This document shows, one piece after another, positions 1-64,000 of a DNA stretch of 64,000 nt. The stretch lies in contig NZ_AP021884.1 of assembly GCF_009938015.1 (NCBI RefSeq), forward strand, positions 3,040,585-3,104,584, read 5' to 3'. Each line of letters opens with the position of its first letter. Within the stretch, counting starts at the first letter, position 1. The notes beneath the pieces were generated by a model. The model saw only the letters and a list, made by a program, of their open reading frames with translations, ran no database searches and was not told where the DNA came from. This DNA comes from Sulfuriferula plumbiphila. Its GTDB lineage: Bacteria > Pseudomonadota > Gammaproteobacteria > Burkholderiales > Sulfuriferulaceae. Position numbers and translations under genes: made by a program.

Positions 1-18
1 TTTGCATTTTGGGGTATC

Positions 19-2748
19 GTGGTGACTAAAAAGCTGCTGTTGGTGGACGGGTCGTCTTATCTGTATCGGGCGTTTCACGCGCTGCCGGATATGCGCAACG
101 GCGCCGGTGAACCCACCAGCGCCATTTACGGCGTGCTCAACATGCTGCGCCGGCTGAAAAAGGATATCGCCGCCGATTATAGCGCCTGTGTATTTGACGC
201 CAAAGGCAAAACCTTCCGCGACGACTGGTATCCCGAGTATAAAGCTCACCGGCCGTCCATGCCAGATGACCTGGCGCGCCAGATCGAGCCACTGCACAAC
301 GCCATCCGCGCCATGGGCTGGCCGCTGTTGATGATAGACGGTGTAGAGGCCGACGATGTGATCGGCACCCTGGCCAGAATGGCCGAGGCCGAGGGCATGC
401 ACAGCATCATCTCCACCGGCGACAAGGACATGGCGCAACTGGTGAACGAGCACGTCACCCTGGTCAATACCATGACCAGCGAAACCCTGGACACGGCCGC
501 GGTACTGGCCAAATTCGGTATTCCGCCGGCGTGCATTGTGGATTATTTGACGCTGGTGGGCGATGCAGTGGACAACGTGCCGGGGGTGGAAAAAGTCGGC
601 CCCAAAACCGCCGTGAAATGGCTCACCGAATACGGCACCCTGGACAATCTCATCGCCCACGCCGATGAGGTGAAAGGTGCCGTGGGCGACAACCTGCGCC
701 GCGCGCTGGACTGGCTGCCCACCGGCCGCAAGCTGATCACCATCCGCACCGATATCACGCTGCCCATGGGTGTGCACGATCTGTTAATGGGGACGCCGGA
801 CAAAGCCACACTAAGCGCGCTCTACACCCGCTACGAATTCAAGAGCTGGCTGCGCGATCTGGACAATGGCACGTCCTCCCCTGCCGCCGCTCCCGTCATG
901 GCGGACATGTTCGCCAGCGACACAGCGCCGGCAATCCCCGCGCAGCGTCATTACGACACCCTGCTCAGCCAGGCGCAGCTGGATACCTGGCTGGCCAGGC
1001 TCATGGCCGCCCCGCTGGTATGCGTGGATACCGAAACCACCAGCCTCGATCCGCTACAGGCACGCATTGTGGGCCTGTCCTTCGCCATCGAGCCGCACCA
1101 CGCAGCCTATCTTCCGCTGGCACACGCCGGCCCCGACGCGCCACAACAGCTTGATCGGGACAGCGTGCTGGCGCAGCTCAAACCCTGGCTGGAAGATGCT
1201 ACCCGCGCCAAGCTCGGCCAGAACCTCAAATACGACATGCACGTGCTCGCCAACCACGGCATCCATCTGGCGGGGGTGGCGCACGACACCCTGCTGCAAT
1301 CCTACGTGGTGGAATCGCACCAGTCGCGCAACATGGACAGCCTCGCCCTGCGCCACCTGGGGGTAACCACCATCACCTACGCCGAGGTCGCCGGCAAGGG
1401 TGCCGGGCAAATCGGCTTTGAGCAGGTGGACGTGGCGCGTGCCGCCGAATACGCTGCCGAGGATGCCGACGTGACACTCCAGCTCCACCAGACTATGTAT
1501 CCGCGCATCGCCGCCGACGCCAGGCTGGATTATGTATACCGCCAGCTGGAAATGCCGCTGTTGCCCATCCTCTGGCAAATCGAGCGCAGCGGCGTGCTGC
1601 TCGACGTTAAATTGCTGGACACGCAGAGCCGCGAACTCGGGCAAAAAATGCTGGCGCTGGAGCAGCAGGCACACACTGCTGCCGGCCAGCCGTTCAACCT
1701 CAACTCGCCCAGGCAGATCCAGGAAATCCTGTTCACCCGGCTGGGCTTGCCGGTGATCAAGAAAACCCCCGGCGGTGTGCCTTCCACCGACGAGGACGTA
1801 CTCACCCAGCTCGCCCTGGATTACCCGCTGCCCAAGCTGTTGCTGGAGTACCGCGGCCTGGCCAAGCTCAAGTCCACCTATACCGACAAGCTGCCGCGCA
1901 TGATCAACCCCGCCACCGGGCGCGTGCACACCAGCTATTCGCAGGCGGTGGCGGTGACCGGGCGGCTGTCCAGCTCCGACCCCAACCTGCAGAACATCCC
2001 GGTCAAAACCGCGGAAGGACGGCGCATCCGCGAAGCCTTCATCGCCGCGCCGGGCAGCTGCATCGTTTCCGCCGACTACTCGCAGATCGAACTGCGCATC
2101 ATGGCGCACCTCTCCAATGATGCCAGCCTGCTCAAGGCCTTCGCCGAGGACGCCGACATCCATAGCGCCACCGCCGCCGAAATCTTCGGCATGCCCCAGC
2201 AGGAGATCGGCCCGGAACAGCGCCGCGTCGCCAAGACCATCAACTTCGGCCTGATCTACGGCATGTCCGCCTTCGGCCTGGCCAGCCAGCTGGGCATCGA
2301 CCGCACCGCCGCGCAGTCCTACATCGACCGCTACTTCGCCCGCTATCCCGGCGTCGCCGCCTACATGCAGCGCACGCGCGCACAGGCGCGCGAACAGGGC
2401 TACGTGGAAACCGTATTCGGCCGCCGCCTGTGGCTGCCGGAAATCCGCAGCACCAACAAACAGCGCCGCGACGGCGCGGAGCGCGCCGCCATCAACGCCC
2501 CCATGCAAGGCACCGCCGCCGACCTCATCAAGCTCGCCATGATCGCCGTGCAGGGCTGGCTGGAACGCGAACACCTGCACAGTCGCCTGATCATGCAGGT
2601 GCACGACGAACTGGTGCTGGAAGTGCCGGATGCGGAGCTGGAACGCGTGCGCGGCACGTTACCCGGACTGATGTGCGATGTGACCCAACTGGCGGTGCCG
2701 CTTAAAGTTGGCCTGGGGGTCGGACGTAACTGGGAAGCCGCGCACTGA
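19..2748 (+). CDS. polA: DNA polymerase I
   Basis: Replication and repair polymerase that removes RNA primers and fills gaps. The 909-residue product has the three expected parts: an N-terminal 5'-3' exonuclease domain (LLLVDGSSYLYRAFHAL near residue 6, then acidic GDKDMAQL and GDAVDNVPG motifs), a 3'-5' exonuclease domain with VDTETTSLD near residue 340, and a C-terminal polymerase domain with DYSQIELRIMAH and QVHDELVLEV. The DTET motif is kept, so proofreading is probably active, as in E. coli. Two GTG codons in a row (19 and 22) can serve as start. Only 18 bases of upstream sequence are visible, so the promoter is outside the window. Length is normal for the family. Confidence 0.97.
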   Translation: MVTKKLLLVDGSSYLYRAFHALPDMRNGAGEPTSAIYGVLNMLRRLKKDIAADYSACVFDAKGKTFRDDWYPEYKAHRPSMPDDLARQIEPLHNAIRAMGWPLLMIDGVEADDVIGTLARMAEAEGMHSIISTGDKDMAQLVNEHVTLVNTMTSETLDTAAVLAKFGIPPACIVDYLTLVGDAVDNVPGVEKVGPKTAVKWLTEYGTLDNLIAHADEVKGAVGDNLRRALDWLPTGRKLITIRTDITLPMGVHDLLMGTPDKATLSALYTRYEFKSWLRDLDNGTSSPAAAPVMADMFASDTAPAIPAQRHYDTLLSQAQLDTWLARLMAAPLVCVDTETTSLDPLQARIVGLSFAIEPHHAAYLPLAHAGPDAPQQLDRDSVLAQLKPWLEDATRAKLGQNLKYDMHVLANHGIHLAGVAHDTLLQSYVVESHQSRNMDSLALRHLGVTTITYAEVAGKGAGQIGFEQVDVARAAEYAAEDADVTLQLHQTMYPRIAADARLDYVYRQLEMPLLPILWQIERSGVLLDVKLLDTQSRELGQKMLALEQQAHTAAGQPFNLNSPRQIQEILFTRLGLPVIKKTPGGVPSTDEDVLTQLALDYPLPKLLLEYRGLAKLKSTYTDKLPRMINPATGRVHTSYSQAVAVTGRLSSSDPNLQNIPVKTAEGRRIREAFIAAPGSCIVSADYSQIELRIMAHLSNDASLLKAFAEDADIHSATAAEIFGMPQQEIGPEQRRVAKTINFGLIYGMSAFGLASQLGIDRTAAQSYIDRYFARYPGVAAYMQRTRAQAREQGYVETVFGRRLWLPEIRSTNKQRRDGAERAAINAPMQGTAADLIKLAMIAVQGWLEREHLHSRLIMQVHDELVLEVPDAELERVRGTLPGLMCDVTQLAVPLKVGLGVGRNWEAAH

Positions 2749-2912
2749 TCACCAAGGGCACGCCATCCAATCGCCAGGATGCCGATGGCCCATCAAGGCG
2801 CTGTTCAGTAACCGTCCAAGTTACCGGGTTGTCCCGATCGTTCATTTCCCGACCTTGAACGGTTGCCTTGGGCGCTGCAAGGGTTTGAAGATACTGTTGA
2901 TGTCGAGTATGC
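2749..2912. other. intergenic stretch after polA
   Basis: 164 bases between polA and the first permease gene. I see no convincing terminator hairpin with a T-tract and no clear sigma70 promoter. The start of the following permease is uncertain, so its leader may extend into this stretch. Confidence 0.4.
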
Positions 2913-4187
2913 TTGGCTGGCAAACTTTCTTGCGGTTCCACATTCAACAACTTGGCGATCGTCCATACCCTGGCTGTCGATTTCCGGCTTGCTCTGCGCA
3001 ATATTCTGCGCCAGCGCAGACGCAGCTTCATCGCAGTCGTTGCGATCGGCTTTGGCGTTATCGCCATGATGCTTTCTGCGGGTTACATTGAGTGGATTTT
3101 CTGGGCGAACCGCGAGCGGGTCGCCGTTAACCAGCTCGGCCATATTCAAGTGGCCAGACCCGGGTATCACGAAGACGGCCAGGCAAACCCGTTGGCCTTC
3201 CTGCTTCCGGAAAACGCACCTGCATTGAATGTTCTCGAACATATTCCTGGTGTAAAGTCGGTGGCACCACGCCTGGCCTTCAACGGCCTGGTAAGTCATG
3301 GCGAAAACACCCTGTCCTTCATTGGCGAGGGCATTGACCCGGCCAAGGATCCGTCGGCTCGCAATCTGGCCATCCTCGACGGGCACGGGTTAAATGCAAA
3401 TGACCCGAAGGGTATCCTTATGGGCGCCGGACTGGCCGCCAATCTGGGTGTAAAAAAGGGCGACACGGTGGTGTTGCTCGCTAACACGCTATCCGGGGGC
3501 ATCAATGCCGTTGAGGGACGGGTGCGTGGTTTGGCGTCAACTTCCATGAAGGAATATGACGATACCATGCTACGCGTACCGATCCAGATGGCGCGCACAT
3601 TGCTGCGCACCAGCGGTTCCCACCTATGGGTTGTGTCGCTGCAGCACACAGAAATGACCGATGAGGTCATGAGACGACTGAATGCTGAACCGGCGCTAAA
3701 GAGTTACGAGATCGTGCCATGGACGAAGCTAGCAGACTTCTACAATAAGACTGTCGCGCTGTTTTCCCGCCAGATGGATATAGTCAAGTCCATCATTGCC
3801 CTGATCATCATACTCAGCATCAGCAATACCATGACCATGAGCGTAATGGAGCGCACGGTTGAGATTGGCACGGCGATGGCCCTGGGGGTCAGGCGCCAGC
3901 GCATCCTCGGCCTATTCCTGATGGAAGGATCGTTGCTGGGTGCAATGGGAGGTGTCTGCGGTGTGATGCTCGGTTATCTGGCGGCCAGCATCATCTCGGC
4001 AATCGGCATCCCCATGCCGCCGGCGCCAGGCATGTCGCGCGGGTTCACTGCCGCAATCATGATCACGCCCACCATCATCTGGGAAGCCTTGCTGCTGGCT
4101 TTAACAACCACCCTCATCGCCAGCATCTATCCGGCCTGGCGTGCATCGCGGCTGGTCATTGTCGATGCGTTGCGCCACAACCGCTGA
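2913..4187 (+). CDS. MacB/LolC-type ABC transporter permease, first copy
   Basis: Inner-membrane permease of the FtsX/MacB superfamily. There is one membrane segment near the N-terminus (about residues 38-58), a large periplasmic domain of about 220 residues, then three C-terminal membrane segments (IIALIIILSISNTMTMSV; the region around LLGAMGGVCGVMLGYLAA; and ALLLALTTTLIASIYPAW). The end PAWRASRLVIVDALRH is typical of the family. The TTG start at 2913 has no good ribosome site; TTG at 2952 or CTG at 2970 would bring the N-terminus closer to the usual form, so the start is uncertain. A paralogous permease follows 12 bases downstream. An ATPase, a LolA-like protein and an outer-membrane protein lie next to the pair, suggesting one transport system moving lipidic or lipoprotein cargo; the cargo is unknown. 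Confidence 0.85.
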   Translation: MAGKLSCGSTFNNLAIVHTLAVDFRLALRNILRQRRRSFIAVVAIGFGVIAMMLSAGYIEWIFWANRERVAVNQLGHIQVARPGYHEDGQANPLAFLLPENAPALNVLEHIPGVKSVAPRLAFNGLVSHGENTLSFIGEGIDPAKDPSARNLAILDGHGLNANDPKGILMGAGLAANLGVKKGDTVVLLANTLSGGINAVEGRVRGLASTSMKEYDDTMLRVPIQMARTLLRTSGSHLWVVSLQHTEMTDEVMRRLNAEPALKSYEIVPWTKLADFYNKTVALFSRQMDIVKSIIALIIILSISNTMTMSVMERTVEIGTAMALGVRRQRILGLFLMEGSLLGAMGGVCGVMLGYLAASIISAIGIPMPPAPGMSRGFTAAIMITPTIIWEALLLALTTTLIASIYPAWRASRLVIVDALRHNR

Positions 4188-4199
4188 GGAACTCCAGGT

Positions 4200-5408
4200 A
4201 TGTGGAAGCTTGCCCTGCGCAATGTCCTGCGCCACAAAGCCCGAACCGGCATGACACTATTGGCCATCATCGCTGGCGTGGTCGGCCTCATCCTGAGTGG
4301 CGGCTTCGTCCATGACATCTTCACCCAGCTTGGTGAAGCCCTTATCCATTCCCAGTCCGGCCACGTGCAACTTTCACGCACCGGCTATTTCGAGCATGGT
4401 GCCCGCAGTCCGGAGAAATACCTGATCACCGAACCCGAACCGATACGCAAGGAAATAGCCGCGATGGCCGGGGTGGATGACGTAATGGGCAGAGTCTACT
4501 TTGCCGGTTTGCTCAACAATGGCCGCTCCGATCTGCCCATCGTTGGAGAGGGCGTGGAAGCGTCCCGGGAGGCCAGACTCGGCAGCGGCATGGTGATCTC
4601 GGCGGGGCGCAGGCTTGAGGACAAGGATGAACACGGCATGATGGTTGGCTACGGCGTGGCCCACGCCCTCAAACTCAAGCCCGGAGACTGGGCAACCCTG
4701 GTGATGAACACTGCTGACGGCGCTTTGAACAGCCTCGACTTCCAGGTAGTCGGCGTCTTTCAGACCTTCTCCAGGGATTATGATGCGCGTGCGGTGCGTA
4801 TCCCCCTGGCGGCTGCCCAGGATTTGCTCGCCACACATGGGGTCAACACGCTGGTGATATCCCTGAAACAGACCCGGGAAACAGAATCCATGGCAACCGC
4901 CCTGAAGAAATATATCGGGCCTGGCCTGGAAGTAAAGACCTGGCTGGAGCTGAACGACTTCTATGCCAAGACCGTGAAGATGTACGACGTGCAGTTCGGC
5001 GTGCTGCGCCTCATCATCCTGTTGATGGTGCTGTTGAGCGTGGTCAATAGCGTCAATATGAGTGTGTACGAGCGGGTGGGCGAATTCGGCACCATGATGG
5101 CGTTGGGCAATCGCAGTCGCAAGGTATTCGCCCTGATCATCGCGGAGAACACAATTATCGGTTTGGCTGGCGCCACCGCCGGCGTGGTTCTGGGCATCGT
5201 GCTGGCGCTGATCATCTCGGCCATCGGCATTCCCATGCCGCCGCCGCCCAACGCGAACCTGAGCTATATCGCTCACATCCGTGTGGTGCCTGCGGTAGTC
5301 GCCGGGGCCTTCGCGGTGGGGCTGATTGCCACCATCGTGGCCGCGCTTCTGCCGGCGGCACGGGTACATCGAATACCCGTTGTGGATGCGCTGCGGCAGA
5401 ACGTCTGA
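4200..5408 (+). CDS. MacB/LolC-type ABC transporter permease, second copy
   Basis: A 402-residue paralog of the preceding permease with the same architecture: N-terminal helix (residues about 18-40), periplasmic domain, and three C-terminal helices. It ends PAARVHRIPVVDALRQNV. Both copies carry the segment IISAIGIPMPP between the last helices, which marks them as a tandem duplication of one subfamily. The ATG start at 4200 is 12 bases after the first permease stop, so the genes are almost certainly co-transcribed and form a LolC/LolE-like heterodimer. The gene ends 37 bases before the converging outer-membrane protein gene. Confidence 0.87.
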   Translation: MWKLALRNVLRHKARTGMTLLAIIAGVVGLILSGGFVHDIFTQLGEALIHSQSGHVQLSRTGYFEHGARSPEKYLITEPEPIRKEIAAMAGVDDVMGRVYFAGLLNNGRSDLPIVGEGVEASREARLGSGMVISAGRRLEDKDEHGMMVGYGVAHALKLKPGDWATLVMNTADGALNSLDFQVVGVFQTFSRDYDARAVRIPLAAAQDLLATHGVNTLVISLKQTRETESMATALKKYIGPGLEVKTWLELNDFYAKTVKMYDVQFGVLRLIILLMVLLSVVNSVNMSVYERVGEFGTMMALGNRSRKVFALIIAENTIIGLAGATAGVVLGIVLALIISAIGIPMPPPPNANLSYIAHIRVVPAVVAGAFAVGLIATIVAALLPAARVHRIPVVDALRQNV

Positions 5409-5445
5409 GATCTTCGCGTCCGTCCCGAATGTTCCGACATCCGGG

Positions 5446-7035
5446 CTAGAAATCGCGGCGCAGCTCGGTGTAGACCCGGTCCTGCTTGCTGTACTGGCCG
5501 AACAAACCGGTGGGCGGCCCCCCGAACGTATCCAGCCCGAATGCCAGATGCCAGTTACGCTCGAATCCCCAGCCCACTTTGGGCCGGAACATCCAGTCAC
5601 TGCGATTGAGGCTGTGCACCAGTAGCGCTTCCGCTTCCCAGTTGTGGCCGAACTTATGATTTACCAGCAAAGAAACGTCGTTCTCAATTCGGTCCGGGAT
5701 GATGTTCGGATCATGATTGAAATAAACACGTTGGTAGAACTGCGTATTGATCCGGGTCTGCGCAGTGGGATTGAAATCCAGACCCACGATCCAGTCGAGC
5801 GTATTCTGTTTCACCACACCGTTGATATCGGCAGCACTCAGGGTATTGTAACTGCGCCCGCTGGTATAGACAGCTTCGGCCTTGAGCACGAAAGAACCCA
5901 AATCCTTGGCCACGGTGCCACCCGTTTGCCAGATGCGGTCATGGCTGGGGGTGAAGACGAAATACGGTGTGGGCGTGGCCACGAGTTGACGATAGAACGT
6001 CGCTTGACTATCCATGCTGCTGTAGTAGAAACCGGAAACGTCCCAGCCGTTGGTCAGCTGGGAAAGCCGCAAGCCGTAATTTGTGTTGCCCAGACGATTG
6101 CCAGGCAACACTTCGTCCCGGAACACCACCGGATAGCCTGGTGGAGTGGGCGGATAAGGGTAGAAATCCGCGCCGGATCCGGGCTGGCTGAAATCTTTCG
6201 GTTTGCCGATCCTGTCGTAACTGGGGACGGGAATCCAGATCAGTTCGGCGTGGAAGTCGTGCTTGAAATACTCGGCGCGGGCGGCCCATTGCGGGATGCG
6301 CAACACCTGGAAGTCGGGCAGGATGAATTCACGCAGGTCCCTGGCAGAGACGACGTCGGCAACGAACACGCCCACCATCTCGCCCCAGACAATCTGTTGC
6401 CGGCCTACGCGCCAATCCAGCCCGCCGCCGCTAAAGTCCAGATAGGTTTCACGCAACTGGAGTCCCAGCCGCTGGTCATCACGCACTGAATCCTGATAGA
6501 ACTGGGTGAGATCGTAAACTGCGTTGTAATCCAGGCGGCCACTGGCTTTCCAGTGGATGCCCTGACCAAGCCTGCCCTCCGTGCCTAGCTCGAGACGCCC
6601 CATTACCTTTGACCAGTGCGCAGGGTCCGCATAAGTATAGGCAAGCTCGTTCTGGAAGAACCCGTGCCAGCGCGATGCCGCTTTATCCTGACCTAGCCCC
6701 TCATCGAAAAGCGACGCTTTGCTGGCCGGCGCATCCTTTCCCGTTTTGCTGGCGCCGCCATTTCCCTGCTCGGTTTTGGAGTCGACGCCGAATAGCGCAT
6801 CCTTTGATTCAGACATATCCCCTGTGGGCTTCGAAATCGTTTTACCGTCTTTGTCTGCTGCAGGGGGAACATCGAAGAGGGTATCCCTGGACAGTGGCAG
6901 GTCCATGTCGCCGGCAGCCAACAGAAATGGCGCCGGCTTGCCGGGCATACTCAAAGCGTCCGTGCCCGACGCGCCCGCCAGAACTGGCGCACCCAGCGCA
7001 ACCATCCCTACCACCCCCGCCAAACGTGAAATCAT
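5446..7035 (-). CDS. DUF1302-type outer-membrane beta-barrel protein
   Basis: Predicted outer-membrane protein, 529 residues from the ATG at 7035. That ATG is preceded by a strong AGAGGGG ribosome site; an upstream in-frame GTG at 7050 overlaps the ATPase stop but would not use that site. The signal peptide (ISRLAGVVGMVALGAPVLA) is followed by a polar linker of about 90 residues carrying three short repeats (TLFD, ALFG, SLFD), then a beta-rich domain with the DUF1302-like pattern LRETYLDFSGG, WRVGRQQIVWGE and RDLREFILPDFQVLRIP, ending in aromatic YTELRRDF as expected for BAM substrates. It is co-transcribed with the ATPase gene and so probably provides the outer-membrane end of the same system. 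Its biochemical role is unknown. Confidence 0.8.
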   Translation of the reverse strand: MISRLAGVVGMVALGAPVLAGASGTDALSMPGKPAPFLLAAGDMDLPLSRDTLFDVPPAADKDGKTISKPTGDMSESKDALFGVDSKTEQGNGGASKTGKDAPASKASLFDEGLGQDKAASRWHGFFQNELAYTYADPAHWSKVMGRLELGTEGRLGQGIHWKASGRLDYNAVYDLTQFYQDSVRDDQRLGLQLRETYLDFSGGGLDWRVGRQQIVWGEMVGVFVADVVSARDLREFILPDFQVLRIPQWAARAEYFKHDFHAELIWIPVPSYDRIGKPKDFSQPGSGADFYPYPPTPPGYPVVFRDEVLPGNRLGNTNYGLRLSQLTNGWDVSGFYYSSMDSQATFYRQLVATPTPYFVFTPSHDRIWQTGGTVAKDLGSFVLKAEAVYTSGRSYNTLSAADINGVVKQNTLDWIVGLDFNPTAQTRINTQFYQRVYFNHDPNIIPDRIENDVSLLVNHKFGHNWEAEALLVHSLNRSDWMFRPKVGWGFERNWHLAFGLDTFGGPPTGLFGQYSKQDRVYTELRRDF

Positions 7036-7046
7036 GCTATCCCCTC

Positions 7047-7784
7047 TCACTCATTCGCCAGTGTTGAATTCGTGCTGACCGATTTCCATTTCTTATCCGT
7101 CTTTATGCCGAGCATGGCGACCCGGCCATCCTCAATACGGATGAGGCGATCGGCCATGGCCATGACATGACGATCATGGGTGGAAAAGATGAAGGTGGTG
7201 CCGTAGCGCCGGTTGATTTCCTGCATCAGATTCAGGATGCTCTTGCCCGTCTTGCTGTCCAGGTTGGCCGTCGGCTCGTCGGCCAGCACGATGCGCGGAT
7301 TGATCGCCAGCGCCCTCGCAATGGCCACCCTCTGCCGTTGTCCGCCGCTCAGCTGATTAGGCATGTGTTTGGCATAGCGCTCCAGCCCCACCACTTTCAG
7401 AAATCGTATCACCCGCTTGCGCCGTTCTTCGCGGCTGACTTCAGGTAACTGAAGCAGCGGGTATTCCACATTTTCCCCAGCAGTCAGCACCGGGAACAGA
7501 TTGAAGGTCTGGAAGATAAAACCGGTGGTGCGAGCGCGCAAGTCAGCCAGTTCGTCAGGCGAGCGGCCGGTAACCTCGACATCGTCAATGAAGACCTTGC
7601 CACGGGTTGGATTGTCAATGCAGCCGATGATGTTCAGCAGCGTGGTCTTGCCGCTGCCGGATGGTCCGGCGATGGCCAAAAACACGCCCTCCTCGATGGA
7701 GAGTGTGATATCTTCCAGCGCAATAACCTTTTGCTCACCGAGCAAATATTCTTTGGTTACGCCTTCGACCCGGACCAGACTCAT
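7047..7784 (-). CDS. LolD/MacB-type ABC transporter ATP-binding protein
   Basis: The 245-residue ATPase has Walker A GPSGSGKTTLL near residue 39, signature LSGGQRQRVAIARAL near 144, Walker B RIVLADEPTANLD near 164, and the H-loop FSTHDRHV. It belongs to the MacB/LolD subfamily that energises FtsX-fold permeases, so its natural partners are the two permeases at 2913-5408, although they lie on the other strand. Its TGA stop overlaps a GTG in front of the outer-membrane protein gene, indicating translational coupling. It is divergent from the LolA-like gene with only 45 bases between start codons. An inversion of the ATPase/outer-membrane gene pair inside a once collinear operon would explain the layout (inference). 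Confidence 0.93.
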   Translation of the reverse strand: MSLVRVEGVTKEYLLGEQKVIALEDITLSIEEGVFLAIAGPSGSGKTTLLNIIGCIDNPTRGKVFIDDVEVTGRSPDELADLRARTTGFIFQTFNLFPVLTAGENVEYPLLQLPEVSREERRKRVIRFLKVVGLERYAKHMPNQLSGGQRQRVAIARALAINPRIVLADEPTANLDSKTGKSILNLMQEINRRYGTTFIFSTHDRHVMAMADRLIRIEDGRVAMLGIKTDKKWKSVSTNSTLANE

Positions 7785-7829
7785 TGCATCACATCCGCGA
7801 AGGACTGCAGCGTTTGAAGGATTAATGCC

Positions 7830-8603
7830 ATGTCCATGACCTCCCTTTTTCGTGCCGGTTTTTTAACAAGCTTCTTGATCCTGGCCCTGGCAGGCATCAC
7901 CGCCGCTGCCGAGCCGCTCGCTGCGGAAGACTCTCTGGCACGCAGCATCCTGGAAAAATCCGACGAGATACGATTTCCGTCCCATGGCTTCCAGGTCGAC
8001 GTCGATATCGCCAGCTCTACGCCCGGCGCGGCAACGGAAAAGCGCAAATACCGGATCCTCTCCAAGGGTAATGACAATACACTGGTCATGATACTTGAAC
8101 CGGCGTCAGAACGGGGTCAGATCATGCTGATGAAAGGCCGCGATCTCTGGGTATTCATGCCCGATGTCTCCCAGCCCATCCGGCTTGGGCTGGCCCAGCG
8201 CCTCACCGGGCAGGTAGCCAACGGCGACCTGGCACGCGCCAATTTCACCGGTGATTACACTCCCAAATTGCTGCGTATCGAAAAACGGGAGGGCGAAGAC
8301 TACTACGTGCTCGAACTGCGGGCCGTGGACCGGGGCGTTACCTACCATCGCGTCTTGTTATGGGTAAACAAATCCAGCTATCGGCCGCGCCAGGCCGAGT
8401 TCTACTCCCTCTCCGGCCGCCTGCTGAAGACCTGCTCCTATGAGAACTTCGAAACCATGGCCGGCAAACAGCGGCCGACACGCATGCTCATACAGGATGC
8501 CCTCAAGTCCGGCGACACGTCGGTACTGGAATACGGGAACATGAGATTGCGTGATCTCCCCGACAAAGTCTTTTCCAAAGACTATCTCAAGAAGCTTCAA
8601 TAA
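7830..8603 (+). CDS. LolA-like outer membrane lipoprotein-sorting protein
   Basis: Periplasmic protein, 257 residues, with a signal peptide (hydrophobic FLTSFLILALAGITAAA) followed by a LolA/LppX-like fold. Landmarks are RKYRILSKGNDN, MLMKGRDLWVFMPDVSQPIRL, and GRLLKTCSYENFETMAGKQ. Families of this type typically carry a lipid or lipoprotein between membranes. A GAAGGA ribosome site precedes the ATG at 7830; a second ATG at 7836 is also possible. Together with two LolC/E-like permeases, a LolD-like ATPase and an outer-membrane protein, it completes a Lol-like set. It is not the canonical lolA: the mature part is longer and the context differs. Confidence 0.82.
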   Translation: MSMTSLFRAGFLTSFLILALAGITAAAEPLAAEDSLARSILEKSDEIRFPSHGFQVDVDIASSTPGAATEKRKYRILSKGNDNTLVMILEPASERGQIMLMKGRDLWVFMPDVSQPIRLGLAQRLTGQVANGDLARANFTGDYTPKLLRIEKREGEDYYVLELRAVDRGVTYHRVLLWVNKSSYRPRQAEFYSLSGRLLKTCSYENFETMAGKQRPTRMLIQDALKSGDTSVLEYGNMRLRDLPDKVFSKDYLKKLQ

Positions 8604-8618
8604 ACCTGGAGGCAGTTA

Positions 8619-8640
8619 GCCACGGAGGACACGGAGTAAA
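8619..8640 (+). repeat. dispersed CCACGGAGGACACGGAG repeat
   Basis: The spacer between the LolA-like gene and the M48 protease gene holds the motif CCACGGAGGACACGGAG. A related motif in the opposite orientation (AACTCCGTGGCA) occurs at 11042-11064 in front of purH. I recall similar sequences scattered between genes in many betaproteobacteria; the function is unknown. Confidence 0.45.
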
Positions 8641-8794
8641 AACAACGGACTGCAGGCCGCCTGGCATTCACCTGCTGGGTGAGGCCATAAAAGCCCCAGG
8701 ATGGCCTTTCTCCGTGCCCGCCGCGAGTTCCATGGTTTAGAACTAAGTTTTTTAGGATTATCTGAATACGGAAACTGATTCAGGAGAATGCATA

Positions 8795-9619
8795 ATGAAT
8801 AAAGCACGCCTCGCCCTGGTCACCCTGATTGCCGCAAGCTCCCTGCTCACGGCTGCCTGCGAAACCGTGAGCACCACGCAAAGCGGCACGGTCGGGGTGG
8901 ATCGCAAACAAAACATGTCACCCCTGGTCTCCAGCCAGCAACTCGACCAGCAGGCATCCCTGGCTTATAGCGATTTGATAGGCAGGCAAGCCAAACAAGG
9001 CGACCTGAATCCCGACCCGGCACAGACTGCGCGCGTGCGTCGCATCGCCGAACGCCTGATTCCGCAGACCGCCGTGTTCAGGCCGGATGCGCTGAAGTGG
9101 AACTGGCAGGTCAATGTCATCCGCTCCCCGGATGTCAACGCCTGGTGTATGCCCGGGGGAAAAATCGCCATCTACACCGGCATTCTGGACAAATTAAAAT
9201 TGACCGATGATGAAATCGCTGCGGTGATGGGACACGAAATCGCCCACGCGTTGCGCGAACACGCGCGTGAGCAGGCCTCCGAGCAGACGCTGGCACAACT
9301 CGGCATGCTGGGCGCAGCGCTGGCGGGCGCAGGCCAGAATACCGTCAATGCCGGCAGCCAGCTATACCAGCTCGGTATTGGTTTGCCGCATAGCCGCAGA
9401 CAGGAAACCGAGGCCGATCGTATCGGTGTGGAACTCGCCGCGCGAGCCGGCTATGATCCGCGCGCCGCCGTGACGGTATGGCAAAAAATGATCCAGTTGG
9501 GCGGCAGTCGTCCGCTCGAATTCTTGAGCACCCATCCCAATCCGGAATCGCGCATGCGTGATCTGCAGCAGTATGCCGAAAAAGTAATGCCGCTGTATTT
9601 GCAGGCAAAAAAGCACTAG
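8795..9619 (+). CDS. M48 family zinc metalloprotease, lipoprotein
   Basis: Zinc protease of the M48 family (LoiP/YggG-like), probably anchored in the outer membrane. The 274-residue precursor starts with a lipoprotein signal peptide ending in the lipobox LTAAC (Cys22). The HExxH zinc motif is in VMGHEIAHALREH, and the third zinc ligand is in RRQETEADRIG. The end STHPNPESRMRDLQQY is typical of the family. It probably takes part in cell-envelope protein quality control. An AGGAGA ribosome site precedes the ATG. It is separated by 191 bases from the LolA-like gene, so a functional link with that system is not established. Confidence 0.92.
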   Translation: MNKARLALVTLIAASSLLTAACETVSTTQSGTVGVDRKQNMSPLVSSQQLDQQASLAYSDLIGRQAKQGDLNPDPAQTARVRRIAERLIPQTAVFRPDALKWNWQVNVIRSPDVNAWCMPGGKIAIYTGILDKLKLTDDEIAAVMGHEIAHALREHAREQASEQTLAQLGMLGAALAGAGQNTVNAGSQLYQLGIGLPHSRRQETEADRIGVELAARAGYDPRAAVTVWQKMIQLGGSRPLEFLSTHPNPESRMRDLQQYAEKVMPLYLQAKKH

Positions 9620-9629
9620 CCAGGCAATT

Positions 9630-9658
9630 TTGCCCCGGCTCAATATTGCGTATAAAAT
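9630..9658 (+). promoter_or_regulatory. candidate sigma70 promoter of dusB-fis
   Basis: TTGCCC at 9630-9635 and TAAAAT at 9653-9658, separated by 17 bases, about 30 bases before the dusB start. This is a match by eye only. Confidence 0.4.
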
Positions 9659-9688
9659 AGGCAGCCTTTTCTTCATTGCCGCCTTCTC

Positions 9689-10726
9689 ATGCGCATTGGT
9701 TCCCACACCCTCAAGAACAACCTGATTGTCGCCCCCATGGCGGGGGTGACCGATCGGCCTTTCCGACAGCTGTGCAAGCAGATGGGGGCGGGCATGGCGG
9801 TGTCGGAGATGGTGACTTCCAACTCGCTGCTGTACGGCTCGGCCAAGACCGCACGCCGCGCCAACCATGACGGCGAAGTGGACCCGATTTCGGTACAGAT
9901 TGCCGGTGCCGACCCGGCGATGATGGCGCAGGCGGCGCGTCACAATGTCGATCGCGGCGCGCAGATCATCGACATCAATATGGGCTGTCCGGCCAAGAAA
10001 ATCTGCAACGTGATGGCGGGCTCGGCGTTGTTGCAGGACGAACCGCTGGTGACGCGCATTCTGGAGGCGGTAGTGAACGCAGTGCCCGGCGTGCCGGTCA
10101 CGCTCAAGATTCGCACCGGCTGGGACAAGCAGCATAAAAATGCGCTCACTGTTCTGAATATCGCGCAGAACAGCGGCATCCAGGCGCTGGCGATGCACGG
10201 CCGCACCCGCGCCTGCGGTTACACCGGCAACGCCGAGTATGACACCATCGCTGCGGTCAAGGCAGCAGCGCGTATTCCCATCATCGCCAACGGCGATATC
10301 ACGACGCCGGAAAAGGCAAAATTCGTGCTCGATTACACGGGTGCTGATGCAGTGATGATAGGCCGCGCTGCCCAGGGGCGTCCGTGGATTTTTCGCGAGA
10401 TCGAATACTTCCTGCAAACCGGCACCCCCCTGCCCGCGCCTGAAGTAGAGGAAATCCACCGCGTGCTGCTCGATCATTTGCACGACCTCTACGGCTTTTA
10501 CGGCGAGCATGCCGGGGTACGCATTGCGCGCAAGCATATCTCCTGGTACACCAGGGGCTTGCAGGATTCCGCCACCTTTCGCCAGGCCATGAACCAGCTG
10601 CAAGACGCTACCGGGCAGGAAGCGGCGGTGAATGAGTTTTTCGACCGGTGCCGCGCGCGCGGGCAGCGACTCGATTACGTCGCAACCGACAATAGCCGCC
10701 TCAACGAAACATCGCTTGCCGCCTGA
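9689..10726 (+). CDS. dusB: tRNA-dihydrouridine synthase B
   Basis: FMN-dependent enzyme reducing uridine to dihydrouridine in the tRNA D-loop. The 345-residue product has the TIM-barrel Dus signatures: NNLIVAPMAGVTDRPFR at the N-terminus, DINMGCPAKKI with the catalytic cysteine near residue 100, MHGRTRACGYTG, and ANGDI near 205. As in many proteobacteria, fis follows directly; the dusB-fis order is the classical fis operon and supports the assignment. Confidence 0.96.
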   Translation: MRIGSHTLKNNLIVAPMAGVTDRPFRQLCKQMGAGMAVSEMVTSNSLLYGSAKTARRANHDGEVDPISVQIAGADPAMMAQAARHNVDRGAQIIDINMGCPAKKICNVMAGSALLQDEPLVTRILEAVVNAVPGVPVTLKIRTGWDKQHKNALTVLNIAQNSGIQALAMHGRTRACGYTGNAEYDTIAAVKAAARIPIIANGDITTPEKAKFVLDYTGADAVMIGRAAQGRPWIFREIEYFLQTGTPLPAPEVEEIHRVLLDHLHDLYGFYGEHAGVRIARKHISWYTRGLQDSATFRQAMNQLQDATGQEAAVNEFFDRCRARGQRLDYVATDNSRLNETSLAA

Positions 10727-10754
10727 GCCGGCGAGTACAGGGAGAGTCAGCAAG

Positions 10755-10991
10755 GTGAAAAAAGAAAACGACATTCCAGCGTGTGTAGCCCGCGCCATGG
10801 ACGACTATTTCCGCGATCTGGATGGGGAAATACCTGCGGGCATATACGACATGGTGATGTCCTGCGTGGAGCAGCCACTATTGGAACAAGTCCTGCGCTT
10901 CGCCGCGGGCAACCAGACCCGCGCCGCCGAATATCTGGGCATCAACCGCAACACCCTGCGCAAGAAGATGGCGCAATACGGAATCAAGTAA
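10755..10991 (+). CDS. fis: DNA-binding protein Fis
   Basis: Nucleoid-associated factor for inversion stimulation. From the GTG at 10755 (preceded by GAGAGTCAGCAAG) the product is 78 residues, shorter than the 98-residue E. coli protein but typical of betaproteobacteria. The C-terminal helix-turn-helix is clear: QVLRFAAGNQTRAAEYLG followed by INRNTLRKKMAQYGIK. The start is chosen because upstream codons in this frame overlap the dusB end and look unlike Fis. It lies 28 bases after dusB. Confidence 0.93.
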   Translation: MKKENDIPACVARAMDDYFRDLDGEIPAGIYDMVMSCVEQPLLEQVLRFAAGNQTRAAEYLGINRNTLRKKMAQYGIK

Positions 10992-11041
10992 CCCATTTTT
11001 AGCCCCGGGGTTCCCAGAGGAGAAACATGCCGTTATCTCTA

Positions 11042-11064
11042 AGTTCTCTGTGAACTCCGTGGCA
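11042..11064 (-). repeat. dispersed repeat related to 8619-8640
   Basis: The fis-purH spacer contains CTCTGTGAACTCCGTGGCA, which read on the minus strand begins TGCCACGGAGTTCACAG and resembles the repeat at 8619-8640. Confidence 0.35.
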
Positions 11065-11092
11065 TAGCTTTTAAATCAACAGGGCAAACAAC

Positions 11093-12655
11093 ATGGCTTT
11101 CATCCAACGTGCGCTGATCAGCGTTTCCGACAAGACCGGCGTGCTGGAACTCGCCAAAGGCTTGCGCGAATTCAACATCGAGATGCTGTCCACCGGCGGC
11201 ACTGCCAGGATGCTCGCCGAGCACGGCATCCAGGTGACCGAGGTGGCGGATTACACCGGCTTCCCCGAAATGCTCGATGGCCGGGTGAAAACCCTGCACC
11301 CGAAAATCCACGGCGGCATCCTGGCGCGGCGCGACCTGGCCGAACACGCCGAAGCAGTGCGTGAGGCCGGCATCGGCTACATCGACCTGGTGGTGGTAAA
11401 CCTCTACCCGTTCAGCCAGACCGTCGCCAGGCCGGACTGCGCCCTGCCCGATGCCATCGAGAACATCGACATCGGCGGCCCCGCCATGGTGCGCTCTGCT
11501 GCCAAGAACTACCAGCACGTCGCCGTGGTGACGGATCCGGCCGATTACGCCAGCGTGCTCGCCGAGCTCAAAGCCAGCCACGGCTCGCTGTCCACCGCAA
11601 GCTGCTACAACCTGGCGCGCAAGGCGTTTTCGCATACCGCCCAGTACGACAGCGCGATTTCCAATTACCTGACTGCATACGAGATGAACGGTGAACGCGC
11701 CGACTTTCCCGGCCGCCTCAACCTCAACTTCGAGCGCCTACAATCGATGCGCTACGGCGAGAACCCGCATCAGGCAGCGGCGTTCTACCGCGACCTCCAT
11801 CCCGCGGCGGGGACGCTGTCGCACTACACCCAGTTGCAGGGCAAGGAATTGTCCTACAACAACATCGGCGACGCCGACGCGGCGTGGGAATGCGTCAAGA
11901 CTTTCGACGCGCCTGCCTGCGTCATCATCAAGCACGCCAACCCCAGTGGCGTGGCGCTGGCGGCGGATACCTTGAGCGCCTACCGGCTGGCGTTCGCGAC
12001 TGATGCCGCCTCCGCTTTCGGCGGCATCATCGCCTTCAACCGCGAAGTGGACGCTGCCACCGCCGAAGCGGTATCCGGCCAGTTCATGGAAGTGCTGATT
12101 GCACCGGCCTACAGTGCGGCAGCACTGGAACTGCTGGCGAAAAAGGCCAGTGTGCGCGTGCTCGCCGTGCCGCTCGCTGCTAGTCACAACGCGCTGGAGC
12201 TCAAACGCGTCGGCGGCGGTCTGCTGGTGCAGACGGCGGACACCTTCAACATCACCGCAGCCGATTTGAAAGTGGTCAGCCAGCGCCAGCCCGGCCCGCA
12301 GGAAATCCAGGACATGCTGTTCGCCTGGCGCGTGGCCAAGTTCGTCAAATCCAACGCCATCGTATTTGCTGCCGGCGGACGCACTCTGGGCGTGGGCGCG
12401 GGCCAAATGAGCCGGGTGGATTCCACCCGCATCGCCGTCATCAAGGCGGGCCATGCCGGCTTGCCGCTGGCGGGCTGCGCAGTGGCGTCCGACGCCTTCT
12501 TCCCGTTCCGTGACGGACTCGACGTGCTCGCCGCAGCCGGCGCCAAAGCCGTCATCCAGCCGGGCGGCAGCGTCAAGGACGCAGAAGTCATTGCCGCTGC
12601 CGACGAGCACGGAATCGCCATGGTGTTTACCGGACACCGCCATTTCCGTCACTAA
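11093..12655 (+). CDS. purH: bifunctional AICAR transformylase/IMP cyclohydrolase
   Basis: Catalyses the last two steps of de novo IMP synthesis. The 520-residue protein has the N-terminal MGS-like IMP cyclohydrolase domain ([44 protein letters not shown]) and the C-terminal AICAR transformylase domain ([41 protein letters not shown], and the ending [14 protein letters not shown]). Length and motifs are normal. It starts a purH-purD pair separated by 17 bases. Confidence 0.97.
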
Positions 12656-12672
12656 GTTCAAACAGGTTAAAC

Positions 12673-13950
12673 ATGAAAGCTCTAGTCATCGGTTCCGGCG
12701 GACGCGAACACGCCATTGCCTGGCGGCTCGCCCAGTCACCGCGCATTTCCAAGGTGTTGGTTGCGCCCGGCAACGCCGGTACGGCACGCGATCCGGCACT
12801 CACCAATGTGCCGGTGAGCGCCATTCCCAGCCTGGTGGAGTTTGCCCGGCGCGAAGACGTCGCCTTCACCGTGGTCGGACCGGAAGCGCCGCTGGCCGCC
12901 GGCGTAGTGGACGCCTTTCGTGCGGCGGGCCTGAAAATTTTCGGGCCTACCCGGGCGGCCGCCCAACTGGAAGCCTCCAAGGATTTCGCCAAGGCGTTCA
13001 TGGCGCGGCACAACATTCCTACCGCGAAATACCAGACTTTCAGCGCAGCGCAGGCAGCCCATGCCTACATTGATGCCAACGGCGCGCCTATCGTCATCAA
13101 GGCCGATGGGCTGGCGGCGGGCAAGGGCGTGGTGGTCGCGCAAACCCTGGCAGAAGCTCACGCTGCCGTGGACATGATGCTGGACGGTAACAAACTCGGC
13201 AGCGCTGGCGCGCGCGTGGTGATTGAGGAATTTCTCACTGGCGAGGAAGCCAGCTTCATCGTGATGTGCGACGGCGAGCACGTGCTGCCGCTGGCCACCA
13301 GCCAGGATCACAAGCGCCTGCTGGATGGCGATGCAGGCCCCAACACTGGCGGCATGGGCGCTTATTCGCCGGCACCGGTGGTCACTCCGGAAATCCATGC
13401 GCGCGTGCTGCGCGAAGTAATCGCGCCGGTGGTGGCGGGAATGAAAAAAGAAGGCGTGGCCTATACCGGCTTTCTCTATGCCGGTTTGATGATCGACGCC
13501 GCAGGCAATATCAAGGTGCTGGAATTCAACTGCCGCATGGGCGATCCGGAAACCCAACCCATCATGCTGCGCCTGAAATCCGACCTGGTCGGCATCATGG
13601 AACACGCGGTCAACGGCACGCTGGACAAAGTGGAAGCCGAGTGGGATCGGCGCACCGCGCTGGGCGTGGTGTTGGCGGCGGCGAATTACCCGGACGCGCC
13701 GCGCAGCGGCGATGTGATTGGCGGCCTGCCCAGGGATGACGGAGACTTCCACGTATTTCACGCCGGCACGGCACTCAGGGACCGCAATGTGGTGACCAGC
13801 GGCGGGCGCGTGCTGTGCGTCACCGCACTGGGCGACAGCGTGAAAATCGCCCAGCGCCGCGCCTATGAGATTGCCGACCAGATTCACTTCGACGGCTGCC
13901 AGATGCGGCGCGATATCGGTTACCGTGCAATTGACAAAAAATCCCGCTGA
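12673..13950 (+). CDS. purD: phosphoribosylamine-glycine ligase
   Basis: GAR synthetase, the second step of de novo purine synthesis, ligating glycine to phosphoribosylamine with ATP. The 425-residue ATP-grasp protein shows VIGSGGREHAIAWRL at the N-terminus, SKDFAKAFMARHNIPTAKY, IKADGLAAGKGVVVA, TGGMGAYSPAPVV and LEFNCRMGDPETQPI. It is 17 bases downstream of purH and overlaps the next gene, tsaC, by 26 bases, so the three are probably one transcript. Confidence 0.97.
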   Translation: MKALVIGSGGREHAIAWRLAQSPRISKVLVAPGNAGTARDPALTNVPVSAIPSLVEFARREDVAFTVVGPEAPLAAGVVDAFRAAGLKIFGPTRAAAQLEASKDFAKAFMARHNIPTAKYQTFSAAQAAHAYIDANGAPIVIKADGLAAGKGVVVAQTLAEAHAAVDMMLDGNKLGSAGARVVIEEFLTGEEASFIVMCDGEHVLPLATSQDHKRLLDGDAGPNTGGMGAYSPAPVVTPEIHARVLREVIAPVVAGMKKEGVAYTGFLYAGLMIDAAGNIKVLEFNCRMGDPETQPIMLRLKSDLVGIMEHAVNGTLDKVEAEWDRRTALGVVLAAANYPDAPRSGDVIGGLPRDDGDFHVFHAGTALRDRNVVTSGGRVLCVTALGDSVKIAQRRAYEIADQIHFDGCQMRRDIGYRAIDKKSR

Positions 13951-14482
13951 TTCTGCGTTGCGTGGCTGGCTGAAGTCGGGTGGCGTGATTGCCTACCCCA
14001 CCGAATCCTGCTATGGGCTGGGTTGCGATCCAATGAACCCGCACGCCGTCCAACGCATTCTGCAGCTCAAGGGACGACCGCAGTCCAAGGGGCTGATACT
14101 GATCGCCGCGCGCGTCGAACAACTCAAACGCTACGTGGATGCCGAAGCCTTACAGGCTGCCGGGGATTCCGGCTACTGGCCGGGTCCGGTCACCTTGCTG
14201 CTGCCCGCGACCAGGCATTGCCCGCCCTGGCTCACCGGACGCCATGACAAGCTGGCGGTACGCGTCACCGCGCACCCGGCCGCGGCCCTGTTGTGCGAAC
14301 ACCTGGGTACGGCGCTGGTTTCCACCAGTGCCAATCGGGCAGGCGGCAGGTCACTGAAAAACGCACGCGACTGCTACCGGATGTTCGGCGGCCAAACCCG
14401 CGTCATCCCCGGTAAAACCGGCACAGCCCGGCGCCCCAGTACCATTATTGATTTTGCCACCGGTGACATCTTGCGCAGCTAA
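13925..14482 (+). CDS. tsaC: threonylcarbamoyl-AMP synthase, Sua5/YciO/YrdC family
   Basis: Makes threonylcarbamoyl-AMP from threonine, bicarbonate and ATP for t6A37 modification of ANN-decoding tRNAs. The 185-residue protein is the short YrdC-only form, with [51 protein letters not shown] and [12 protein letters not shown] chose the GTG at 13925, inside the purD end, because homologs begin just before the ADSALRGWL segment. It lies directly before hemF. Confidence 0.93.
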
Positions 14483-14492
14483 GGAACGGGAC

Positions 14493-15398
14493 ATGAACAC
14501 TGTTTCAATCAAGGAATACCTTCTGGAACTGCAGGAACTCATTGTCGAGCGCATGCAACAGATTGACGGCAAGCCCTTCCTGCGCGACAGCTGGGTGCGT
14601 CCGGAGGGCGGTGGCGGCACCAGTTGCGTACTGGAAGAGGGCCACGTACTGGAGCGTGGCGGGGTGAATTTCTCCCACGTATTCGGCGACAATCTGCCGC
14701 CTTCCGCCAGCGCGGTGCGGCCGGAACTGGCGGGGCGCAGCTTCGAAGCAATGGGCGTATCGCTGGTGTTCCACCCGCGTAATCCCTATGCCCCCACCGT
14801 GCATCTCAATGTGCGTTTTTTCATGGCCACCAAACCCGGCGCCGAGCCCGTGTGGTGGTTCGGCGGCGGCATGGATCTGACGCCGTATTACGGTTTTGAG
14901 GAGGACGCGGTACATTTTCATCGCACCTGCCGCAACGCGCTGAATCCGTTTGACGCAGCCTATTACCCGCGTTTCAAGGAGTGGTGCGACCAATACTTTT
15001 TCCTCAAGCATCGCAACGAGCCACGCGGAATCGGCGGGATTTTCCTGGATGATTTCAACGAGCGTGATTTCGATTTCAGCTTCAACCTGATACAAAGCGT
15101 GGGCGACCATTTTCTCTCCGCCTACGCGCCCATCCTGGAGCGCCGCATGGACACCCCCTATGCCGAGCGCGAACGCGATTTTCAGGCGTATCGGCGCGGT
15201 CGCTATGTGGAGTTCAACCTGGTCTACGATCGCGGCACCCTGTTCGGCCTGCAATCCAATGGCCGCGCCGAATCCATCCTGGTATCCATGCCCCCTGTCG
15301 TCAAATGGCGCTACCACTGGCAACCCGAAGCGGGCACGGCGGAGGCACGCCTGTACAGCGACTTCCTCACTGGCAAAGACTGGCTCGCCTGCAACTAA
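14493..15398 (+). CDS. hemF: oxygen-dependent coproporphyrinogen III oxidase
   Basis: Oxidatively decarboxylates coproporphyrinogen III to protoporphyrinogen IX in haem synthesis, requiring O2. The 301-residue protein has the family signatures [55 protein letters not shown] and [17 protein letters not shown]. The ATG at 14493 has AAGGAACGGG just upstream; an in-frame earlier start at 14448 lies inside tsaC and is not needed. The aerobic enzyme suggests life in at least microoxic conditions. Confidence 0.97.
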
Positions 15399-15417
15399 CT
15401 CAATATTAAACGGCATC

Positions 15418-18400
15418 ATGGCATCCACGCGCAGCAAACTCATTATTGCCGGTACCGGCCTGCTCACGGTGGGCGTACTGGCAGGCTTTCTCGCCTGGGA
15501 ATTCACCACCTCTACCCTGCAGGCAAAATTCCTCAGCGAGTATGCCGCCCGCATGCACTACAAGCTGGAACCAGGCGCCAGCCCATCCATCCGTTTTCCG
15601 CACGACGGCCCTTATGACGTGCGCCTTGGCTATACCCGGCTGCCGGACTTCAGCAAACGCCTGACCGGTTCCGGCTTCGCTATCGCGGCGCAGGCACGCA
15701 TCAGTCCGGCCATGGTGCAAATGGCCGATAACGGCCTGTTTCTGCCCTACCATGAAAAAGATCAGGGTGGCCTCACCCTGTACGACACCACCGGCGCGGT
15801 GATGTTTTCCAGCCGCACACCGCAGCGCGTATTCAACAATTTTCAGAGCATTCCGGCGCTGATCCGCAACGCGTTGCTGTTTATCGAAAACCGGGAACTG
15901 CTGTCGGCGGACAACCCAAAACGCAATCCGGCAGTGGAATGGGACCGGCTGACGCAGGCAGTGCTGGACAAGATCGTGCAGATTTTTCATCCCGCGCACG
16001 ACGTGCCGGGCGGCAGCACGCTCGCCACGCAGATCGAAAAATATCGCCACTCGCCGGATGGCCTGACCTTGTCCATGGGCGACAAGCTCCAGCAAATGGC
16101 GTCTGCCTCGGTGCGCGCCTATCTGGACGGCGAGAACACCTTGCCGGCGCGGCGCCGGATAGTGCTGGATTATCTCAACACGGTTCCGCTCTCTGCCGCG
16201 CCCGGCTTTGGCGAAGTGATCGGCCTGCCCGATGCGCTGTGGGCGTGGTACGGTCTGGATTACCGCGAGGTGGTGCGGCTGCTCGACGCCAATCAGCCTG
16301 ACCGCGCCACCGCCAATGCATTCAAGCATGTATTGTCGCTGTTGATTGCGCAGCGCAAGCCGTCATTTTATCTGGGCAGCAACCACAAGGCCCTGGACGA
16401 CCACACCAACATCTACTTGCGCCTGATGGCCAAAGCCGGGCTGATCAGCCCGGCGCTGCGCGACGCCGCACTACCGATCCCCTTGCGCTTCAATATCCAG
16501 CGCGCAATCAGCAAGCGGGCCTTTGTCGAGCAGAAAGCCGCCAATGCCGTCCGGTCGCGGCTGGCCTCCTTGCTCGGCATGCATCGCCTGTACGATGTGG
16601 ACCGCCTCGACCTGTCCGCCGGCAGCACCCTGAATGCTGCCGCGCAAAAGGCGGTAAGCCGCTTTCTGATTAATCTCAACTCGCCCGAGGGTGCGCAGGC
16701 AGTGGGTATCTATGGCAAAAACCTGCTTAGCCGCGAGAACGATCTGTCGAAGATCATTTACAGCTTTACCCTGTATGAAATCAGCCCGCAAGGCGCGCTG
16801 CTGCGGGTACAGGCGGATAATCTCAACCAGCCGTTCGACATCAACAGGGGTGCGAAGCTGGATCTGGGCTCCACTGCCAAACTGCGCACCCTGATCAGCT
16901 ATCTGGAAATCGTCAGCAAGCTGCATGACGCCTATCTGCGGCTACCCGCCCAGCGCCTGCACGCAATCGCCCATCAGGATAACGATGCAATTGCCCGGTG
17001 GGCGGCTCAATACCTGCTGACAGCGCAGGACCAAAGCCTCGCCGCAATGCTCGAAGCCGCGATGAACCGCACTTATTCGGCGGATCCGTCCACAGGCTTC
17101 TTCACCGGAGGCGGCCTGCTCCATTTCGTCAACTTCAACAAGGACGACAATGGCCGCCGCATGAACCTGTGGGAAGCCACGCGCAATTCGGTCAACCTGG
17201 TCTATATCCGCGTGATGCGCGACATCGTGCGCCACTACATCGCGCAGAATCCTGGCGTAGTCGGCAAGATTCTCGAAGATGCCGGCAATCCGGCGCGCAA
17301 AACCTACCTGGAGCGCTTTGCCGACCGGGAAGGGCAGGCCTTCCTGCTGCGCTTTCATAAAAAATACCGCGGCCTGAATCCTGCCCAGGTCACCGAAAAG
17401 CTGTTTTCCGAGATGCATCCGTTGCCGCGCAGGCTGGCGGCGGTTTACCGTTATATCGCTCCGGACGCGCCATTGAATGTTTTCGCCCGCTTCCTGCGCA
17501 GCCGCGCGCCGGATGGCGCGACGCTGTCGGACACGGAAATCCGGGCGCTCTATTGGCAGCATGCGCCCGGCGCTTATTCGCTGGCCGACCGCGGCTACAT
17601 CGCGCAGATTCATCCGCTGGAATTGTGGCTGGTGCGCTATCTGCGCAGCCACCCGGCCGCCACTTTTGCCGACATCGTCGCCGCCAGCCATGATCAGCGC
17701 ATCGAAGTGTATAACTGGCTGTTCAGGACCAGCCGCAAAAATGCGCAGGATCGGCGCATCCACAGCCTGCTCGAAGTCGAGGCATTCCAGAACATCTATC
17801 GGGACTGGAAGCGGCTCGGCTATCCGTTTGACAGCCTGGTGCCCTCCTACGCGACCGCCATCGGCAGCTCGGCAGATCGCCCCGCCGCACTCGCCGAATT
17901 GATGGGCGTGGTGGTGAACAATGGCGTGCGCCTGCCTGCGGTATCCATCCACACACTGCACTTCGCTGCCGGCACACCCTACGAAACCGTGTTTGTGCGC
18001 CAGCAGCCGAAAGGCGAGCGCCTGCTCCCGGTCGAGCTCACCCAGATCGTGCGCCGCGCGTTGCAGGGCGTGGTGGAGCAAGGCACCGCCGCGCGCCTGA
18101 ATGGCGCGTTCAAGGATGCCAGCGGCAACCGTATTATCATGGGGGGCAAGACCGGCACCGGCGACCATCGCTACAAAACCTTCGGCGCAGGCGGCAATCT
18201 GCTCACCTCGCGTGTGGTGAACCGCACCGCCACCATGGTGTTTTTCCTCGGCGACCGTTTCTTCGGCACCATGACCGCGCTGGTACCCGGCGAAGAAGCC
18301 GCCAAGTACCGCTTTACCAGTTCCTTGCCAGCACAGCTGCTCAAGGAGATGGGTCCGGCGTTAAGCAATGTGCTGGCGCCGATCGAGGCAAAAACAGCGC

Positions 18401-18660
18401 CCACCGCGACGACCAATGCAGTGCCCCCCAGAGCCCAACGCGAGCCCGGCGCCAAAGCAGCGGAGGCCATACTGCAACAGTCCAGGCCCGGCCCGGACAG
18501 CAGGCACAAAGACCGGCAGCAGCCAGCCGCGCGCCAGGATGAAAATCCTCCCCCAGCCAAAAAACCGGCGCCACCCATTACAGATGACAGACAGGCTCCG
18601 CTACCCACCCCCCCTGCCCCGATTGAAGACCGCCGGCCCGAGGCCGGAGAGTCCTACTGA
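15418..18660 (+). CDS. divergent class A penicillin-binding protein with transglycosylase domain
   Basis: Large bifunctional peptidoglycan synthase homolog (1080 residues). An N-terminal membrane anchor (about residues 8-29) is followed by a glycosyltransferase-51 region with Glu157 in IENREL and PGGSTLATQIEKYR near residue 198. The third GT51 block is unusual (LNTVPLSAAPGFGEVIGLP). The transpeptidase part keeps all three motifs: STAK with Ser485, SVN at 591-593, and KTGTG with Lys911. The gap of about 318 residues between SVN and KTGT is far longer than in PBP1a/1b and must contain an extra domain. The C-terminal 100 residues are Pro/Ala-rich and low complexity. It starts 20 bases after hemF. 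Activity is likely, but the role relative to the main PBPs is unknown. Confidence 0.85.
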   Translation: MASTRSKLIIAGTGLLTVGVLAGFLAWEFTTSTLQAKFLSEYAARMHYKLEPGASPSIRFPHDGPYDVRLGYTRLPDFSKRLTGSGFAIAAQARISPAMVQMADNGLFLPYHEKDQGGLTLYDTTGAVMFSSRTPQRVFNNFQSIPALIRNALLFIENRELLSADNPKRNPAVEWDRLTQAVLDKIVQIFHPAHDVPGGSTLATQIEKYRHSPDGLTLSMGDKLQQMASASVRAYLDGENTLPARRRIVLDYLNTVPLSAAPGFGEVIGLPDALWAWYGLDYREVVRLLDANQPDRATANAFKHVLSLLIAQRKPSFYLGSNHKALDDHTNIYLRLMAKAGLISPALRDAALPIPLRFNIQRAISKRAFVEQKAANAVRSRLASLLGMHRLYDVDRLDLSAGSTLNAAAQKAVSRFLINLNSPEGAQAVGIYGKNLLSRENDLSKIIYSFTLYEISPQGALLRVQADNLNQPFDINRGAKLDLGSTAKLRTLISYLEIVSKLHDAYLRLPAQRLHAIAHQDNDAIARWAAQYLLTAQDQSLAAMLEAAMNRTYSADPSTGFFTGGGLLHFVNFNKDDNGRRMNLWEATRNSVNLVYIRVMRDIVRHYIAQNPGVVGKILEDAGNPARKTYLERFADREGQAFLLRFHKKYRGLNPAQVTEKLFSEMHPLPRRLAAVYRYIAPDAPLNVFARFLRSRAPDGATLSDTEIRALYWQHAPGAYSLADRGYIAQIHPLELWLVRYLRSHPAATFADIVAASHDQRIEVYNWLFRTSRKNAQDRRIHSLLEVEAFQNIYRDWKRLGYPFDSLVPSYATAIGSSADRPAALAELMGVVVNNGVRLPAVSIHTLHFAAGTPYETVFVRQQPKGERLLPVELTQIVRRALQGVVEQGTAARLNGAFKDASGNRIIMGGKTGTGDHRYKTFGAGGNLLTSRVVNRTATMVFFLGDRFFGTMTALVPGEEAAKYRFTSSLPAQLLKEMGPALSNVLAPIEAKTAPTATTNAVPPRAQREPGAKAAEAILQQSRPGPDSRHKDRQQPAARQDENPPPAKKPAPPITDDRQAPLPTPPAPIEDRRPEAGESY

Positions 18661-18765
18661 ATAAATGCCCGGGATTGGGCTGAACCCCGGCAAAGCTGTG
18701 GTGTCTTCTACAATTGGTTTAGAATAGCGCGGTTTATCGCGCGCCCACCAGGCTCATACGACTTC

Positions 18766-20016
18766 ATGCAGCTATTCGCCTTTGGCATTAATCACCAGAC
18801 CGCCCCGCTCACAGTGCGCGAGCAGGTGGCGTTCCATGCCGAACGCATGGAGGAGGCGCTGCGCGACCTGACCACCCACACACCGGTGAAGGAGGCCGCC
18901 ATCCTGTCCACCTGCAACCGCACCGAGGTGTACTGCAATACCCTGCATGGTGAAGCCGCACTCGACTGGCTGGCACATTATCACCAGCTCAAGCGCGCCA
19001 GTATCGAACCCTATCTGTATGCACTCCCCCAGGCCGAAGCTGCTCGTCATGCCTTTCGTGTCGCTTCCGGCCTGGATTCGATGGTGCTGGGCGAAACCCA
19101 GATCCTCGGCCAGATGCGTCAGGCGGTGAAAACCGCCGAGCATGCCGGCACCCTCGGCATGCTGTTGCACAAGCTGTTCCAGCGCACCTTTGCGGTGGCC
19201 AAGGAGGTGCGCACTGCCACCGAAATTGGCGCCAGCTCGGTCTCCATGGCGGCAGCCGCAGTACGCCTGGCGGAGCGCATTTTCCCCAGCATTGCCGAAC
19301 AGAATGTGCTGTTCATCGGTGCCGGCGAGATGATCGAACTGTGCGCCACGCATTTTGCCGCGCGCCACCCCAAACATATTCTGGTTGCCAACCGCACCGA
19401 AGAACGCGCGCACCTGCTGGCCGACCGCTATAACGGCAGCGCCATTGCGCTGACCGACCTGCCCGAGCATCTGGCGAGTTACGACGTCGTGGTGACCTGT
19501 ACCGCCAGCCCGCTGCCCATCCTCGGCAAGGGCATGGTCGAGCGTGCGCTCAAGGCGCGCCGCCACCGCCCTATTTTCATGGTGGATCTGGCGGTGCCGC
19601 GCGATATTGAAACCGAGGTCGCCGAGCTGGACGACGTGTTTCTCTACACCGTGGATGATCTGGGCGAAGTGGTCAAACAAGGCATGGACAATCGCCAGGC
19701 GCATGTCAGCCAGGCCGAGGCGATTATCGAAGCCAGGGTGGAAACCTTTGTGCACTGGATGGAAACCCGTGAGCTGGTGCCCACGATCCGCGGCCTGCGC
19801 GACCATGCTGAACGTTACCGCCGCCATGAGCTGGAACGTGCACAAAAAATGCTGGCGCGTGGCGACGATCCGCGCGAAGTCATTGATGTGTTATCGCGCG
19901 CACTCACCAATAAATTCCTGCATCTGCCAACCCACGCCCTTAGCCACGCCGGCGATAACGAACGCCACGAACTGGCAACGCTGTTGTCCCGGCTTTACTC
20001 GCTCCACCACGAATGA
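18766..20016 (+). CDS. hemA: glutamyl-tRNA reductase
   Basis: First enzyme of the C5 pathway: reduces glutamyl-tRNA(Glu) to glutamate-1-semialdehyde with NADPH. The 416-residue protein has STCNRTEVY with the catalytic cysteine near residue 50, [20 protein letters not shown], the nucleotide-binding VLFIGAGEM, and a C-terminal dimerisation region. Its product is used by HemL, encoded at 26.8-28.1 kb. The TGA stop overlaps the prfA start (ATGA), so translation is coupled. Confidence 0.97.
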
Positions 20017-21092
20017 AACCGACCTTGCTAAACAAGCTCGCTCAGATTACCGAGCGGCTGGATGAACTCAACCGTCTGCTGGCCGGCGAAACAGTGACCC
20101 GCGATCTGGACAATTACCGCAAACTCACCCGCGAGCACGCGGAAATCTCCCCGGTGGTTGCGCTTTACAAGGCTTATCGCCAGTCCGAAGCAGACATCGC
20201 CAATGCACAGGCGATGCTGGCCGACCCGGAAATGCAGGAACTGGCCGAGGCCGAAATCGAAGACGCCAGGGCACGCCTGCATCAGCTCGAAACCGAACTG
20301 CAAGCCGAGCTGCTGCCCAAGGATCCCAACGACGCGCGCAATATTTTCCTGGAAATCCGTGCCGGTACCGGCGGCGACGAATCGGCGCTGTTTTCCGCTG
20401 ATTTGCTGCGCATGTACACACGCTACGCCGAGCGCCAGCGCTGGAAGGTCGAGCTGATTTCGGAAAACATGAGCGAGCTGGGGGGTTACCGGGAAGTCAT
20501 CATCAAGATCGTCGGCCACGGTGCGTATTCGCGGCTCAAGTTCGAATCCGGCGGCCACCGCGTGCAGCGCGTGCCCGCCACCGAAACCCAGGGACGCATC
20601 CATACTTCGGCCTGTACCGTGGCGGTGATGCCGGAAGCCGACGAGGTGGCCGAGGTCAGCCTCAACCCCGCCGACCTGCGCATCGACACCTATCGCGCCA
20701 GCGGTGCCGGCGGCCAGCACATCAACAAGACCGATTCGGCGGTGCGCATCACCCATCTGCCCACCGGCATCGTGGTGGAATGCCAGGACGACCGTTCGCA
20801 GCACAAGAACAAGGCGCAGGCCCTGTCGGTGCTTGCCGCGCGCATCAAGGACAAGCAGCTGCGCGAAATCGCCTCCAGGGAAGCCGCCACGCGCAAATCG
20901 CTGATCGGCAGCGGAGACCGCTCCGAACGCATCCGCACCTACAATTTCCCGCAGGGACGCATCACCGACCACCGCATCAATCTCACCCTGTACAAGATCG
21001 ACGCCATCATGGACGGCGATCTCACCGAACTGCTGGACGCGCTGGCGTCCGAGTATCAGGCCGAGTTGCTGGCGACGATGGGCGAGCGTTAA
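20013..21092 (+). CDS. prfA: peptide chain release factor 1
   Basis: Terminates translation at UAA and UAG. The 359-residue protein contains the GGQ motif that enters the peptidyl-transferase centre ([20 protein letters not shown], near residue 233) and the codon-recognition segment [20 protein letters not shown]1-type features and length are normal. It overlaps hemA by four bases and prmC by one (TAATG). PrmC methylates the GGQ glutamine, so the gene order pairs substrate and enzyme. Confidence 0.97.
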
Positions 21093-21949
21093 TGTTGTCC
21101 GCAATCCGCGACCGGCTCGGCGCAGACCAGGCACAGCTGATGCAGGCACTCGCGCTGGACCCCTGCGACGCCCGCCTGGAGACACAGCTGCTGATGGCTG
21201 CAGCCCTCGGCGTCAACCGTGCGTGGCTGCTGGCGCACGGCGAGGAAATGCTCGCTCCTGCTGCGGCAGCGCGTTATGCAGATTTGCTCGAGCGCAGGCT
21301 GGCAGGTGAGCCGATCGCCTATATTTTTGGCGCAAAGGAATTCTACGGCCTGATGTTCAAGGTCAGTCCGGCCGTGCTCATCCCGCGTCCGGAAACCGAG
21401 CTGCTGGTGGAACTGGCGCTGGCGCGCATCGCAGCGGACAGGCCATGCCGGGTGCTGGACCTGGGCACTGGCAGCGGGATAATTGCAGTCACACTGGCCC
21501 GGCTGCGTCCCTTGGCTGAACTGGTTGCGCTGGATGTCAGCCCGGCGGCGCTGGCGCTGGCGCAGGAGAATGCCCGCAACCTGGAAGCAAGCAATGTGCA
21601 GTTTATTGAAAGCGACTGGTTCAGTGCACTGGGCAGTGTCGGAAAATTTGACGTTATTGTCAGCAATCCGCCCTATGTCAGCGCAGGCGATCCCCATCTT
21701 GCACATGGCGACTTGCGTTTCGAGCCGCCACACGCACTCGCCGCGGGCCCATCCGGGCGCAGCGCGCTCGCCCGGATTATCGCCCAGGCGGCGCCTAATA
21801 TGGCAACCGCGGGCACGCTATTGCTGGAACATGGCTACGACCAGGGCGAATATACGCGCGCCGCACTGCAACAAGCCGGATTTCACCAATGTGTCACCTA
21901 TCATGACCTCGCCGGCGTGGAGCGGGTAACGCTGGGGACTGTCGGATAA
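21092..21949 (+). CDS. prmC: release factor glutamine methyltransferase
   Basis: N5-methylates the glutamine of the GGQ motif in release factors, using S-adenosylmethionine. The 285-residue protein has an N-terminal helical domain, the spacer PRPETELLVE, SAM-binding VLDLGTGSGIIAVTLA and the diagnostic NPPYV motif (VSNPPYVSAGD). The ATG at 21092 overlaps the prfA stop. The last part runs to LAGVERVTLG as usual for the family. Confidence 0.96.
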   Translation: MLSAIRDRLGADQAQLMQALALDPCDARLETQLLMAAALGVNRAWLLAHGEEMLAPAAAARYADLLERRLAGEPIAYIFGAKEFYGLMFKVSPAVLIPRPETELLVELALARIAADRPCRVLDLGTGSGIIAVTLARLRPLAELVALDVSPAALALAQENARNLEASNVQFIESDWFSALGSVGKFDVIVSNPPYVSAGDPHLAHGDLRFEPPHALAAGPSGRSALARIIAQAAPNMATAGTLLLEHGYDQGEYTRAALQQAGFHQCVTYHDLAGVERVTLGTVG

Positions 21950-22104
21950 ATTTACACCCTGGCCGCCATCCACGCTGTTATCATTCCCGGTCAACCCGGC
22001 ATGCCTGCCATTGCGGATGCATCCGGGAGATCCCGGAGATTGGAATGTTTGTTGCTAGATATCTGCGTATACAGACATGCATGCAGGTATATAAAGGGTG
22101 GGCA

Positions 22105-22710
22105 ATGGATAATAAAATTCATGACGAGTCACAGGCCACGGCGACCGAATCCATTGCCAAAGACAGTGTTGCCAACGATGCACGGCGCCGCTTTACCCGC
22201 ACCGGTCTGGGTGCCGGTGCCGTCATCGCCACTCTCGCCAGCCAGCCGGTGCTGGGCGCTGTGCCTTACGCATGCACCATCTCTGGCCACGCGTCAGGCA
22301 ACGTCTCCAGCCACGGCCAACCGACGAACTGCGCCATCTTTGGAAAGAGTCACGGCTATTGGAAAAAAACCGAAAAACACGCTTGGCCGTCACCTTTCGA
22401 CCCTGAGCAGCTGTTCAAGGACGCAGGCGGCGTGAGTGGTTCACTATTGGATGTGCAGGGGATTACTACCGCCAAAACCCTGTTGGAAGTGCTAGGGCTG
22501 GATGGTGGCGACATGAGCGCACTGGCGCGTGAAGTGGTGGGCGCGATGCTTAATGCGCAAGCTTTTGCACCCGACTTCCCTCTCAGCGTGGCGCAGGTCA
22601 AAAGCATCTGGAATGAGGTGGTGACTTATAATCAATACACGGTAAAGCCAGGTGTGGCCTGGACTAGCGAAGACGTAAAAAACTACCTTGAAAGTTTGCA
22701 CGACAACTGA
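22105..22710 (+). CDS. Tat-type exported GYWK-motif protein of the HPr-rel-A cluster
   Basis: I do not recognise a named family. The 201-residue product from the ATG at 22105 (AAAGGGTGGGCA upstream) has a polar N-region, a twin-arginine-like signal (ARRRFTRTGLGAGAVIA, Arg27-29) with a hydrophobic stretch to about residue 52, then two cysteines (57 and 76) and FGKSHGYWKKTEKHAWP. The GYWK...W pattern resembles SxGYWKNHxxxW segments I recall in various secreted bacterial proteins. An ATG at 22045 would add 20 residues before the Tat motif. It immediately precedes the pqqD-like, kinase and nucleotidyltransferase genes, so it is the best candidate for the protein handled by that system. The substrate role is inference. 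Confidence 0.6.
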   Translation: MDNKIHDESQATATESIAKDSVANDARRRFTRTGLGAGAVIATLASQPVLGAVPYACTISGHASGNVSSHGQPTNCAIFGKSHGYWKKTEKHAWPSPFDPEQLFKDAGGVSGSLLDVQGITTAKTLLEVLGLDGGDMSALAREVVGAMLNAQAFAPDFPLSVAQVKSIWNEVVTYNQYTVKPGVAWTSEDVKNYLESLHDN

Positions 22711-22724
22711 GTCTGGTCGTTACT

Positions 22725-23000
22725 GTGTGGCATCTGACCGCTGACACGCTGGTGTACGCGCCTGCCTCGGAAGAGGCTGCGGTCATTTACAATACAGCTT
22801 CTGGCGACACCCACCTGGTCAATGCCCTGGCGGCTCAGGTCATCAGCCTGCTTGGCAGTACCGCGGCGAGTACCGATATATTGCTCGACCGGATCGCGGA
22901 TCAATATCCAGCGCCGCCTGATCCCGAACTCCTGCAAGTGCTTGAGAGCACGCTCGCCGATCTCCATCGTCTCGATCTGATCACTGAAACTTCAGCTTGA
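22725..23000 (+). CDS. HPr-rel-A system PqqD-family peptide chaperone
   Basis: A 91-residue PqqD-like protein starting at GTG 22725. Typical PqqD features are AASEEAAVIYNTASGDTHLVNAL-type strands (written here as EEAAVIYNTASGDTHLVN) followed by a helical part with HRLDLI near the end. PqqD domains, known as RREs in peptide-modifying systems, bind leader segments of the protein to be modified. It lies between the exported GYWK protein and the HprK-related kinase, whose TTG start overlaps its TGA stop. This combination matches what NCBI annotation calls the HPr-rel-A system. Confidence 0.78.
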   Translation: MWHLTADTLVYAPASEEAAVIYNTASGDTHLVNALAAQVISLLGSTAASTDILLDRIADQYPAPPDPELLQVLESTLADLHRLDLITETSA

Positions 23001-23917
23001 ACGTCGCACATTACAGCCTGGCCGGTCTGCGCCAAGAAATGGCACGGGACGGAATATATCTTCAAACCGGCGCTTTTGTCGCCCGTGTCCGCAGCCCTGT
23101 TTCGCAGGTAGCAGAGGGCATCCATCAACTCTATGCCGATGCATCGATTCTACCCACGCACGGATTCGCGGATTTTCATGTCACCCTGGCCCCCCCCGCC
23201 ACTTACCGGCGCTGGTTCAAACCGCAAGTGATATTTCGCTCTGATGGCTACGCACCATTCAAACCCTTACCCATTGACCAGGCGTTCGCCCTGTTCGAGT
23301 GGGGGCTCAACTGGTGCATCTCCAGCCATGCCCATCAGTACCTCATCATCCACGCCGCAGCCGTCGAAAAGCACGGTTTTGCCGCCATCCTGCCCGCCCC
23401 GCCGGGCTCGGGCAAAAGCACGCTTGCTGCCGGCCTGGTCAATCGCGGCTGGCGCCTGTTATCAGATGAACTCACGCTGCTATCGCGGGAGGGCATGATT
23501 CAGCCGGTTGCCCGCCCCGTCAGCCTGAAAAATCAGTCCATAGAGGTGATAAGCCAGTTTGCCCCCCAGGCCTGTATCGGACGCATAGTCAAGGACACCA
23601 TCAAGGGAACCGTCGCCCACATGCGCGCACCCGCAGGCAGCGTCGCCCGGGTGTATGAACAGGCGCAGCCTGGCTGGGTCATCTTCCCGAAATATCAGGC
23701 GGGCGTGTCCGCCACCCTGACGCCGATGGGGGGTGCGGAAGCCTTTATGGGGCTGGCGCAAAATGCTTTCAACTACAGCCTGCTGGCGCAGGAAGGCTTT
23801 CGGCGCCTGACTGCGCTGATGGGTGCCAGCGCCAGTTACCGTTTTCACTATAGTGATCTGGAAGAGGCGGCAAGCGTGTTCGATGGGATCGCGGAGCAAC
23901 GGCATGCGAACATGTGA
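22997..23917 (+). CDS. HprK-related kinase A
   Basis: A 306-residue P-loop protein related to HPr kinase/phosphorylase. Walker A is PAPPGSGKSTLAAGL near residues 133-146, followed by RLLSDELTLL, the position of the HprK catalytic acidic residues. The N-terminal 110 residues lack the HPr kinase N-domain and instead resemble other HprK-related kinase A proteins. The start is TTG at 22997, overlapping the pqqD-like stop by four bases. By analogy with HprK-like kinases that phosphorylate lasso peptide precursors, it may phosphorylate a Ser/Thr on a peptide or exported protein bound by the PqqD partner. The target is not known. Confidence 0.82.
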   Translation: MNVAHYSLAGLRQEMARDGIYLQTGAFVARVRSPVSQVAEGIHQLYADASILPTHGFADFHVTLAPPATYRRWFKPQVIFRSDGYAPFKPLPIDQAFALFEWGLNWCISSHAHQYLIIHAAAVEKHGFAAILPAPPGSGKSTLAAGLVNRGWRLLSDELTLLSREGMIQPVARPVSLKNQSIEVISQFAPQACIGRIVKDTIKGTVAHMRAPAGSVARVYEQAQPGWVIFPKYQAGVSATLTPMGGAEAFMGLAQNAFNYSLLAQEGFRRLTALMGASASYRFHYSDLEEAASVFDGIAEQRHANM

Positions 23918-24989
23918 TTGTGCCATTGTCCGGGCGCTGCGCGAGCCAGACCGTCTCGATCAATTCAGCATGGCGGAATGGGATACCCTCATTCGTCAGG
24001 GTCGACGCGCCGATTTGCTGGCCCGGCTGCATGGGCTTGTCCAAGAAAAAAACCTGCTCGCATCCCTGCCTGAAGCACCACGTGCCCATTTGCAGGCAGC
24101 ACGGGTGGTCGCCGACAAGCAGGCGACAGCAGTCGCCTGGGAAGTGCGCAAAATCCGCGCGGCGATTGCCCATACCGGTGCGCCCCTGATCCTCCTGAAG
24201 GGTGCTGCCTACTGCATGGCGGCACTGGCGGCGGGGCGCGGACGCGTGTTCTCCGACGTGGATATCCTCGTGCCCAGGCAACGCATCAATCACGTCGAAG
24301 CCGCACTCATGCTGCACGGCTGGGTCGCCACCCAGCATGACGCCTACGACCAGCGCTACTACCGCACCTGGATGCATGAAATTCCGCCGCTGCTGCACAT
24401 CAGGCGCCTGTCGGTGATCGACGTGCACCATGCCATCCTGCCGGAGACGGCGCGACTGCGTCCTGACCCGGCCCTGCTGCTGGCTGCGGCACAGCCTATT
24501 GCGGATGAACCCGGCGTATATACGCTGGCACCCGCCGACATGGTGCTGCACTCAGCCAGCCATTTGTTCTGCGGCGAATTCGGGCATGGCTTGCGCGATC
24601 TGTCGGACATAGACTTGCTGCTGCGCGAATTCGGTACGGTGGCAGGGTTTTGGGATGGCCTGGTGGCGCGCGCACAAAGCCTGGATCTGGCACGGCCGCT
24701 GTATTACGCCCTGCACTGGGCGACGCGGCTGTTTGCCACGCCGGTGCCGCCCATCGTGCTGCGCGAGATAGACGCATGCGCGCGCCCGTCTACGCCAGTG
24801 AAAACACTCATGAATGCACTGCTGCAGCGCACCCTGGCGCCCGATCACGCCAGTTGCCGCGATGCGCTGTCTGTGCCGGCGCGCGCTCTGCTCTATGCGC
24901 GCGCGCACTGGCTGCGCATGCCGCCGCACTTGCTGGCTTACCATCTGGCGCACAAGGCGCTGTTTCCGCCACGCGCGGCGACAAATTAA
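23904..24989 (+). CDS. NTP_transf_5-type nucleotidyltransferase of the HPr-rel-A cluster
   Basis: A 361-residue protein of the uncharacterised nucleotidyltransferase family NTP_transf_5. The core is APLILLKGAAYCMAAL (residues 93-108) followed by RVFSDVDILVP (115-124) with the metal-binding DxD. Later segments (MHEIPPLLHIRRLSVIDVHH; LHSASHLFCG) are typical of the family. The ATG at 23904 overlaps the kinase gene by 14 bases. NTP_transf_5 proteins recur beside HprK-like kinases in peptide-modifying clusters, so this one may act on the product of the kinase. This is inference; no activity is known for this branch. Confidence 0.78.
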   Translation: MRTCDCAIVRALREPDRLDQFSMAEWDTLIRQGRRADLLARLHGLVQEKNLLASLPEAPRAHLQAARVVADKQATAVAWEVRKIRAAIAHTGAPLILLKGAAYCMAALAAGRGRVFSDVDILVPRQRINHVEAALMLHGWVATQHDAYDQRYYRTWMHEIPPLLHIRRLSVIDVHHAILPETARLRPDPALLLAAAQPIADEPGVYTLAPADMVLHSASHLFCGEFGHGLRDLSDIDLLLREFGTVAGFWDGLVARAQSLDLARPLYYALHWATRLFATPVPPIVLREIDACARPSTPVKTLMNALLQRTLAPDHASCRDALSVPARALLYARAHWLRMPPHLLAYHLAHKALFPPRAATN

Positions 24990-25294
24990 ACGCGGTGCAG
25001 GCGTGCGCGCAGCCGTTCGATCTCGTCCTGCATATCCAGCATCAACCCCAGCACTTCCAGGTTGGCGTCCAGCTCGTGATACAGACGCCAGGCGCGGCGG
25101 GCGCGTGCCAGATCTTCCGCACTGAAGCGCCAGTCGCTCAGGGTGGCGCCTGCCGGGTTCAGGATGGCTTCGTCCACGAGTTGGCATATCCACGTGGATT
25201 CGGCACTACAAGTCCATGCAAGCTGCTCCAGTGTCAGCGTAAAAACACAGTCTGCGGTGAGTGTTGAATTTGTATGCGATTCCATCTGCTTCAT
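24986..25294 (-). CDS. cbpM: chaperone modulator CbpM
   Basis: A 102-residue MerR-like protein that in E. coli binds and inhibits the J-domain of CbpA. The sequence has the short winged-helix part and a C-terminal helix ([21 protein letters not shown]) typical of CbpM. The ATG at 25294 overlaps the cbpA stop (ATGA), the usual cbpAM arrangement. A second ATG at 25285 is also possible. It converges with the nucleotidyltransferase gene and overlaps its end by four bases. Confidence 0.85.
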
Positions 25295-26223
25295 ACTCCC
25301 AGCGTATGCCTCGGATCAAATGCCAGCTCCTGCGCCATGGTCTGGTATAGCGCGCGCGCGCGTGGTGTGGTCGCCGCCGGCAGCACCACTTCCAGCGTCA
25401 AATACAGGTCGCCCGCCGGATTGCCCGGCAGCCCGCGACCTTTCAGGCGCAGCTTGCGCCCGGATTGCGAATTGGGTGGTATTTTGACTTCAACAGTCCC
25501 GTCCGGCGTGGGTGCTTTCACCGTCGCCCCCAGGGCAGCTTCCCACGGGGTGACCGGCAGTTTCAGGTAAAGGTCTGCGCCATCCACACGGTATAGCGGA
25601 TGCGGCCTGAACTGCACTTCCAGATACAGGTCCCCGGCTCCCCCCATACCCGGCGCACCCTGACCAGCCAGGCGCACTTGCTGGCCGGCACGGACACCTT
25701 TGGGTATCTGTACATTCAGGCTACGTTCGCGGTAAACAAGGTGGCCGCTGGCGTCAATTTCCGGCACCCGCAGGCTGAGTCGATGCGTGCCACTGCGATA
25801 TGCGTCTTCCAGATCCAGCATGATTTTGGCGTGATGATCCTGCCCCGCCGCGCGCTGCTGCGCTGCGCCAGCATGGCGCGCCCGGCGGCCAAACAGCTCG
25901 GCGAAAAAGTCGCTGAAATCCTGCGCCTGACCGCCCTGATGGGGGGCACCACTGAATTCAAAACCCGCATCCCAGTCAGGTGGCGGACGGAACTGTTCAC
26001 CCGCCTGCCAGCGGCTGCCGAGCTGGTCATAGGCGGCGCGCTTTTCGGCATCCTTGAGCACCTCGTTGGCTTCATTGATTTCCTTGAAACGCGCCTCGGC
26101 ATTGGCTTCCTTGCTTACATCAGGGTGATACTTGCGCGCCAGCTTGCGATAAGCGCGCTTGATTTCATCCTGCGATGCATCACGCGCCACGCCCAGAATC
26201 TTGTAATAATCCTTGTATTCCAC
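25291..26223 (-). CDS. cbpA: curved DNA-binding protein CbpA, DnaJ family
   Basis: Co-chaperone and nucleoid-associated J-protein, 310 residues. The J-domain occupies residues 1-70 with HPD at 33-35 ([13 protein letters not shown]). A Gly/Phe-poor linker and a two-lobed C-terminal substrate-binding domain follow ([50 protein letters not shown]). There is no cysteine-rich zinc finger, which separates it from DnaJ. It is followed by cbpM with a four-base overlap. The upstream region contains a cluster of DnaA-box-like 9-mers. Confidence 0.92.
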
Positions 26224-26240
26224 AGCGATTTTTCCTTTTT

Positions 26241-26276
26241 TGCGGATAAGTTTTTTGTGGATAAGTTGTATCCACC
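26241..26276. promoter_or_regulatory. cluster of DnaA-box-like 9-mers upstream of cbpA
   Basis: TGTGGATAA at 26256-26264 is the reverse of a perfect DnaA box (TTATCCACA). TGCGGATAA at 26241-26249 differs by one base, and GTATCCACC at 26268-26276 matches 7 of 9. They lie 18 to 53 bases upstream of the cbpA start on the minus strand. Binding is not shown. Confidence 0.35.
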
Positions 26277-26368
26277 CTCATTTTGGACTGTCGCACCGCA
26301 ATTTCAAGCAAAGCCCGGTAATTAAGCGGACTGGTGATGCTTGACGCACGCGGCTGCTCACGCGTATT

Positions 26369-26393
26369 ATTCCTGATGAATTTAGTCGGGTAT
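26369..26393 (+). promoter_or_regulatory. candidate IscR type 1 binding site upstream of grxD
   Basis: The 25-base stretch beginning ATTCCTGATGAA and ending TAGTCGGGTAT matches 22 of 25 positions of the IscR type 1 consensus as I remember it (right half YAGTCRRSTAT is perfect). It lies 38 bases before the grxD start, in the promoter region. Confidence 0.5.
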
Positions 26394-26431
26394 TCCCGCA
26401 TTGTTTAATTTTTCATGGAGCATTCGCAGCA

Positions 26432-26737
26432 ATGAGCGCACTAGACACCATCCGCGAGCAAGTCACCTCACACAAAGTCGTGCTGTACATGAAGGGCACG
26501 CCGCAGTTTCCGCAGTGCGGTTTTTCCGCCAGCGCGACACAGATTCTCAAGTCCTGCGGCGTGACCGATCCGTTTACCGTGAACGTGCTGGCCGACGCCG
26601 AAATTCGCCAGGGCATCAAGGAATATGCCAACTGGCCGACCATTCCGCAACTCTACGTGAACGGTGAGTTCGTAGGCGGCTCCGACATCATGCGCGAGAT
26701 GTTCCAGAATGGCGAGTTGCAAAAACTGCTGGGCTGA
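26432..26737 (+). CDS. grxD: monothiol glutaredoxin, Grx4 family
   Basis: A 101-residue CGFS-type glutaredoxin, involved in holding and transferring [2Fe-2S] clusters, often with BolA. The sequence shows [20 protein letters not shown] with the single active-site cysteine near residue 29, [17 protein letters not shown], and the C-terminal [13 protein letters not shown]. It is monocistronic, with a probable IscR site in front and a strong bidirectional terminator behind, which fits an iron-sulfur regulated gene. Confidence 0.96.
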
Positions 26738-26749
26738 TTCAGTCATACC

Positions 26750-26785
26750 CAATAAAAAACGCAGCCTGGGCTGCGTTTTTTATTG
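26750..26785. terminator. bidirectional intrinsic terminator between grxD and hemL
   Basis: Perfect 17-bp inverted repeat with a 2-base loop. The GC core is CGCAGCC/GGCTGCG, flanked by A6 on one side and T6 on the other. It lies 13 bases after grxD and ends 11 bases before the converging hemL stop, so it can stop transcription from both sides. Confidence 0.92.
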
Positions 26786-26795
26786 GCAAGCCAGA

Positions 26796-28079
26796 TTACC
26801 GCGCCATCTGCGCGAATACCCGATCCGCAGCCGCCAGTGTGGCCTCGAGTTCTGCGTCACCATGCGCAGCGGACACGAACCCGGCCTCGAAGGCTGAGGG
26901 CGCAAAGTAAACACCCGCGTCCAGCATGGCGTGGAAGAAGCGGTTGAACGCCTCCTTGTCACATTCCATCACCTCGGCATAGGTTTGTGGCGGCGTGGCG
27001 CGGAAATACAGGCCAAACATGCCGCCCACCGCCTGCGCGGAAAACACCACGCCATGGCGGGCAGCGGCCTCGGCCAGCCCGGTCACCAGAGCTGTGGTGG
27101 CTGCGCCCAGGCGCTCATGGAAGCCGGCTGCGCGAACGAGCCTGAGTGTCGCCAGGCCCGCCGCCACCGCGACCGGGTTGCCCGACAGCGTGCCCGCCTG
27201 ATAAACCGGACCCAGCGGGGCGAGTTTTTCCATGATCTCGCGCCGCCCGCCGAACGCGCCCACCGGCAGGCCACCGCCAATGACCTTGCCAAAAGTGGAA
27301 ATATCCGGGGTAATCCCGTACAGCGCCTGCGCGCCGCCCAGGGCAACGCGAAACCCCGTCATCACCTCGTCAAAAATCAGCACCGCGCCATACTGCGCGC
27401 ACAGGTCGCGCATGGTTTGCAGAAATTCCGCACGCGGCGCAATCAGATTCATGTTGCCCACCACCGGCTCGACGATGACGGCGGCGATTTCGTGACCGAT
27501 GCGGGCGAAGGTATCCGCCAGCTGTTGCGCGTCGTTGTAGTCCAGCACCAGCGTGAGCGCAGCCAGTTGAGCGGGCACCCCGGCGGAACTGGGCTGGCCG
27601 AAAGTGAGCGCGCCGGAACCCGCCTTGACCAGCAGCGAGTCGCCGTGGCCATGGTAACAGCCCTCGAATTTGATGATCTTGTCGCGTCCGGTATGGCCGC
27701 GCGCCAGGCGAATCGCGCTCATGGTCGCCTCGGTGCCGGAACTGGTGAGGCGCACCATGTCCATGCTCGGCACCAGTTCGGTCAGCAGATCGGCCATTTC
27801 CACTTCCAGCCCGGTCGGCGCACCGAAGCTCAGGCCACGCGCAGCACGCTGGTACACGGCTTGCAACACTTCGGGGTGGCTGTGGCCGAGGATCATCGGC
27901 CCCCACGAACCCACGTAATCAATGTATTCGCGGCCATCGGCGTCCCACACGCGCGCCCCCAGCGCACGCTCAAAAAAGCACGGCGTGCCGCCCACCGAGC
28001 GAAACGCGCGCACCGGTGAATTGACCCCGCCCGGCATGTGGCGCTGGGCGCGGGCGAACAGCTCTTCATTTTTACTCAT
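26796..28079 (-). CDS. hemL: glutamate-1-semialdehyde 2,1-aminomutase
   Basis: PLP enzyme turning glutamate-1-semialdehyde into 5-aminolevulinate, the step after HemA. The 427-residue protein has the class III aminotransferase signatures [48 protein letters not shown] and the PLP-lysine motif [16 protein letters not shown]. It is followed upstream on the same strand by thiE with a 5-base gap, so thiD-thiE-hemL probably form one transcript. Confidence 0.97.
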
Positions 28080-28084
28080 GGTTT

Positions 28085-28711
28085 TCAGTCTTCAGTTTCA
28101 GCAATGAAAAAATCGGCGAAGCAACGCGCGCGCGCCTCGATATCGGCTGCCTCGAACAAGGCATTAATCACCGCAATCGCATCGGCGCCGGTCTCGATGA
28201 GCGACTCCGCGTTGTCCGGCGTGATGCCGCCTATCGCCACGATGGGCAGGTGCAGCACGCGGCTGGCGTGCTGCAGCAGGGTGATATCCGCGCGCGGCGC
28301 ACTGGGTTTGGTGGCGGATGCGAAAAAACTGCCAAACGCCACGTAATCGGCACCCGCAGCCTGCGCTGCCACGGCCAGATCCAGGCTTTGATAGCACGAC
28401 ACGCCTATGATTTTGTCCGCACCCAGCACAATACGCGCTTCGCGTACGCCCCCGTCGTCACTGCCAAGGTGGACACCGTCCGCGCCCACCAGGTCAGCCA
28501 AACGCAGGCTGTCGTTGATAATCAGCGGCACCCGGTGGCGCCGGCATAAAGCCAGTAACTCGCTGGCCTGCTCGTGCTGGCGCGCCACGTCGCCGCTTTT
28601 ATCGCGGTACTGGACAACCGCTGCACCGCCCCTGAGCGCGGCCTCGACCTCGCTCAGCAGGCGCGCGCTGTCGTCGGTTTCACGGGTGATCGCGTAGAGC
28701 CCGCCGATCAT
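28085..28711 (-). CDS. thiE: thiamine phosphate synthase
   Basis: Couples HMP-pyrophosphate and thiazole phosphate to thiamine phosphate. The 208-residue TIM-barrel protein shows [64 protein letters not shown] and [15 protein letters not shown]. Its start overlaps the thiD stop by four bases. Confidence 0.96.
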
Positions 28712-29532
28712 TGCGGCTTCTCGCCCTCACGCGCCCAGAACAGGCGATCCGGGATGAACTGCCCCATGCCGGGGCGGAACGCGGCGCGCAGGGCTTCGTA
28801 GGTGAATTCCTGCGCTTCCCTGACCGCCTCCGCCAGATCCAGACCGTGCGCCAGCGCGGCGGCGATGGCGGACGCCAGCGTGCAGCCCGAGCCGTGATAA
28901 CTGCCCGGCAATCTGTCCCAGGCATCCCGGCGCAGCACGCCATTCTCGTTGTAGAGGGTGTTGAAGACCTGAGGCGTATTCTCGTGGGTGCCGGTAATCA
29001 GCACATATTCGCAACCCAGATCAATCAGACGCCGGGCGCATTCCCCCAGCTCGAGTTCGGCAGCATCTTCGCCGTCATCCTGCAGCAGACGCCGCACTTC
29101 CATGCTGTTGGGGGTGAGGATGGTGGTCTGCGGAATCAGCATGTCCAGCAGTGCCGCGTGCATGTCGTCACTGGCCAGCTCGTCGCCGCGCCCGGATGCC
29201 AGCACCGGGTCGAGTATCAGCGGCACATCGGGGTAGTCGCTGACGATTTCGGCAATCGCGGCAATCGCCTCAACGCTGCCCAGCAAGCCAATCTTGAACG
29301 CAGCCACCGGCATGTCCTCGAGCACGCTGCGCGCCTGGTCGGCAATCCACTCGGCATCGATGGGCAGGTAGTCTTCCACACCCACCGTATCCTGCACGGT
29401 AATCGCCGTCACCACCGACAATGCATGGCAGCCCATGCTGGTGAGAGTGAGGATGTCGGCCTGGATGCCCGCCCCGCCGCTGGGGTCAGTTGCGGCGAAA
29501 GTGAGTACGATGGGCGGAAGTTCGTCGGTCAT
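28708..29532 (-). CDS. thiD: hydroxymethylpyrimidine/phosphomethylpyrimidine kinase
   Basis: Phosphorylates HMP and HMP-phosphate for thiamine synthesis. The 274-residue ribokinase-fold protein shows TFAATDPSGGAGIQADI at the N-terminus, ITVQDTVGV, DPVLASGRGDEL, LTPNSMEVRRLL and the anion-hole motif YHGSGCTLASAIAAALA. It acts between ThiC (39.9-41.9 kb) and ThiE. It is divergent from the rubredoxin gene with a 77-base spacer. Confidence 0.96.
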   Translation of the reverse strand: MTDELPPIVLTFAATDPSGGAGIQADILTLTSMGCHALSVVTAITVQDTVGVEDYLPIDAEWIADQARSVLEDMPVAAFKIGLLGSVEAIAAIAEIVSDYPDVPLILDPVLASGRGDELASDDMHAALLDMLIPQTTILTPNSMEVRRLLQDDGEDAAELELGECARRLIDLGCEYVLITGTHENTPQVFNTLYNENGVLRRDAWDRLPGSYHGSGCTLASAIAAALAHGLDLAEAVREAQEFTYEALRAAFRPGMGQFIPDRLFWAREGEKPQ

Positions 29533-29609
29533 GGTCGCGCGGCGGCTGCACTAAAATACTGCGTGCGGATGGATTAGAATGTCCATTTTAACCGAAAAGC
29601 GGAGATTCA

Positions 29610-29786
29610 ATGGCAACCCCCTTCAACTGTTATCTGTGCGTCATCTGCGGCTTCATTTATGAAGAGGAAAAAGGCTGCCCGGAAGATGGCATTGCCCCGG
29701 GAACACGCTGGGAAGATGTGCCGCCCAACTGGGCCTGTCCCGAATGCGGGGCGCGCAAGGATGATTTTGAGCTGATCCAGATATAG
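29610..29786 (+). CDS. rubredoxin
   Basis: A 58-residue small iron protein carrying one Fe(Cys)4 centre for one-electron transfer. Translated directly, it contains YLCVICGFIYEEEKGCPEDG, then GTRWEDVPPNWACPECGARK and DDFELIQI, with the two CxxC pairs that bind iron. The ATG at 29610 follows a GCGGAG ribosome site. A rubredoxin gene between thiD and pilG is an order I recall from related betaproteobacteria. Its redox partner is not in the window. Confidence 0.95.
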   Translation: MATPFNCYLCVICGFIYEEEKGCPEDGIAPGTRWEDVPPNWACPECGARKDDFELIQI

Positions 29787-29911
29787 CAAGCTACAGCAAT
29801 TGCTAAAGATTTCGTCACGCAGTCCGATAATTACACAAAACCCGTACCGGTGCTGATTGCAACAGCACCACAAGCGGGCTTCAAACCGACACAACCAGGA
29901 TGGGGTACAGC

Positions 29912-30313
29912 GTGAGTGACACCAAAAAACTGGCTGGCATCAAAGTGATGGTGATTGATGACAGCAACACAATCCGCCGTAGCGCAGAAATTTTTCTCAA
30001 TCAGGCCGGCTGTCAGGTCATTCTCGCCGAAGATGGCTTTGACGCGTTGGCCAAAATCACCGAGCATCTGCCCGATGTGGTTTTCGTGGACATCATGATG
30101 CCGCGCCTGGATGGCTACCAGACCTGCTCGCTGATCAAGAAAAACGCCCGTTTCAGCGCCACGCCGGTGGTCATGCTGTCAAGCAAGGACGGCCTGTTCG
30201 ACAAGGCGCGCGGGCGCATGGTCGGCTCCAACGAATACCTGACCAAACCATTTACCAAAGATACCCTGTTGACTGCAGTACAACGCCACACCACCCAGCA
30301 CTTAGCTGCCTGA
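29912..30313 (+). CDS. pilG: twitching motility response regulator PilG
   Basis: Single-domain CheY-like regulator that receives phosphate from ChpA and promotes type IV pilus extension. From GTG 29912 (GGATGGGG upstream) it has 133 residues. The acidic pocket is IDD at 15-17, the phospho-acceptor Asp60 lies in VFVDIMMPRLDG, followed by SSKDGLFDKARG and the conserved lysine in YLTKPF. An ATG at 29900 would add four residues. It is first in the pilGHIJ-chpA operon. Confidence 0.95.
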   Translation: MSDTKKLAGIKVMVIDDSNTIRRSAEIFLNQAGCQVILAEDGFDALAKITEHLPDVVFVDIMMPRLDGYQTCSLIKKNARFSATPVVMLSSKDGLFDKARGRMVGSNEYLTKPFTKDTLLTAVQRHTTQHLAA

Positions 30314-30334
30314 CCTTAAGACGAGATTATTACC

Positions 30335-30697
30335 ATGGCTATCCAACGCATCCTGATCGTAGACGATTCCCCCACTGAACGCTTTTTCCTGGCTGATCTG
30401 CTCGGCAAAAATGGCTATGATGTCAGCATGGCTGAAAATGGTAACGAGGCGCTGGACAAGGCCAAACAGCTGAAGCCGGACCTGATCCTGATGGACGTGG
30501 TGATGCCCGGCCTCAATGGCTTCCAGGCCACTCGCGCGATTTCGCGCGACGACGATACCAAACATATTCCGGTGATCCTGTGCACCACCAAAAACCAGGA
30601 AACCGACAAGATATGGGGAATGCGTCAGGGCGCCATTGAATACATGGTCAAGCCCATAGACGGTTCCGCTCTGCTGCAAAAAATTCGTACCTTGTAA
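30335..30697 (+). CDS. pilH: twitching motility response regulator PilH
   Basis: CheY-like regulator of 120 residues, the second output of the Pil-Chp system (linked to retraction or acting as a phosphate sink). Acidic residues are VDD at 9-11, phospho-acceptor Asp54 is in [10 protein letters not shown], and [18 protein letters not shown] plus YMVKPID follow. It lies 21 bases after pilG. Confidence 0.95.
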
Positions 30698-30728
30698 GCG
30701 CCTGTTTTCTGACAATTCACCTATAGCC

Positions 30729-31241
30729 ATGTCCAAACGCGTCAGCCTCAAACAATTCCAGCAGGATCTGAGCACCCGCCTGCAAGATGCTGGCACCCGC
30801 ACCACCCTGGCCACCAGCCTGGGGGTGCGGGTCGGTAATGAAAACTGGCTGGTCGAACTTGGCGATATCAGCGAAGTCATTGCGCCCGCCCCCTGGGTGC
30901 GGGTGCCACTTGCCAAGCCCTGGTTCCTGGGAGTCGCGAATATCCGCGGCAAATTGTATAGCGTTGTCGATCTGCCCGCTTTTTCCGGCCATGCAGCCGT
31001 TACACCGGGTCCGGATACGCGCTTATTGCTGGTGCACAGCCGCTTCGCGGTCAATGCCGCACTGCTCGTCAGCCAGACATTGGGCCTGCATAGCCTGGAC
31101 CAAATCGATCACCAGGAAAGCGGCGCGTCCGATACGGAATGGATATCCCGCCATTATCGTGATGCGCATGATGTCTTCTGGAAGGTTCTGGACATGGGAG
31201 CGCTGGTCTCGCATCCGGCATTTCTTCAGGCAGGCATCTAG
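30729..31241 (+). CDS. pilI: CheW-like adaptor PilI
   Basis: A 170-residue CheW-domain protein coupling the receptor PilJ to the kinase ChpA. Recognisable parts are LGVRVGNENWLVELGDISEV, VPLAKPWFLGVANIRGKLYSVVDLPAF and a shortened C-terminal sheet. It lies 31 bases after pilH and 56 bases before pilJ. Confidence 0.93.
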   Translation: MSKRVSLKQFQQDLSTRLQDAGTRTTLATSLGVRVGNENWLVELGDISEVIAPAPWVRVPLAKPWFLGVANIRGKLYSVVDLPAFSGHAAVTPGPDTRLLLVHSRFAVNAALLVSQTLGLHSLDQIDHQESGASDTEWISRHYRDAHDVFWKVLDMGALVSHPAFLQAGI

Positions 31242-31297
31242 GCGTATTCCACCCAAACCATCCATTGAATCACCAACTACTCTAAGTGGAGAAAAGC

Positions 31298-33439
31298 ATG
31301 GCCATCAGCTTTCCCGGTTTCAACCTGAAGCCATCCAAGGATAAAGCCGCCAAATCCAGGAAAAGCGCTGGTGACGTGCCTGAGCACACCACGCTCATCA
31401 TGAGCGGATTACGCAAAATTTCTGCCAAGGCGCCTGGAGAAACGCCGCTGATCGGCCACCTGCCCATCGAAAAGCAGTACATGCTCACCCTCGGCGCGGC
31501 GGTCATCCTGATTGCGGCATCCGTCAGCCTGTTGATTTACAGCAACATGCAGGCTGGCAACAAGGCCAAATATATCGGCACATCCACTGAAATGCAAATG
31601 CTTTCGCAGCGCATCGCCAAGGGCGCACAACAGGCAGTGCTCGGCACGCCGGAAGCGTTCAAACAGCTCCAGGCAAGTCGCATCCTCTACAAAAACGACC
31701 TCGCAGGACTGGTGAGCGGCAACAGCGACATACCCGCCTCACCGAATTCCGTTCAGCCGCTTCTGTCCAGTCTCGACAGGGACTGGAAGCCGATCGCCAC
31801 TCAGATCGATTTGATTTTGGGGCAGGAAAAAACCCTGGTTGGCCTGCACCAGAGCGTGGGCAACATCAATAAATCCAGTAGCACACTGCTGGAACTCTCC
31901 GAGCAACTTGTGGGCCGCATGAACGACGCCAACGTGGCGCAACGCCCCACCGCGCTGGCCAGCGAAATGGTCATGCTGACCCAGCGCATGGCCAAAAACG
32001 CCAACACGCTGCTGTCCGGTGAAGTGATCGACCAGGACGTGGCGTTCCAGCTGGGCAAGGATGCGACCACTTTCAAGGACATCATGAACGGTCTGCATGA
32101 CGGCAGCGAAAAGCTGCGTCTGTCAGCCGTCACGGATCCGGATGTGCGCACCAAGCTGGAGGATCTGATCACTGCCTACAAAGGGTTCGAGATCGACGTC
32201 AACAACATTCTCGCCAGCATGCAGCCCCTGGTGGAAGCCAAGCAGGCCGGCCATTCAATTTTTACCGATAGCGACAAGCTCCTGGCTGACACGCAAAAAA
32301 TCACTGCCGCCTATCAGGGGCTCGGCACGCTCGGCGTGGCACTGGCCATCGTGCTGGGTTTGCTCGGCGCGGGCAGCGTGGCTTTATTCGCATATATCAA
32401 CACCAATGAAGCCAAACGCCGTGCCCTGCAAAGCGAGGCGGAAAACAAGCGTAACCAGGAAGCGATTCTGCGCCTTCTCAATGAATTGGGCGACCTCTCG
32501 GAAGGCGATCTGACGATCAGCGCCACGGTGAACGAAGACATCACCGGCGCGATTGCGGATTCCATCAACTTCACCATTGACGAATTGCGCACGCTGGTTG
32601 CGGGTATCGAACGCGCAACCGAACAAGTCAATACGACGACTGCTCAAGCCAAACAGGTATCGGACGAATTGCTGTCCGCCGCACAGCGCCAGTCGCGCGA
32701 AATCGAGGACACCTCCACCGCCATTCTGGACATGTCGCAATCCATTAATGAAGTGTCCGCCAGTGCCAGCCAGTCTGCACAGGTGGCACACCAGTCGCTG
32801 GAAGCCGCCGAAAAAGGCACCCACGCGGTGCAAAACTCCATCGCCGGCATGAACGGCATCCGTGAGCAGATCCAGGAAACCTCCAAGCGCATCAAGCGCC
32901 TGGGCGAATCGTCGCAGGAAATCGGCGAAATTGTGGAACTGATTTCCGACATTACCGAACAGACCAACGTGCTGGCGCTCAACGCTGCCATCCAGGCGGC
33001 CTCGGCTGGTGAGGCCGGACGCGGGTTCTCGGTGGTTGCGGAAGAGGTGCAGCGTCTGGCAGAGCGCTCCGGCCAGGCCACCAAGCAGATCGCGGCGATT
33101 GTGAAAACCATTCAGTCGGACACACAAGACGCGGTGGCCGCCATGGAAACCAGCACCCAGGGTGTGGTGGAGGGCGCCAAGCTGTCTGACGCAGCCGGTC
33201 GGGCGCTATCCGAGATCAGTCAGGTGTCACGCAATCTGGCCGCGCTGATCGAAAACATTTCCACCGCGACCGAAGCCCAGGCCACAGCAGCCGCCAAAGT
33301 CGCGCGCACCATGCAGGACATTCAAAACATTACCGAGCAGACCACCACCGGCACCAGCCAGACCGCATCTTCGATTGGTGCGCTGAGCGGTCTGGCAGCT
33401 GATCTGAAGAAATCGATTGCCGGCTTCAAACTGGCATAA
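31298..33439 (+). CDS. pilJ: methyl-accepting chemotaxis protein PilJ
   Basis: Transmembrane receptor of the Pil-Chp system, 713 residues from ATG 31298 (TGGAGAAAAGC before it). It has a cytoplasmic N-terminus of about 60 residues, a first membrane helix ([19 protein letters not shown]), a periplasmic four-helix region with two PilJ-type repeats ([29 protein letters not shown]), a second helix ([18 protein letters not shown]), and a long cytoplasmic coiled coil with the hairpin tip [20 protein letters not shown]. The periplasmic repeats resemble type IV pili nitrate-sensor-like domains. It senses pilus or surface contact in the Pseudomonas model. Confidence 0.95.
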
Positions 33440-33505
33440 CGCACCGGGTGCCGGAGTGGCGCACGGCGCGCTGCGCTGCGAATAGCTGACTGAACAGGAC
33501 ACACC

Positions 33506-36500
33506 ATGAGCGCAATTGTGGAATACGATACCGGCCCTCTGAGCTGGGTAAAAGGCGAAATCGACCATGCCCTGCAGCAAACCCGCGACACACTGAACCA
33601 GTTCCGTATCGGGCAGGACGACCCGGCGCTGCTGCGCAATGCACGCACCTACCTGAATCAGGTCAGCGGCGCCATCGAGATGGTCGGCCTGCAAGGCGTT
33701 GCACTCCTGTCCCAGGAAACGAAAAAGCTGCTGGAACAACTGGAAAGCCAGGCACTGCCAGTCGATGCCGCCGCATTCGACCTGCTGCAGCGTACCATCG
33801 ACGCAATCTGCCTGTATCTGGATGACCTGATCAAAGGCAAGCCCAATCTGGAGTTGCGCCTGTTTCCGCTATATCAGGAAATTCGCGCCGCACTGGGCGT
33901 CGAGCACAGCGCCGAAAGCGACCTGTTTTTTCCTGACCTGGGTCAGCGCGCACCCAGGGCACAGCCTGCAGTGCCGCGTTCCGAAACGGAACTGGCGGCG
34001 CTGGTAAAAAAATCACGCGCCCAGTTCCAGCGCGGCCTGCTGGCGTTTTTACGCCAACAAAACGCAGACCAGGGTCTGGCGGTGATGCGTACTGCCGTGC
34101 ACGACATCGAGCAAGCCATGACGCTGCCCGCTAACCGTACATTATGGTGGGGTGCGACGGCATTTGTGGACTGCCTGTCCAACCACGCCATCGAGCCCAA
34201 TTTTGCCGTCAAGCAACTATGTGGCCGCATTGACCTGCAAATGCGCCGTCAGGCCGAAGGCTCCTACAAGGTGGCCGAACGCCTGCTCAAGGACATTCTT
34301 TATTTCGTGGCCAAAAGCCGCGCTGTCAGCGACCACGTCAAAGCCGTCAAACAGGCGTTTGCGCTAGACCACATGATGCCTGACAACACCGGCGAATCCA
34401 GCGCAATGGCCGCGCTGCTGCCATTGCTCAAGGAACTGCGCAACCTGCTCGCCCCCGCCAAGGAATCCTGGCTCAAATTCACCGCAGGCAACCGCGACAG
34501 CCTGGCGCAGTTCCAGTCCCAGATCATCGCCCTGCTGGCGCGCACTGCCGAACTCAAAAGCACACCGCTGCTGAATCTGCTGGCCCAGATCAGCGAAATT
34601 GCAGCATCCGCAGAGAGGCTTCCCGAGGGCCAAACCGAAGCGCTCGGACTGGAAGTGGCCACCGCGCTGTTGTTGATACAAAACACCCTGGAAAATTACC
34701 AGCACGTCACCGGCGAGCTGGTTGCGCAAGCCGATGTGCAAGTGCAACGTCTGCGCGCTGCCGCTTATGGCGATGTGGATGTAACACAGATACCCGAAAT
34801 CCCGCTGCTCGACGAAATGTCGCGTCACGCGCAGGAGCGCCTGCTGATTGCCCAGGTTGCGCAAGAGGTTCAGTCCAATCTGCAGCAAACCGAAGAAGTG
34901 CTGGATGCCTTCTTCCGCGATCCGCAGCATGGCCGCCAGGCCCTGGCCAGCATCAATGCGCCGCTGGCACAAGTGCAGGGCGCACTGAACATCCTGCAGC
35001 TTGACGAAGCCAGCCGGCTGCTCACCGCCGCGCACGCTATCGTGCTGGGTTTTCAGGACGCCCGGCGCCCGATTAACGAGACCGATTTTGCCGTGATCGC
35101 CGACGCCCTCAGCAGCCTGGGGCTCTATATTGACGCGCTACGTCATCAGCGCAACGGCGCCGGCACCCTCCTGCTCCCCGCGCTCCGGCAACTGGGACTG
35201 GCCGGTCCCGAACCCGCCACATCAGCAGACCTGCAGGCAGAGTCCCCTGCGCCCAGTGTGGAAGACAGCCTGGATGCGCTGAAACATGACGTGCGGAAGC
35301 AGCTTAACGCCTGGCAGGAAGCGCCCGCAGAGGCACACACCCAAAAAAAGTTTTTAAGCGCACTGCGTGAGCTTGAAGAAGATGCCGAGCTCATCGGTGA
35401 CTATGCGCTCAAGCAGCAGACAGCCGATGCGCTCAAGCTTGCCGGCAGCGGCCCGAATCCGGCACTGAGTCAAGCCATCCAGGACATCAGTGGCGGCGAA
35501 TCTGCGCCGCAACAATCCGCCATTGAAGCATCCGCTGACGCCACCATCAATCAGGCTATTGATGCCGAGCTGCTGGAAGTTTTCCTGGAAGAGGCCGGGG
35601 AAGTGCTCGACAGCATTGCCACCCATCTGGAAATGTGTCGCGCCGAACCGCATAACCGCGCCAGCCTTACCACACTGCGCCGCAATTTCCATACCCTGAA
35701 AGGCAGTGGCCGCATGGTTGGCCTCACCGACCTGGGCGAAGTCGCGTGGAGCATTGAACAATTGCTCAACCAGTGGCTGCAGGATGAAAAATCTGCCAGT
35801 GCCGCCCTTCTGGAGGTGCTGACCGACGCTCATGGCCGTTTTGACGGCTGGATTGGATCGCTCAAATCCAGCGGGCAAGCCCACATTGCAGCAGACGCGC
35901 TGGTGACAAAAGCCGCCCGATTACGCAGCGGAGAATTGCCCGAACCCACACCCGCACAAGCCGAATTGCCGCCAGCGGAACACCACGTCACGCCACAACC
36001 CGCGGATACCGTACACGATCTGACCTTCGCGCCCGGCCCCGCGCCCGAGCCTGCAATCGAGGCCAGTCAATCTGTGCTCGCCGATATCGCCGTTACGGAT
36101 GACTTGAGCGTTCCTGACGTATCCGCGGCGGACATCAGCGGCATCAGCCCTGCTGCGGAAAGTCCGGATGCGTCGATCGCGCCGCCCGAAGACGACCGCG
36201 TCAGCATCGGCACCAATCTGATCTCCGCGCCGCTGCTGGATATTTTTCTGCGCGAAGCCGAGCAGCACCACACCACTTTGCGGCGCGAATTCGCGCACCT
36301 GCAAATCAATCCCGGCGAACCCGTCGCGTATGATTTCATGCGTGCTGCCCATACGCTGGCAGGCATCGCCGGCACCACCGGCTTCACCGCTGTTGCCGAT
36401 CTCGCACACGCGCTGGAGGCATGGCTTACCCAGTTACACGAAAGTGTCGCCACACTGCCACCAGACAGCAGGCTAACTGACGCTGCCATCACCGCGCTGG

Positions 36501-39034
36501 GTGAAATGCTGGACAGCATCAATGCGCAACGGGCGCCTGTGCCGGCGCATGATCTCATCGCCGCGCTGGTCGCTGTGCAGGCCGCCACGCTTGAACACGA
36601 AGCACAGCTGAGCGACTGCGAGGCCACGGGCAACGAACCGGAACCCGCAGCGGCATCCGTCCTCGAGACCGGGGCAAGCCAGGCCAGCACAACCCGGATA
36701 AATCCGGTAAATATTGCCGAACCCGCCGACATCCCGCATCTCAACACGCTGCTCGCCGCTGCCGATGAGCAACAGGCGCGCCGCAATATTGTGGATGACC
36801 TGGACGATCAACTGCTGCCGATTTTCCTTGAGGAAGCGGCTGAACTGATGCCAAAAATCAGCGCCGAAAGCCGCAACTGGCGTGCCGATCCAGCCCGGGG
36901 CGACGCTCCGGCCAGCCTGCAGCGCCTGTTGCATACGCTCAAGGGCAGCGCACGCATGGCCGGTGCCATGCGTCTCGGTGAGCTCACCCATATCATGGAA
37001 ACCCGGGTGGTGAACGCGCTCGAATCCGGCGCACTGGAAGCTGCATATTTCGATGGGTTTGAAATCGAGCTGGATCGGCTGGGCGACGCGTTGAACCGAC
37101 TGCGGCACACTGATGCTGCCACAGCGCAGATTGAGACGGAAGATACGCATGCAGCCCTGCAGGATGCGCCGCATGCGCTCCATGCACACACGCCAGCCAA
37201 GGCCCTGATCGAACCAGAAACCAGCGCGCGCATGCTGCGGGTGCGCGCTGATACGGTAGACCGCCTGGTCAACGAGGCCGGCGAAATCAGTATCACGCGT
37301 TCGCGCCTGGAGAGCAGCGTATCCGGCATCAAACAGAATGCCGGCGAACTCGCGGAAAACATCGGGCGTTTACGCGCTCAATTGCGTGAACTGGAAATCC
37401 AGGCAGAAAGCCAGATGCAGTCCACGCTGTCGCATATGCACAAGGACGACCACCAGTTCGACCCGCTCGAATTCGACCGTTTCACGCGTCTGCAGGAACT
37501 CACCCGCATGATTGCCGAGAGTATCAATGACGTCGGCACCGTGCAGCAAAACATCGCCGTAGGTCTCAACGAAACCGAGGCCGCATTAACGCAGCAAGCC
37601 CGCATGACGCGTGACCTGCAACAGGCGTTGATGCATATCCGTATCGTGCCGCTGGCCAGCGTTGCCGATCGCCTGCACCGCACGGTGCGGCGTGCGGCCA
37701 AGGATATGGGCAAGAAAGCCAGCCTGCAGATTATCGGCGAACAGGTGGAAATGGATCGCAGCGTGCTGGAAAAAATGGTCGCGCCATTCGAACACCTGTT
37801 ACGCAACGCCGTCGCCCATGGCCTGGAACTGCCTGCAGAACGAATACAGGCAGGCAAATCCGAATACGGCGAGATTGTATTGCACGCGCGCCAGGAAGGT
37901 AACGAGGTCATGCTATCGTTGCGCGACGACGGACGCGGGCTCAATCTGGATGCGATCCATGCGCGCGCCATTGCCAAAGGCTTGCTGCAGCCCGGGATAA
38001 GCGTGGCGCCCAACCAGCTGATGCAGTTTATTTTTGCGCCGGGTTTTTCCACCGCCGAAGCGGTCACCGAACTGTCTGGCCGGGGTATCGGCATGGACGT
38101 GGTGAAAAGCGAAATCACGGGCCTCGGCGGTCGTCTCGAAGTGGCCTCCGAAGCCGGCAAGGGCGTGCAATTCATGGTGTACCTGCCGCTCACGCTGGCG
38201 GTCACGCAGACAGTCCTGATAACGGCCGGGGATCACCTGTATGCCCTGCCTTCCACCATGGTCGAACAGGTGCAGGAATACAAGAGCGACACGCTGGCCG
38301 AATTGCTCGCTGCAGGAACCATCGAGTGGCAGGGCAATCGCTATGACCTGTTTTACCTGCCACACCTGCTGGGGCAGACCGACCGGGTGCATCTCGCGCA
38401 GCGCTACAACGCGGTCATTCTGCTGCGCAGCGGCACGCAACGCTGCGCCATTCTGGTGGATGAACTGACTGGCAACCGCGAGGTGGTGGTGAAAAATATC
38501 GGGCCCCAGCTGGCCCGGGTCAGTGGTATTGCCGGCGCCACGGTACTCGGTAATGGCCAGGTGGTGCTCATCCTCAACCCGGTGCAACTGGCGCTGCGCC
38601 AGGGTGAGCACACCGGGACCGCAGCAGTACAGGCACCCGTCATAGAAGCCGCACGCGCCAGAGTAGTGATGGTGGTCGACGACTCGCTCACCGTGCGCAA
38701 GATTACCGGCCGCCTGCTGGCACGCGAGGGCTACGAAGTGATCACCGCCAAGGACGGCCTGGATGCGCTGCAGATACTGCAGGATGTGATCCCGGATGTG
38801 ATGTTGCTGGATATTGAAATGCCGCGCATGGATGGCTTCGAACTGACCAAGGCCATGCGCGCGGATGCCCAGCTGGCCGGGGTGCCGATCATCATGATCA
38901 CTTCGCGCACCGCAGACAAACATCGTGACCATGCCCTGAGCCTGGGGGTCAATGCCTACCTCGGCAAGCCATTCCAGGAAGAACAGTTGCTGGCCCACGT
39001 CGCCCGTTACATGCACCAGCCTGAAACAGCCTGA
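33506..39034 (+). CDS. chpA: hybrid chemotaxis histidine kinase ChpA/PilL with multiple Hpt domains
   Basis: Central kinase of the Pil-Chp array, 1842 residues. The N-terminal 560 residues are helical and contain degenerate Hpt-like modules without the His (QVSGAIEMVG near 52; QVQGALNILQ near 490). Three Hpt domains follow: His729 (HTLKGSGRMVG), His949 (HTLAGIAGTTG), and His1143 (HTLKGSARMAG). Then come the dimerisation helices, a CheA ATPase domain (HLLRNAVAHG near 1430, DDGRGL near 1473, GRGIGMDVV near 1528), a CheW-like domain, and a C-terminal receiver with LLDIEMPRMDG near 1769. The architecture is that of P. aeruginosa ChpA with fewer active Hpt domains. No pilK or chpB methylation genes follow. 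Confidence 0.95.
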   Translation: MSAIVEYDTGPLSWVKGEIDHALQQTRDTLNQFRIGQDDPALLRNARTYLNQVSGAIEMVGLQGVALLSQETKKLLEQLESQALPVDAAAFDLLQRTIDAICLYLDDLIKGKPNLELRLFPLYQEIRAALGVEHSAESDLFFPDLGQRAPRAQPAVPRSETELAALVKKSRAQFQRGLLAFLRQQNADQGLAVMRTAVHDIEQAMTLPANRTLWWGATAFVDCLSNHAIEPNFAVKQLCGRIDLQMRRQAEGSYKVAERLLKDILYFVAKSRAVSDHVKAVKQAFALDHMMPDNTGESSAMAALLPLLKELRNLLAPAKESWLKFTAGNRDSLAQFQSQIIALLARTAELKSTPLLNLLAQISEIAASAERLPEGQTEALGLEVATALLLIQNTLENYQHVTGELVAQADVQVQRLRAAAYGDVDVTQIPEIPLLDEMSRHAQERLLIAQVAQEVQSNLQQTEEVLDAFFRDPQHGRQALASINAPLAQVQGALNILQLDEASRLLTAAHAIVLGFQDARRPINETDFAVIADALSSLGLYIDALRHQRNGAGTLLLPALRQLGLAGPEPATSADLQAESPAPSVEDSLDALKHDVRKQLNAWQEAPAEAHTQKKFLSALRELEEDAELIGDYALKQQTADALKLAGSGPNPALSQAIQDISGGESAPQQSAIEASADATINQAIDAELLEVFLEEAGEVLDSIATHLEMCRAEPHNRASLTTLRRNFHTLKGSGRMVGLTDLGEVAWSIEQLLNQWLQDEKSASAALLEVLTDAHGRFDGWIGSLKSSGQAHIAADALVTKAARLRSGELPEPTPAQAELPPAEHHVTPQPADTVHDLTFAPGPAPEPAIEASQSVLADIAVTDDLSVPDVSAADISGISPAAESPDASIAPPEDDRVSIGTNLISAPLLDIFLREAEQHHTTLRREFAHLQINPGEPVAYDFMRAAHTLAGIAGTTGFTAVADLAHALEAWLTQLHESVATLPPDSRLTDAAITALGEMLDSINAQRAPVPAHDLIAALVAVQAATLEHEAQLSDCEATGNEPEPAAASVLETGASQASTTRINPVNIAEPADIPHLNTLLAAADEQQARRNIVDDLDDQLLPIFLEEAAELMPKISAESRNWRADPARGDAPASLQRLLHTLKGSARMAGAMRLGELTHIMETRVVNALESGALEAAYFDGFEIELDRLGDALNRLRHTDAATAQIETEDTHAALQDAPHALHAHTPAKALIEPETSARMLRVRADTVDRLVNEAGEISITRSRLESSVSGIKQNAGELAENIGRLRAQLRELEIQAESQMQSTLSHMHKDDHQFDPLEFDRFTRLQELTRMIAESINDVGTVQQNIAVGLNETEAALTQQARMTRDLQQALMHIRIVPLASVADRLHRTVRRAAKDMGKKASLQIIGEQVEMDRSVLEKMVAPFEHLLRNAVAHGLELPAERIQAGKSEYGEIVLHARQEGNEVMLSLRDDGRGLNLDAIHARAIAKGLLQPGISVAPNQLMQFIFAPGFSTAEAVTELSGRGIGMDVVKSEITGLGGRLEVASEAGKGVQFMVYLPLTLAVTQTVLITAGDHLYALPSTMVEQVQEYKSDTLAELLAAGTIEWQGNRYDLFYLPHLLGQTDRVHLAQRYNAVILLRSGTQRCAILVDELTGNREVVVKNIGPQLARVSGIAGATVLGNGQVVLILNPVQLALRQGEHTGTAAVQAPVIEAARARVVMVVDDSLTVRKITGRLLAREGYEVITAKDGLDALQILQDVIPDVMLLDIEMPRMDGFELTKAMRADAQLAGVPIIMITSRTADKHRDHALSLGVNAYLGKPFQEEQLLAHVARYMHQPETA

Positions 39035-39039
39035 ATCCA

Positions 39040-39059
39040 GGCCCGCCACACAGCGGGCC
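39040..39059. terminator. GC-rich hairpin between chpA and uppP
   Basis: GGCCCGC and GCGGGCC with a 6-base loop, in the 52-base gap between the converging chpA and uppP genes. No T-tract follows, so it is only a weak candidate for an intrinsic terminator. Confidence 0.35.
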
Positions 39060-39086
39060 GCCCGCGCGCCATAGCCAAGACCCCGG

Positions 39087-39908
39087 TCAGCCCGCGCTGG
39101 CGAACAGCGTGTCGCGGAAATAGATCAGCAACACCACGCCGAACACAATGCGATACCAGGCAAATATTGCAAAACTGTGGCTGGAAATGTAGCGCAGCAA
39201 GGCGCGCACGGCGAAAAATGCACTGACGAAGGCGGTAGCGAAGCCAACCCCGAACACCACGAAATCGTGCACATGGAGTTCATGCCAATGTTTCGCCAGT
39301 TCGTAGAGGGTGGCGGCAAACATGGTGGGAATGGCGAGGAAAAAGGAAAATTCCGTTGCTGCCTGGCGCGACAGCCCGAAGATCATTCCGCCCATGATGG
39401 TCGCGCCCGAACGCGAAGTGCCCGGCACGATGGAAAACGCCTGGGCAAAACCCACTTTAAGTGCGTCTTTCCAGGTCATGTCATCCACATGATGAATACG
39501 CGGGCTGCGCGCGTAGCGCTCCACCGCAAAAATCACGAAGCCGCCCAGGATGAAAAACACCCCGACCCAGAACGGGTTGAACAAATGCGCCTTGATCGCC
39601 TTGATGAACAGCAGCCCGAAAATCGCTGACGGCAAAAAGGCAAGCATTATATTGGCGGCAAAGCGCTGGGAGACAGGATCGTGACCGAGCCCTCCCACTA
39701 CCTTGCCGATACGTGCCCGGAACTCCCACACCACGGCCAGAATCGCGCCCAGCTGGATAACGATTTCGAATACCTTGCCCACGTTATCGTTGAAATTCAA
39801 CAGGTCGCCGGCGATGATCAGATGTCCGGTAGACGATACCGGCAAAAACTCCGTCAGCCCTTCCACCAGCCCCATGATCAAGGCCTTGAGATATATCAGA
39901 TAGTCCAT
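39087..39908 (-). CDS. uppP: undecaprenyl-diphosphatase
   Basis: Integral membrane phosphatase (BacA type) recycling undecaprenyl diphosphate to the lipid carrier used by peptidoglycan and O-antigen synthesis. The 273-residue protein has about eight membrane helices and the signatures [19 protein letters not shown] near residue 14 and [14 protein letters not shown] near 165. Its product is the acceptor for the WbpL-like transferase encoded at 57.3 kb. It follows thiC on the same strand after 50 bases. Confidence 0.96.
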
Positions 39909-39958
39909 CGCTCCCCGCGCAAAAAAGCGTCCTTAAGGACGTGAGTCAAGTATGTGGA

Positions 39959-42001
<2,043 letters not shown>

Positions 42002-42066
42002 GAGATGTTAAATTAAAGGAATTATGGAATAATCGCAAGGGATTAGTGCATTTTGGTGTCTCGACA

Positions 42067-42720
42067 ATGAATATCGAACAAGCCCGTTTCAACATGATCG
42101 AGCAGCAGATCCGTACCTGGGATGTGCTGGATCAGGAAATCCTCAACTTGCTGTCCAAGGTCAAGCGCGAAGAATTTGTTCCGCAAACTTATCGCACCCT
42201 GGCATTTGTGGACATGGAAATCCCGCTCGGCCACAACGAACTGATGATGCAGCCCAAGCTCGAGGCGCGCATCGTGCAAGAGCTGGCCATCAAAAAAACC
42301 GACAAGATTCTCGAAGTCGGCACCGGTAGCGGCTACCTCACCGCGCTACTGGCACACCAGGGACACCATGTACACAGCGTGGACATCGTGCCGGAATTCA
42401 AAACCCAGGCCGAGGCCAAGCTCAGGGCGCATGGTTTTGCCAACGCTTCGCTGGAGGTGGGCGACGCTGCGCGCGGCTGGCCGCGTCATGGTCCCTATGA
42501 TGTGATCGTACTCACCGGCTCCACCCCGATATTGCCGGAAGCCTTCGTGCATGACCTCAAGCCCGGCGGACGGCTGTTCGCCATTGTCGGCGATGCGCCT
42601 GCGATGCAGGCCCAGCTCGTCACCTGTGTGGCCGAAGGCGCATACAACACGGTGACGCTGTTTGAAACCAACATCAAGCCGCTCGTCAACGCGCTGCAAC
42701 CCGAACGCTTCGTATTTTAA
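42067..42720 (+). CDS. protein-L-isoaspartate O-methyltransferase family protein
   Basis: A 217-residue SAM-dependent methyltransferase of the PIMT fold, from ATG 42067. Motifs are FNMIEQQIRTWDVLD at the N-terminus, REEFVPQTYRTLAFVDMEIPL, motif I ILEVGTGSGYLTALLA and LKPGGRLFAIVG. It lacks the usual PIMT active-site block (the position is GHNELMMQPK), as in the shorter PIMT-like proteins found next to tolC in betaproteobacteria, so repair activity is uncertain. A rhodanese gene follows after 8 bases and tolC after that. Confidence 0.88.
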   Translation: MNIEQARFNMIEQQIRTWDVLDQEILNLLSKVKREEFVPQTYRTLAFVDMEIPLGHNELMMQPKLEARIVQELAIKKTDKILEVGTGSGYLTALLAHQGHHVHSVDIVPEFKTQAEAKLRAHGFANASLEVGDAARGWPRHGPYDVIVLTGSTPILPEAFVHDLKPGGRLFAIVGDAPAMQAQLVTCVAEGAYNTVTLFETNIKPLVNALQPERFVF

Positions 42721-42728
42721 CCACCCCA

Positions 42729-43052
42729 ATGCAGCAGATCGGCGCGCGCGCACTCCAGCAGTGGTTGCAGGATGCAGACCGCGCCAGCCCGCTTTTGCTG
42801 GACGTGCGCGAGCCCTGGGAATATGAGTATTGCCATATCGTCAATGCCCGGCTGGTGCCGATGCACAGCGTGCCCGGCAAACTCGATACGCTCGACCAAC
42901 ACGCGCAAATCGTGGTGATCTGCCATCACGGCATGCGCAGTATGCAAGTGGCGCGTTTCCTCGAGCACGCCGGGTTTGATCGGATCTACAATCTGCAGGG
43001 TGGCGTGGACAGCTGGGCGCAGCTGGTGGACACCAGCATGCCCACCTACTGA
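42729..43052 (+). CDS. rhodanese-like domain protein
   Basis: A 107-residue single-domain rhodanese. The signatures are LLLDVREPWEYEYCHI, MHSVPGKLD and the active-site loop ICHHGMRSMQVARFL, in which the cysteine would carry a persulfide. A GFDRIYNLQGGVDSW ending is typical. Probably a sulfur-transfer protein; the substrate is unknown. Located between the PIMT-like gene and tolC, an order I recall in related genomes. Confidence 0.92.
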   Translation: MQQIGARALQQWLQDADRASPLLLDVREPWEYEYCHIVNARLVPMHSVPGKLDTLDQHAQIVVICHHGMRSMQVARFLEHAGFDRIYNLQGGVDSWAQLVDTSMPTY

Positions 43053-43083
43053 AACCCATCGGCGCCTATTTCGGGATGCCTTG

Positions 43084-44388
43084 ATGAAACGACTGTCTCT
43101 TGCCCTCATGGGTATCGGATTTATCCACCTGGCGCTCGCCGCCGATCTCTCCGACATTTATCATCAGGCGCAACGCAACGACGCAGCCTACGCTTCTGCC
43201 CGCGCGGCCTATCGCGCCGGCGTGGAAAAACTGCCGCAGGGCCGTGCCGGCTTGCTGCCACAGGCCAGCCTCAACGCCAGCGTGCTCAATAACAACACCA
43301 GCTCATCGGTGTTCGGAGACAGAAGTTACACCTCAAGGGGCGTCGGTATCACCGTCATCCAGCCCATCTACCGCAAGCAGAACTGGGAACACTACGAACA
43401 GGCCAAACAACAAGTCAGCGTAGCCGAGGCGCAGCTCGCCAGTGCCGCGCAGGACCTGATCCTGCGCACCGCGCAGGCGTATTTTGATGTATTGCAAAGT
43501 CAGGACAACCTCAACTTCGTGCGCGCCCAGAAGGCCGCCATCGGCGAACAACTGGCACAAGCCAGGCGCAATTTTGAAGTCGGCACCGCCACTATTACCG
43601 ACAGCAACGAAGCGCAGGCGCGGTCCGATCTCGCCAGCGCCCAGGAAATCGCCGCCCTCAACGACCTGCAAATCAAACAGCGCGCACTGCAACGCATCAT
43701 CGGCAAACTGCCACCCAGGCTCGACGTGCTGGGGGACAAGCTACAACTGGCGCCGCCCAATCCAGCCAGCATCGACGCGTGGATCGCTCGCGCCGAGCAG
43801 GACAGCCCGGCGCTCAAGGCGCAGCGTGCCGGCTACGAGATCGCCCAGCGCGAGGTCGAGCGTAACCGCGCCGGACACTACCCGACCCTGGATGCGGTGG
43901 CCAGCTACTCGGACAACCGCAACCAGAATTTTGGCGGGTTTCAGGTCAACACCAAAAACGCCGTGATCGGGGTAGAGCTCAACTTGCCGTTGTATCAGGG
44001 CGGCCTGGTCGGTTCGCGCGTGCGTGAAGCCGTGGCCAACCAGGACAAGGCACGCGAAGACCTCGAAGACGCGCGGCGCCAGGTCGACCTCAATACCAGC
44101 CAGGCCTACCTCGGCGTAACCAGCGGCGAAGCCCAGGTCAAGGCACTGGAACAGGCACTGTTATCCAGCCAGACTTCACTCGATTCCACCAGGCTCGGCC
44201 TCGAGGTCGGCGTGCGCACCACGGTGGATGTACTCAATGCACAACAACAGATGTATTCCGCCAAACGTGATCTGGCCGCTGCGCGTTACAACTACATTCT
44301 TTCCAGCCTGCGCCTGAAAGCCGCAGCCGGGACACTGAGCGAAACCGACCTCGGCGAAGTGGACAAATGGCTGGTGAGCAGCGAATAG
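43084..44388 (+). CDS. tolC: TolC family outer-membrane channel protein
   Basis: Outer-membrane efflux duct of 434 residues, from ATG 43084. It has a signal peptide (SLALMGIGFIHLALA, cleaved near ADL), then the TolC double repeat of long helices and strands: DLSDIYHQAQRNDAAY, AQAYFDVLQSQDNL, VGTATITDSNEAQAR, LNLPLYQGGLVGSRV and LGLEVGVRTTVDVLNAQQ. It serves type I secretion and RND or MacAB efflux; no dedicated partner is adjacent, which is usual for the general TolC. Confidence 0.94.
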   Translation: MKRLSLALMGIGFIHLALAADLSDIYHQAQRNDAAYASARAAYRAGVEKLPQGRAGLLPQASLNASVLNNNTSSSVFGDRSYTSRGVGITVIQPIYRKQNWEHYEQAKQQVSVAEAQLASAAQDLILRTAQAYFDVLQSQDNLNFVRAQKAAIGEQLAQARRNFEVGTATITDSNEAQARSDLASAQEIAALNDLQIKQRALQRIIGKLPPRLDVLGDKLQLAPPNPASIDAWIARAEQDSPALKAQRAGYEIAQREVERNRAGHYPTLDAVASYSDNRNQNFGGFQVNTKNAVIGVELNLPLYQGGLVGSRVREAVANQDKAREDLEDARRQVDLNTSQAYLGVTSGEAQVKALEQALLSSQTSLDSTRLGLEVGVRTTVDVLNAQQQMYSAKRDLAAARYNYILSSLRLKAAAGTLSETDLGEVDKWLVSSE

Positions 44389-44410
44389 GTTGTTTAACGG
44401 CACTAACCAC

Positions 44411-44508
44411 GGGGGAGAACAAGAAGGCAAAAGGCAAAATTTAAAATCTCTCCCTGGGCTTGATTTTGCCTTTTGCCTTTTGCCTTTTGCCTTTTGCCTT
44501 GTTCCCCC
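44411..44508. repeat. TTTTGCC heptamer array in a large inverted repeat
   Basis: Five perfect copies of TTTTGCC at 44464-44498, facing an inverted partial copy at 44426-44440 (GGCAAAAGGCAAAAT). The 15-bp stem and 22-base loop could form a hairpin, with outer arms GGGGGAGAACAAG and CTTGTTCCCCC also nearly complementary. It lies between the converging tolC and waaA genes, so it may end transcription. The copy number of such a heptamer array is likely to vary. Confidence 0.8.
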
Positions 44509-44521
44509 GCTGCCGTCCTCC

Positions 44522-45793
44522 TTACTCAGGTTTCAAATACACCTCGAGCGTCTGCATCAGGCGCTGTACCGTGCCGCGATGGGCGTGGCTAAACGCCAGC
44601 GCCGCTTCCGACATCTGGCGGCGGCGTAATGGGGCATCCAGCAAGCCCTTCAGTTCCCGCGCCAGACCGGCAACATCCGCCACCCGCTGTGCCGCGCCAC
44701 ACGCGACTGCCTGGCGCGCGACATCGGCAAAATTCCAGGTGTGCGGGCCAATCAACACCGGGCAGCCCACGGCAGCGGCTTCAATCAGGTTTTGTCCGCC
44801 GAATGGCAGCAGGCTGCCCCCCACAAACGCCACATCGGCGGCGCGATAATAGGCAAACAACTCACCCATGCTGTCGCCCAGCAGCACCGCTGTCTGCGCC
44901 GCCACGGGCTGGCCCGCGCTGCGCCGCTGATAGATCGTGCCGCGCTGTTCCAGCAGCGCAGCCACCTCGTCAAAACGCTGCGGATGGCGCGGCACAATCA
45001 GCGTGAGCAGATCGGGCAGCGCGACCCGCTCCAGCGCATCCAGCACCAGCGCCTCCTCGCCTTCGCGCGTACTGGCCGCCACGAATACGGGCCGACCTTT
45101 GCCCAGTTGCGCGCGCAGCCGCACCCCGGCCTGGATTTGCGCGGGCGGCGGCGCGCAATCAAATTTCAGGTTGCCCGCCACCTCGACATGCGGTGCGCCC
45201 AGCTGGCTCAGGCGATCCGCATCGGCGCGCGTTTGTGCCACCACGGCCGCCAGCTTGCCCAGGCTGCTACGCACCAGCGCGCCGAGCCAGCCATAGCGCC
45301 GTGCCGAGCGCGCCGACAGGCGTGCGTTCACCAGCAGCACTGGCGTGCTGCCTGCGTGACAGGCATCGATCAGGTTCGGCCAGATTTCAGTTTCCATCAG
45401 CAAGCCTATCGCCGGCCGGAAATGCCGCACGAAGCGCCGCACAGCGAAACGGTAGTCGTAGGGCAGATACGCCCGCAACACCCGCTCGCCAAACAGCGAC
45501 TCGCTGGTCGCGCGCCCGGTGGGCGTGGTATGCGTCAGCAAAATCCGATACCCGGGATAACGCGCCAGCAACGCCTGCACCAGCGGCACCGCGGCACGCG
45601 TCTCCCCCACCGACACGGCGTGCAGCCAGATCACCGGTTGCGCTGGGCGGTCCGGATAAAACCCGAAGCGCTCGCCCCAGTGCCGCAGGTAGGCAGGCTG
45701 GCGACGCGCGCGCCAGAGCAGGTGCAGCATCGTGTAAGGGAATGCCACGAACAGCAGCAAGGCGTAGGCATGACGGGAAAAAAACAGTTTCAT
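44522..45793 (-). CDS. waaA: Kdo transferase (3-deoxy-D-manno-octulosonic acid transferase)
   Basis: GT30 glycosyltransferase adding Kdo to lipid IVA in lipopolysaccharide core synthesis. The 423-residue protein begins with a membrane anchor (FSRHAYALLLFVAFPYTML), then WLHAVSVGETRAAVPLVQAL, METEIWPNLIDAC, GNLKFDCAPP, VAASTREGEE, VPRHPQRFDEV and FVGGSLLPFGGQNLIEAAAVGCPVL. All standard WaaA blocks are present. It converges with tolC and is divergent from the next epimerase. Confidence 0.96.
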   Translation of the reverse strand: MKLFFSRHAYALLLFVAFPYTMLHLLWRARRQPAYLRHWGERFGFYPDRPAQPVIWLHAVSVGETRAAVPLVQALLARYPGYRILLTHTTPTGRATSESLFGERVLRAYLPYDYRFAVRRFVRHFRPAIGLLMETEIWPNLIDACHAGSTPVLLVNARLSARSARRYGWLGALVRSSLGKLAAVVAQTRADADRLSQLGAPHVEVAGNLKFDCAPPPAQIQAGVRLRAQLGKGRPVFVAASTREGEEALVLDALERVALPDLLTLIVPRHPQRFDEVAALLEQRGTIYQRRSAGQPVAAQTAVLLGDSMGELFAYYRAADVAFVGGSLLPFGGQNLIEAAAVGCPVLIGPHTWNFADVARQAVACGAAQRVADVAGLARELKGLLDAPLRRRQMSEAALAFSHAHRGTVQRLMQTLEVYLKPE

Positions 45794-45864
45794 GGGGGCA
45801 TTCTAACAGCGCCTGAAAGCCCAAACGAACATGCTAGAATTTGCCCAACAATTCAGGAGACACC

Positions 45865-46878
45865 ATGAAAATTCTGCTCACCGGCGCAGCTGGTTTCATC
45901 GGAATGCACACCGCCCTGCGGCTTCTGGCGCGTGGCGATGTAGTTGTCGGTGTGGACAACCTCAACGATTACTACGACGTCAAGCTCAAACGCGCACGTC
46001 TGGCGCAACTCACAGCGCATGGCAACTTCCGTTTCATCCAGCTCGACATTGCCGACCGGGCCACCATGGAAACCCTGTTCACCACAGAGAAATTCCAGCG
46101 CGTCATCAACCTCGCCGCCCAGCCCGGCGTGCGCTACTCGCTGAAAAACCCGCACGCCTATATCCAGTCCAACATCGTCGGCCTGACCAACATCCTCGAA
46201 GGCTGCCGCCACAACCAGGTCGAGCACCTGGTCTACGCCAGTAGCTCCAGCGTGTACGGCGCCAATACGCACATGCCGTTTTCCGTGCACGCCAACGTCG
46301 ACCACCCGGTCAGCCTGTACGCGGCCACCAAAAAAGCCGGCGAGCTGATGGCGCACAGCTACAGCCACCTGTACAAGCTGCCCACCACCGGCCTGCGTTT
46401 TTTCACCGTGTACGGTCCATGGGGACGCCCGGACATGTCGCCCTCGCTATTCGCCGGCGCCATCCTGCGCGGCGAACCGATCGACGTGTTCAACCAGGGA
46501 AAAATGCAGCGCGACTTCACCTATATCGACGACATCGTCGAAGGCGTGGTGCGCATCCTCGACCGCGTCGCCACGCCTGCTCCCCAATTCGATACCAGCG
46601 CGCCGGACCCCGGCACCAGCTACGCCCCTTACCGCGTCTACAATATCGGCAACCACGCGCCGGTGGAACTGATGACTTTCATTGAAACCATCGAACGCGC
46701 AGCGGGCAGGCCGGCCGTGAAAAACTTCCTGCCGATGCAAGCGGGCGACGTGGTGGCTACGTATGCCGATGTGGCCGACCTCAAACGTGACGTGGGGTTT
46801 GAGCCGAAGACGCCGCTCGCCGAGGGGATAGAGAAATTCGTGGCGTGGTATCGCAGCTATTATCATCAGGCCGGGTGA
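45865..46878 (+). CDS. UDP-glucuronate 4-epimerase-like NAD-dependent epimerase
   Basis: Extended short-chain dehydrogenase of 337 residues that probably interconverts UDP-glucuronate and UDP-galacturonate. It shows the Rossmann motif [34 protein letters not shown] (typical of the LspL/CapI group), [16 protein letters not shown], and the YxxxK in [11 protein letters not shown]. Start ATG 45865 follows TCAGGAGACACC. It opens the polysaccharide region, divergent from waaA. Confidence 0.93.
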
Positions 46879-46933
46879 TGCCCACCCCAACCAACAAGCG
46901 GCGCCCAACCAGCTGGCCACAATGGAGTGCGAC

Positions 46934-47521
46934 ATGAAACACGCGATTGTTCTGCAACTCAGCGAGCAGGAATATCTCGAAACCGAACGCGCCAGCCAGG
47001 TCAGGCATGAATATGTCGCTGGTGAAATCTTCGCCATGGCCGGTGGCAGCAAGGCGCACAACACGATCTCTCTGAACATGGCGGTATTGCTGCGCAACAA
47101 ACTGCGCGATAGCGGCTGCCAGACCTTCATCGCCGACATGAAAGTCCGCATCGCCACGCAGGCCCGCCACTACTATCCCGATGTCGCCGTTACCTGCGCA
47201 CCGGGCGACCTCGCCAGCGACAGCCCCAGGGATTACATCGAATCCACGGTGCTGCTGGTTGAAGTGCTCTCCCCCGCCACCGAAGCCATCGACCGCCGCG
47301 AAAAAATGCTCGCCTACCGCCACATCGCCAGCCTGCGGGAATACGTGCTGATCGACCAGGAACGGCGCTGGGTAGAGGTTTACCGCCGCAATGAAGCTGG
47401 CTGGAGCGCCGACATTTTCGCGCCAGACGATGAAATCACACTGGAATCAGCGGATATGCAAATCAGCATGGATGACCTGTACGCAGGCAGCGGCGTGGCG
47501 TGGCCTGAACCCCAGTCATGA
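46934..47521 (+). CDS. Uma2 family endonuclease, first copy
   Basis: A 195-residue member of the Uma2/DUF820 family, PD-(D/E)xK nuclease fold. Motifs are LSEQEYLETERASQVRHEYV, IFAMAGGSKAHNTISLNM, ADMKVRI, YYPDVAV and LLVEVLSPATEAIDRREK, with the acidic and lysine residues expected. Start ATG 46934 follows AATGGAG; an ATG four codons upstream is possible. Biological role is unknown; many members accompany mobile or accessory regions. A paralog lies at 56716. Confidence 0.85.
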   Translation: MKHAIVLQLSEQEYLETERASQVRHEYVAGEIFAMAGGSKAHNTISLNMAVLLRNKLRDSGCQTFIADMKVRIATQARHYYPDVAVTCAPGDLASDSPRDYIESTVLLVEVLSPATEAIDRREKMLAYRHIASLREYVLIDQERRWVEVYRRNEAGWSADIFAPDDEITLESADMQISMDDLYAGSGVAWPEPQS

Positions 47522-47589
47522 GTGGAGGCTGATACAATGCGCTCCTGCGTGTCCCCGTTATTCCTGATTGATCGGACGCACCTGCCAAG

Positions 47590-47889
47590 ATGAGACTCAC
47601 CGACACCCAGAGCGCCACCATCCGCGAAGAAGTGCAACGGCACTTCGGTGACAGCGCGCGCGTCCTGCTGTTTGGCTCGCGTGTGCGTGACGACGCGCTG
47701 GGCGGCGATATCGACCTCTACGTTGAAGCCGAAGGCAGCGCCGAACAGGCATTAACGCGCGAGCTCCAGCTCTACGCCGCACTCCAGCGCCGACTGGGCG
47801 AGCAGCGCATCGACATCGTCGTCCATCGGCGCGGCACATCCCTACGCACCATCGACGAAGAAGCACGCAGAACCGGGGTACCGTTGTGA
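47590..47889 (+). CDS. MNT-type nucleotidyltransferase antitoxin
   Basis: A 99-residue minimal nucleotidyltransferase. The motif LLFGSRVRDDALGGDIDLYVE has the GSx(n)DxD signature, and a third acidic residue is in RIDIVVHRR. In MntA/HepT systems such proteins adenylylate a tyrosine on the HEPN toxin and so neutralise it. The gene overlaps the following HEPN gene by four bases (GTGA), giving the standard pair. Confidence 0.9.
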   Translation: MRLTDTQSATIREEVQRHFGDSARVLLFGSRVRDDALGGDIDLYVEAEGSAEQALTRELQLYAALQRRLGEQRIDIVVHRRGTSLRTIDEEARRTGVPL

Positions 47890-48377
47890 CTGAAACCATC
47901 AATCGTCTGTGGCAGATACTGCGCGTGGTCGAAAAAGAAGCGCACTCCCTGCAGGCAGTCATGCAACGACGCTTCCCTGGGCACGGTGCAATATCGCCTG
48001 CATGGCTGGAAGGACAGCTTGCCACACCGGAAGGCATAGACCGCCTGGAATCTTTCGTCGGCAAGTTTTCCCGCATGCAAGACACGCTCGTCGATAAGTT
48101 ACTGCCGCATTTTCTGCTGGCCGTAGGCGAAGAACCAGGCACTGCCCTGGACAACCTGCGCCGCGCAGAACGGCTGGGCATAGTCAGTGACCCAGACCAG
48201 TGGCTGGCCATGCGCCGACTGCGCAACCATCTCGTTCACGAATATGTCGATGACTTGGCGCAACTGGCTGCCGCGCCGGCAAAGGCGCGCGAAACGGCCG
48301 GTGAGTTATACAAGACCTTTCACGGCATAAAGGCCTATGCCGGGAAAAATCTGCCGCCGGTGGATAAAACACAATGA
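47886..48377 (+). CDS. HEPN-domain toxin, HepT-like
   Basis: A 163-residue helical protein with the HEPN ribonuclease motif RNHLVHEY: Arg113, His118 and Tyr120 fit RX4HXY, where Tyr is the residue adenylylated by MntA in type VII toxin-antitoxin systems. GTG start at 47886, overlapping the MNT gene. It lies just before the O-antigen genes. Both partners look intact. Confidence 0.87.
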   Translation: MTETINRLWQILRVVEKEAHSLQAVMQRRFPGHGAISPAWLEGQLATPEGIDRLESFVGKFSRMQDTLVDKLLPHFLLAVGEEPGTALDNLRRAERLGIVSDPDQWLAMRRLRNHLVHEYVDDLAQLAAAPAKARETAGELYKTFHGIKAYAGKNLPPVDKTQ

Positions 48378-48411
48378 ATTCCGCTGAACCGTTCCCACCC
48401 ACCGAGAAGCG

Positions 48412-48477
48412 GTGCCTGACCCAATTTTATGCGTGCAACACATGACAAATAAATTCGAGTCTGACCCCATTTTACGC
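48412..48477. repeat. direct repeat of a TGACCC(C)ATTTTA motif
   Basis: GTGCCTGACCCAATTTTATG at 48412-48431 and GAGTCTGACCCCATTTTACG at 48457-48476 are direct repeats. Similar GGGTCAGACTC sequences recur, as I recall, at edges of REP-associated (Y1) transposase genes and between genes in proteobacteria. No transposase is present here. Confidence 0.5.
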
Positions 48478-48481
48478 AAGA

Positions 48482-50017
48482 ATGTCAAAGTCAAGCATTG
48501 AAAAAATCCGGCCCGCTACGGGTGAGAATTTATTGTCGCGTAAGGCGCTTGTTAAAAATTCGCTAATCAATCTCGCCGGTTTTGCCCTCCCGCTAACTGT
48601 CGGGCTGATAACGATACCGCTGATTGTGCGTGGTTTTGGCGTTGAACGGTTTGGCTTGCTTACCTTGGCGTGGGCGGTCATTGGCTACTTCAGCCTGTTT
48701 GACCTGGGGATTGGCCGGGCAATTACGCAGTTGATAGCCGAGCGCCTGGATAAGTCCCCCGCAGAAGATGTGGCCCGACTGGCGTGGACGGGTTTGTTGA
48801 TGATGGCGGTTTTTGCGTTGATTGGGGCCATCTTCACCGCTAGCCTGACTCCGTGGTTTGTTTCCTCCGTGCTCAATATGCCCGAGGCGCTGAGAGAAGA
48901 AGCCATATGGGCCTTCATCATGCTTGCGGCGGCAATACCCGCAGTCGTTTTGAGCGCCGGTTTTGCCGGGGTGCTTGCTGCGATACAGCGCTTTGATCTG
49001 ATCAACGCCCTGCGGATTCCGATGGGCATGATGATCTTTCTGGTCCCCCTCGCCATTCTGCCCTACTCGAAAAGCATGGCGTATGTTTGCGCGGGTTTGA
49101 TGGTTATCCGATTCCTCTTTCTAGTTTTGCATGCGGTGGTATGTTTCTACGCTTTTCCGTCATTGCGGGCTCACGTGGGCATAGAACGCTCGGAAATCAG
49201 GAGGCTGTTGAATTTTGGCGGCTGGATGACGGTGACCAATGTTATCGGACCGTTCATGGTGTATATGGATCGCTTCGTAATCGGCGCGGCGTTGTCCATT
49301 TCAGCCGTTGCCTATTATGTGACGCCCTATGAAATGGTCACCCGGCTTTGGGCCATACCGGCTGCGATAGTGACAGTCCTTTTTCCTGCTTTTGCTGCTT
49401 CAAAGAACAATGGCTCAAGCCATGCGGCCGCACTTTATTCGATGGGCGGACGGGCCATTCTGGTGATTTTGGCGCCTATCGTGCTGGTGTTGGTGGTTTT
49501 TGCGAAAGAGGGGCTGAACGTCTGGCTGGGTAGCGATTTTTCGCAAAAGAGCGCCGCTGTCTTACAATGGCTCGCCATGGGCGTTTATCTCAACAGCTAT
49601 GCCCAAGTGCCGTTTGCGTTCATTCAGGGAATCGGGCGGGCGGATATTACTGCCAAACTTCACCTTCTGGAGTTGCCCATTTATATAGCCCTGATGTTCT
49701 GGTTGCTGAACACACACGGCATTATCGGCGTGGCGATCGCCTGGCTGCTGCGGATCGCCGTGGACGCTGTGCTACTGACCCTGGTGGCGCATTGGCTGTC
49801 CAAGGATATGGCTGCAGCCAGCAGGCAGATATTCCCTATGCTTGCAACCCTGTTAGTCCTGTTCGCCGCCGGAATGATGCTGGATGAAACAGTCGGGAAA
49901 CTGTTTTTTACAGGCGCCGCCTTTCTTGCCCTCATCTTGGTGGTCTATTTTTTTGCTGTCACGCCAGAAGAGAAGAATGCAATCCGGAAATCAGCCCAGC
50001 GCTTTCTTCGAACCTGA
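48482..50017 (+). CDS. Wzx-like oligosaccharide flippase
   Basis: Integral membrane protein of 511 residues with about 12-14 helices, MATE/MOP superfamily, moving lipid-linked O-units across the inner membrane. Typical segments are SLINLAGFALPLTVGLITIPLIVRG at the N-terminus, ERFGLLTLAWAVIGYFSLFDLGIGRA, and a polar GGWMTVTNVIGPF halfway. The codon use is visibly more AT-rich than the core genes upstream. It starts a run of polysaccharide genes. Start ATG 48482 has only a weak ribosome site. Confidence 0.9.
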   Translation: MSKSSIEKIRPATGENLLSRKALVKNSLINLAGFALPLTVGLITIPLIVRGFGVERFGLLTLAWAVIGYFSLFDLGIGRAITQLIAERLDKSPAEDVARLAWTGLLMMAVFALIGAIFTASLTPWFVSSVLNMPEALREEAIWAFIMLAAAIPAVVLSAGFAGVLAAIQRFDLINALRIPMGMMIFLVPLAILPYSKSMAYVCAGLMVIRFLFLVLHAVVCFYAFPSLRAHVGIERSEIRRLLNFGGWMTVTNVIGPFMVYMDRFVIGAALSISAVAYYVTPYEMVTRLWAIPAAIVTVLFPAFAASKNNGSSHAAALYSMGGRAILVILAPIVLVLVVFAKEGLNVWLGSDFSQKSAAVLQWLAMGVYLNSYAQVPFAFIQGIGRADITAKLHLLELPIYIALMFWLLNTHGIIGVAIAWLLRIAVDAVLLTLVAHWLSKDMAAASRQIFPMLATLLVLFAAGMMLDETVGKLFFTGAAFLALILVVYFFAVTPEEKNAIRKSAQRFLRT

Positions 50018-50039
50018 GTTTTCCACTGCCCCCTGAATC

Positions 50040-51080
50040 ATGCACAATAACGAAATTCAAACTCGGCCATGCCCTGATTGCCCCGTGTGCGGATCGCAAG
50101 GCAGCCTGTTGTACGCTAAATTGACGGATCGTCTTTTTAATACGCCGGGCACGTGGGATATGAAAAAATGCCATAACCCGGATTGCGGCGCCTTATGGCT
50201 TGATCCCATGCCCGCAGAAGCCGACTTGGCCAAACTTTACACCGATTATTATACGCATCAGGCTTCCCTGCCCAACTCTGTCCGTAACCCCTTGGGACGT
50301 TTTCTCGACCGGGTGCGCGCTTCGCATCTTCATGCCCGGTTTGGTTATGCCCCCCTCTCGGCCTCCTGGATAAACAAACTGCTGGGCTTGTTCGCCTATA
50401 TCCATCCCGCCTGGAAAGAGAATCTGGAGGCCAGCGTCTTTTATCTGTCTGCCCAGCGCGGTGGACGTTTGCTGGAGGTCGGCTGCGGCAGCGGCGCGAC
50501 GCTGCAATCAATGGAACAAAAAGGCTGGAGCGTGACCGGCCTTGATTTTGACGAGGACGCCGTAAAAAATGCCAGAAGCAAAGGCCTGGATGTGCGGCAT
50601 GGGCAACTGTCCGCGCAGGAGTTTGCGGATGAAAGCTTCGATGCGGTGGTCATGAGCCACGTGATTGAGCATGTGCCCTCGCCTGGCGCATTGCTGGGCG
50701 AGTGCCGGCGGGTTCTCAAAAAAGGAGGGGTTCTGGTCGCACTCACACCCAATGCAGATTCGCGAGGGCATGGGCACTATAGGCGAAACTGGCGTGGATT
50801 GGAGCCACCGCGCCATTTGCAGGTATTTACCGCCCGCTCCCTGGCCAGCATGGCCTACGGCGCCGACTACGATACTGTCGAAAGTTTTACATCCATGCAA
50901 GGCGCCATCTATATCTGGCACGCATCAGCCGAGATAGCAAAAGATGGTAGACATGACATGAATGCTGAAGTTGGCCTGCATCGTCGCATTTTGCTGCAGA
51001 TTACAGGGTTGGTCATTGGGTGGCTGCATGTGCTCCTCCCGGGTCGCGGCGAAGTCGCCGTGATTGTCTGCAGAAAATAA
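50040..51080 (+). CDS. class I SAM methyltransferase with N-terminal zinc-binding segment
   Basis: A 346-residue methyltransferase. The N-terminus has two Cys pairs (CPDCPVCGSQG; KKCHNPDCGALWL) that resemble the zinc-binding part seen in sugar C- or O-methyltransferases. The SAM motif is LLEVGCGSGATLQSM near residue 142, then DAVVMSHVIEHVPSPGALL. Its place between a flippase and a glycosyltransferase suggests methylation of a sugar residue or of the chain end. The substrate is unknown. Confidence 0.87.
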   Translation: MHNNEIQTRPCPDCPVCGSQGSLLYAKLTDRLFNTPGTWDMKKCHNPDCGALWLDPMPAEADLAKLYTDYYTHQASLPNSVRNPLGRFLDRVRASHLHARFGYAPLSASWINKLLGLFAYIHPAWKENLEASVFYLSAQRGGRLLEVGCGSGATLQSMEQKGWSVTGLDFDEDAVKNARSKGLDVRHGQLSAQEFADESFDAVVMSHVIEHVPSPGALLGECRRVLKKGGVLVALTPNADSRGHGHYRRNWRGLEPPRHLQVFTARSLASMAYGADYDTVESFTSMQGAIYIWHASAEIAKDGRHDMNAEVGLHRRILLQITGLVIGWLHVLLPGRGEVAVIVCRK

Positions 51081-51099
51081 CCCCTGGTTAGCTACATCC

Positions 51100-52053
51100 A
51101 TGATCCAAGTTCTGCTGGCGACCTACAATGGCGAAGCCTTTCTCGCTGAACAGCTAGACTCCCTGCTTGCCCAGAAGGGGGGAGTCTGTACCGTTCTGGC
51201 TCGTGATGACGGGTCTACCGATACAACTCTGGATATTCTCCAGCGCTATGCACAAAGCTTTCCTAGCCAAATTGTACTGGGTGAAAAACAGGGTAGACTC
51301 GGTGCGATAGGCAGCTTTGACTGGCTGCTAAGTCAATCCAGCGCCCCCTATATTGCGTTTTGTGACCAGGATGATGTGTGGGAGCCCGATAAACTGCATA
51401 TCCTGCTGGAACGCATGCAGGCGCTCGAAGCCCGCCTGGGCAAGGACACGCCGATACTCGTGCACAGCGACCTTGCGGTAGTCAACCGGAATTTGCAGAG
51501 GATTCACCCGTCGTTCTGGACGTATTCCGGATTGGATGCGAGGCGTCATGGTTTGGCACAGCTTTTGATCAGCAACACGGTGACCGGCTGCGCTATGCTT
51601 GCGAATCGGGCCTTGGTTGAGCGAGCCACGCCTATTCCGCAGGAAGCCGTCATGCACGATCATTGGTTTGCTCTGGTGGCTGCTGCCTTGGGGCACGTCG
51701 AGCCAGTTTACGAGAGTCTCGTCGCTTACAGGCAACATGGCCGCAATGCCGTGGGAGCGCAGGCTTACGGCTGGCGGACCATGCTCGGGAAGCTGATTTC
51801 AGGCTGCGGCCATACCGACATCAGCAAGTTACGACATCAGGCTGAGGTTTTGTACCGCCGCTATGGTGACTATCTTGAACCAGACCACGCTGGATTTGTC
51901 GCGGGGTTCAGTAAATTGCAGGATAAAAGCTGGTTGGCACGGCGTTTTTTTATGCTGCGCCATGGCATCCTTAGACCCGGTGTGGTGCGTAATCTAGGGC
52001 TGTTTTTTTGTGTGCGCCTGGCCAGGGAAGGGCAGCAGAAACGCGATATATGA
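51100..52053 (+). CDS. family 2 glycosyltransferase, rhamnosyltransferase-like
   Basis: GT-A fold transferase of 317 residues. Motifs are VLLATYNGEAFLAEQLDSLL at the N-terminus, ARDDGSTDTTLDIL, IAFCDQDDVWEPDKL with the DQDD metal site, and ISNTVTGCAMLANRAL. Such enzymes commonly add rhamnose or related sugars to O-units. I chose ATG 51100 since homologs begin at the conserved VLLATYNG segment. It overlaps the next gene by four bases (ATGA). Confidence 0.9.
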   Translation: MIQVLLATYNGEAFLAEQLDSLLAQKGGVCTVLARDDGSTDTTLDILQRYAQSFPSQIVLGEKQGRLGAIGSFDWLLSQSSAPYIAFCDQDDVWEPDKLHILLERMQALEARLGKDTPILVHSDLAVVNRNLQRIHPSFWTYSGLDARRHGLAQLLISNTVTGCAMLANRALVERATPIPQEAVMHDHWFALVAAALGHVEPVYESLVAYRQHGRNAVGAQAYGWRTMLGKLISGCGHTDISKLRHQAEVLYRRYGDYLEPDHAGFVAGFSKLQDKSWLARRFFMLRHGILRPGVVRNLGLFFCVRLAREGQQKRDI

Positions 52054-53288
52054 AGGCTCTTGGCAAAGCTTTACTGATCCTTATCGTCCTTGAGCTTGGC
52101 CTTGGCGGCGGCGGCAGATGGATGGATGCCACAGGCCTGCCCCGCATAGTGCTGTTTTGCTTTGGGCTGGGGTATTTCGTTATTGCATTATTGGTTCGAC
52201 CAGCAAATGGTGCAGGGGCATCCCCTGAAAGAATCCCACGTGAATTTCTTTTCCTGACGGTGTTATTCATTGCGTTGACCCTGTTTTCCCTGTCAGTCTC
52301 AATGCTGAATGGTCAAAGCTTATGGGAAACCGCTAAAGGTTTGAGACCGCAGACATATTTCTTGCTGCTGCCTTTCTTTGCCCTGGTCATGCGAAATATC
52401 GACGACGTGGCGATGGTCAGCAAGGCGCTGAAGTTTTCGGCATTGACTCTTGCAATTTTATTCATCGCAACGATGGCGATATGGAAATCTGGTTTTGTGA
52501 CATCCGGGCAGTTATTTCAGTGGCTGAATCCTGCGGGCGATACGCATCCCGAGGTTTTCTTTCGGGGAGACACCACCTTTTTCTTCAAGGCAATTCTGTA
52601 TGTTGGTGTTGGGGTGTTTTTTTTCGCGGCTGAAAAAAACCGGGTCAGGAAAAGCACGGTTCTGCTGCTGATGCTGGCGATAGCACTCACCATGACGCGA
52701 GGCGTGTGGCTGTCTGTTTTTATGGTTTTGGCGGCGTGGGCTTTTTTTTATACTGGCAACCGCCTCAAAGGCGCGGCGATTGCGGCGACATTCCTGTTCA
52801 TCGGCGCTATCGGTGTGGTATGGATAAATAAAACATTGCTGACCGTGGTTATATCCGATGCGATACGAATGAAGGATATGCACGCACTACCGTCAATTTT
52901 GGATTGGCAAACAGTATTGTTCGGCAAAGGTTTTAACGGCACCATCGTTGGGCGTGAGGCCATCGAGATCACTTACATCAACATTCTGTACAGGCAAGGA
53001 CTGGCGTGGCTCATATTCTGGCTTTTGCCCATGGCCTATCTGATCTGGCGGATGCACGCAATCAGGGATCCGAATCACCAGTTTCTTGCGTTGCCATATT
53101 TTATGGCTGCCACATTTGTGTATTTAGTCAGCTTCACCAACCCTTTTCTGTCCAGCTCAATCGGAATTTCAGTTGTAATGATCGCAATGGTGGCGGTAAG
53201 GGTCATTGCGCAATCGAACCCCCAAGTGTCGTTGGATATAGGTACCGGCACTCTCGATTTTGCTGATGTGCCGCAATCGTTTTTTTGA
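52050..53288 (+). CDS. O-antigen polymerase/ligase-like membrane protein
   Basis: A 412-residue protein with about ten membrane helices and a periplasmic loop after helix 7, of the Wzy/WaaL superfamily. The Wzy_C-like block is LLLMLAIALTMTRGVWLSVF near residue 212, followed by KGFNGTIVGREAIEITYINILY. It could polymerise O-units or ligate the chain to lipid A-core; the sequence alone does not decide. ATG 52050 overlaps the preceding glycosyltransferase stop. Confidence 0.87.
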   Translation: MKALGKALLILIVLELGLGGGGRWMDATGLPRIVLFCFGLGYFVIALLVRPANGAGASPERIPREFLFLTVLFIALTLFSLSVSMLNGQSLWETAKGLRPQTYFLLLPFFALVMRNIDDVAMVSKALKFSALTLAILFIATMAIWKSGFVTSGQLFQWLNPAGDTHPEVFFRGDTTFFFKAILYVGVGVFFFAAEKNRVRKSTVLLLMLAIALTMTRGVWLSVFMVLAAWAFFYTGNRLKGAAIAATFLFIGAIGVVWINKTLLTVVISDAIRMKDMHALPSILDWQTVLFGKGFNGTIVGREAIEITYINILYRQGLAWLIFWLLPMAYLIWRMHAIRDPNHQFLALPYFMAATFVYLVSFTNPFLSSSIGISVVMIAMVAVRVIAQSNPQVSLDIGTGTLDFADVPQSFF

Positions 53289-53343
53289 CATGGATCAGGA
53301 AGTCCAATCCTGTTTCTTCATTATTATGGGGCATCCTTAAAAC

Positions 53344-54159
53344 ATGGATGTAACTCTCGCTGGTTTATATCAGCCAAATTATTTGTCTGCCGCCGAAACG
53401 CCTCTCCCGGACACTCGGCTGATTACCTTATCTGTAGTCAGCCACATGCAAGAGGCCCTGGTAGGGGCGCTACTCGAAGATCTTGGCCGAATATCCCACC
53501 GGAGCTTGCAAGTGTTGGTCACACTAAATCTTCCTGAACGTTTGGGATGGCAGCCTGAAGATTTTTCTTTTCCTGTCACGGTATTGCATAACGACAAACC
53601 CCGTGGCTTCGGGACCAACCATAATGCGGCGTTTGGGCAATGCGACACGCCTCATTTTTGCATTATTAACCCGGACATCCGCCTGGAAACGAATCCCTTT
53701 CCGGCTTTACTGGCTTGCCTGAATGACAGAAATGTCGCTGCCGTCGCTCCTATCGTATTCAACCCGCAGGGCAAAATAGAGGACAGCGTGCGGCATTTTC
53801 CCAGCCCCTTCGGGCTGATTACAAAAGCCCTTGATCTTGACGGCAGCTGTTACCCTATCGAACCGGGCACAGCACCTTTTGCCGCCGACTGGGTGGGCGG
53901 CATGTTCATGCTGTTCCGTGCAACCGATTTCGCTGCTGTGGGCGGGTTTGACGAAGGCTTCTTCCTCTACTACGAAGACGTGGACATCTGCGCGCGCCTT
54001 TGGAAAAGGGGGCGTCGGGTCATGGCCTGTCCTCAGGCAAGCGTGGTGCATGATGCGCGCCGCGCCAGTCGCCGCGATCTGCGCTATATGCGCTGGCATC
54101 TGTCGAGCATGGGCCGCTATTTCCGTAAGCATTTATTCAGGTTGCCTGCTGTTAGATGA
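53344..54159 (+). CDS. family 2 glycosyltransferase, WbbL-like
   Basis: A 271-residue GT2 enzyme resembling rhamnosyltransferases. Motifs are LITLSVVSHMQEALVGALL, HNDKPRGFGTNHNAAF, INPDIRLETNPF with the metal-binding acidic residues, and WVGGMFMLFRATDFAAVGGF followed by FLYYEDVDICARLW. It follows the polymerase gene after 55 bases and is the last gene of the AT-rich O-antigen run. Confidence 0.9.
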   Translation: MDVTLAGLYQPNYLSAAETPLPDTRLITLSVVSHMQEALVGALLEDLGRISHRSLQVLVTLNLPERLGWQPEDFSFPVTVLHNDKPRGFGTNHNAAFGQCDTPHFCIINPDIRLETNPFPALLACLNDRNVAAVAPIVFNPQGKIEDSVRHFPSPFGLITKALDLDGSCYPIEPGTAPFAADWVGGMFMLFRATDFAAVGGFDEGFFLYYEDVDICARLWKRGRRVMACPQASVVHDARRASRRDLRYMRWHLSSMGRYFRKHLFRLPAVR

Positions 54160-54190
54160 ATAAATTGCCTCATCACCTGGCGCCCAATCC

Positions 54191-54271
54191 GATATCCGGA
54201 AGATGCCTGCGCAGCTGCTCACCGCCGATTCGGCGCTAGTGCCTTATTCGGAACTGGTACGGCTCATTTGA
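54191..54271 (+). pseudogene. C-terminal remnant of a VapC-like PIN toxin
   Basis: The frame ending at 54271 reads MPAQLLTADSALVPYSELVR before the stop codon, which looks like the last strand and helix of a PIN-domain toxin (LLTADxAL is a typical end). No start or N-terminal part is visible, since the glycosyltransferase stop lies only 32 bases upstream of the remnant. A relic of a lost toxin-antitoxin module is the best explanation. Confidence 0.45.
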
Positions 54272-54367
54272 GCGGCTCACAACCCGCGTAACATTCGCCG
54301 GGTGAGCCTTTGACTGCCAAATCTTGACCAACTAGACTAGATCGATCAATAGTGCATGGAGAACGTG

Positions 54368-54616
54368 ATGCGTCAATACAATCTGTATGAGGCAAAAACC
54401 CAACTCTCGCAACTGGTTCAGGCCGCTCTGGATGGTGAGGAGGTTTTGATCGCACGCGCCGGTAAAGTGGCGGTGCGTCTTGTACCTGTCGTGTCCGCCC
54501 AACCAGCGACGGGTGGATGGGGGACATTGAAGATTGATGCTACGCAACTGGATGCGGCGTTTGCACCTGCGGTAGAGAGCGAAGTGGCGCGCTTGTTTGG
54601 GAAGGACTCGGCGTAA
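54368..54616 (+). CDS. Phd/YefM-type antitoxin
   Basis: An 82-residue antitoxin with NLYEAKTQLSQLVQAALDGEEVLIARAGKVAV-type Phd fold (key parts YEAKTQLSQLV and GEEVLIARAGK). The C-terminus (AFAPAVESEVARLFG) would bind and block the toxin. Start ATG 54368. The stop overlaps the ATG of the adjacent PIN toxin gene by one base, but that toxin is broken, so this is an orphan antitoxin. Confidence 0.9.
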   Translation: MRQYNLYEAKTQLSQLVQAALDGEEVLIARAGKVAVRLVPVVSAQPATGGWGTLKIDATQLDAAFAPAVESEVARLFGKDSA

Positions 54617-54845
54617 TGCCGCCCCGCTTGTTACTCGATACGCATATTGCATTATGGTGGTTGCGGGAATGCGCTTACTGCCCATCATTCCGGAACATAC
54701 CGTAGCTGCTGCCGAATTACCCGCACTCCATGCTGATCCGTTCGACCGTTTGCTGGTGGCGCAGGCCTGGCAACAACATTTGATTCTGCTAACCGCAGAT
54801 GCCGCACTAACGGCTTATGGCCCGAATGTGCGCTGCGTGCAATGA
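54616..54845 (+). pseudogene. VapC-like PIN toxin gene with internal deletion
   Basis: Reading from ATG 54616 gives the PIN start MPPRLLLDTHIALWWL, then nonsense and an early stop. In another frame the PIN end is intact: LLPIIPEHTVAAAELP, LHADPFDRLLVAQAW and LLTADAALTAYG up to 54845. The two halves are joined after about 16 residues instead of about 75, so roughly 60 codons are missing together with a frame change. The lost part carries the second catalytic acidic residue; the toxin must be inactive. Confidence 0.85.
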
Positions 54846-55008
54846 ACACAAATCCTGTACTTCCGCTTGTATTCATCCCGCCTCGCTCTCCTTCCCCATG
54901 TTTTAGAAAAAACAACAATTGCATGGCTGAATATTTAAAAATTCGCATTTTGTCATTTCAGTAAATCCACCACAATGATTGAGCAATTCGGCGATATCTC
55001 AATAAATA

Positions 55009-55042
55009 TTGAACTGCATCTTGCCGCCTTGTATTCTTACAA
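55009..55042 (+). promoter_or_regulatory. candidate promoter and operator of the AbrB-VapC module
   Basis: TTGAAC at 55009-55014 and TATTCT at 55032-55037 with a 17-base spacer. The -10 box overlaps the inverted repeat TTGTA-TTCT-TACAA (55029-55042), a possible binding site for autoregulation by the antitoxin. The 225-base spacer in front is AT-rich and otherwise without features. Confidence 0.5.
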
Positions 55043-55070
55043 TATTCAAGACGACACTTAAGGAGTAAGC

Positions 55071-55280
55071 ATGTATACCGCAACCCTCACTGAGAAATTT
55101 CAAATTGGCATCCCTAAAGCATTTCGCGATGACCTCGGACTTAGAGCCGGGCAGCAATTCGTCTTTGTTGCCAAGGGTGACGCCATCATCATGATTCCGC
55201 GACGCGAGATTAGCGAAGTGCGTGGCTTTCTGAAGGGCGCCAACCTTGAAAACGTGCGCGACCGTACGGAGCGAAGCTGA
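55071..55280 (+). CDS. AbrB/MazE-type antitoxin (VapB-like)
   Basis: A 69-residue swapped-hairpin DNA-binding protein with ATLTEKFQIGIPKAFRDDLGL and AGQQFVFVAKGDAIIMIPRR. The ATG follows TTAAGGAGTAAGC, a strong ribosome site. The stop overlaps the ATG of the PIN toxin gene by one base. Confidence 0.92.
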   Translation: MYTATLTEKFQIGIPKAFRDDLGLRAGQQFVFVAKGDAIIMIPRREISEVRGFLKGANLENVRDRTERS

Positions 55281-55657
55281 TGCATGTAGTGGATACTTGT
55301 GGCTGGATAGAATGGTTGACCGACGGCCTGTTAGCAGAAAAATTCGCGCCGTTTCTGGTTGACAGCGCCAACCTGATTGTTCCGACACTGGTGCAGTTTG
55401 AGTTATATAGATGGTGTCTGCGCGAAAAAAACGAAGCTGTTGCGCTGGATATCATCGGTATCACCGAGGTTTGCCTGGTGCGGCCTCTTGACACTCGCAT
55501 CGCGCTGTCGGCAGCCGATCTTTCCACACAGTACAAACTTGCCATGGCAGATGCTGTGGTCTATGCCAGCGCACTTGCCGCCGGGGGCCAGCTACTCACA
55601 TCCGATGCCCATTTTGCAGGCTTGCCGAACGTGTGCTACTGGCAGAAAACAGCTTAA
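55280..55657 (+). CDS. VapC-type PIN domain toxin
   Basis: A 125-residue ribonuclease toxin. The four acidic positions are visible: VVDTCGWIEWL (Asp), VPTLVQFELYRW (Glu), MADAVVYASAL (Asp) and LLTSDAHFAGLPNV (Asp). It pairs with the AbrB-like antitoxin just upstream and appears intact. Confidence 0.9.
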   Translation: MHVVDTCGWIEWLTDGLLAEKFAPFLVDSANLIVPTLVQFELYRWCLREKNEAVALDIIGITEVCLVRPLDTRIALSAADLSTQYKLAMADAVVYASALAAGGQLLTSDAHFAGLPNVCYWQKTA

Positions 55658-55675
55658 CCTCACCGTGATTTCCCC

Positions 55676-56650
55676 ATGAAGGTATTAATCACTGGCGCTT
55701 CCGGTTTCGTCGGCAGCGCGACCTGCGCCCGGTTGGTGGCGCATGGTATGGATGTCGCCGGCGCGGTGCGGCAATTGCCCGCCCGGCCGCTGGCGGGCGT
55801 GGACTACCGCATCGTGGGCGGCCTGGATGCCGACACTGACTGGCGCGGTACGCTCACTGGGGTGGACGCCATCGTCCACTGCGCCGCGCGCGTGCATGTG
55901 ATGCGCGAGACGGCAGACGATCCGCTGGCGGCGTTCAGATCCGCCAATGTTGCCGGAACCGGGCGGCTTGCCCGCCAGGCCGTGGCAGCGGGAGTGAAGC
56001 GGCTGGTTTTCATCAGCAGCATCAAGGTGAACGGCGAGGAGACGGCCTCCCCTCCCCCGCGAGGAGAGACGGGGAACTTTCGGGAGGACGATGCGCCTGC
56101 GCCGCAAGACCCCTACGGCCAGACCAAATGGGAAGCAGAAGTAATGCTTGCCCGGGTTGCCCGGGAAACCGGCCTGGAAGTGGTGACGGTGCGGCCGCCG
56201 CTGGTTTACGGGCCGGGCGTGAAAGGCAATCTGGCGCGCCTGCTGGGCTGGATCGAACGCGGCGTGCCGCTGCCGCTGGCGGGTATCCGCAACGCGCGCA
56301 GCCTGATCGGCATAGACAATCTCGCCAGCGCGCTGCACGCCTGCCTCACCTGCCCCGCTGCAGCGGGACGGACTTATCTGGTACGCGATGGCGAGGATGT
56401 TTCGACGCCCGAACTGGTGCGCCGCCTGGGTCGCCACCTGGGCAAGCCGGCGCGGCTGTTTGCGCTGCCCGCGCCATTATTGGAAGGCCTGGCGGGGCTG
56501 GCAGGGCGGCGCGCCGACGTGCAGCGCCTGACCGGCTCGCTGATCGTGGACGACCGCCGGATTCGGCGCGAACTGGGCTGGGTGCCGCCGCGCACGCTGG
56601 ATGAGGGCTTGGCACAGATGGCGCGCGCGTGGCTGGACAGCGCCGGATAG
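55676..56650 (+). CDS. NAD-dependent epimerase, O-antigen type
   Basis: Extended SDR of 324 residues with VLITGASGFVGSATCARLV, VHCAARVHVM, FISSIKVNGE, and the catalytic YxxxK in PYGQTKWEAE. The family is usually found next to wbpL and wbpM genes (WbpV/WbpK-like) and probably reduces or epimerises a UDP-4-keto sugar used for the first residue of the O-unit. WbpL-like and WbpM-like genes follow in this window, separated by inserted genes. Confidence 0.9.
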   Translation: MKVLITGASGFVGSATCARLVAHGMDVAGAVRQLPARPLAGVDYRIVGGLDADTDWRGTLTGVDAIVHCAARVHVMRETADDPLAAFRSANVAGTGRLARQAVAAGVKRLVFISSIKVNGEETASPPPRGETGNFREDDAPAPQDPYGQTKWEAEVMLARVARETGLEVVTVRPPLVYGPGVKGNLARLLGWIERGVPLPLAGIRNARSLIGIDNLASALHACLTCPAAAGRTYLVRDGEDVSTPELVRRLGRHLGKPARLFALPAPLLEGLAGLAGRRADVQRLTGSLIVDDRRIRRELGWVPPRTLDEGLAQMARAWLDSAG

Positions 56651-56715
56651 CCCGGCTTACGCCACAGACACGCCTGGGTTAAAATCCGGGTACCCACATT
56701 GGAGGATAGTCCGCC

Positions 56716-57291
56716 ATGTCACATGCCCAGTCCCACACGTTTTTAAGCGAAGACGATTACCTGCGCCTGGAACAGCAAGCCGCTACCCGCCATGAGCTGG
56801 TCGATGGCGAAATGTATGCCATAGCCGGTGCCAGCGAGCGGCACAACCGCATCGCGCTCAACATCGCTTACCATCTGCGCACGGTAACGCGCGGCAAGCC
56901 CTGCCGTGCTTTCATGGCCGACATGAAACTGCGCGTGGCCGCCGGGGCGACGTATTACTACCCGGACGTGATGCTGGTATGCGACCCGGCAGACGACCAC
57001 CCGATTTATAAACGCGCGCCGTGCTTCATTGCTGAAGTACTCTCGCCCGCTACCGCCAGCGTGGATCTGCGCGAAAAATGGCAGGCTTACCGCACCCTGC
57101 CCAGCCTGCGTTATTACCTGCTGGTGGATGCCGAGCGCCTGTGGGCAAAAGTGTTTTTCCGGCGCGAGGGCGAGGGCTGGTTCGAGCAGGAGCTTTCCCC
57201 CGAGGACAGTCTGGAAGTGGGCTGCGGCGACCTGCATCCGATGCTGACGCTGGACGATCTCTACGAAGACACGGGCATGCTGATTGTTTAA
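56716..57291 (+). CDS. Uma2 family endonuclease, second copy
   Basis: A 191-residue paralog of the protein at 46934. It shares LSEDDYLRLEQQAATRHELV, AIAGASERHNRIALNI, FMADMKLRVAAG, YYYPDVMLVCDP and FIAEVLSPATASVDLREK. Acidic and lysine residues of the PD-(D/E)xK core are kept. It is inserted between the epimerase and the WbpL-like gene, overlapping the latter by 8 bases. Function is unknown. Confidence 0.85.
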   Translation: MSHAQSHTFLSEDDYLRLEQQAATRHELVDGEMYAIAGASERHNRIALNIAYHLRTVTRGKPCRAFMADMKLRVAAGATYYYPDVMLVCDPADDHPIYKRAPCFIAEVLSPATASVDLREKWQAYRTLPSLRYYLLVDAERLWAKVFFRREGEGWFEQELSPEDSLEVGCGDLHPMLTLDDLYEDTGMLIV

Positions 57292-58282
57292 TCCGGGCGG
57301 CGTGTGGCTGGCATTGCTGGCGCTGCCGGTCAGCGCGCTCACTGTCTGGCTGGTGTCGCGCGGCCGGACGGCACGCATCGCGCTTGACCACCCCAACCAG
57401 CGCTCCCTGCACACCACCCCCATCCCGCGCACCGGCGGACTCGGCGTGGTCGCCGGAGTCGCGGCGGGCTGGGCGGCGGCGGACGGCACTTTACCCGTGG
57501 CATTGTGGGGTGGCGCCGCGCTGCTCGCGGTCCTGTCCTTTGCCGATGACCGCTACGGCCTGCCGACCAGCGTGCGCTTTCTCGCCCACATCGTGGCTGC
57601 GGTATGGCTGGTGGCGGCACTGGGGACGGGCTGGAATCCTTGGCTGTGGCCACTGGCCGTAGCCGCCATTGTCTGGATGACCAACCTGTACAACTTCATG
57701 GATGGCTCGGACGGGCTGGCAGGGGGGATGGCGCTGTTCGGCTTCGGGTTTTTCGCCATCGCCGCGGCGACGCACGGACAGTCCGAGCTGGCGCTGGCGA
57801 CGCTCACTGTGGCGGCGGCAGCGCTCGGCTTCCTGGCTTTCAACCTGCCTCCGGCGCGGGTGTTCATGGGAGATACAGGGTCGATTTCCCTGGGGTTTTT
57901 GGCAGCAGGATTGGGCATGCTGGGCGCGGTGCACGATGCCTGGCCGGCCTGGTTTCCGGTGCTGGTGTTCTTGCCGTTCATCGCTGATGCCACAGCCACC
58001 TTGCTGCGCCGTGGCTGGCGCGGCGAAAAGGTCTGGCACGCGCACAAGGAGCATTATTACCAGCGCCTGATCCGCATGGGCTGGAGCCACCGCCAGACCG
58101 CGCTTGCCGAATACGCCGTGATGGGCGGCAGCGGCGGCATGGCGTTGGTCACCTTATCTGCACCGACGTCCATAGCGATTTTGATCGCAGTGCTTTGGGG
58201 CGCTGTGCTCATTACACTGATGTGGCTGGTGGACAGCCGCTGGCGTGATTTTCAGGTAAATCAGGCCATTACCCAAGCTTAA
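57284..58282 (+). CDS. WecA/WbpL-like undecaprenyl-phosphate glycosyltransferase
   Basis: Polyprenol-phosphate sugar-1-phosphate transferase of 332 residues with about ten helices, which starts O-unit synthesis on the lipid carrier. Motifs are HPNQRSLHTTPIPRTGGLGV, LSFADDRYGLPTSVRF, NLYNFMDGSDGLAGGMALFG and the HAHKEHYYQRLIRMG loop. The start used is TTG at 57284; GTG at 57302 is an alternative. UppP at 39.1 kb regenerates its lipid substrate. Confidence 0.92.
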   Translation: MFNPGGVWLALLALPVSALTVWLVSRGRTARIALDHPNQRSLHTTPIPRTGGLGVVAGVAAGWAAADGTLPVALWGGAALLAVLSFADDRYGLPTSVRFLAHIVAAVWLVAALGTGWNPWLWPLAVAAIVWMTNLYNFMDGSDGLAGGMALFGFGFFAIAAATHGQSELALATLTVAAAALGFLAFNLPPARVFMGDTGSISLGFLAAGLGMLGAVHDAWPAWFPVLVFLPFIADATATLLRRGWRGEKVWHAHKEHYYQRLIRMGWSHRQTALAEYAVMGGSGGMALVTLSAPTSIAILIAVLWGAVLITLMWLVDSRWRDFQVNQAITQA

Positions 58283-58384
58283 ACAGGAGTACCACCCTGA
58301 TCGCCTGATTGATTGTTCCAAATGGGGACCATCAAATACGCTATCTTGTTTATATTCTTACTGCATGGGGAAAGGGCGTATCCC

Positions 58385-58645
58385 ATGGATACCACCAAAC
58401 TATCCAGCAAAGGACAGGTCATTTTGCCAATCAAGATCCGTGCTGCGCACAAATGGCAGGCTGGCGTCGCGCTCTCGGTCGAGGATACCTCTGGGGGGAT
58501 ATTGTTGCGCCCACTGAAACCGTTCAAACCGACGCGACTGCAGGATGTTGTGGGCTGCGCTGGTTACAGGGGGCCCGCAAAAACACTGACTAACATGGAT
58601 GCCGCCATCGCAACCGGCGTTGAAGCCGGTCATGATCGCGATTGA
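58385..58645 (+). CDS. AbrB/MazE-type antitoxin, orphan
   Basis: An 86-residue protein with MDTTKLSSKGQVILPIKIR and LRPLKPFKPTRLQDVVGC, the layout of VapB-type AbrB antitoxins. ATG 58385 is chosen as the usual family start; upstream in-frame codons at 58313 add a hydrophobic stretch that is not family-like. Its toxin partner immediately downstream is frameshifted. Confidence 0.88.
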   Translation: MDTTKLSSKGQVILPIKIRAAHKWQAGVALSVEDTSGGILLRPLKPFKPTRLQDVVGCAGYRGPAKTLTNMDAAIATGVEAGHDRD

Positions 58646-58765
58646 TACCATGTTCTCGCCCCTCTGCTTGCCGGCGATGACGCAACGCAAACCAGACGTG
58701 TAGTTGCGCTGTTTGAACAAGGCAATATGTATCCTGGCAACACCTCGACCCCGACTTCAAATTGA
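58632..58765 (+). pseudogene. frameshifted and truncated VapC-like PIN toxin
   Basis: The start MIAIDT is followed by a shift of frame. From 58652 another frame reads VLAPLLAGDDATQTRRVVAL, then FEQGNMY, as expected for a PIN toxin N-terminus. Loss of one base after the sixth codon explains this. Only about 43 codons remain and the rest of the domain is missing before the wbpM-like gene, so the toxin is dead. Confidence 0.85.
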
Positions 58766-58771
58766 ACTTCA

Positions 58772-60634
58772 ATGATTCCATCCATCGGTTTTAATCCCCG
58801 TACCGCCCTCGCCTTCCTGCACGACCTCAGCGCCGCAGCGGCTGCGTGGCTGATCGCCTACTGGCTGCGCTTCAACCTCGCCATTCCGCCGGAATTCTGG
58901 TCCAGCGCGCTGGATACCCTGGCCTGGGTGGTGCCGCTGCAGGCGCTGGCATTCTGGCGCTTTGGCCTGTATCGCGGGATCTGGCGCTTTGCCAGCCTGC
59001 CGGATCTGCGCCGCATTCTGATGGCGGTGGGCGTGGCGGCATTGCTGGTGCCGCTCGGGCTGTTGATGTTTCGCACCCACGCCGTGGTGCCGCGCTCGGT
59101 GCTGCTGCTCGACCCGCTGCTGCTGGTGTTGTTCATGGGCGGCAGCCGCCTGCTCTACCGCGCCTGGAAAGAGCATCGCTTTTCCAGCCTGTTGCAGACC
59201 GAGCGCGAACCCCTGCTGATAATGGGAGCGGGCAGCGCAGCGGCGTCGCTGGTACGCGAACTCGCGCAGAGCAAGGAATGGCGTGTGGTGGGCCTGCTCG
59301 ACAACGCCGCCAGCAAGCAGGGGCGCGATATCCACGGCGTGCCGGTGCTGGGTACGCTGGACAGCCTGCGCGCTCACGCCAGCCGGATGGACGTAAAACA
59401 CGCGGTTATCGCCATGCCCTCCGCCCCGCATTCGGTGCGCCGCCACGCCGCCCAGCTATGCAATGAAGCCGGTGTGGCGGCGCTCACCGTGCCCGCCTTT
59501 GAAGACCTGGTGAGCGGCAAGGTAACCGTCTCCAGCCTGCGCAAGATCGAGCTGGATGACCTGCTCGGGCGCGACCCGGTGCAGCTCGACGACGCCGGGC
59601 TGCATGGCCTGCTGACGGACCAGGTGGTCATGGTGAGCGGCGCGGGCGGCTCGATCGGCTCGGAGCTGGCGCGGCAGATTGCGCGTTATCGGCCCCGCCT
59701 GCTGATCCTGTTCGAGCTGAGTGAATTCGCCCTGTATCAGATCGAGCAGGAATTCAGCGGCCGTTTTGCCGACGTGCCCATCCTGTGCGCCATCGGCGAC
59801 GTTAAAAACCGCGCCGTGCTCGACGACCTGATGCGGCGCCACTGCCCCGCCGTGGTGTTCCACGCCGCCGCCTACAAGCACGTGCCGCTGATGGAACAGC
59901 AAAACGCCTGGCAGGCGCTACAGAACAATGTGCTCGGCACCTATACCCTGGCCAGCGCGGCGCAGGCGCAAGGTGTCGCCAAATTCGTGCTGATTTCCAC
60001 CGACAAGGCAGTCAACCCGACCAACGTGATGGGGACCAGCAAACGCACCGCGGAGATGGTATGCCAGAGCCTGCAGCAAGCCGCAGGCACGCGTTTTGTC
60101 GCGGTGCGTTTCGGCAATGTGCTGGGCAGCTCGGGCAGCGTGATCCCGAAGTTCCAGGAGCAGATTGCCAAAGGCGGGCCGATTACCGTCACCCATCCCG
60201 ACATCACGCGCTACTTCATGTCCATCCCGGAAGCCTGCCAACTGGTACTGCAGGCCGGACTGATGGGCACAGGCGGCGAGATTTTCGTGCTCGACATGGG
60301 CGAGCCAGTAAAAATCGTTGACCTCGCTCGCGACATGATCCGCCTGTCCGGCTATACCGGGCAGGATATCAAGATCGTCTATTCCGGCCTGCGCCCCGGC
60401 GAGAAACTGTTCGAGGAACTGCTCGCCGACGACGAGCACACCCTGCCCACCCCGCACCCCAAACTGCGCATCGCCCAGGCGCGCGATGTGGATGCCGGGT
60501 GGTTGACGGCGGCACTCGACTGGCTGATGCAGGATGGCGTGGTGGCGGAGGCGGAAGTGAAACAGAAACTGCGCGAGTGGGTGCCGGAGTACACACCCAA
60601 ATCAGCAGATGGTGAAAAAGATAGACGGGCCTGA
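58772..60634 (+). CDS. WbpM/CapD-like nucleoside-diphosphate sugar 4,6-dehydratase
   Basis: Membrane-bound dehydratase of 620 residues acting on UDP-GlcNAc or a relative, making the 4-keto sugar needed for O-antigen precursors such as FucNAc or QuiNAc. Four N-terminal helices (about residues 12-120) are followed by a first Rossmann part (LLIMGAGSAAASLVREL) and the catalytic SDR domain with MVSGAGGSIGSELARQI, FHAAAYKHVPLME and STDKAVNPTNVMGTSKR. The C-terminal part LRPGEKLFEELL is typical. Together with the epimerase and WbpL-like genes it forms the usual initiation trio. Confidence 0.95.
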   Translation: MIPSIGFNPRTALAFLHDLSAAAAAWLIAYWLRFNLAIPPEFWSSALDTLAWVVPLQALAFWRFGLYRGIWRFASLPDLRRILMAVGVAALLVPLGLLMFRTHAVVPRSVLLLDPLLLVLFMGGSRLLYRAWKEHRFSSLLQTEREPLLIMGAGSAAASLVRELAQSKEWRVVGLLDNAASKQGRDIHGVPVLGTLDSLRAHASRMDVKHAVIAMPSAPHSVRRHAAQLCNEAGVAALTVPAFEDLVSGKVTVSSLRKIELDDLLGRDPVQLDDAGLHGLLTDQVVMVSGAGGSIGSELARQIARYRPRLLILFELSEFALYQIEQEFSGRFADVPILCAIGDVKNRAVLDDLMRRHCPAVVFHAAAYKHVPLMEQQNAWQALQNNVLGTYTLASAAQAQGVAKFVLISTDKAVNPTNVMGTSKRTAEMVCQSLQQAAGTRFVAVRFGNVLGSSGSVIPKFQEQIAKGGPITVTHPDITRYFMSIPEACQLVLQAGLMGTGGEIFVLDMGEPVKIVDLARDMIRLSGYTGQDIKIVYSGLRPGEKLFEELLADDEHTLPTPHPKLRIAQARDVDAGWLTAALDWLMQDGVVAEAEVKQKLREWVPEYTPKSADGEKDRRA

Positions 60635-60904
60635 TTAAAAAACCGGGTCACCGCTGAACACGGCTGGAAAGCCGCCGGCTTACTCCTTCCCTGACAGACG
60701 AAAGCCCGAGGGAAGCTCATTCGTAATTTAGGAGCCGCTAAAAATTCAGGACCTCCAAGTGAAACAGCCAAGAAAAAACTTGGGCGCGCAGCATAGGCTG
60801 GATGCATGAGAGGCGTCCCCGAAACCAGAAAATAAAGCACGCGGCCATCCCGGCAACGACGATGCGATACAATGAATACACGTATTCAATCAGGACATCA
60901 TATC
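60635..60904. other. spacer between the wbpM-like gene and relB-like gene
   Basis: 270 bases without a gene that I can support. Only the last part has recognisable features: a TACAAT (60868-60873) and the inverted repeat at 60873-60888 in front of relB. Confidence 0.5.
60873..60888 (+). promoter_or_regulatory. palindromic operator candidate of relBE
   Basis: Perfect inverted repeat TGAATAC-AC-GTATTCA, 17 bases before the relB start and next to a TACAAT at 60868-60873. Ribbon-helix-helix antitoxins normally bind such palindromes to repress their own operon. Confidence 0.6.
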
Positions 60905-61132
60905 ATGGCAACTTCAATCCGGCTCGATCCGGAAATCGAGCAGCGGCTAGACCACCTGGCCGCACAGACAGGCCGTACCAAGGCATATTACCTGCGCGAG
61001 CTAATCGCGAATGGCCTGAAAGACCTGGAAGACCACTACCTGGCTGCCGCGACGATGGAGCGCATCCGCAAGGGCGAAGAACGCGTTTTCACGCTGGAGG
61101 AAGTGGAGCGCAATCTTGGTTTGGCGGATTGA
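60905..61132 (+). CDS. RelB-like ribbon-helix-helix antitoxin
   Basis: A 75-residue protein starting [20 protein letters not shown], a ribbon-helix-helix DNA-binding part, then [13 protein letters not shown] and a C-terminal toxin-binding segment ([15 protein letters not shown]). ATG 60905 is chosen because the conserved strand follows directly. It overlaps the relE-like gene, whose product is disrupted. Confidence 0.88.
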
Positions 61133-61598
61133 GCTGACGGCCACGGCGGCCAAGCGGCTCGCGAAACTCGACAAGGGCGAAGCCAAACGCATCACAAGCT
61201 TTCTTCGACAACGCCTCGCTGTGCTCGATGACCCACGCACCACAGGTAAGGCGCTCACAGGCCCGCATCTCGGCGCATACTGGCGCTACCGCGTCGGCGA
61301 CTATCGAATCATCCTAGAAACCGCAGTTGGACGCGCCCGATGGTGCGTTTGGGCGTGTGGCTGCGCGAAGCAACGAGGCGCGACAAAGGCAGGCGCGCGA
61401 CCGGACGTGCCAGCGGGTGCGTAGCGATGTCACCCAGAAGGTGAATGCGAACGAAGGCGGAACACTCAGTATTCATGCGGCTCTCATGAGGGAAATGAGC
61501 GGTCTACTACGGTTTTTAGGATCATCTGCGACACACAGGACAGCGCGCTTTGCGTCCTCGTAATCGAGATCGGCAACCGGCGCGAGGCCTATCGTTGA
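61116..61598 (+). pseudogene. RelE/ParE-like toxin gene interrupted by a 208-bp element
   Basis: The first 66 codons (TTG 61116) encode a RelE-like toxin: [42 protein letters not shown]. The frame then runs into foreign sequence and stops at 61424. The correct end, CDTQDSALCVLVIEIGNRRE then AYR, continues after 61526 to the stop at 61596-61598. Removing 61313-61520 and one copy of ATCAT restores an 89-residue toxin of normal size. So the toxin was intact before the insertion. Confidence 0.9.
61313..61520. mobile_element. 208-bp MITE-like element in relE
   Basis: The ends are imperfect inverted repeats: CCTAGAAACCGCAGTTG on the left and, read inward from the right, CCTAAAAACCGTAGTAG (14 of 17 identical). 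It is flanked by the 5-bp direct repeat ATCAT (61308-61312 and 61521-61525). There is no transposase gene, so it must be moved in trans. The family is not known to me. Confidence 0.85.
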
Positions 61599-61670
61599 GC
61601 GCCAGGAGAAGGCGGCGCGACCGGCTCGCATAACGCGGGATACCAGTTAAACTCGCCTTCCAAAACAGGT

Positions 61671-61688
61671 TTATCCACGTTATCCACG
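61671..61688 (+). promoter_or_regulatory. two adjacent DnaA-box-like 9-mers
   Basis: TTATCCACG occurs twice without a gap (61671-61679 and 61680-61688), each differing by one base from the DnaA consensus TTATCCACA. They lie between the relE remnant and the end of the fic gene. Function is not known. Confidence 0.35.
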
Positions 61689-61717
61689 CAGTTTCAAAAA
61701 CCTGTGGAGTTGATTGG

Positions 61718-63193
61718 CTAATAGGGGTTTATCAGCCGATAGAGGTTGCGATTCTCCTGGAAAGTGTTGCAACGCGTAAGCTGGGCCCGCAAGTCTTCTC
61801 TGGTCTGGGCATAGTTCAGGCTAGAGGCCCAAGTTTGCAGCCTGACCAGCATGCTGATGTAGGCGTCTGGTGTGCCTTGATGGCTTAGGGCCTTGAGTGG
61901 CAGCAAATAGTCTTCCCGGAATATCGTTGGTACCAAGATGCGTGACAACCCAGCTTCTGTCAGCGCGCAGTTGAGCGCCAACCGGGCTGTACGGCCGTTT
62001 CCGTCCATAAACGGATGAACCTCGGCCACAATGAACATGGCCATGAATGCACGGGCGGCTGGACTGGACAGCCCGGTGATGCGGTCGAACCCTTCCAGCA
62101 AAGTACCTCGCACCAGGTCGGGATGGACGAATACCGTGCTGCCGGCCTGATTGGTCTTGTCTTTCCATTCTCCGGGTTTCTTGTCCAGGCGCCTGGACAT
62201 GACCAGGCCGTTGACGGATTTTAGCCAGGCCAGGAAATCTTCGCCAGATTTGGGGAACGCATCGCGCCAAGGTGAAGACGTCGCCGCCTGATAGGTGCCC
62301 AGGATGTCGTGCGTGTCTTCAAGGCGGTTTACCAGGACGGCGCCTCGGTAAACGATGTCCTCCGCTTCTTCCACCGTGAAGGCAGTGCCTTCGATATAGT
62401 TCGAGAAATAGGCCTCGAAAAACGCCTGGTTGTCCTTCGCTGCAGGGCTGTTAGCCACTTCTTTGATGTCAGGCAAGGCTGCTTGCTGCAAAGCGGCGAA
62501 CAAGGTGTCAAACAGCTTGAGACATTCGCCATCGTAGGGCTTGCCTGCCGCCCTGGCCAATGCTTGCCTTGAGGTGAGGCTCCTGGCGTTACGGGTCGCC
62601 AGTAAGGCCCCTACAATCCTGTCCAGACGTTTGAACTCTCTTTCCCGGCCGTGGGCTTGCGCGAACTCCCGTGCCTTGTCGCGCAAGGCGTTAAGATTGC
62701 TCTCCCCGCGTAGTTGCAGCGCCTTGTCCAGATAAAGTTCGATTTGTTCGGCCGGGACGGTTCTGGACGCACTGCCCTTGACCGCCTCCAGGCATTCCAG
62801 CAACCAGCGGGTTTCGCTGGCAACGAACAACTTCCCGTATGGGGCATCGCCCGGCAAGGGGCCGCCAGGTCGAACCTCCACAGTCAGGCCCGGGTAGGAC
62901 CGCGAAGGGGCGCGTTTGCCGTAGCTGACCACAACGACGTTGTCCTTGTCGGGTCCACCGTGTATGGCTGATCTGTAGCTGAGCACGGCTCCTGGCAGTT
63001 CGTGCTCCAGCAAGGTCTTCCAGTTTCGGCGCACCACAGATTCCAGCGGTATCGTCAGCTGAGTTGTGAATACGCCAGGGCTGATTCTGGCGGCGGTGCC
63101 TGCCGCCACTTTCCGCTGCATGAGTGAGGACAATGCCCGCTGAGCAGCGGGAGCGAATATCAGCTCGCTTTCGGGTGGGTTGCGTAGATTCAT
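61718..63193 (-). CDS. Fic-domain protein with AbiEi-like N-terminal domain
   Basis: A 491-residue protein. The C-terminal Fic domain has the catalytic motif HPFMDGNGRTAR (His393), which transfers AMP or a related group to target hydroxyls. The inhibitory motif SNYIEG (Ser264 to Gly269) fits (S/T)xxxE(G/N), so the enzyme is autoinhibited from its own N-terminal side (class II). The first 200 residues look like an AbiEi-type winged helix plus effector part (RKVAAGTAARISPGVFTTQL; LSYRSAIHGG). The upstream region holds repeated GCGTA motifs, suggesting self-regulation. It could act as a single-gene toxin-antitoxin unit; the target is unknown. Confidence 0.85.
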   Translation of the reverse strand: MNLRNPPESELIFAPAAQRALSSLMQRKVAAGTAARISPGVFTTQLTIPLESVVRRNWKTLLEHELPGAVLSYRSAIHGGPDKDNVVVVSYGKRAPSRSYPGLTVEVRPGGPLPGDAPYGKLFVASETRWLLECLEAVKGSASRTVPAEQIELYLDKALQLRGESNLNALRDKAREFAQAHGREREFKRLDRIVGALLATRNARSLTSRQALARAAGKPYDGECLKLFDTLFAALQQAALPDIKEVANSPAAKDNQAFFEAYFSNYIEGTAFTVEEAEDIVYRGAVLVNRLEDTHDILGTYQAATSSPWRDAFPKSGEDFLAWLKSVNGLVMSRRLDKKPGEWKDKTNQAGSTVFVHPDLVRGTLLEGFDRITGLSSPAARAFMAMFIVAEVHPFMDGNGRTARLALNCALTEAGLSRILVPTIFREDYLLPLKALSHQGTPDAYISMLVRLQTWASSLNYAQTREDLRAQLTRCNTFQENRNLYRLINPY

Positions 63194-63374
63194 GCGAATA
63201 GTTGTTTTCGCTCATGCCAAAATGCGTAATTAAACGTTAATGTTATAGCATTGGCGTAGTTAAGCGTATGTTTTATTTTTAAGGTTTGCGTAGCCTCGCG
63301 CTAAACAGGTCGAGCTAGTTACGGTCATTTGCGTAATATGTCGTCTATTATATACATATTTGCGTAGTATTGCG
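63180..63374. repeat. six GCGTA-centred repeats over the fic start and upstream region
   Basis: Copies begin at 63180, 63222, 63252, 63286, 63329 and 63360, with the pattern TTGCGTARTTAARCG (variants allowed). The last five hold two CG half-sites exactly 10 bases apart; the first overlaps the fic start codon and has a 12-base separation. Spacings of 42, 30, 34, 43 and 31 bases approximate whole helical turns, so all copies face a similar side of the DNA. Confidence 0.7.
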
Positions 63375-63548
63375 TTTAATATTTGGTGTGGTGCATATTC
63401 TGAAGCAATGCAATTATAAAGCGGCGATGCCAAATAGGTACCGTTGAGCGCCAATAGCCGGGCGGTATGGCTTACATGGCGAGCCATTCGGCTGACAGCG
63501 TCGTTGAAGTTGGAAGCTCCGTCATTCATGGCGGGGTAGTTCACGTAA
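63194..63548. other. AT-rich regulatory stretch between fic and vapC
   Basis: 355 bases without a gene I can support. The fic-proximal half contains the GCGTA repeats; the rest is AT-rich. A frame of 94 codons on the minus strand (63260-63544) has no recognisable domain and crosses the repeats, so I do not call it. Confidence 0.5.
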
Positions 63549-63971
63549 TCAGAAACATGACATGCCCAGGAGCCTGGCTGCCTTGTTCAATCGAATATCG
63601 AAGCAAGCAAAAAATATGGGTAATTGCGAAATGCGCCCCGTTTCATAAGCAGCAGCAAGTTGTATGCTGTCGTAACCACGTAGCGCAAAAGTATCTGCAT
63701 ATTCACCCGCACGCTCCACCAGCGCCTGGTCGATTTCCAGCACCACAAAGTGCGGCCAATCTGCTGCCAAAGCTGCCTTTGCCTGTTCGACGACCAACGC
63801 ATCCTGTGGCACTTCTCGCGCACGCCTCGACAATGCCGCATGCGCCTCTGCCCATGCGATGCGGCAGACCGCGACCGCCTCGGCCGAACTCAACTGCGTC
63901 TTGAGCACATCACTGCCTTCCTCGACAATGTAGAGCTTTATGAGTGCCGGGGTGTCGCAAAACAGAATCAT
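63549..63971 (-). CDS. VapC-type PIN domain toxin
   Basis: A 140-residue PIN protein of the VapC group. The acidic positions lie in ILFCDTPALIKLYI, AVCRIAWAEAHAAL and LRGYDSIQLAAA, and FACFDIRLNKAARLLG closes the fold. It overlaps the end of an upstream gene in the same orientation by four bases, which is probably its antitoxin. It looks intact. Confidence 0.9.
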   Translation of the reverse strand: MILFCDTPALIKLYIVEEGSDVLKTQLSSAEAVAVCRIAWAEAHAALSRRAREVPQDALVVEQAKAALAADWPHFVVLEIDQALVERAGEYADTFALRGYDSIQLAAAYETGRISQLPIFFACFDIRLNKAARLLGMSCF

Positions 63972-64000
63972 CCACGATCTTCCAGCACCATCGCAGAAAC
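63968..64000 (-). CDS. C-terminal end of an antitoxin gene, cut by the window edge
   Basis: The last 10 codons and stop are visible (VSAMVLEDRG then TGA), overlapping the vapC start by four bases (ATGA). Position and overlap suggest the antitoxin partner; the family cannot be told from 10 residues. Confidence 0.55.
   Translation of the reverse strand, partial: VSAMVLEDRG

Follow-up and report, generated by a model that had tools for sequence, protein, structure and literature searches.

The operon at positions 22105–24989 (+ strand) of the window, by which we mean the whole 64,000-nucleotide stretch of the Sulfuriferula plumbiphila genome analysed here, places a PqqD-like protein, an HprK-like kinase and an NTP_transf_5 protein behind a gene for an exported protein, and this raises the question of what the trio acts on, by what chemistry and in what biological setting. 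A literature search of limited scope found no published function for HPr-rel-A, the system to which these genes belong. Here we argue that the operon is probably a post-translational tailoring cassette of a PEP-CTERM/exosortase (exopolysaccharide) regulon, the modification itself being predicted. Its four packed genes are:

22105–22710, + strand: exported protein with an RR-type signal, predicted class-1 substrate, 201 aa
22725–23000, + strand: PqqD_rel_X, discrete RRE-like protein; GTG start, 14-nt gap after the exported gene
22997–23917, + strand: HprK_rel_A kinase; TTG start, 4-nt overlap with the PqqD-like gene
23904–24989, + strand: NTP_transf_5 protein; 14-nt overlap with the kinase gene

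The tight packing, coordinates and 4- and 14-base overlaps described in an earlier note on this DNA hold. All the components by which NCBIfam describes the HPr-rel-A system were found: the kinase matches HprK_rel_A (TIGR04352, 380.8 bits, cut-off 200), and adjoining its gene are those for a PqqD_rel_X protein (TIGR04353, 47.4 bits, cut-off 35) and a nucleotidyltransferase-family protein (PF14907, 186.5 bits, cut-off 31.2). The same HPr-rel-A neighbours are annotated at a plasmid-borne locus. The exported protein matched no NCBIfam or Pfam family up to E = 1. Neither a lasso cyclase nor a B2 protease is encoded among the four genes, in agreement with the earlier note, which had seen no cyclase or leader protease, and the four include no SpI-like leader peptidase or MsbA-like exporter. 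A longer start for the exported gene, at 22045, appears unlikely because it would lie inside the predicted sigma-54 promoter (22041–22056, see below) and because a Shine-Dalgarno-like AAAGGGTGGG is found at 22093–22102, ahead of the ATG at 22105.

The grouping of these four genes is far beyond chance. An exported relative was present in 97 of the 107 distinct loci of a neighbourhood survey of kinase loci, a count for which the class-2 open reading frames (ORFs) were picked partly by a tail motif and by the kinase's strand; recounted with profile-found exported genes and no strand or tail rule, the figure is 84 of 107. PqqD was detected in 79 of these 84, and in all 79 the exported gene directly precedes PqqD and shares its strand. 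The exported proteins form two families (classes 1 and 2), and family tracks the kinase tree with a single change over the 96 labelled loci; set against all 107 rows of the tree, class 1 needs three changes, compared with a shuffled mean of 36. Across sampled genomes, the HprK_rel_A kinase exceeds its cut-off in 42 of 370 from the window's class and in 44 of 299 from its phylum, and class-1 profile matches that cover both leader/loop and domain occur in 32 of the 370 class genomes, every one of them belonging to the 42 whose TIGR04352 match exceeds the cut-off. A scan of genome contigs with a single protein gave for the most part close relatives of the window, and a phage collection yielded no relative. 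The earlier note had staked its proposal on an exported gene recurring beside the trio in other genomes, and the proposal survives on this point because the gene is conserved and co-inherited with the trio. Co-inheritance is no proof of enzyme–substrate contact, and some kinases (L054, L157, L158, L162, L172, L189) have neither PqqD nor an exported gene detected nearby, and other targets of the kinase are therefore possible.

What, then, do the two families share? In the window the exported protein comprises:

22183–22260, + strand: twin-arginine-type signal and putative leader, residues 27–52 (R27 in 53 and R28 in 54 of 55 class-1 rows)
22273–22332, + strand: Cys-bounded serine loop CTISGHASGNVSSHGQPTNC, residues 57–76, with candidate acceptors S60, S64 and S68 (from class-1 conservation)
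22348–22695, + strand: GYWK...AALLNA helical domain, about residues 82–197 (AlphaFold2 model)

In class 1 the signal is followed by a serine motif, C-x(2,3)-S-G-x-x-S-G-N-x-S (S60/S64/S68 in the window), and among the 55 class-1 rows C57 is conserved in 54, S60 in 53 (Thr in the other two), S64 in 54, N66 and S68 in 48 each, and C76 in 53. Class 2 carries C-x-x-S-[FLIVMA] near the C-terminus. In a recount in which the tail was unused in picking (44 rows, five of which, L036, L062, L182, L184 and L191, gave no leader ORF), this motif lies within the last 40 aa of 36 of 39 class-2 proteins, the remaining three having A-x-x-S, and its background rate there is 242 of 5486 ORFs of 60 aa or more. 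Judged by sequence, the feature common to both predicted substrate families is a serine motif and not GYWK, by which the earlier note proposed to look for the exported protein beside other kinase genes: GYWK was not seen in class 2, is gone from the Nitrotoga loci though the serine motif stays, and also occurs as a module in larger secreted proteins (L193–L195) that have neither leader nor serine loop. The AlphaFold2 model of the exported protein is helical, with 10-residue blocks across 81–200 at pLDDT 43–85, and the serine loop falls in its low-confidence part; a fold search with the model gave no match at E <= 0.001, and a PDB sequence search with the family gave nothing useful. Pfam TAT_signal matches only one of 41 class-1 members, and weakly, which counts against Tat export, and for this reason we infer Tat use rather than assert it. 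In the window, where the signal reads GLGAGAVIATLASQPVLGA, the leader lacks the published RRE motif [Y/W]xxPx[LVI..]. The idea that all leaders carry one motif for the RRE was considered and rejected, the looser P-x-hydrophobic form being found only in 24 of 55 class-1 and 32 of 41 class-2 proteins. The C-terminus, YLESLHDN, shows no PEP-CTERM tail and no Pfam or NCBIfam hit.

Both enzymes retain candidate active-site residues. In the kinase, H119, the P-loop K140 and D157–E158 are invariant in 61 of 61 rows; H119, K140 and D157 would correspond to the first three members of the HprK-like His-Lys-Asp-Asp set, by our own matching of positions, and the fourth is Glu158 in all 61. A PDB sequence search with the kinase gave weak matches only, with HprK at the top. 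In the NTP_transf_5 protein (numbered as in the alignment minus 27), K99, R114, D118, D120 and D173 are invariant in 61/61 and in 18/18 rows. Its structure model (pLDDT 84.3) has nucleotidyltransferases, including JHP933, MenT1 and ANT(2'')-Ia, as best Foldseek neighbours, every match being weak and the best having E 2.8e-3, and a PDB sequence search with it gave nothing useful. The chemistry of the group, for which the earlier note saw no established basis, does have precedents in the available portions of two reports: PsmN adds hexoses to the phosphoserine made by PsmK, with nucleotidylation plus host glycosylation left open (PMC9266682), LppK (poly)phosphorylates Ser3 of an LPP precursor (PMC13381572), and LppK and the lasso kinases add one to four phosphates (PMC9266682, PMC13381572). 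On these precedents, the NTP_transf_5 protein would be no less likely to transfer a sugar than to nucleotidylate.

The biological setting is suggested by two elements upstream of the operon:

21940–21956, + strand: PEP-CTERM motif-1-like box TGTCGGATAAATTTACA, 17 nt, predicted PrsR enhancer site
22041–22056, + strand: predicted sigma-54 -24/-12 promoter TGGAATGTTTGTTGCT, exact match, 84 nt after the box

PEP-CTERM motif 1 is 17 nt long and ends in TTTACA, with a sigma-54 motif following after 32–92 nt, in the available part of its description (PMC1569441), with which our box was compared; the 84-nt spacer falls inside this range. TGTC-N8-TTAC occurs in 32 of 51 upstream regions, a set from which L071 and five near-duplicates were dropped and which is limited to regions having a sigma-54-like site of score 7 nearby; the largest shuffle count is 6. 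Scored against the sigma-54 consensus, in windows anchored at the first RR of each ORF rather than at mapped starts, sigma-54-like sites (score >=8) lie upstream of the exported gene at 58 of 91 loci, and 86 of 541 flank ORFs, which were called mechanically, have such a site. The joint element precedes 36 of 92 exported genes versus 8 of 524 other ORFs (2 of 1840 when shuffled), the 36 being an in-sample count because these regions are also the ones in which the box was discovered; of the eight other ORFs, three end in PEP-CTERM-like tails and one is the exported gene of L173. Thinning at 85% kinase identity leaves the element in 29 of 92 groups, and it is common among class-1 genes (31 of 51) and rare among those of class 2 (5 of 41). 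The window's genome holds two further copies, each before a gene with a VPEP-type tail, as well as PrsR (TIGR02915, 741 bits) about 54 kb away and an exosortase (PF09721, E 1.1e-76) 622 kb from the operon, beyond a 60-kb limit for exosortase distances that was chosen after the distances were seen. Of the 42 cassette genomes 39 have an exosortase, compared with 83 of 328 others (raw counts, kinship ignored), and XrtA/PEP-CTERM genes are among the flank-cluster representatives (14 largest clusters considered, 10 representatives named), cluster sizes not being counts of one gene because the clustering is loose. Thus, instead of the stand-alone system envisaged in the earlier note, the operon looks like part of a PEP-CTERM/exosortase sigma-54 regulon.

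We propose that PrsR would bind at 21940 and sigma-54 RNA polymerase at 22041, so that the operon would be transcribed along with matrix genes. The exported protein would be made with an RR-type (Tat) signal, a region that may double as the leader for the PqqD-like RRE, itself a discrete protein. A loop serine, either S64 or S60 (S68 is less likely), would be phosphorylated by the HprK-like kinase before export; in the second family the kinase's target would be the serine in the C-x-x-S-[hydrophobic] motif close to the C-terminus. Capping of this phosphate by the NTP_transf_5 protein would follow, most probably with a sugar in the manner of PsmN, or else with a nucleotide, and the folded, modified protein would exit via Tat and act in the extracellular matrix; such an exit would fit a modification that needs cytoplasmic ATP or sugar nucleotides. 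An improbable extension is a bacterial proteophosphoglycan: with a phosphodiester-linked sugar built on it by the trio, the exported protein would serve as primer or covalent anchor for the exosortase-locus exopolysaccharide and link protein to matrix.

Different end products or targets can also be imagined. The kinase might (poly)phosphorylate serine and the NTP_transf_5 protein add a nucleotide or further phosphate, not sugar, so that a phospho- or nucleotidyl-protein is exported. The one to four phosphates of the precedents, the weak nucleotidyltransferase neighbours and the invariant Lys, Arg and three Asp would suit this, whereas PsmN, the one NTase-homologous tailoring enzyme from such a cluster in the reports consulted, gave hexoses, and we regard it as possible though somewhat doubtful. 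It is unlikely that the exported protein merely regulates or partners the trio, the latter modifying, for example, polysaccharide, lipid or a PEP-CTERM protein: although the two mature domains show no evident similarity, both come with a signal-type N-terminus and a serine that hardly varies, the class follows the kinase tree with one change, and a PqqD-like protein among enzymes is usually the mark of a peptide substrate (PMC7470986, available part), even if the partner-less kinases and the richness of PEP-CTERM proteins in residues bearing O- and N-linked groups (PMC1569441, available part) would be expected on such a view.

Improbable, in our judgement, is that the exported proteins are precursors from which loop or tail is excised as a modified peptide, leaving the remainder as scaffold. 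The class-2 protein of L090 has only 74 aa, about a dozen of them past the signal, and relatives beside sub-cut-off kinases mostly have 56–87 aa; however, the majority of exported proteins in the survey far exceed peptide-precursor length, and no SpI-like peptidase or ABC/MsbA-like exporter was found in the four genes or among the 10 named representatives of the 14 largest flank clusters, one of which is only weakly like Do-family proteases (41.8 bits, cut-off 416). If the tailoring-cassette reading is true, HPr-rel-A gains a substrate with candidate acceptor serines, as well as a candidate regulator, and its biological setting is the exosortase/exopolysaccharide matrix; the kinase–NTase tailoring of small peptides then extends to entire exported proteins, and PEP-CTERM bacteria possess a further route to modified matrix proteins.

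Among known systems, HvfC-type bufferin systems have modified proteins that carry signal peptides. They resemble the present operon, as interpreted here, in pairing modified proteins with an RRE-like partner (PMC12452194, available part), and P0002 weakly matches NF050145 (E 0.0015), but an MNIO enzyme is absent from the four genes. The cassette looks like a variant of the known RRE–kinase–NTase module. As far as the available text of PMC13381572 describes them, the LPPs of Bacillota likewise have a discrete RRE, an HprK-like kinase and an NTP transferase, a precursor with conserved N-terminus and variable C-terminus, a phosphorylated Ser near the mature N-terminus (predicted here), no lasso cyclase and polysaccharide loci close by. 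Unlike them, the present operon comes from Pseudomonadota, has an RR-type signal and PEP-CTERM-type regulation, encodes protein-sized mature domains and no SpI peptidase or MsbA-like exporter, and in the window (GLGAGAVIATLASQPVLGA) is missing the YxxPx[V/L] leader motif. With paeninodin/pseudomycoidin tailoring (PadeK, ThcoK, PsmK, PsmN; PMC9266682, available part) it shares an HprK-like kinase, here with His, Lys, Asp and an acidic residue as candidates for the catalytic set, and an NTase homologue, predicted here to work on phosphoserine, and the C-terminal Ser target there resembles class 2; it differs in having no lasso cyclase or B2 protease, a predicted exported substrate of protein size and Glu as the last acidic residue (D157–E158). 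The available parts of two PEP-CTERM/exosortase accounts (PMC1569441, PMC9850573) make no mention of the trio, and the exported protein, unlike PEP-CTERM proteins, has no PEP-CTERM tail, but the operon resembles the exosortase (EpsH) system with PrsK/PrsR described there in its box ending in TTTACA, its sigma-54 motif and the presence of PrsR and an exosortase in the same genome.

Both the positions and the overlaps (4 and 14 bases) that the earlier note gave for the four genes of the operon hold. With the regulatory element before them, here called the joint element, they are arranged as follows:

21940–21956, box (17-nt element like PEP-CTERM motif 1)
22041–22056, sigma-54 site
22105–22710 (+), exported protein (predicted substrate)
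22725–23000 (+), PqqD-like protein
22997–23917 (+), HprK_rel_A kinase
23904–24989 (+), NTP_transf_5 nucleotidyltransferase

The NCBIfam models TIGR04353 and TIGR04352 recognise the PqqD-like protein and the kinase, respectively, above their cut-offs, and PF14907 (NTP_transf_5) strongly matches the product of the last gene. For the exported protein, neither NCBIfam nor Pfam gave a match at E = 1 or better. The Sulfuriferula plumbiphila genome holds one HprK_rel_A kinase over the cut-off and a single copy of the exported protein. In the best-supported reading, the trio is a tailoring cassette of an exosortase/exopolysaccharide regulon that modifies the exported protein encoded beside it, at a conserved serine and ahead of export; which serine is the acceptor and that it is phosphorylated are inferred, and the second step even more so.

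That the exported protein is a genuine partner of the trio, as had been presumed, is well supported. An iterative profile search recovered a relative in 56 of the first 61 loci (60 collected plus the window) and missed one more, in L092. Another 45, drawn from a sampling of the phylum and from a single order, plus two plasmid loci that carry annotation, brought the set to 108, 107 of them distinct (L071 duplicates L061). The exported gene occurs in 97 of the 107, a count that includes L150 and L173, left unlabelled by our labelling script, and some genes chosen by rules involving position, strand or tail; profile-only search finds it in 84/107, and where PqqD was also detected the profile-found gene directly precedes it in the same orientation (79/79). 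It was not found in three loci truncated by contig ends (L036, L059, L062), nor detected in L184, where PqqD is present; neither gene was detected near the kinase in L054, L157, L158, L162, L172 and L189. In L054 (5000–6921) the two were apparently lost together, with the nucleotidyltransferase retained. The cassette is also plasmid-borne, in Vibrio alfacsensis (L190, 2863–5942) and Sphingomonas parapaucimobilis (L191), on plasmids all predicted to be non-mobilizable; one plasmid's public annotation lists a hypothetical protein (the exported gene), then named PqqD, kinase and nucleotidyltransferase genes.

The exported proteins fall into two families. In class 1 (55 distinct loci, the window among them) an RR signal is followed by C-x(2,3)-S-[GA]-x-x-S-[GA]-N-x-S up to a second Cys, and usually by a GYWK...AALLNA domain after that. 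Across the 55 rows, in window numbering, R28, C57 and S64 are each kept in 54, S60 in 53 (Thr in the other two), C76 in 53, and N66 and S68 in 48; R28 and S64 are the sole invariant columns of a 41-row alignment. The co-occurrence of a GYWK protein with the trio, raised in the earlier note, is usual in class 1 but fails in five Nitrotoga loci (L048, L050, L051, L056, L060), which keep SGNTS and have lost GYWK. The GYWK...AALLNA module, without a Pfam name in class 1 proteins, is an independent domain, since it is terminal in larger secreted proteins that have neither RR leader nor serine loop (L193, L194, L195). A second class 1 protein (CTLSGMMSGNVS...; L192, 3905–5101, minus strand) lies in genome G260 on a different contig from the kinase cassette, with no trio gene in the 8 kb fetched around it; it is possibly a substrate in trans.

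The proteins of class 2 (41 loci) start with an N-terminus of the class 1 type and carry motifs such as SCWTSF or FTCFASL at the C-terminus; their mature domain shows no evident resemblance to that of class 1. With ORFs selected from leader and position alone, C-x-x-S-[FLIVMA] lies within the last 40 residues in 36/39 (A-x-x-S in the other three), against 242/5486 when every ORF of 60 aa or longer is counted. On a quick tree of the 107 kinases, with several long branches and many non-independent rows, substrate class requires one change over 96 labelled rows.

The candidate catalytic residues of the enzymes are uniformly retained: kinase H119, P-loop K140, D157 and E158, and nucleotidyltransferase K99, R114, D118, D120 and D173, are kept in 61/61 loci. 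We tentatively assign the kinase residues, with Glu in fourth place, as the counterpart of the His-Lys-Asp-Asp set described in a review as conserved and required in lasso-peptide kinases (PMC9266682). That account gives a C-terminal Ser as the PadeK target and has PsmN adding one or two hexoses to the phosphoserine made by PsmK, leaving nucleotidylation plus host glycosylation possible. A 2026 paper describes linear polyphosphorylated peptides (LPPs), made with a discrete RRE and an HprK-like kinase, LppK, that puts phosphates on Ser3, together with an NTP transferase, an SpI peptidase and an exporter (PMC13381572). We describe the cassette as working like both LPP and paeninodin tailoring, but by membership tests the operon is neither an LPP nor a lasso system. 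The nucleotidyltransferase model (mean pLDDT 84.3) has weak structural neighbours, nucleotidyltransferases at the top, and none at E <= 0.001. The exported protein is modelled poorly (mean 56.4), with residues 1–78, including the serine loop, below 50, then a helical domain; the low-confidence region would fit an exposed serine loop, without proving it.

The regulatory setting of the cassette is well supported. Sigma-54-like sites (score >= 8) lie upstream of the exported gene in 58/91 loci, against 86/541 flank ORFs (Fisher 3.6e-20 versus other ORFs) and 7/91 reverse strands. Upstream of these sites, unsupervised search found TGTC-N8-TTAC in 32/51 regions (at most 6 in shuffles), an arrangement that matches, by written description rather than logo, the PEP-CTERM element of Haft and colleagues, in which a 17-nt motif with TTTACA at its end is followed, after 32–92 nt, by a sigma-54 motif (PMC1569441). 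The joint element precedes 36/92 exported genes (class 1, 31/51; class 2, 5/41), an in-sample count since the box was discovered in these very regions, against 8/524 other ORFs and 2/1840 shuffles; after thinning at 85% kinase identity it is present in 29/92 groups. The 3.45-Mb S. plumbiphila genome holds seven copies of the box pattern (control, 3); a good sigma-54 site follows those at two genes with VPEP-type C-terminal tails, at this operon and at one unassigned place. PrsR (741 bits) lies ~54 kb from the operon. In Aquincola, floc formation is described as involving a PEP-CTERM gene that depends on RpoN and has TGGCAC/CTGCTT motifs (PMC9850573). The same joint element precedes another gene family (tails like GIPPYPETKNYVKKIRKLYKK) in a Sulfurimicrobium, a Nitrosospira and a betaproteobacterial MAG (L049, 8265–9179; L054, 8297–9160; L059, 3366–4232). 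The window contains one more exact match to the box (3449–3465, minus strand); it falls within an opposite-strand ORF (2913–4187), has only a weak sigma-54 match beyond it, and is probably due to chance.

Among the 10 of the 14 largest flank clusters that were named, recurrent ones (loosely clustered, 6–17 loci each) are represented by XrtA/PEP-CTERM genes: amidotransferase TIGR03108, glycosyltransferase TIGR03088, PrsK, an exosortase A-associated acyl-CoA ligase and a PrsR-like regulator fragment scoring slightly below cut-off; the remainder are sugar-nucleotide enzymes and weak or unnamed matches. An exosortase (PF09721, E <= 1e-10) was found in 39/42 kinase-positive versus 83/328 other genomes (Fisher 6.8e-18, kinship of genomes ignored), on the kinase's contig in 18/39. 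On contigs >1 Mb, the exosortase is no more than 60 kb from the kinase in 5/10 cases (0.5 expected; limit set after the distances were seen); in S. plumbiphila the distance is 622 kb.

By hand tally from search tables, class 1 profile matches spanning leader/loop and domain occur in 32 of 370 genomes from the window's taxonomic class, all among the 42 with a TIGR04352 kinase over cut-off, and in none of the other 328; this absence is the informative part, because the profile was built from kinase loci. GYWK-only matches lie in larger proteins. Leader-only matches occur in four more genomes (G033, G086, G166, G312), which hold weaker HprK-like kinases. Nine small RR-signal proteins, of 56–87 aa except one of 149 aa, possibly represent a second, peptide-sized branch:

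L123, 3881–4144
L124, 5993–6220
L125, 4640–4846 and 5292–5516
L126, 4576–4749 and 6212–6391
L127, 5191–5418
L138, 2152–2601
L142, 5670–5840

For six of the nine the stretch holds an HprK-like kinase that scores under the cut-off of TIGR04352, and some stretches also hold PqqD and NTP_transf_5 genes. Eight carry Y-x-x-P-x-hydrophobic, which resembles a published RRE-binding motif, and five have GS directly after AxA.
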